Of a stretch of DNA of 22,354 nucleotides, positions 1 to 22,354 are shown piece after piece (positions within the stretch are counted from its first letter, which is position 1; each line of letters begins with the position of its first letter). The notes under the pieces are model-generated. The model worked only from the letters and a program-made list of their open reading frames with translations. It had not been told where the DNA came from and ran no database searches. The DNA lies in IMG/VR virus record IMGVR_UViG_3300025108_000424, positions 1 to 22,354 of that record. One strand, given 5' to 3'. The stretch comes from a virus. The translations under genes were made by a program, and so were the position numbers.

Positions 1-6
1 TGCCAT
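1..6 (-). CDS. Start of the next gene, cut by the window edge
   Basis: The minus strand reads TAA (fibre stop, 9 to 7) followed directly by ATG GCA (6 to 1). A purine-rich AGAGGG lies just upstream, inside the end of the fibre gene, at a suitable distance for a ribosome binding site. This looks like the start of another late gene beginning Met-Ala, like most proteins here. Only two codons are visible, so nothing can be said about function. Confidence 0.5.
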
Positions 7-2019
7 TTATCCCTCTAGTGTTTCTATTCTTGACTTTAAATCGTCTATTATTGTTTGTTGTTCTTGTATGGCTTTAACAAGTACTGGTGTTAGCTTGGCA
101 TAATCCATAACTTGATATTTTGGTTGTCCATTTGTTTTTTCTTCGCCTGAATTTTCATCTGTATAAACTTCGTCTTTAGTTCCTGTAACTGTGTATGGTA
201 AAACTGCTTGAATTTCATGTGCTAAAAATCCGTCTGAATTATCGCCACTTTCTATCCAATCAAAATTAATTGGATTTAAAGAATCTATTTTAGATAGTGC
301 ATTTTCTATTGGAACAGCATTTTCTTTTAGCCTGTAATCTGAGGAAGCGTTATAAGAGGTTGCTGAACCTGTGTAAGTAATGTTACCTCTTGTTGCACCG
401 CCTTGTGCAAACTCTATAAAACCACCAGCACCTTGCGAATTTGTAGATACATAAAAAGGCGTGTTTGTACCACCTCTAACACAAGCACCATAGCCACCAG
501 AGCTATAACCAAAACCAATTCCGCTAACTCCGTTATACATTGAGCCAATAGCTGTAGTGGTTGCAACTGTAAAGTCTCCGCCACCATGAAGTCTCATGCG
601 TTCTGTGCCAGCAGTTTGAAAAGTAAATGGGTTACTTGCGGTTACTCCTATGTGTGCAAAAGCACTTGGACTACCACCATGCAATAAAACTCCTACACCA
701 TTACCCCTAGAATCTTCAAAAAATCCTGTTCCTAATACATGAAGTTTATCCCCATCACTTGCTTGACCAATTCCTAAATTTGTTCCATCAAAAATTAAAT
801 TAGCTTCACCTTCTAAAGTATTTGATGTACCGCTACCAGTTATAACTCTGTTATCAGCATTGTTGTTTATTGTTGTTCCGCTAACAGTTGAGAATGATAA
901 AGTTCCACTTCCATTGGTTGTAAGCACTTGTCCGTTAGAACCATCTGCTGCTGGAAGCACCCATATCTTATCTGCTGATAAAGCAGGAGCTTCAAAGCCT
1001 ACATAGTTAGCTCCTTCGTAGAACCTCAGTTCGTTGTTGTTGCCACCAACAGATAGGTGACCGCCAGTAGTAACATCGCTGGTAAAGGTAACTTTCTCAT
1101 TAGAGTCAATAGTAATTGCTGTTGCGTCTGCACTTGTGCTAATCGAGGTAGCTGATTCTAAAACATCTGACACCAAAGATTTCTTTAGCTGACTATCTGT
1201 AGCATCGAAGATCATAAAGTGGTCCGCACCTACGGCTGTAACTTGTGTTAAGCCTGACACGAAAGATGCCGGTAAGGTGTTTACTTCTGTTTGAGTAAAG
1301 GTCATGACCTCTAAAATTGCACCGTTTGCTGGTGCGGTATCCATAGTTAAGGTTGTACCACTTACTGCATAATCTGTTTTTTGTTGGTAAACACCATCTA
1401 AAAATACCTGTGTATTGTTTTCATGTATTGGAGAAAGACCAAGCGTAAAAGCTGTGGTGCTGCCGTTACAAGTAAATTGATTGTGGGTTAGGTTGTTGCC
1501 TGAAACTAACGCTGCTACATGATAAACAATAATATTACGGCTATTAGCAGGTGCAACATCTAAAGTAAGCGTAGTTCCTGAAAGAGTAAAGTCTCCGGGG
1601 TTTTGGTAAACACCTTCAATAAATACAATTAAGTTATCTTCACTTGCCGGTGCAACACTTAGTGTAAATGCGGTTGTACTACCATTACCTGTAAAAGTAT
1701 CAACAGTTAATGTAGAAGAAACATCAGTCTTAACATCATCTAATAAAGCCGCAACGATTCTTAGTTCTGCTTTATCGCCAGAACTAAACGCTCGTGCAGT
1801 TGTATTATCATGCCCCCTAACTACAGTCAGTGTGTTACCACTCCTTGCTGTTACCTTTACTATCTCCTTGTTGGTAGTATCGTCAAAGGTTACATAGAAG
1901 TGATCACTACCTGTTATGGTAGGGAAAACAGAACCATCTGTTACAGCGATACTCGTGACGCTGCTATTGATTCCTGCGGCAAGAGTTGTCGCTGCGTTGT
2001 TGGTAAACTTAACAGCCAT
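7..2019 (-). CDS. Tail fibre with C-terminal S74 self-cleaving chaperone domain
   Basis: A 670-aa receptor-binding fibre or spike candidate. The N-terminal ~95 residues form a Thr/Val-rich beta domain of the kind that attaches marine phage fibres to the tail. Two similar ~63-aa domains follow (about 106-168 and 179-241), each with an NGSTTAFTL segment and an SGTTLT strand, then a Gly/Ser/Thr-rich shaft. The last ~111 residues match the intramolecular chaperone (Peptidase_S74) family. They carry SDYRLK with Ser560 and Lys565, the Ser/Lys spacing of the known autocleavage dyad, then DGFLAHEIQ and a C-terminal coiled coil. In this family the chaperone trimerises the fibre and cuts itself off before the Ser, which would leave about 559 residues. 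The start at 2019 has AGGAG upstream and lies 18 nt after the preceding stop. The fibre class is well supported; the receptor is unknown. Confidence 0.9.
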   Translation of the reverse strand: MAVKFTNNAATTLAAGINSSVTSIAVTDGSVFPTITGSDHFYVTFDDTTNKEIVKVTARSGNTLTVVRGHDNTTARAFSSGDKAELRIVAALLDDVKTDVSSTLTVDTFTGNGSTTAFTLSVAPASEDNLIVFIEGVYQNPGDFTLSGTTLTLDVAPANSRNIIVYHVAALVSGNNLTHNQFTCNGSTTAFTLGLSPIHENNTQVFLDGVYQQKTDYAVSGTTLTMDTAPANGAILEVMTFTQTEVNTLPASFVSGLTQVTAVGADHFMIFDATDSQLKKSLVSDVLESATSISTSADATAITIDSNEKVTFTSDVTTGGHLSVGGNNNELRFYEGANYVGFEAPALSADKIWVLPAADGSNGQVLTTNGSGTLSFSTVSGTTINNNADNRVITGSGTSNTLEGEANLIFDGTNLGIGQASDGDKLHVLGTGFFEDSRGNGVGVLLHGGSPSAFAHIGVTASNPFTFQTAGTERMRLHGGGDFTVATTTAIGSMYNGVSGIGFGYSSGGYGACVRGGTNTPFYVSTNSQGAGGFIEFAQGGATRGNITYTGSATSYNASSDYRLKENAVPIENALSKIDSLNPINFDWIESGDNSDGFLAHEIQAVLPYTVTGTKDEVYTDENSGEEKTNGQPKYQVMDYAKLTPVLVKAIQEQQTIIDDLKSRIETLEG
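1297..1704 (-). repeat. Tandem duplicated fibre domain (two ~63-aa copies)
   Basis: Residues 106-168 and 179-241 of the fibre align at a 73-residue offset. Both contain NGSTTAFTL, an acidic/Asn turn, a GVYQ strand, SGTTLT and APAN. The copies differ at many positions, so this is an old duplication and not a recent DNA repeat. Such units typically form stacked beta domains in fibre shafts. Confidence 0.75.
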
Positions 2020-2037
2020 TAGCTAACTCCTTTAAAA

Positions 2038-2463
2038 TTAACTAACTGTTACAGTCCAAGTAATTGTCATTGAGTCAGACGCACCCTTATTAACTACTGA
2101 AAAAACAGTTCTACAAAGTAAGTCACCGGAAGAAGAGGCATTTAAAATACCCGCTTCAGTTACGGCACCTGTACCAGTACCTGCTGCAAATGTAGCTACG
2201 TAAGTCACAACAGCACCCGATACAGTAGTACTTGTTAACGCAACACGGCCTAGTTCACTTCCTAAAGCGGAATTACCAGCTGCGGCTGCAGTAGAACCAC
2301 TACCAATAGCCATGTGAGACATAGCAGTTGCGGTAGTATCTTTCATTCGAGAGGCAACATATTCCTTTCCATCAGTAACTACAAGGTTATTGACTTCTTG
2401 GACTGTTTCTCCGTTAAGGGCAATTTTTAACTTACCTGTAAGTTTTAAACCGTCGTTTAACAT
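2038..2463 (-). CDS. Small Ala/Thr/Ser-rich phage structural protein (tail or decoration)
   Basis: A 141-aa protein with predicted beta-rich character: VNNLVVTDGKEYVA near the N-terminus, an Ala/Gly/Ser-rich centre containing AIGSGSTAAAAGN and ELGRVAL, and a C-terminal strand pattern ending MTITWTVTVS. It has no signal peptide or membrane segment. Proteins of this look occur beside fibre genes in many marine phages and are usually labelled hypothetical structural protein. The start at 2463 has GGAG a few bases upstream and lies 13 nt after the preceding stop. Its place between the repeat protein and the fibre suggests a tail tip, fibre connector or decoration role, which is inference. Confidence 0.7.
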   Translation of the reverse strand: MLNDGLKLTGKLKIALNGETVQEVNNLVVTDGKEYVASRMKDTTATAMSHMAIGSGSTAAAAGNSALGSELGRVALTSTTVSGAVVTYVATFAAGTGTGAVTEAGILNASSSGDLLCRTVFSVVNKGASDSMTITWTVTVS

Positions 2464-2476
2464 AATTTCTCCAAAT

Positions 2477-3937
2477 TTAATTTAATACACTAGTGTTAAA
2501 TGCAGAGGTGTTAAGTACACTACTTGATCCGGAGACCAATACCACATTTATCGATTCTGTTATTGTAGCACTATCTGATAAAGATTTACCAAAAGTATGT
2601 GCTAAACTTTCTGAGATAGAAGTGCTATCTGTATAGATGCTTCCAGCCCCAGAAGTAAAAACATCAGCTAAACTTATAGTCTCGCTAAAAGATGTTGAAA
2701 ATGAATGAGCAATACTTTCTGTAATTGTAGGAGTATCTGCAAAACTAGTTGAAAAAGTAAATACAGGAGCACTGTCACCCACACCCACAATATTTCCTTT
2801 GTTTATACCAAAGTCTGTTTGCAGATCATCAGAAGCACTAGCAGTATCATCTAATGCATAACTGTCTGAAAAAGCCCGTGCAAACGTAGCTACACGACTA
2901 AATGATTCGGACATGACCACAGATTCAGCAACTTGTACGCTAACTGCACCGCCCATACCACTGTGGTTTGTACAATAATAATGTAAAGACGCTGGTGTAG
3001 ATCCAGTTACTTGTATCTCTACGTAAGCACCAGAAGACCCAGGTGTGCCACTTACAGTCACGTTAGTTGTGTACGCAGAGCCTCCACCATGTGAACCGTT
3101 TGCTGTTTCTGAAAACCTTAATGGGTGTCCACTAACACTAGAGTCCGATAAATCAAACTTATATGTTTTACCTACATCTAACGTTAGTGCTGGGCTATTA
3201 ACACCATCAATGTGGTACTTATTGCCTGACCCATATGAGTTTGTGGCAGAAGCAACGGTTACTGTATAAGTGACTGTACCGCTTTCTGGTATTGCTTTGC
3301 CTACCCCCAACACATTTGACTCTGCAATGGTTGCAGTATCAGACTGTGGTAAATCAACACTAAATATAGGGCTATCAGAAACTGACAAAGTGTCACTTTT
3401 TGCTGGATCAACACTTAAAACCTCTGAGTCTAAAAATGACAAAGTGTCACTTTTTGTTGGTTCTATACTTAATGCAGGAGCATCAGAAAGTGTACTACTA
3501 TCATCAAATGCTGTACTAAAAGCAATTGCAGGCGCATCAGAAAGTGTTGGTGTATCACTAAATGCCCTAACAAAATCTACTACTTTACTAAGAGATTCAG
3601 CAATACTAACCGTTTCAGATTTACTGCTAGCAAATGCTGAAGCTAGTTCTTCTGCTATAGAAACAGTTTCTGTCTTTGTTGTTGTGAATGTAAATGCTGG
3701 TGCATCGGTTAAACCAAAACTTTCAGCATTTGGGTGCCCAGAAATAAAGTAAAGGTTTTTACTATCGGCATCTAATAATACATTTACAGCCGATAAATCT
3801 ACGTACTGTAATGACGTTTGTAAATTTGTAAACGTAACAAGAGATCTAAGGTTTTGAAAAACAGAAACGGGTTGAATCGAATCTGTGTCAACAGTAACCT
3901 TTAGGTTGACATAATCAACTGTAAACTTGATGGCCAT
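2477..3937 (-). CDS. Repeat-rich tail-associated protein with embedded cupredoxin-like domain
   Basis: A 486-aa Ser/Thr/Asp-rich protein. Residues 1-70 form an N-terminal domain beginning MAIKFT, close to the fibre's MAVKFT. Residues 71-216 are about eight 18-aa repeats of the type SDTxTLSDAPAxxFSTxF. Residues ~219-336 form a different domain with cupredoxin features: His271 in SGHPLRF and Cys322-x2-His325-x2-Met328 in YYCTNHSGMGG. From 337 the repeats resume to about 471. A 20-aa variant (SETVSIAES... at 107 and AESVVMSES... at 337) occurs on both sides of the insertion. The start at 3937 overlaps the upstream stop by one base (TAATG), which implies coupled translation. Position suggests a tail appendage or adhesin-like decoration. 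Whether the domain binds copper is unknown; the Cys-Met spacing is shorter than in plastocyanin. Confidence 0.75.
   Translation of the reverse strand: MAIKFTVDYVNLKVTVDTDSIQPVSVFQNLRSLVTFTNLQTSLQYVDLSAVNVLLDADSKNLYFISGHPNAESFGLTDAPAFTFTTTKTETVSIAEELASAFASSKSETVSIAESLSKVVDFVRAFSDTPTLSDAPAIAFSTAFDDSSTLSDAPALSIEPTKSDTLSFLDSEVLSVDPAKSDTLSVSDSPIFSVDLPQSDTATIAESNVLGVGKAIPESGTVTYTVTVASATNSYGSGNKYHIDGVNSPALTLDVGKTYKFDLSDSSVSGHPLRFSETANGSHGGGSAYTTNVTVSGTPGSSGAYVEIQVTGSTPASLHYYCTNHSGMGGAVSVQVAESVVMSESFSRVATFARAFSDSYALDDTASASDDLQTDFGINKGNIVGVGDSAPVFTFSTSFADTPTITESIAHSFSTSFSETISLADVFTSGAGSIYTDSTSISESLAHTFGKSLSDSATITESINVVLVSGSSSVLNTSAFNTSVLN
2525..2929 (-). repeat. 18-aa protein repeats, block B
   Basis: Residues 337-471 resume the pattern after the cupredoxin-like domain. 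Units ADTPTITESIAHSFSTSF, SETISLADVFTSGAGSIY and TDSTSISESLAHTFGKSL are each 18 residues. The first unit (AESVVMSESFSRVATFARAF) is the 20-residue variant also found in block A. A less regular stretch at about 357-399 separates it from the clean units. Confidence 0.75.
3290..3727 (-). repeat. 18-aa (54-bp) protein repeats, block A
   Basis: Residues 71-216 break into 18-residue units such as SDTPTLSDAPAIAFSTAF, DDSSTLSDAPALSIEPTK, SDTLSFLDSEVLSVDPAK and SDTLSVSDSPIFSVDLPQ. One unit is 20 residues. At DNA level an 18-base stretch (plus strand GACAAAGTGTCACTTTTT) recurs exactly 54 bp apart at 3384 and 3438, so the last duplication is fairly recent. Confidence 0.85.
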
Positions 3938-4311
3938 TAATCGAAGTCATCACGCACTTTAAATTTTATAAAATCTTGTACTGTTTGAATACCAGATCCA
4001 GAAGTTGTGTGTTCAATTTCGCCTTCAAAAGTTCCTGCAGTTGTCCACGTTCCTGTAGGGAATGTTAATGCACAAGTGCCATTAGAAGCGCTTGTTATAG
4101 TAGCAGTTATTGTAGAAAGAACCGTTGTTGACCCTACCTCACGAATGCGTAGTTTTACAGTTGCACCAGTTAAGTTGATTGGTGCCCAAGTAGTTTCGTC
4201 TTCTACATTTAACGTAGCCCCAGACGCAGCAGTGTTGCTGTCTTTTAGGGTAAAAGTTAGTTCAGGAAGAGTGTCTCCTACTACTAATTTAATTGTGTCT
4301 GAATATGCCAT
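3937..4311 (-). CDS. BppU-like Ig-fold tail/baseplate protein
   Basis: A 124-aa protein starting AYSDTIKLVVGDTLPELTF, with INLTGATVKLRIR in the middle and a C-terminal VQDFIKFKVRDDFD strand. This layout (a short 'VGDTLP-hTFTLKD' strand, then 'LTGATVKhRhR') resembles the N-terminal domain of lactococcal phage BppU and related small Ig-like proteins placed ahead of fibre genes. It probably links receptor-binding proteins to the tail. The start at 4311 has AGAGGT upstream and follows the giant gene's stop by 19 nt. Its stop overlaps the next start as TAATG. The family call rests on pattern recognition only. Confidence 0.65.
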   Translation of the reverse strand: MAYSDTIKLVVGDTLPELTFTLKDSNTAASGATLNVEDETTWAPINLTGATVKLRIREVGSTTVLSTITATITSASNGTCALTFPTGTWTTAGTFEGEIEHTTSGSGIQTVQDFIKFKVRDDFD

Positions 4312-4330
4312 AAATTACCTCTTAGTATAC

Positions 4331-7300
4331 CTAATTTTCTCTGTCAAACCCACCTACTTGATTGTAGCCCGGTATAAAGTCATCTATTTTTAATTTACCC
4401 TGTGGGAAATCCCATAGTTTTTCAAAAGTTGGTCCTAGTGGGCCAACAAAGAAAGGATCTCCATAGGTCTTGCCAGAAATTACAGGTAGCATAAGTGCGA
4501 ATGGTCCTAATGCCCCACTTCTATCAAGTATTTCCATGGAGTATTCTCCATAGTCCATGTCTAAAGATTTTCTATAATTTCGTTCTGTAGAGTCTACACC
4601 TGGAAGAGCCCAAGCCAATCCACCTTTAAACCTCTCTCGCAAATCAAATCCTAACATAGTCAACGGTATCAAAGTAGCCGCAGCTAAAAGTAATGGCGCC
4701 GCAGACTGAGACATAGATTCTCCCTCTTCCCTTCTTGCGTTCATTTCTCGACCGATGCCACCAATGACGGTTTTACCATAAGCGTAGAAGAATGATTTTA
4801 ATTGCCAAACTAAAGCAAATCTAGGATCTGAAGCCCAAGCAGGTCTTTCAGAAGCGTTAGGTCTTACAATAGACTCATCTACAAACCTATACAAGGCCAC
4901 TTTTACTTTTTTACCAGCGGGGGTTTCAAGTGATTGTTCGCCAGCGTTCCAATCTGCAACGTCTTGTGGAGTTAAACCGAGTTCTTTTAAATACCTAATA
5001 GAACGTTGATCACCCTCTTGCGCCCTTCTACCATGTTCAATAATAAAACTTTTGCCCATACCAGCAGCAAAAACCCTAGTAAATTTAGTAAACCATTCTG
5101 TTCCTGTATATTTAAAAAAGCCCTCGTTTGCACTTTTAGAACCTTCGGTCATATAGTCCATTTCACCAGCATTAACAAACATCATATTAATTGCATCGGT
5201 GCTAACAGCCCCTATGTCGTAGGCTAATCGCATAGCTTCTTCGTCGCCTTTTAAAGCACTATAAAATATTTTTGCTGTTTCTCTTAACTTAGGTAGTTCT
5301 TTAGACCTAAGCACGGGTCCTGCTACATCAGGAAAAGATGCAAACACTGTCAAGGCTAACAAACCAAAAATGTTTGCTGTTAAAGCCCAACTATTTATTG
5401 TTTTTAATTTAGGGTATTTTACAAATAACTCTGGGTTAATCTTACCCAAAGAAGCTAGCACCATGCTTGTAGCAATCTCTTTGTCTTTTTCGGTGGGAAG
5501 CTGATCTATTAACTCTTGTATACGTTTAGCTCCACCCCTTCTGTTTAGTTCAGCCCGTTTAATTGTAGAAGTTACATAATTACGCAAAGCCTGTGCGGGG
5601 TTTACTAGAGCCGAGTTACCTTGTCCATCTACAGCTTTTCTTAATTCTGTAGTAGGGATGTTTCTAAATACATCAGATCTACTTTTAGAAAGTCCCAATG
5701 CAAATTTTCCAGCCTCACTGTAAAGATCTATATTAGTGTTTTCAGGATCAGATATAAGAAGATTTACCATCTCTCTTGCAACTTTAGGGGTAATAGTAAA
5801 CTCTCTTTCGCCGTCTTTAAACTTCTTACCTTTGTTAAACTCTACTAATAAAGCAACAACTTTATCTTGTATTACAGTGCTGTTTTCTATGTTTTGCAAA
5901 GCAATAGAACGCGGGAAATAATTGCTCATTTTTCTTATGCCAGCATACTTTGCAAAGTTTTCATCATCATACATTTTTGATAAAAACTCTCTAATCTCAC
6001 GTGCTTTTGGGCTTAGTTTATCAGTGTTTATTCGACCGTCTTCTGCTTCATAAAGAGCTTCCATAGCTTCATCAGTAACTTCGCTAAGTTCTTCAAAACC
6101 TAAAATACGAGCTATTTTGTTTGTGTACTCATATATTTTTTGTTGTTTAGCTTTACTCCAACCTAACTCACTAGTTGTTTGTGATTGAGAATATAGAATA
6201 TTTGCTATTTGTACACCTATAGGCCCAAGTCCCCTAAGCATGTTATCGGCTGTGTAAACTACTTCTTTTCCTGTACCTAATGCTTTTCTAACCCATCTTG
6301 CGGTTTTAGATTCAGATTCAGCTAGTTTTTTTGCTGTTCTTGCTAATCTTTCTACTGCAGGTTTTGACCCTGCGTTTTTAGATATTTTTGGTAACTCATC
6401 AATAACAATACTTCTTATAATTGCGCTATTAAACATTCGGTTTGGCGTACGTTGTGGGTTACCTAACCCACGTTTTCTATCAGAAATAAGTTTTGTTATA
6501 TACTCATCAAAAGCCGGATCTACTTTAAACCTGTTTCTAAATGACTGAGACATCTTTTTAAAGAAAGCCCTTAGTTTTGCAGCTATTCTTTTGTAAATAG
6601 CTTCTCCACCATCAGTGGCTTTTGCAGTCTCATCAATTAAAAATTTAGCAATTTGGTTAGCACCGTGTTCTTCAAATCTGGCTGCTATGTTTTTAGGTTC
6701 TGAACCTTCCATACCAGGAAAGTTTAGATCTTGCTCTAGTTCAAACTTTTTAAAGTTTTTTACAAGTAATTTATAAGCATTACTATTTTGTTTTAGACTC
6801 ATAGAAAACTCTTGTTCTAAAATAGAGTGTCCTAACTCGTGCATGAGAGAAATAGCTGCTTTGCCTTCTGCTTCAGCGCTTGCGCCTTTTTTAGCATCAA
6901 TTATTATAAAATCTGCGCCGTCTGCTCCAGTTTGATAACTAATAATTCTACCACCAGCATTACCCTGGCGTATGAACTCTTGCTCTTCCATAATTGCATC
7001 TAAAACTTGATTATTCCCTACATCATTAAAAGTAACTACATCATCAGTAGTAAAAACATATATATCACGCTTGTTTTTAAAATCATTCCTAACAATCTTC
7101 ATAACTGTAGGTAAAAATTTAACATCTTGAAAAGACTCAGTAACTTTTTTTGATATAAAAGATACAGGGTCTCTTCTAGTAGTCTCGGGTCGTAAAGGGT
7201 CTTTAGGTCTGTTTTTAAACTCGTCTGCAGCCCTTGCATCGGCCATATCTGTAGAATCTAAGGCTATTGTCTTTTCTCCTGCTTCTAGTCCTGGAATTGC

Positions 7301-10300
7301 TCTTTGTGCTAATTCAGGATCGTAGCTACCTTGTGTTTCTAATTGCCTTATAAATTTTAAATTCCCAGCAATGCCTAATTCTTTTTCTAATCTTTCTTTT
7401 TCTTTGGTTAAATCATTAATTTCTTGTTGGGCTTGTGTTTTATCTGCTTGAGGCGCCACGGTGTCATTTAAAGTAACCTCTCGTGCAGAGATTAAAGCTA
7501 AAACACTGGTATACATTTTTCCAAGCCCATCAGCGTTTTCTCGTATAACCCTATTTATTTTACTTCGATTTCGTCTAATTATTTCTCTTGTACGCTCTTG
7601 ATTAGCATCTTGATTTACAGGAACAGTAGCAGCCTCGCCAGTAGTACCACCAGCAGCGCCACTTTCTCCACCTGTAGCTATAAATTCGTCTGGGTTTTTA
7701 GGTTGTGTATCAGTTCCAGCTAATTGTTGCCTACTTAAATCCCTTTCTGCAGCAGTAGCTTCTTCTTCGGTTTTTAATGCTGCTCGTTTAACTGCAAGTT
7801 CCTGTTGGATGTTTTTAAAGCCATCTTCCGGTTCAGCTTTTGGATTATCTTCAAGTTCCTGTATACGATTTTGTAATTCAGTACTTTTATCAGAAAACTC
7901 CCCGCGCTGTGCAGCTAGTTCTGCCATAGAAAATTGTTGGTCCCCGCGGCCTTTTGTATAAACAATAGCGCTTGCTTCTTCTTCTGCAGTTAGTTCTCCT
8001 ATAGGCCTGTCTTTAACAGTAGAAGTGGTAACTTCCCCGGTTTCCTTATTTATAGTTTCTATTTTCCCACTCCAGAAGAACTCATAGCCTAAAACTAAAG
8101 CTTCTGCTGCAGCTACTTGAAAACCTTGGTTAGCAGTTTCTAAATCGCCGGTAGCACTAACTTGAGATTTAGTTCTATTGTTGTATCCACGGCCAAAACT
8201 AGTAAGCCTTGGCATGTCAATAAATTGAGGTTGTACCCCTTTTTCTTTATTTGCGGGAGTTAAAACTTTCCAGGAAGAATCTTGTTCAGCAGCTATATAC
8301 CCCCTAGCTTTAATTCTTGCTTGGCTTACCCAATGCGCAACTTCTACATCCATATCTAACTCGCCAGGAAGAGTGTACTTAAGCATGCCGTGAAAAGGCG
8401 TACCATCTTTATCTTGTCCAATTTCAATAATATCAAAGTAAAATGCCTGTCCAGCTTCTTTAGATCTTTTTGCAAAGTTGTTAAGAAGAGAACCAGAATA
8501 AATATTGTCTTTTATATTAGCAATAAGTTCAGGTTGAAAACCAAATGCGTAAACCAAAGCATTTTCTTTGCTTGTTTCGTAAGCTTCTGCGGCTGTTCTA
8601 CCTTGCCCCCCACTATCTGGTTTTGTGCTCATGGGTCTAGTTGAATCATTACCCTGCCAACCCTTTTTATCTTTTTTATCTTCCTCTTTTGAGTTTTCTG
8701 TTTGTTTAGCAAATTTAATTGGGTCTTCTTTAGAACCCATTTCATTTGTTACTAACTCAGACTCAAAAGAAGTTGCTCCCATTGCACCAGCTGCAAAAGA
8801 TGCCATACGATCATCAAGAGCTGCTAAATCTAATTCATCAACTTGTTCTTCTTGGGAAGCTATACCTTCTAATTCTTGTTGAAGTTGGCCTTCTGGGGCC
8901 GCTTCTTGGGCACCGCTTGCTCCCTGTCTAATAAGTTCAATAGCTTGGAAGTCTTGTCTTAAAGTCTGTTGTTTTTGTGGGGATAGGTTTTCTATTCCAC
9001 CTGCAGCTCTTGCTTCTTGTAAAAGCCCTTGATACCTAGCAATTAATGCTTCATCTTCTTTAGCAGTTTGCTGGTCCTCGAGATCCATACTACGTCTTTT
9101 AGGTTGTTGCGCTTCTATAAGTTCTTTTCTTTCTGCTAAATGATCTTCTATAGAAATTGCGCCACTGATACTATAATTTTCGGGATTTTTTCCAAAAATT
9201 TGCCTAGCTTTTGCTTGGGCCCCGACAAGGCCTAACTCATTTGTTTGTTGATACCAAACTAAATTGTTTTCGTTATCTCGAACTTCAACAACAATACTAT
9301 CACCTTCTTGTCTACCCCTAGAGTAATTTAAATTTTCTACTAAAAATTCATCAATTTTTTGATTGTCATATTGATTATTTTTTATAAGAGCATCAAAAGC
9401 AGCAGCTTTGTCTTTATTAGTTGTAAAAAAACCACCTTTCCCGTCAATACTTTGTTGGTAAACCGTGCCTAACAGTTCTTCATTGTTTAAATTAGATTCT
9501 GCAAAAGTGTTATATTCCGGAATGCTATTTTCATCAATCCAAACAGCATCTTTTTTATTGTTTGGATCTTGCATAGCTTTAAATTGAGCTGCTATCCATT
9601 GAACTGGTTCAGGCGCTACATCTCCAAACTGTTCTGCTTGCCCTGTTTCTTGAGCTATGTAAGCTTCTTGAATTCTACCAGCATATACATCAGCTACATT
9701 TTTTCTAGCTTTTTCATACACACCAGCAGCTGCGCCAGAAACAGTTCCCCCTGCAGCACCCATACCCATACCGCCAAAAAATCCCATAAACAAAGCTTGG
9801 GACCTATCTAAATTTGCTTGTGCTTCAGTGTAGTCTTCATCAATAGCAAACTTTTGTTGCACTGACATTTCTTCTTGTATTCTTTCTGTAGCCCCTTCTA
9901 CAACAGCCGATCTTCCTGCTCCTTTTAATAGGCCCCCAAATAAGTTTTGTTTTAAACTTCCACCTTTAGAAGACTGCAATATTCCTTTAAACCCCCGTAA
10001 AACAAGAGCTTCTCCTCCTACCCCTACAGCAGCAAAAGGAACACCAAAAGCTAAAGATTGAAGCCCCTGTTCGGCTTCTATCATGTCTTGTTCTGCAAAA
10101 TCTCCAAAGGCAGTCCCTACTCCTTGTGGATATTCTTGGCTAACTGCGCCGGCTACGGCTCCTCGGGTAGTAAGTTTAGACCGACGAGTTTCTTTTAAAA
10201 TTTTAAAAGCCCCCTCTATTAAGTCTTGCTCTTCTTTTTTAAGATTCCATGGTAAGTCTTTTCCTTTTTTTCTAGCTTGATCATTAGCAATGTATTTTTT

Positions 10301-10861
10301 AACAATGTCTTTTACTTCTTTGTTAAGAATTGCTTTTTGAGCAGCTGACTTCATAATAGCTTGTGTGCCCACGCTAGTAGAAAGTATTCCGGCTCCTATA
10401 GTAGCAGCTGTACCCGCTCCTATAACAGCTCCCGCAGCTGCACCTGTTAAAGCGGCGCCAATACTAGTAGCAGCGGATGGGAGAAACTGTCCTGTTGCGC
10501 TAACAGCTTGATTAATAAAGCCCCCAAAAGTGGGTTCTTCTAAAAATTCTTCAAAGGACTCCATACCAGCAAGATAGTTTGAAGAAGCTTCTTGGTTAAT
10601 ACGAGCCTTATTAAGATTATTTTGGACAGAATCGGTATCGCCCCTAAGTGAAGCAACAGCAGCAGCAAAATTATTAAGATTAGATTCTAAATTAGCAGAT
10701 CCGGCTTTTACACTTTCTCTAAAAATTTCAATTGGATCTGAAAGCACAAAACTTTGAGGTAAAGCCGCGTCTTCATTTTGCCCTAAAGCGGTTAAATCGT
10801 TTGGGCCGCGTCTTTGTCTATTTTGTCCAAGAGCTTGTAAATCAGAAATTTTATCTGCCAT
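4331..10861 (-). CDS. Giant internal virion / polyvalent protein with HELGH zinc-protease motif
   Basis: A 2176-aa protein, the largest in the window and probably ejected with the DNA. Residues 1-30 hold two copies of DLxALGQN (7-14, 22-29). Gly/Ala-rich hydrophobic stretches at about 112-172, 257-290 and 355-380 could insert in membranes. The middle (about 560-1150) is Gln/Glu-rich with coiled-coil character. A zincin-like motif HELGH lies at 1341-1345, with FEEHGANQIAKF (Glu1397/1398) as a possible third ligand. The C-terminal ~750 residues carry NYFPR, hydrophobic segments near 1821-1850 and 2050-2075, and RPAWASDPRFALVWQLKSFF, which recall C-terminal regions of large polyvalent phage proteins. 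The gene starts 1 nt after the 746-aa stop (TGA-T-ATG) with only a weak ribosome site. Position matches T7 gp16, but it is ~860 residues longer and no lytic transglycosylase motif was seen. Confidence 0.8.
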   Translation of the reverse strand: MADKISDLQALGQNRQRRGPNDLTALGQNEDAALPQSFVLSDPIEIFRESVKAGSANLESNLNNFAAAVASLRGDTDSVQNNLNKARINQEASSNYLAGMESFEEFLEEPTFGGFINQAVSATGQFLPSAATSIGAALTGAAAGAVIGAGTAATIGAGILSTSVGTQAIMKSAAQKAILNKEVKDIVKKYIANDQARKKGKDLPWNLKKEEQDLIEGAFKILKETRRSKLTTRGAVAGAVSQEYPQGVGTAFGDFAEQDMIEAEQGLQSLAFGVPFAAVGVGGEALVLRGFKGILQSSKGGSLKQNLFGGLLKGAGRSAVVEGATERIQEEMSVQQKFAIDEDYTEAQANLDRSQALFMGFFGGMGMGAAGGTVSGAAAGVYEKARKNVADVYAGRIQEAYIAQETGQAEQFGDVAPEPVQWIAAQFKAMQDPNNKKDAVWIDENSIPEYNTFAESNLNNEELLGTVYQQSIDGKGGFFTTNKDKAAAFDALIKNNQYDNQKIDEFLVENLNYSRGRQEGDSIVVEVRDNENNLVWYQQTNELGLVGAQAKARQIFGKNPENYSISGAISIEDHLAERKELIEAQQPKRRSMDLEDQQTAKEDEALIARYQGLLQEARAAGGIENLSPQKQQTLRQDFQAIELIRQGASGAQEAAPEGQLQQELEGIASQEEQVDELDLAALDDRMASFAAGAMGATSFESELVTNEMGSKEDPIKFAKQTENSKEEDKKDKKGWQGNDSTRPMSTKPDSGGQGRTAAEAYETSKENALVYAFGFQPELIANIKDNIYSGSLLNNFAKRSKEAGQAFYFDIIEIGQDKDGTPFHGMLKYTLPGELDMDVEVAHWVSQARIKARGYIAAEQDSSWKVLTPANKEKGVQPQFIDMPRLTSFGRGYNNRTKSQVSATGDLETANQGFQVAAAEALVLGYEFFWSGKIETINKETGEVTTSTVKDRPIGELTAEEEASAIVYTKGRGDQQFSMAELAAQRGEFSDKSTELQNRIQELEDNPKAEPEDGFKNIQQELAVKRAALKTEEEATAAERDLSRQQLAGTDTQPKNPDEFIATGGESGAAGGTTGEAATVPVNQDANQERTREIIRRNRSKINRVIRENADGLGKMYTSVLALISAREVTLNDTVAPQADKTQAQQEINDLTKEKERLEKELGIAGNLKFIRQLETQGSYDPELAQRAIPGLEAGEKTIALDSTDMADARAADEFKNRPKDPLRPETTRRDPVSFISKKVTESFQDVKFLPTVMKIVRNDFKNKRDIYVFTTDDVVTFNDVGNNQVLDAIMEEQEFIRQGNAGGRIISYQTGADGADFIIIDAKKGASAEAEGKAAISLMHELGHSILEQEFSMSLKQNSNAYKLLVKNFKKFELEQDLNFPGMEGSEPKNIAARFEEHGANQIAKFLIDETAKATDGGEAIYKRIAAKLRAFFKKMSQSFRNRFKVDPAFDEYITKLISDRKRGLGNPQRTPNRMFNSAIIRSIVIDELPKISKNAGSKPAVERLARTAKKLAESESKTARWVRKALGTGKEVVYTADNMLRGLGPIGVQIANILYSQSQTTSELGWSKAKQQKIYEYTNKIARILGFEELSEVTDEAMEALYEAEDGRINTDKLSPKAREIREFLSKMYDDENFAKYAGIRKMSNYFPRSIALQNIENSTVIQDKVVALLVEFNKGKKFKDGEREFTITPKVAREMVNLLISDPENTNIDLYSEAGKFALGLSKSRSDVFRNIPTTELRKAVDGQGNSALVNPAQALRNYVTSTIKRAELNRRGGAKRIQELIDQLPTEKDKEIATSMVLASLGKINPELFVKYPKLKTINSWALTANIFGLLALTVFASFPDVAGPVLRSKELPKLRETAKIFYSALKGDEEAMRLAYDIGAVSTDAINMMFVNAGEMDYMTEGSKSANEGFFKYTGTEWFTKFTRVFAAGMGKSFIIEHGRRAQEGDQRSIRYLKELGLTPQDVADWNAGEQSLETPAGKKVKVALYRFVDESIVRPNASERPAWASDPRFALVWQLKSFFYAYGKTVIGGIGREMNARREEGESMSQSAAPLLLAAATLIPLTMLGFDLRERFKGGLAWALPGVDSTERNYRKSLDMDYGEYSMEILDRSGALGPFALMLPVISGKTYGDPFFVGPLGPTFEKLWDFPQGKLKIDDFIPGYNQVGGFDREN

Positions 10862-10862
10862 A

Positions 10863-13103
10863 TCATGCTTCAGTTAAAAAACTCATTAACACTGCACGTT
10901 CATCAGAACCCTGAGTTCCAAAAAGTTGAGTTATTTGAGCCTGTGTCATGTTTCCTTCCGTTTCTCTACCTGCTGGGTCTGTAAAATAAATTTCAGCTAC
11001 ATATCTTCTACCATTTTTTACTTCTATTCGGGCTTTCATTCTATCTAGGGCTGCTCCAATAGCTTGTGGGTCATTACTTCTAAATATATCTCCCAACCAA
11101 TCTAGCCCCCACTGGCTTCCGTTTTCCTCAACAAATTTAGTAACTATTTGGCCATAAACGTTTTTTACAGTTTCTTCAGTATTTGCATCTCTAAACCTAA
11201 CATCGGTTCCTGTTACAACATAAGACCTATTTCTAGTGAACTCACCTAGTAAATTTTTTATTCTTTGTCTTGTGTTTGCGGCTTTTTCGCTGCTACCAGA
11301 TATTTTTGTTGCATCTCTACCTTTCCTTGATCCCCCCTCTTTAAATTGAGGGTAAAGTATATTGGTGGCTTCAGTAGTTATATCTTTTAAATCGCCCGAT
11401 AATTTATCAGAATATTCTAAAGACTTAAACCTTAAATTTTCATAGTTTATATCTAGTTGATCTCGTTGAGTTGGAGTAGTAGAAGCGTTACCTGTTTGAA
11501 TTTGATTTTCATATGTTTTATATAAATTTATCATTTTTGTTGGGTCATTTTGGCTTGTTGTAAAAGCCAAAGTAGCAGCAAGAGCCTGTCGTTGCCCAAT
11601 GTTAAGTTGCCCTTCTAGTTTTTTTAAATCATCTAATTTTTGAATATCAAATCTGTTAAGAATAGCCTGCACCTCTTTTACTTTATCTTGCCCGAGTTGT
11701 CTTATTTTAGCTTCATTCTCTTGCGCCCATTTTTGCTGCCCCTCTAAATCAGCTGGAACTGGTGGTATTTCAAGTTCTTCTGCAGTTGGTAGTGGTTCGG
11801 TTGGAGGAATACGCCCATCTAGTTTAGCTAAAGTTGATTCTAATTCTGTTGTATATGCCTGTCGAGTTGAAGCATCTAAAGCTGGGTTGTTTTGTAACTG
11901 ATCTTGTAAAAACTTAGCTCTATTTCTAGCTGGTAGTTCAGCGCTTGTTTTCGCTTCAGAAGACTCTTGCCTTTGGGTGTTAACCGCAACATCCATTTGT
12001 TCTTCAGCAAAAGCAATTGCTTCATCAATAGTTTTTATGTTCCTTTGTTTACTTTTAAACATATCTTCAACGTCTTTAAATTTTTTAAGGGCTTCTGGAT
12101 TATTTTTAAATATGTTTTTAACTTCTCTATAAAATTGCCTAGGAGCTTTAAAGCTAGTTGGGTCTTTAAAGAATTTAGATTCTTTGTTTGGGTTTCTTTC
12201 GGCATCAAGTTTTTCGCTAATAAGACGCTGATGAAGCATTTTTTGAAACTCGTAATATTTAGAATTGTCGCTTTCTTTGCCTTCAAAAATTCTATTATAT
12301 TCATCTTTTTCTAAATAACTAAACTTGCCACTAGGATCTTGTTGATCTCCAAATTGACTTTCTTCTTTGGCAAGTTGCCTTGCACCCGGCAAGTCTGAAC
12401 CCTCTCCAGCAGTATTAACAGTTGTTTTAGGATCAGTGTCTAAAGGTGTGTTGTTTGTTGATTCTATATCAGCAGGATCTGTCCCTTGCATAATTTGTTG
12501 TAATGCATTTTGTGCAAAAAGGGCAGCATCTTCTATTTCAACTTTACCTGCTTTTACATCTGCTGCAAGTGGGTCTAAAGAGTCGGTAATTAATTGGGAA
12601 AACCCGTCGCCCTGCCTAGATTCTGGAAAAGCCCTACCCCGTTTTTTTGCTATTCCTAAATTAAGAAAGTGTTCTACTTCTTTTTTACTAAGTTTAATAA
12701 CCTCATCATCTTCTCTGTTAGAAAATCCAAAAGTTTTAGGAAAAAACCCCTGTGGGGTATCTACCATTAAAGAGTAACTTCCGTCTGGATTTGCGTTTAT
12801 ACCCGCTATTTTACCTTCTTTTATTTCTTTGTTATTTACATCTTTGTAAAGTTTTAAAATATCAATTTCATTTAAAAGGTCTGCTGCCATATCACCATGT
12901 ACAAACTTACCATCAGCAGTTTTTTCAAGCAGTGCTTGCATGCCAGAAGCTGTACCATCTTTATTAGTTTTTAGATAGTTACTAAAAGTGTCTGTTATAC
13001 CTAAAGAATTTGACATACTAAAGAACTCTTTATCGCGTAGATTTTTTTTAGCTATACTGTCTGCTTCAAGTTTTCGGACATTCATTAAATCTGCTAAAGC
13101 CAT
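10863..13103 (-). CDS. Internal virion (ejection) protein, T7 gp15-like by position and size
   Basis: A 746-aa, mostly helical, charged and Gln/Asn/Lys/Glu-rich protein with no signal peptide, membrane segment or enzyme motif. It has a Pro-rich linker at about residues 425-450 (PPTEPLPTAEELEIPPVPAD) and a more globular C-terminus. It lies between two ~190-aa proteins and the giant protein. In T7 that place is held by gp15 (747 aa), which forms part of the ejected channel through the cell envelope. No clear sequence similarity to gp15 is visible, so the role rests on order, length and composition. The start at 13103 follows the preceding stop by one base (TAA-T-ATG), with only a weak TTAGG upstream. 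Confidence 0.65.
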   Translation of the reverse strand: MALADLMNVRKLEADSIAKKNLRDKEFFSMSNSLGITDTFSNYLKTNKDGTASGMQALLEKTADGKFVHGDMAADLLNEIDILKLYKDVNNKEIKEGKIAGINANPDGSYSLMVDTPQGFFPKTFGFSNREDDEVIKLSKKEVEHFLNLGIAKKRGRAFPESRQGDGFSQLITDSLDPLAADVKAGKVEIEDAALFAQNALQQIMQGTDPADIESTNNTPLDTDPKTTVNTAGEGSDLPGARQLAKEESQFGDQQDPSGKFSYLEKDEYNRIFEGKESDNSKYYEFQKMLHQRLISEKLDAERNPNKESKFFKDPTSFKAPRQFYREVKNIFKNNPEALKKFKDVEDMFKSKQRNIKTIDEAIAFAEEQMDVAVNTQRQESSEAKTSAELPARNRAKFLQDQLQNNPALDASTRQAYTTELESTLAKLDGRIPPTEPLPTAEELEIPPVPADLEGQQKWAQENEAKIRQLGQDKVKEVQAILNRFDIQKLDDLKKLEGQLNIGQRQALAATLAFTTSQNDPTKMINLYKTYENQIQTGNASTTPTQRDQLDINYENLRFKSLEYSDKLSGDLKDITTEATNILYPQFKEGGSRKGRDATKISGSSEKAANTRQRIKNLLGEFTRNRSYVVTGTDVRFRDANTEETVKNVYGQIVTKFVEENGSQWGLDWLGDIFRSNDPQAIGAALDRMKARIEVKNGRRYVAEIYFTDPAGRETEGNMTQAQITQLFGTQGSDERAVLMSFLTEA

Positions 13104-13104
13104 A

Positions 13105-13677
13105 TTAAATACCTAAAATTGCCATTACAGCTGTTGTTCCTAATCCAACCATTGCGTTGTGGTGCTGGGCTTTTGCCCCTTTGTAAGCGGCTTGTCTATT
13201 TGCTTGCAGATTTGCAGCGTTCCCTAAGCCAGCCATTGCACTTCTATTAAGGCCTTGCCCAATATTAATTAAATCAGACAAAGTTTTTTTATTGCGTTCA
13301 TCTTGAGCAATTCTAGCAGTGTTTAAACCACCAGCTAATCCTATAGCGCCTTGTCGTTGTAATGCGCGGTTTTGTTCTTGCTTTTGGGCTATACTTAATC
13401 CAGCGCCCCCATATCTAGAAAGGTTACGGCTTTGTATGCCTTCTGCTATTTTTTGTTGTTTTCTAACATCTTCCGGAACCCTATCTACTAAAGAAGTGTC
13501 ATCCACAGAAGCTAAAAGTTGTTCTTCAAAAGGCCTAAAGTCTTGCACATAGTCATTGTAATCTTGTCGCAAAAGTGCAGAGTTAGTAGCTTCTGGGTCT
13601 GACACTTCAGGAAGTGTAGAAACGTAATTATTTCTAGTCTCGGGCATAAGTGCGTTAGTGTAATCTCCCAAAGCCAT
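13105..13677 (-). CDS. Small ejection-type internal virion protein (second of a pair)
   Basis: A 190-aa protein. The first ~90 residues are acidic/polar. The rest is Ala/Gly/Gln/Asn/Arg-rich helix (QKQEQNRALQRQGAIGLAGG..., NAANLQANRQAAYKGAKAQ), ending in a hydrophobic tail MVGLGTTAVMAILGI. This mix, a helical body with a membrane-friendly end, is typical of small podoviral ejection proteins such as T7 gp14 (196 aa) and P22 gp7. The start at 13677 has a strong AGGAGG upstream, inside the end of the preceding gene, 2 nt after its TAG. Its composition and length resemble the upstream 197-aa protein, so the two may be old paralogues. No family match is certain. Confidence 0.6.
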   Translation of the reverse strand: MALGDYTNALMPETRNNYVSTLPEVSDPEATNSALLRQDYNDYVQDFRPFEEQLLASVDDTSLVDRVPEDVRKQQKIAEGIQSRNLSRYGGAGLSIAQKQEQNRALQRQGAIGLAGGLNTARIAQDERNKKTLSDLINIGQGLNRSAMAGLGNAANLQANRQAAYKGAKAQHHNAMVGLGTTAVMAILGI

Positions 13678-13679
13678 AA

Positions 13680-14273
13680 CTAACCAAACCTCCTAGGTTC
13701 TACAAAATAACCGCCTAAACCAGAAGTACCAGCATCTTTTGTTTCGTCACTAGAAAGCAAAGCTTCATTTTCAGATTTATTTTGCCCCATTTTAGCTGCA
13801 AACCGGCTCATATTTTTTATATTACCAAGTCTTGTAGCCTGTTTAGCTTTAGCAAAAGCTAATTCTTTTGAGGTGCCGATTCTGGCTGCTTGAGCTAACC
13901 CAGATGCAGCGTCCATTTGTTGTCCTCTTGCTCCAGCTAACAAATTTAATTGTCTATCCCTAGAAATATTTTGCCCTTGTATACTAGCATCCAAAAGATT
14001 ACCAACCGCCGCTGAAGCTAAATCTGCTGCGTTGTCTACGCTAGTGGAGTATTGAAATACTGGTCCGCCCCCTGTAAGAGCCTGCATAGTATCCGCTTGA
14101 GATATACCACGCCCAATTCTATCAAATTCTGTAGCTCTAGCTTCTTCAGCCATATTGACCATTAAAGGTTTATATTTTGTATTAAAATAATCTTTGTCTG
14201 CTTTAGCTATAGAAGCAGAAGTTTTTTCAGCTTCGCTAGCTTGGTAATCTTGTTTTTTTGGTTTACTACTCAT
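13680..14273 (-). CDS. Small ejection-type internal virion protein (first of a pair)
   Basis: A 197-aa basic protein. After a charged N-terminus (SSKPKKQDYQASEAEK) comes an Ala/Gly/Gln-rich helical region (RQLNLLAGARGQQMDAASG and AKAKQATRLGNIKNM). The C-terminus is Gly/Pro/aromatic (GLGGYFVEPRRFG). It has no signal peptide or enzyme motif. Length and place after a GNAT-like gene match T7 gp14 (196 aa), a protein ejected through the tail. The start at 14273 overlaps the upstream stop as ATGA, so its translation is probably coupled to the GNAT-like gene; no strong ribosome site is seen. The ejection role is inferred from context and composition. Confidence 0.6.
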   Translation of the reverse strand: MSSKPKKQDYQASEAEKTSASIAKADKDYFNTKYKPLMVNMAEEARATEFDRIGRGISQADTMQALTGGGPVFQYSTSVDNAADLASAAVGNLLDASIQGQNISRDRQLNLLAGARGQQMDAASGLAQAARIGTSKELAFAKAKQATRLGNIKNMSRFAAKMGQNKSENEALLSSDETKDAGTSGLGGYFVEPRRFG

Positions 14274-14713
14274 ACTTCTTTTTTATAAACATAACTTGTT
14301 AACTTAAATCCATTAGCAGTTGCAGTCTTTGCCCATCCTGGGCGACTTGTGTGAAACTCAATGACCTTCACATTTTTTTCTAAAGCAAGTTTATCTAAAA
14401 AGGTAAACCCTACTTTATTATAATTATACTCTGGTTTTTGGTAGGTTGCCCAGACAAAAAGCGTTGGCTCGCCGCCAGGGTCTGCTATCATTGAGCAAAT
14501 TATAAATCCAATGTATATGTCTTCTTTATAAAACATATACAAAGTTGCATTACTGTTTCGTAATGCTAAGTATACATCTGCTGGAATCCAGTCAGAATAA
14601 CTTTTCTTTCTTATAACCTGTAGATCAGATTCGATTGTTTCATACGCATATCGGATCTCATCTACAGGTATTTCTTCAACAGAGACTCCATTAATAGTCA
14701 ATCTCTGAACCAT
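14270..14713 (-). CDS. GNAT-fold-like protein, T7 gp13-like by position
   Basis: A 147-aa protein with an acetyltransferase-like (GNAT) strand/helix pattern: an N-terminal helix, LYMFYKEDIYIGFIICSMI as the beta hairpin, TLFVWATYQKPEY, a helix FLDKLALEKNV, then VKVIEFHTSRPGWAKTATAN and GFKLTSYVYKKE. The usual acetyl-CoA loop (R/Q-x-x-G-x-G/A) is not evident; the matching place reads YNKVGFTF. It may therefore be a structural or degenerate member. T7 gp13 (138 aa), needed for assembling internal proteins, is classed with the GNAT clan and sits at the same place before gp14-16. The start at 14713 overlaps the upstream gene by 23 nt. The alternative is a true acetyltransferase acting on a phage or host protein. 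Confidence 0.6.
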   Translation of the reverse strand: MVQRLTINGVSVEEIPVDEIRYAYETIESDLQVIRKKSYSDWIPADVYLALRNSNATLYMFYKEDIYIGFIICSMIADPGGEPTLFVWATYQKPEYNYNKVGFTFLDKLALEKNVKVIEFHTSRPGWAKTATANGFKLTSYVYKKEV

Positions 14714-15374
14714 ATCTCTTATATCGTTTACGAGGAGACATTCCTGCTCCTTTATATTTTACAACTCTACGTACACCTAAGTCTCCACCTCTAGCTTTTA
14801 ACTCAGCTTGTACTACTTCTTGATTAAATAGACTTAAATAATCTGCTGCTGCTTGTGGGTCGGTCCAATCTTTTGCAGGTATTCTAAGTAATCTATACAA
14901 AGTCCCATAAACAATTCCATCTCTGTAACTGTTAGAAAAAGTTGTATCAATGTTGCTAGTAGTTCTGCTTGGTTTTAAAGCAACGCTTAAAAGTAAACCA
15001 TTAGTGACAGAACTATTAGGTACTGGAATAACCCAAAAAGTACTTGGGTTTTTTTGCAAGTACACTTGTGGCAAAGATGTTTTATCTCGCCAATCTGGAT
15101 AATTTAACTCTAAACTTCTAGGGCTTATAGGATCTAAATCATCGCCATCATAAGTCATCCACAAAATTTGATGAACATCGGTTCCACTTGGTTGGTCAAA
15201 CTCATATTCATATACACCACTAATTGTTGTAATAGGGTCTAAGTCATATACATAAGCTTTTGATCTTTCTGCAAACTCTATACAAGCTGATCTTAAAGTA
15301 GACTCTACTAAAGAGTCAGGACAATTAGGAACATACGGTAGTATGTCTTTTACTAAAGAACTAAATGACGCCAT
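14691..15374 (-). CDS. Second head-tail connector / tail adaptor-like protein
   Basis: A 227-aa protein with FSSLVKDILPYVPNCP, an LRSACIEFAERSK helix, a beta region (YEYEFDQPSGTDVHQILWM, STFWVIPVP) and a helical C-terminus ending in a basic stretch (SPRKRYKRYG). A helix, beta sandwich, helix layout is typical of podoviral adaptor or gatekeeper proteins that sit under the portal. The upstream 241-aa protein has a similar layout (N-terminal helices, 'FYVYP'/'FWVIP' strand, C-terminal YRLL/YRCY helix), so the two may be distant paralogues. The start at 15374 has AGGAG upstream and follows the previous stop by one base (TAAaATG). Confidence 0.65.
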   Translation of the reverse strand: MASFSSLVKDILPYVPNCPDSLVESTLRSACIEFAERSKAYVYDLDPITTISGVYEYEFDQPSGTDVHQILWMTYDGDDLDPISPRSLELNYPDWRDKTSLPQVYLQKNPSTFWVIPVPNSSVTNGLLLSVALKPSRTTSNIDTTFSNSYRDGIVYGTLYRLLRIPAKDWTDPQAAADYLSLFNQEVVQAELKARGGDLGVRRVVKYKGAGMSPRKRYKRYGSEIDY

Positions 15375-15375
15375 T

Positions 15376-16101
15376 TTATACTCCTACTCCTTGAACAGGC
15401 GGAGGCACAACCTGTTGTCCATTTCTAGTCAAATTCGGATCTATGGGGTTTTTAGCCTGTATACCTCCAGCTAAACTATTTACGAATAGTTGATAGTGTT
15501 GTTGAGCCCGTTGAGAATTTCCTGCAAATTCAGAATCTTTTAAATAACATCTATACAAGACATAATCCACTAAAGCATTACCATAAACATCATCAATATA
15601 AATAGTGCTACTTGTAGCGCTTAAATCTGTAGGGTTTCTAGCTGTTACTAATTCTACGTAAGCGTTTGATCCGGACTTTACACCCGGATAAACATAAAAA
15701 CGCCTCGGGTCTTCTGGATCAAAAATATAATGTTTAACTACAGAACCGTGAGCTGCGTCTCCTGTAACAGTAGGATCATGCCAATCAGGTTCTATAGAAT
15801 TTAAAATGTCTTCATCTACTAGCCTAATTGCTTTTTTACCTGTTGCACTGCTACCAGTAGCACTCATATTACGTACTACTTTTATTAAAGACATAGCTAC
15901 ATCCGGTATAGATTGCTCTGTACCGGTAACTAATTGTACGTTTGAATGATCTGCAGCAGCGGCCGGTTTAAGGTTAACTACTTCTCTTTGTGCATCATTT
16001 ATGTACCTAAGCAATTCAGCTTCAGTCCATCGAACGCCAGTTGTATCCTGCAGGCTGTCCTGGATTCTGGATATTAAATTAGCGCCCGTTAATGTGCCCA
16101 T
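15376..16101 (-). CDS. Head-tail adaptor protein
   Basis: A 241-aa protein. The N-terminus ISRIQDSLQDTTGVRWTEAELLRYINDAQREVV is highly typical of phage adaptor proteins (the SU10/DUF6682-type group), where this helical part packs against the portal. Then come a beta region (FYVYPGVKSGSNAYVELV), a helix with NALVDYVLYRCYLKDSEFAGN, and a Pro/Gln-rich C-terminus (QQVVPPPVQGVGV). It probably forms the ring joining portal to tail. The start at 16101 overlaps the upstream stop by one base (TAATG) and has little ribosome site of its own, which indicates coupled translation. Confidence 0.8.
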   Translation of the reverse strand: MGTLTGANLISRIQDSLQDTTGVRWTEAELLRYINDAQREVVNLKPAAAADHSNVQLVTGTEQSIPDVAMSLIKVVRNMSATGSSATGKKAIRLVDEDILNSIEPDWHDPTVTGDAAHGSVVKHYIFDPEDPRRFYVYPGVKSGSNAYVELVTARNPTDLSATSSTIYIDDVYGNALVDYVLYRCYLKDSEFAGNSQRAQQHYQLFVNSLAGGIQAKNPIDPNLTRNGQQVVPPPVQGVGV

Positions 16102-16418
16102 TATTTCTTAGCAGTTTTTTTTACAGTTTTTTTAGCAGCCGGCTTTTTTTTAGCGGGTGCTTTACCATCTACATAGGCTTCGTTTATATCAGGTGTAGAG
16201 GGATCGTCAGGAATATAATGTCCTTTTTCATCTCTAGCTCTAATAGGTTCGCTTGGCTTTTTGTCTTTAATTGAATGAGGTTTGTGTTCTGTACACCCCT
16301 CTTGCAAGCACAATAGGCCTATGTCATGTCCAACTTCTTTTGGTACGCCAGCTTCCAGTCTGATTGATGCGCCCCAGGTGGTCGAAATATACCTGTCAAT
16401 ATCTGATATTACTATCAT
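16101..16418 (-). CDS. Small protein with histone-H1-like Lys/Ala tail
   Basis: A 105-aa protein with two parts. Residues 1-~80 hold MIVISDIDRYISTTWG, a Cys/His cluster (LLCLQEGCTEHKPH) and a polar linker. Residues ~86-105 are a low-complexity basic tail (APAKKKPAAKKTVKKTAKK). The tail resembles histone H1 and bacterial HU-like extensions that bind DNA, but no globular DNA-binding domain is recognised. It lies between the lipoprotein and the adaptor. It may be a head or neck component whose tail touches packaged DNA, or may bind a polyanionic partner; both are inference. The start at 16418 has AGGAG seven bases upstream and lies 22 nt after the preceding stop. Confidence 0.6.
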   Translation of the reverse strand: MIVISDIDRYISTTWGASIRLEAGVPKEVGHDIGLLCLQEGCTEHKPHSIKDKKPSEPIRARDEKGHYIPDDPSTPDINEAYVDGKAPAKKKPAAKKTVKKTAKK

Positions 16419-16440
16419 CTTTTACTCCTAAAATAGCTAA

Positions 16441-16704
16441 CTAGTCTTCTTCCTTTGGTTGAAGTTCATTAGTTTGTTTATCAACATTTTCTACAACAGT
16501 AGTTATAACACCGTCGTAAGTTTCAGCTACTGTATTAACAACGCCACTAACATCTTTTAATGCTGCGCCTGAAATAGAGCCTGCTGTTTTAACGGTTGTA
16601 TCAACTGTGGTCATGGCAATATCTTTACCACCTTCAATTACTGAATTAACAGTTGCACATGAAGTAGCAAATAAGCCAACTAAAATTAAATATAAACCTT
16701 TCAT
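16441..16704 (-). CDS. Small phage lipoprotein
   Basis: An 87-aa protein with a short basic start (MKG), a hydrophobic segment (LYLILVGLFA) and a lipobox ending ATSC with Cys16, so signal peptidase II processing is expected. The mature part has no further membrane helix. It is an amphipathic, Val/Thr/Ala-rich stretch (MTTVDTTVKTAGSISGAALK, VVNTVAETYDGVITTVVENV) with an acidic end (QPKEED). It is the first gene after the capsid terminator. The start at 16704 has AAAGGA upstream, directly after the terminator's T run. Possible roles are superinfection exclusion (Cor/Llp-like), an outer spanin-like lysis factor, or an envelope factor for late infection. No spanin partner is seen nearby, and the function is unknown. 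Confidence 0.75.
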   Translation of the reverse strand: MKGLYLILVGLFATSCATVNSVIEGGKDIAMTTVDTTVKTAGSISGAALKDVSGVVNTVAETYDGVITTVVENVDKQTNELQPKEED

Positions 16705-16715
16705 AATTTTCCTTT

Positions 16716-16745
16716 AAAAAAGGGGTGGCTCAAAATGAACCACCC
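16716..16745 (-). terminator. Intrinsic terminator after the capsid gene
   Basis: On the minus strand a stem with arms GGGTGGTTC and GAGCCACCC (9 pairs, one G-T wobble) closes a 5-base loop ATTTT. It is followed by C and six Ts. It begins 12 nt after the capsid stop and ends about 12 nt before the lipoprotein ATG. This is a canonical Rho-independent terminator facing the direction of transcription. Partial readthrough would supply lower levels of all genes downstream. Confidence 0.9.
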
Positions 16746-16757
16746 ACAAAAACATAC

Positions 16758-17903
16758 TTAGTATGCAACGTCCAATCTAATGACACCAAAGTCTTCAACG
16801 CCACCATTGTAGTCGCTGTTAAACTTAGGCTTCTTAAGACCGAAGATTTTACCAATGGAGATACCATTTTGGTTACCATAGTCGAAAGTATCTTCAACTA
16901 TTTGTGGTAGACCAATATCTGCCATAGCAAGAGCTTGAGCTCCACAGAATAAACAAGCAGAACCGTTGATGTCAGCATCAGCGCCCCATTTGTATCCAGC
17001 AGAACCGGCGTTTGAAGATGTTCCAGTAGTTGCATTCTCTGTATTAAATACATGTCTGAACTCATGGACCATAACACCGTCAACCATTAGACTTGAAGAA
17101 CCAGAGAACAAGCTCGATTGAGGTCCTCTTATTCCAGCATTTCTGACGTTAGCCAAGAAATCTGAATCAAGTTTAAGGTCAGCCATTACTTGAGGTGATA
17201 CAAATAAATGATATACCTCATCTCCACCTGCGCCTCTTACTCCACGGATGTAGTTGTCTTTAGCATAAGCTTTAAGAGCAACAATACACTCGTAAGTAAT
17301 GGTGTCAGCAGCTGCAACTGCAGTTACGTCACCAGCAACAAGTTTACTAGTAGCATCCCATCTTCTATGTCTGTTAGAAGTTGGAGCTGTTACATCTGAA
17401 CCAAAAGTCATGTCGCCAAGATTTTGTCCTGAAGTCAGAACAGGTCTCAAAGCACCACTGTTTTTGATTGTGTAAGAAATACCAGAAAGCGTTAAGAACG
17501 CTAATTGGTCAATACGATCTGCCATTGCGTAAGCAAGTGCATCACGTGAGTTCTCACGGAAATTAACAACTGATTTTTGATCAGCTAATCTACCAGAAAG
17601 TCTATTAGCAAATCTCAATTGATCGAGTTGTACAACAATGTCGTAGGCTCTTAAGGTCTCTTCATTACCCTCTAAGGTGTTGTCTCCAACGATACCGTCA
17701 CCAGTCATGTCAGCTAAAAGTGTTAATACAGCTCTAGCTCCTTTTTCTGATTGAGTAAGTTCAGATATTCTCTGAACCATAGCATTAGATCCGCTACCTG
17801 CGAATTGGTTAATGAAGGACATGTTCCTAGCGACACGCCAAAAATCACGTGACCAGATAGTTAATTGTTCGCTGGTCAACGCGCTAAAGTTTGTGTTAGC
17901 CAT
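16758..17903 (-). CDS. Major capsid protein, N4-gp56 family
   Basis: A 381-aa HK97-fold coat protein. It begins ANTNFSALTSEQLTIWSRDF, then AVLTLLADMTGDGIVGDNTL, the family-typical segment RLSGRLADQKSVVNFREN with ALAYAMADRIDQL, and later VYHLFVSPQVMADLK, VDGVMVHEFRHVF and a C-terminal FGVIRLDVAY. These match the N4-gp56 / Phage_capsid_3 group of major capsid proteins. The start is the ATG at 17903, which has GGAGG eight bases upstream. A TTG five codons earlier (17918) overlaps that ribosome site and is unlikely. The gene follows a 208-bp leader and is followed by a strong terminator, so it is set up for separate high expression. Confidence 0.92.
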   Translation of the reverse strand: MANTNFSALTSEQLTIWSRDFWRVARNMSFINQFAGSGSNAMVQRISELTQSEKGARAVLTLLADMTGDGIVGDNTLEGNEETLRAYDIVVQLDQLRFANRLSGRLADQKSVVNFRENSRDALAYAMADRIDQLAFLTLSGISYTIKNSGALRPVLTSGQNLGDMTFGSDVTAPTSNRHRRWDATSKLVAGDVTAVAAADTITYECIVALKAYAKDNYIRGVRGAGGDEVYHLFVSPQVMADLKLDSDFLANVRNAGIRGPQSSLFSGSSSLMVDGVMVHEFRHVFNTENATTGTSSNAGSAGYKWGADADINGSACLFCGAQALAMADIGLPQIVEDTFDYGNQNGISIGKIFGLKKPKFNSDYNGGVEDFGVIRLDVAY

Positions 17904-18111
17904 TGGGCTATCCTCCAAAAAAAATAATACCTAGCCAACTTATTGGAGCGGCTATTTACCCGTATACCCTTTTTCGTTGGGGAGACGCTTTCATAATTTT
18001 ACGAACATGACCTCGATCAGTTTTACGCCGTGATAGGCGAAAACGTTTTTCAGTGGAGCGACCACACTAATTATCGTATTAGCACCGAATTCTTATATCT
18101 TATACCAAGCC
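17904..18111 (-). promoter_or_regulatory. Capsid gene leader: putative promoter and structured 5' UTR
   Basis: This is the only sizeable intergenic space in the window. On the minus strand its start holds TTGGTT-16 bp-TATAAG (about 18116 to 18089), a fair sigma70-type promoter, and then TAATACGA (18081-18074), identical to the first eight bases of the T7 promoter though the rest does not match. Three hairpins follow: GTGG/CCAC (18053-18065), CGCC/GGCG extended by TTTT/AAAA across a one-base bulge (18021-18043), and TAGCC/GGCTA (17932-17954). Eight Ts come just before the GGAGG ribosome site. Which element is the promoter cannot be settled from sequence. The layout suggests transcript start or processing ahead of the capsid gene. 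Confidence 0.5.
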
Positions 18112-19188
18112 TTAACCAAAGTCACCACGCATTCTGCGCAATGTCTCGGCTGGAAGAGCATCAAACTCCTCACTTGATAACAATGATAAATCTATTTTCT
18201 TCTCACCTTTTGCATTTGACCCCTCACCTTTCATTGCAGGGGGTTGAGATTCAGCGGCTTGAAGTTTTTTATTAACTGTTGCTGTTTTTTTCTTAGCTTG
18301 AAGCTCCGGATCAACTTTTGCTACCGGCGCCGCATCTGCAGGTTGTAATAATTCTGGCCTTTTTGCTGCTAAAGTGTAATTTGTAGCTTTTGCTAACGCA
18401 TCGGCTGCAGAATAACCCTGTACAGTAAACGCATCTCTAAGATCTATAACTTCAGCTTGTAAATCTGCATCAAAATCAGCGCTATTTTCGTTTAAAACAG
18501 GAAAAGTTGCTTCAATTTCAGCTGCTTTAGCCTGTAATTCAGTCATTTCTTGGCTTTGTTGCACTGTTTGGCCCATTTTTGCTTGAACTTCAAACATAAA
18601 TTGCTCTTTTTCAGCATTTCTTATCTCATTTCTAAGATCTACAGCCTTTTCAGTCTCTCCATTAAGCACTAAATCCTGATATTCGACTTCTTTTGCATTA
18701 AAATCATATTCCGGCGCATTTTCTAAAGCTTTTTGCTCTGCTTCTGTAGCTTCTTGTAGTTTTTTTTGCATAGCTTTATTTTTAGCCAAGACTTCATCAA
18801 GTCTAGACTTAGGCACCATAGGTGCTTTTACTTTATCTTGTCCGCCAAGGCTTTGCTTGCTTCCTTCAACTGCTGGAATATCTGGTTGTGGAGCTGGCTC
18901 GCTGTTTTCATCCACTCCTTCTTCGCTAGTAGCTTCTGGTTCAGCTGTTTCTTCTTCCGCAACTTCTGGTTCTGGTTCTTCCGCAACAGCTTCTTCTTCT
19001 GGAGCGGCGTCAACTTCTTGTTCGACTTCTTCATTTTCTGCTTCCTCCTCTGGAGCATCTTCTTCAAAGTTTAAATCTACTTCAAAAGGCTTTACCTCTT
19101 CTTCTGAAACTGCATCTGCTCCCGGCATACCATCTAATACTAATTCTTCTGGTGCTTCTGCATTATCTTGTTTTTTACTTTTAGCCAT
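18112..19188 (-). CDS. Capsid scaffold protein
   Basis: A 358-aa protein with a very acidic N-terminal ~110 residues (Glu/Ala/Pro runs such as APEEEAENEEVEQEVDAAPE), a Lys/Gln/Ala-rich coiled-coil middle (LAKNKAMQKKLQEATEAEQK), and a helical C-terminus ending ALPAETLRRMRGDFG. A long acidic helical protein between portal and coat genes is the usual form of a scaffold, which guides procapsid assembly and leaves or is degraded before packaging. The start at 19188 overlaps the portal end by 8 nt and has a strong GGAGGT seven bases upstream within the portal gene. It ends 208 nt before the capsid ATG. Confidence 0.85.
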   Translation of the reverse strand: MAKSKKQDNAEAPEELVLDGMPGADAVSEEEVKPFEVDLNFEEDAPEEEAENEEVEQEVDAAPEEEAVAEEPEPEVAEEETAEPEATSEEGVDENSEPAPQPDIPAVEGSKQSLGGQDKVKAPMVPKSRLDEVLAKNKAMQKKLQEATEAEQKALENAPEYDFNAKEVEYQDLVLNGETEKAVDLRNEIRNAEKEQFMFEVQAKMGQTVQQSQEMTELQAKAAEIEATFPVLNENSADFDADLQAEVIDLRDAFTVQGYSAADALAKATNYTLAAKRPELLQPADAAPVAKVDPELQAKKKTATVNKKLQAAESQPPAMKGEGSNAKGEKKIDLSLLSSEEFDALPAETLRRMRGDFG

Positions 19189-21298
19189 TTCTATTACCTC
19201 CTGTAGGTTTCATGGCGGCAGTTGCCAACTTGGCTGCTGCCTGGGTTTCTGATTGTCCTTTTCGGACTTCATTAGTCATTCCTGCTAATCTCTCTCTTAG
19301 TTCAAGCTCTTCTTGCTTCAACTGAATTTTGCTTTGTAGTTCCGCAACTTTAAGTTGTGGGTCAGTAGCCTCACCTTGTGCTTTTGCCATATTAAGTTGA
19401 GCAGTAGATTCAAGGTTTTTGACTTCTGCTTCAAGTTTAGCAATCTCAAGTTGAGTGCTTCTAATTCTAGATTCCATTTCAAACTGTGCAAGTTGTGCTT
19501 GTTCTGGAGTTGGTGGTTCAGTACCTTGCATTTGTCTAATACGCTGTGCAATATTTGCTTTACGTGCAAGATGTGAGTACTCAACAATTAAATCATCTGG
19601 TATTGGTACGCCAGCTTTTCTAAGTTCTACTGCTTCTGCAAATTGTACTTCATCAAAATTATCCCTAGCAGGAGCAGTTGCAATAATAACGTCATACTCG
19701 CCCAAAGTTAAATCATTTATGATTTGACCTTCAGGAGTAACTTGATTTACTGCCATTGGCTCTCTTGGTTTAAATGGATTTGTTTCATCGGTAATTTGGA
19801 TAACCCGCTCTTCGGTATAATACCTTTGTACAAGATTCAATACTTTTTCTGCTAAGTATTGTCTTGTCTTTTTCAAATTATCCAAAGGAACTTGAATCAT
19901 TAATACGCCACGGTTTTGTTTTGCTTGTATAGCAACTCCAGAAACCTCAGCCCCATCTGTACCCAACATAGAATCACTTATGCCACTAATTTGTTTTATA
20001 TTAGCAGCAGCTTTTTGTGCAATTCTATCTAGACCGGTGGGAATCTGATTTGGAGGTATCTTACCAGGGGGAGTAGAACCTCGATTAAACTCGAGTACTA
20101 AACCAGTTTCCGCACCGTGTTCTTCTAAATCATCTGCATTCATTCCTGTTAAAGAACCAGACTCTACAATCCAACCGCTATTAGCAGTTGTGTTAACTAT
20201 GTGTAGTTCTTGAGATGAAATTTTATTTAACTGTTCTTGTGGTGAAATTAAATTCCTAACCATTCCAAAAGGTTTGCCTCTTCTCCAATATGGAAAATAA
20301 GGTACTAAAGTAAAGTGATCATAAGGGGACCAGTCATCATGCAGCACTACTGTGTCTGCTGTTACTGTCCAGCGAACCGCTCGCATTTTTTTCTCTACTA
20401 TATAAAGGCCATAATCATCAGCAAACTTTTCTCTTTTCTTTTTGCCCCATTCATAAGGAACATTTCTTTGATCACCCGTTACTGGGTCAACATAAAGTAT
20501 GCAATCTTTTAATTTATAATGCTGTCTTTCTATAACTCGTATAGATCTTAACGCTCTTGCGTCTTCCGGATTATTCGGATAATCTGCCCCATGATAATTT
20601 TCTTTATCAGTATCACCATAAGTTTCATCTTCATACTCCATAGAATCTGCGCCAAGAGTTGTACCAACCTCAGCAATCATTCTTAACTTGTCTGCTTTTT
20701 CTTGTCCGTAGGTTTCTTCAATTTCTTCTAGACTCATCCATTTAGTTTCAAAAATCTCATTCCAAGTTCTTGGATCATATTCTTTGGCATCTGGGTCAAT
20801 AATAATATCTAAAGGGTCTTTAGTTTCTACTCTTACTTCACCATTAATGTGATCAGAAAAATCTATACGAACATCAAACCATCCTCTATCTTGAATCAAC
20901 CCATCAGCAAACGCTTGGCTTTCTAACCATTCTAATTTGTTGTTGTCTGCAATTTGCATGTACAGCCTAGAAAGTACATCTGCTGTTTCTTGGTTACCAT
21001 TTCCTCTAGGTTTAAATTGTACATCTGCTCTTCGCGTACTTTGTTCGCCAAGAACTGTATTGACTGTTGGTAAAATAGTGTTGATTGTTAATGCTGGTCG
21101 ACCCTGATCGTCGAGCGCGGATATATCAGCTTCGTCCCACTGTTCGCCGCGGTAAAATGCGTCGCATTGTTGCGCCATTTCTACATAGTCTAAATGCCCA
21201 TGATCTCTAGCTCGGCTGTAAGCTTCCCATTGTCTTTTAGCAAGAGTTTGTTCTTCCCCTGCGCCGAGTTTCTTTTTTGGTTTTTTATAACTTGCCAT
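19181..21298 (-). CDS. Portal protein, P22-like
   Basis: A 705-aa portal that forms the dodecameric DNA channel at one capsid vertex and docks the terminase. The N-terminus has FYRGEQWDEADISALDDQGRP and ALTINTILPTVNTVLGEQ, followed by DPLDIIIDPDAKEYD and TWNEIFETKWMSLEEIEETYG, all typical of P22-like portals. The central region has FPYWRRGKPFGMVRNLI and an ISGISDSMLG-type segment. The last ~100 residues are a Gln/Glu/Lys/Ala-rich coiled coil, comparable to the helical barrel of P22 portal (725 aa). The start at 21298 overlaps the TerL stop by one base (TAATG), which implies coupled translation. The call is secure at family level. Confidence 0.9.
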   Translation of the reverse strand: MASYKKPKKKLGAGEEQTLAKRQWEAYSRARDHGHLDYVEMAQQCDAFYRGEQWDEADISALDDQGRPALTINTILPTVNTVLGEQSTRRADVQFKPRGNGNQETADVLSRLYMQIADNNKLEWLESQAFADGLIQDRGWFDVRIDFSDHINGEVRVETKDPLDIIIDPDAKEYDPRTWNEIFETKWMSLEEIEETYGQEKADKLRMIAEVGTTLGADSMEYEDETYGDTDKENYHGADYPNNPEDARALRSIRVIERQHYKLKDCILYVDPVTGDQRNVPYEWGKKKREKFADDYGLYIVEKKMRAVRWTVTADTVVLHDDWSPYDHFTLVPYFPYWRRGKPFGMVRNLISPQEQLNKISSQELHIVNTTANSGWIVESGSLTGMNADDLEEHGAETGLVLEFNRGSTPPGKIPPNQIPTGLDRIAQKAAANIKQISGISDSMLGTDGAEVSGVAIQAKQNRGVLMIQVPLDNLKKTRQYLAEKVLNLVQRYYTEERVIQITDETNPFKPREPMAVNQVTPEGQIINDLTLGEYDVIIATAPARDNFDEVQFAEAVELRKAGVPIPDDLIVEYSHLARKANIAQRIRQMQGTEPPTPEQAQLAQFEMESRIRSTQLEIAKLEAEVKNLESTAQLNMAKAQGEATDPQLKVAELQSKIQLKQEELELRERLAGMTNEVRKGQSETQAAAKLATAAMKPTGGNRNG

Positions 21299-22354
21299 TA
21301 AGCGCTCATTGATGATTTACGTTTTCCGTCTTTTACTAAATGTTTTAATCCATCTCTCCACGACGGAACATGCTCAGGTCTTTCATAAAATGTAGCAAAT
21401 TCTGTCATCATTAAACCGATCCACGCCAAGGCATCCACTTGGTCGTCATGTGTACCATTTGGGAAACGTAATAGTTCTGCAACCATAGATCCAGTCCAAA
21501 CAGCATCTTGTGGAAAGTATACCATACCTTGTTGCATTCTACCCTGGATTGCTCGTGCACGTAACTCCTTATCTCGCCTACCAACTTTTAAGTCTTTAAA
21601 GTAAGCTTCAGATAGGCCCCGTTCCCTTGTTCTTTTTTCTAAAAACGGCCCCAGGGCCATCTCAATATGACCTCTTTCTATTCCCACTATACCCGGACGC
21701 CATAGTTCGTACAAGTCTAAAATTTGTTCTACTAATTCAAAGCCGTCGTATTTACCGCGAACGACGTCAACAACAAATAAATTATCGTATTCATCGACAC
21801 CGACAACAATACCAACTGAGTAATCGTTCCGGTCACGCTGTCCGATCGCAAGATCCCACGCGCAGTAGTAACGAAGTTTTGAAGTATCAATTTCATTAAA
21901 GTCATAATATGCGATCATGTCGCGGCTAAAGTAATCGCCTTCGTCAGATACTGGATTCTGTTGGTATAGAGCAGACCAATCGCGCGGGCCGATGGCTCTC
22001 TTTATCTGCTCGAGAGCATCCACATTATATCTCTCTGGGTGTAAACTTTCACCTGTTTTTCTAAAACTTTCGTCTTCTTCTGCAATGGCTGGGTAGCGAA
22101 TGACTTCCCATGCGTCTGCGCCTTCTTCTGCTTGGGTCAACAAGCGACCAGCCAGGTCGTCGTCGTGCCAACGCGTAAGAATTACAAGTATGCCTCCACC
22201 TGGGGATAACCTTGTATAAGCTGTGGATGTATACCAATCCCAGGTCGCATCTCTGTTATTATCAGATTCTGCATCTTCTCTGTTTTTTACTGGATCATCG
22301 ATCACCATTACGTGCGCACCTTTACCAGTAATACCACCACCAACACCCGCTGCA
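21298..22354 (-). CDS. Terminase large subunit, 5' end missing (partial)
   Basis: The reading frame stays open to the window edge; the Met at 22308 is internal, since GVGGGITGKGAHV precedes it in frame. About 351 residues are visible. The ATPase shows the Walker B strand VMVIDDP and the coupling motif ILVILTRWHDDDLAGRL. Walker A must lie outside the window. The RNase-H-like nuclease follows, with acidic residues in YYCAWDLAIG (Asp near 21854), GIERGHIEM (near 21675) and HDDQVDALAW (near 21440). It pumps DNA into the head and cuts concatemers. The motif set fits the terminase group seen in P22-like and marine podoviruses. The frame ends in TAATG with the portal. Confidence 0.93.
   Translation of the reverse strand, partial: AAGVGGGITGKGAHVMVIDDPVKNREDAESDNNRDATWDWYTSTAYTRLSPGGGILVILTRWHDDDLAGRLLTQAEEGADAWEVIRYPAIAEEDESFRKTGESLHPERYNVDALEQIKRAIGPRDWSALYQQNPVSDEGDYFSRDMIAYYDFNEIDTSKLRYYCAWDLAIGQRDRNDYSVGIVVGVDEYDNLFVVDVVRGKYDGFELVEQILDLYELWRPGIVGIERGHIEMALGPFLEKRTRERGLSEAYFKDLKVGRRDKELRARAIQGRMQQGMVYFPQDAVWTGSMVAELLRFPNGTHDDQVDALAWIGLMMTEFATFYERPEHVPSWRDGLKHLVKDGKRKSSMSA

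Follow-up and report, generated by a model that had tools for sequence, protein, structure and literature searches.

A predicted gp16-type ejection protein of polyvalent architecture

The giant gene and its neighbourhood

The viral record IMGVR_UViG_3300025108_000424, analysed here over positions 1 to 22,354 (the window, 22,354 nucleotides), encodes a protein of 2176 residues that carries a zinc-metalloprotease motif. The gene occupies positions 4331..10861 on the minus strand, as do all features below; it begins with ATG and reads as one open frame, as originally predicted, and its relatives in viral contigs with both ends present are 1693-3146 aa long. The product exceeds T7 gp16 (1318 aa) by 858 residues, in agreement with the roughly 860 first estimated.

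The original prediction placed this gene in a T7-like ejection cluster, a description that fits only part of the locus: the order of genes for 190-aa, 746-aa and giant proteins, together with the C-terminal body of the latter, resembles the T7/phiKMV ejection proteins, whereas the head genes are not T7-like, with a P22-type portal (PF16510, E 1.3e-120) and a PF13252 capsid. The 746-aa gene (10863..13103) and the 190-aa gene (13105..13677) are assigned to the gp15 and gp14 positions by location and size only. Hhalign found no gp14 or gp15 homology for either product, a weak test in which most targets were single sequences, and NCBIfam gave no family for the 190-aa and giant proteins and one weak match for the 746-aa protein. 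The window holds a small, medium and large set (190/746/2176) followed by fibre-type genes, and the same order of small (170-280 aa), medium (600-960 aa) and giant products recurs in 53 of the 65 related loci in which it could be counted, the remaining 15 of 80 being cut at the 5' end.

Residues 40-410 (9632..10744) are predicted to be helical with Gly/Ala-rich hydrophobic stretches, according to model 2 and hydropathy, and parts of this region have pLDDT below 50. Hydropathy places the hydrophobic stretches noted at the outset at residues 142-160, 270-288, 1825-1844 and 2053-2074. Model 2 further predicts two alpha/beta domains, at residues 420-590 (9092..9604; ten-residue block pLDDT 68-95) and 757-988 (7898..8593; 55-94), neither of which had a meaningful PDB match in a light probing of both parts. 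Foldseek comparison of models 1 and 2 with the PDB returned nothing at E<=0.001, and a second PDB comparison (VIA) gave no useful match for model 2 among those listed. Residues 1-590 appear to have been swapped as one block among close relatives. An N-terminal peptidoglycan hydrolase is found in T7 and is absent from the P22 type; Pfam detected no peptidoglycan hydrolase, polyvalent domain or other match in the giant protein.

A gp16-type C-terminal body

The C-terminal part of the protein (residues 1512-2176, 4334..6328) is a helical body that matched the gp16 family by profile comparison (hhalign 98.1%, E 1.2e-13, 496 columns), with reversed, gp15-type and N4 controls at or below 1.7%. Splitting the family by type left matches of 94.8% and 95.8%. 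Arguing against a gp16 assignment, there was no direct match to T7 gp16 alone (0.2%), and the two connect solely by way of the phiKMV-type family (97.4%, then 94.6%). BFVD matches to internal virion proteins of LKA1 (5e-9), LIMElight (2e-8) and BB8 (4e-7), with TM 0.28-0.44, point in the same direction as the profile, and in the second PDB look model 1 matched the PhiM1 ejection protein over 271 residues (rmsd 6.2) with a Z of 5.8 that may be noise; this was the only match longer than 100 aligned residues among the 50 listed, the rest being short helix matches. A scan of viral contigs with LKA1 returned close relatives only. The two hydrophobic stretches of the body (1825-1844 and 2053-2074), recognised by hydropathy alone, might correspond to the membrane-spanning segments characteristic of gp16-type proteins. 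A positively charged run of the last five residues is described for T7 gp16 and its closest relatives (PMC8954989); the window protein ends in FDREN and lacks this feature.

A zincin-like domain before the body

Residues 1230-1464 (6470..7174) form a putative zincin-like metallopeptidase domain, delimited by model 1, alignment A6 and HMM. The HELGH noted at the outset, at residues 1341-1345 (6827..6841), is the sole HExxH of the protein, with 0.002 such motifs expected from composition. An AlphaFold prediction around His1341 (model 1) places HELGH on one helix (model residues 250-276) and Glu1398 (6668..6670), the proposed third zinc ligand, on a later one (310-330), as in a zincin-like helix pair, and strands 187-192, 225-230 and 237-242 precede the HELGH helix and could make up the three-stranded sheet expected for a zincin. 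Glu1397 and Glu1398 had both been put forward as the third ligand; both are present, but only Glu1398, within FEEWYADQ, is conserved, some relatives having K, R, N, T, Q or D at position 1397.

Other results argue against an active peptidase. No peptidase family in Pfam matched the zincin segment, no solved zincin matched the model significantly by fold, and profile searches against solved structures gave no significant zincin, with the best zinc protease at E 0.28. Furthermore, the window protein and its four closest relatives have Asn1402 at the near-invariant Asp position (ExxxD) after the third ligand. Alignment A6, with 43 rows, shows Asp there in at least 90% of them, and its replacement makes activity uncertain.

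The domain is bordered on both sides by linkers predicted with low confidence in model 1. Upstream lies a fast-evolving helical segment and linker (residues 1085-1225, 7187..7609), and downstream a linker to the body (residues 1465-1511, 6329..6469; model 1 residues 386-432, pLDDT <50). In three pairs that include the window, identity was 84-97% in the zincin and 53-55% in residues 1085-1225, with dN/dS of 0.07-0.22 and 0.46-0.56, respectively, and in 8 of 9 pairs the segment directly before the zincin ranked first in dN/dS among the four regions compared.

Conservation across related loci

Among 80 related loci, 74 cover the HExxH site and six lack the slot. HExGH with Glu at the usual spacing occurs in 52 of the 74 and HESxH with Glu in nine; seven carry KELGN, one HEXXXH, and five are irregular. 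In total, 61 of the 74 retain HExxH plus Glu, at a distance of 760-920 residues from the C-terminus. The motif is also intact in the four close relatives examined for loss of His or Glu, and neither this result nor the predicted helix pair refutes the original prediction. Duplicate contigs (L009-L012 repeat L003, L001, L004 and L002, respectively), near-copies and a HESMH locus that matches KPP25 in length and is probably KPP25 itself (L077) are included, so these counts refer to loci and not to independent viruses. Two loci were scored '+?' in the motif count, the pattern having missed their FEEYFADQ (L082) and ASEWFADN (L074).

Alignment A3 was set aside because its KPP25 row was misplaced. 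A4 held the window and 56 of 59 prepared segments (L079, L080 and L085 left out); A5 held the window and 43 of 54, leaving out the HESxH types, L073, L074, L079, L080 and L085; and A6 held 43 of 56, leaving out the same kinds, so that its 90% figure for Asp applies to the types other than HESxH and these loci. The tree (64 rows) and the body (50) and zincin (49) profiles were built without L028, L079, L080, L082, L085, the six slotless loci and near-copies.

Proposed role in ejection

The homology of the body to the gp16 family, together with zincin-like domains in gp16-type, PhiM1 and N4 proteins, indicates a gp16-type ejection protein of polyvalent build. From the N-terminus, a hydrophobic helical region is followed by variable middle domains, then by the zincin-like HExxH+Glu domain, and finally by the helical body of gp16 type. 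We slightly favour a fuller proposal, in which a short-tailed phage makes three ejection proteins, of which this is the largest; it would be packaged in the head and ejected, and its zincin may cut at the joints flanking it. Three computed results support this proposal: the body is homologous to phiKMV-type gp16, a zincin fold is predicted, and the spacing between zincin and body is nearly fixed. The protein would be ejected ahead of the DNA and is probably delivered into the host with it, and the body would enter the inner membrane and assist DNA entry in the way suggested for T7 gp16; we infer channel formation from gp16 homology only. With less confidence, the zincin may be an active zinc peptidase that, once ejected, cuts its own chain or a partner ejection protein at the flexible flanking joints, and such cleavage might detach the variable N-terminal portion from a body held in the membrane.

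Relation to other ejection proteins

PhiM1 gp48 (8vb2, tetrameric) and the phiKMV-type gp16 proteins resemble the giant protein in having a C-terminal body homologous by profile and in being the largest of three ejection proteins. Of nine gp16-type proteins fetched, six have their own zincin-like HExxH, which lies 860-915 residues before the C-terminal end; LKA1 and Acibel007, also among the nine, have none, which counts against the proposal, and all nine differ from the window protein in being ~840-1170 residues shorter and in zincin subtype. A HERLH at position 559 of T7 was considered as a zincin counterpart and rejected: it lies outside the conserved column (MAFFT) where T7 is very divergent, and is probably a chance occurrence. 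In the PhiM1 ejection protein, alignment identifies HExxH at 385-389 and Glu449, within a domain described as endolysin/exotransglycosidase-like by its authors (PMC11440229); our analysis suggests a zincin, not a muralytic domain.

KPP25 ORF88 (Kochitakasuvirus), annotated as a virion structural protein, matched the window type by profile in both body (100%) and zincin (95.6%), although it has HESMH rather than HELGH and is ~25% identical over 23% of the protein. The pfam13252 capsid family is also reported in CRPAP1904, a KPP25 relative (PMC13340246).

The zincin region of N4 virion RNA polymerase matched the window type at 60.8%. The N4 protein, with N-terminal membrane helices, an enzyme, an HExxH domain C1 and a large helical C2 (PMC12633501, partial text), is comparable in layout, except that Pfam found no RNA polymerase among the window matches; profile comparison found no homology between the window body and N4-type C2 (0.1-0.5%).

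These likenesses would also be consistent with a wider reading, to which we give some credence short of preferring it: a zinc peptidase as an ancient component at the heart of podovirus ejection machinery, acting during entry, located at the joint between payload and gp16-type body in the window group and in KPP25-like, phiKMV-like and PhiM1 proteins, and beside another body in N4, with one clade retaining it as a dead scaffold. Zincin profiles link the KPP25 and phiKMV types (90.8%) and the phiKMV type and N4 (97.8%), with reversed controls below 1%. Compared directly, the window and phiKMV types match only weakly (26.8%, or 3.2% with mixed profiles), and the KPP25 type matches N4 at 5.8%, both of which argue against the proposed role in ejection, as does the packaging of N4 virion polymerase uncut despite its zincin domain (PMC5512222, in part).

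Polyvalent character and a possible effector

The suggested polyvalent character finds some support in structural matches to LPD-named proteins and in relatives carrying ART-PolyVal (L075), LPD23 (L088), SNase (L073 and phiA008) or lysozyme (L040) domains; such named domains occur, besides the zincin, only in relatives. In the MPTase polyvalent proteins of Iyer 2017, too, a zincin belongs to a phage protein of very large size and several domains, encoded beside structural genes, but the window protein is unlike them in its lack of a Pfam polyvalent domain. Release of domains by such peptidases was proposed in the same work (PMC5512222, partial text).

The zincin might alternatively be an effector that cuts a host envelope or cytoplasmic protein after delivery, aiding DNA entry or blocking defence. 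We consider this unlikely, despite its listing as an option in Iyer 2017 (PMC5512222), the ART-PolyVal, LPD23 and SNase domains in the same protein of relatives, and the variability of the motif (HExGH, HESxH, HEXXXH). The distance from zincin to C-terminus is near fixed while upstream length and content vary, a pattern more in keeping with a component of the machine than with an interchangeable effector.

A clade with a dead zincin

The seven KELGN loci, which amount to six distinct tree rows, form one clade more distant from the window, in which all three ligands are lost and the fold is kept, arguing against both the role proposed for the zincin and a general need for catalysis. Both domains are under purifying selection in this clade, with dN/dS over four pairs of 0.11-0.31 in the zincin and 0.12-0.23 in the body. 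A mainly structural domain, serving as an ejectosome spacer or packing element with catalysis optional or lost, perhaps in the window too, would accommodate this similar constraint and the Asn1402 of the window's clade, yet it seems the least probable reading, as many of the 61 loci that keep HExxH and Glu are only 12-33% identical to the window across the domain, a retention difficult to account for unless the domain is catalytic or binds metal. For the proposed peptidase of the ejection machine, the KELGN clade offers a natural dead control.

Relation to published work

The proposed architecture connects studies of zincin-bearing polyvalent proteins (Iyer 2017) with those of the gp16-type ejection machine. 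The terms "gp16" and "internal virion" are absent from the main text of Iyer 2017 (PMC5512222). Our literature search returned no paper linking an internal virion protein with a zincin, an ejection protein with a metallopeptidase in phage, or a virion proteome with a polyvalent protein; "internal virion protein" and "metalloprotease" never appeared together among the matches listed, and the available text of the phiGT1 paper (PMC10386132) contains nothing on a peptidase. The N4 preprint (PMC12633501), on the basis of its partial text, was the only literature match to join gp16, phage T7, metalloprotease and HExxH.

A gp16-type body and its gene setting

The giant gene lies on the minus strand at 4331-10861, with an ATG start and a 2176-aa product that gave no Pfam match at E<=1 over its entire length. 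Within it, residues 1757-2042 are matched by the virion structural family phrog_30152 of PHROGs (3.1e-21). A profile of the helical body (50 sequences) aligned with nine gp16-type proteins at 98.1% in hhalign (E 1.2e-13, 496 columns), and the controls, namely reversed profiles, T7 gp15, LKA1 gp47, the 746-aa neighbour and the N4 virion RNA polymerase (N4), stayed at or below 1.7%. Scores with single gp16-type members began at 0.2% (T7) and 0.4% (DE10) and reached 89.4% (Bertil); with T7 removed, the family scored 97.4% with the body and 94.6% with T7 gp16 (129 columns). A structural search of BFVD returned KPP25 (3e-22), LPD-named proteins from 2e-18, and internal virion proteins of LKA1 (5e-9), LIMElight (2e-8) and BB8 (internal protein D, 4e-7). 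TM-scores spanned 0.28-0.50 and the rmsd was large, as is to be expected for multidomain models.

Among the 65 loci with the upstream side present, a medium gene (600-960 aa) and a small gene (170-280 aa) precede the giant gene in 53, and no medium gene identified there contained HExxH. The window genes (190/746/2176 aa) resemble the small/medium/large order of T7 (196/747/1318 aa, in the available text of PMC8954989), although hhalign, run mostly against single sequences, found no homology of the two upstream genes to gp14 or gp15. The head genes are not T7-like, with a portal of P22 type and a capsid belonging to PF13252. The virus record, complete in the window at 22,354 bases, is probably a fragment.

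The zincin-like domain

The predicted HELGH was recovered at residues 1341-1345 as the sole HExxH of the giant protein (0.002 expected by composition). Our locus set, the best 80 of 89 from viral contigs searched with the C-terminal alignment, included six loci that do not cover the zincin slot and 74 that do. With near-copies counted, HExGH and the matching Glu pattern occurred 760-920 residues from the C-terminus in 52 of these 74 and HESxH with that pattern at the same distance in nine; seven carried KELGN, one HEXXXH (L073), and five were irregular (L074, L079, L080 and L085 by unusual distance, L082 by a cut end). Either Glu1397 or Glu1398 had been proposed as third zinc ligand; since residue 1397 varies among relatives, Glu1398 is the conserved one. 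In an AlphaFold model of residues 1080-2176 (57 sequences, mean pLDDT 76.4, pTM 0.61; model residue + 1079 = protein residue), strands are predicted at model residues 187-192, 225-230 and 237-242, and the surroundings of His1341 agree with the original prediction, HELGH being placed on helix 250-276 and the Glu on helix 310-330.

M78 was weakly matched by 17 of the 43 members of the zincin-domain alignment (best 1.3e-5) and M48 by 15 (best 8.5e-6); the window's own segment matched no peptidase family. The window also has Asn1402 at a position where at least 90% of the 43 rows keep an Asp. In related peptidases an Asp of this kind stabilizes a zinc ligand, and Asn1402 counts against a canonical zincin site in the window.

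HExxH followed by E-F/M/L-x-A was found 860-915 residues from the C-terminus in six of the nine gp16-type proteins; HExxH was absent from those of LKA1 and Acibel007, and the HERLH of T7 sits elsewhere, outside the shared place. Zincin profiles linked the window type to the KPP25 type (95.6%), the KPP25 type to the phiKMV type (90.8%) and the phiKMV type to N4 (97.8%), with reversed controls below 1%. Direct links were 26.8% (window type-phiKMV type), 60.8% (window type-N4) and 5.8% (KPP25 type-N4), and wider mixed profiles gave 3.2% and 4.7% on the window side and 93.1% between gp16-type proteins and N4. The apparent common descent of these zincins thus rests on the chain of profile links, not on every pair.

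The PhiM1 protein (8vb2, chain A), aligned with that of Pectobacterium phage PPWS2 at 1.7e-81, has HEAAH at 385-389 and, farther along the chain, an HEF that includes Glu449. The available text of PMC11440229 terms residues 268-528, which span both, endolysin/exotransglycosidase-like and reports loop V427-D446 as disordered; by residue count, this loop stops just ahead of the second motif. The domain published as endolysin-like may be a zincin (385-449).

Variation among relatives

Seven loci with KELGN (L031, L032, L033, L034, L036, L037 and L044) lack both His and the third Glu, and are still detected by the zincin HMM (E 3e-27 to 7e-20). Their six distinct rows form a single clade (100/100 support) nested in the active types, in a midpoint-rooted tree that carries a long-branch warning, and HExxH was absent from stop-free stretches of at least 100 codons across 11-21 kb of each locus. 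Zincin dN/dS in this clade was 0.11-0.31 (four pairs), close to the body (0.12-0.23), with synonymous sites near saturation in several pairs; these ratios indicate a fold retained under purifying selection. In three window pairs the zincin gave 0.07-0.22 and the segment preceding it 0.46-0.56; that segment ranked highest of four regions in eight of nine pairs, the exception being L021/L023.

Seven relatives were found among phage records by tblastn, six KPP25-kind Pseudomonas phages and Aeromonas phage phiA008 (25-33% identity across 15-23% of the giant protein), and four close relatives in viral contigs (66-89% in the best segment). Over residues 1-600, one close relative matches at 96-100% identity and the two others containing the entire region at 31-58%; in the remainder, identity per 100 residues is 65-100%, except at 1101-1200 (41-44%). 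This pattern suggests that blocks were exchanged around residue 590.

Putative role

T7 gp16 is described as being packed into the top ring of the core and then ejected, its C-terminal part lying across and below the inner membrane (available text of PMC8954989); by homology, the giant protein should act in much the same way. For zincins, the accessible part of Iyer 2017 (PMC5512222) considers host targets or self-processing at one of three stages (ahead of packaging, inside the head, following injection), and notes that the N4 polymerase is packaged uncut. The nearly fixed place relative to the body, the flexible flanking segments and the site between body and variable parts would favour action after ejection, on the giant protein itself or a partner, a role that we infer from sequence and model for a putative peptidase. 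MPTase domains are already published, in the text available, for polyvalent proteins (PMC5512222) and the N4 polymerase (PMC12633501); in the literature searched, where matching papers were represented by part of their text, no paper tying a zincin to gp16-type ejection proteins was found.

Additional domains and neighbouring genes

Window domains at residues 420-590 and 757-988 are mostly well predicted, with no meaningful PDB match for their fold in searches made with a longer model. An SNase domain lies within the giant proteins of L073 and phiA008, LPD23 in that of L088, and cpYpsA in one of 44 relatives. Relatives L073 (4400-11053) and L007 (10003-16152) have a staphylococcal-nuclease-like start (PF00565), a possible ejected nuclease; L075 (4469-11044) carries the ADP-ribosyltransferase of polyvalent proteins (ART-PolyVal, PF18760) at protein residues 1135-1254, directly before the zincin; and L040 (3971-8179) has an N-terminal phage lysozyme (PF00959, protein residues 15-133) in the position of the T7 gp16 transglycosylase. 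Elsewhere on the window's minus strand are a tail-fibre protein whose C-terminus bears a Peptidase_S74 chaperone domain (7-2019; PF13884, 4.2e-10), a fibre-like protein in which Ser/Asp motifs recur and which has a weak match of copper-binding, plastocyanin-like type (2477-3937; E 0.077), a 147-aa ORF amid virion genes with a weak GNAT acetyltransferase match (14270-14713; E 0.041) and, near the capsid gene, an 87-aa ORF that begins like a lipoprotein, with ATSC (16441-16704).
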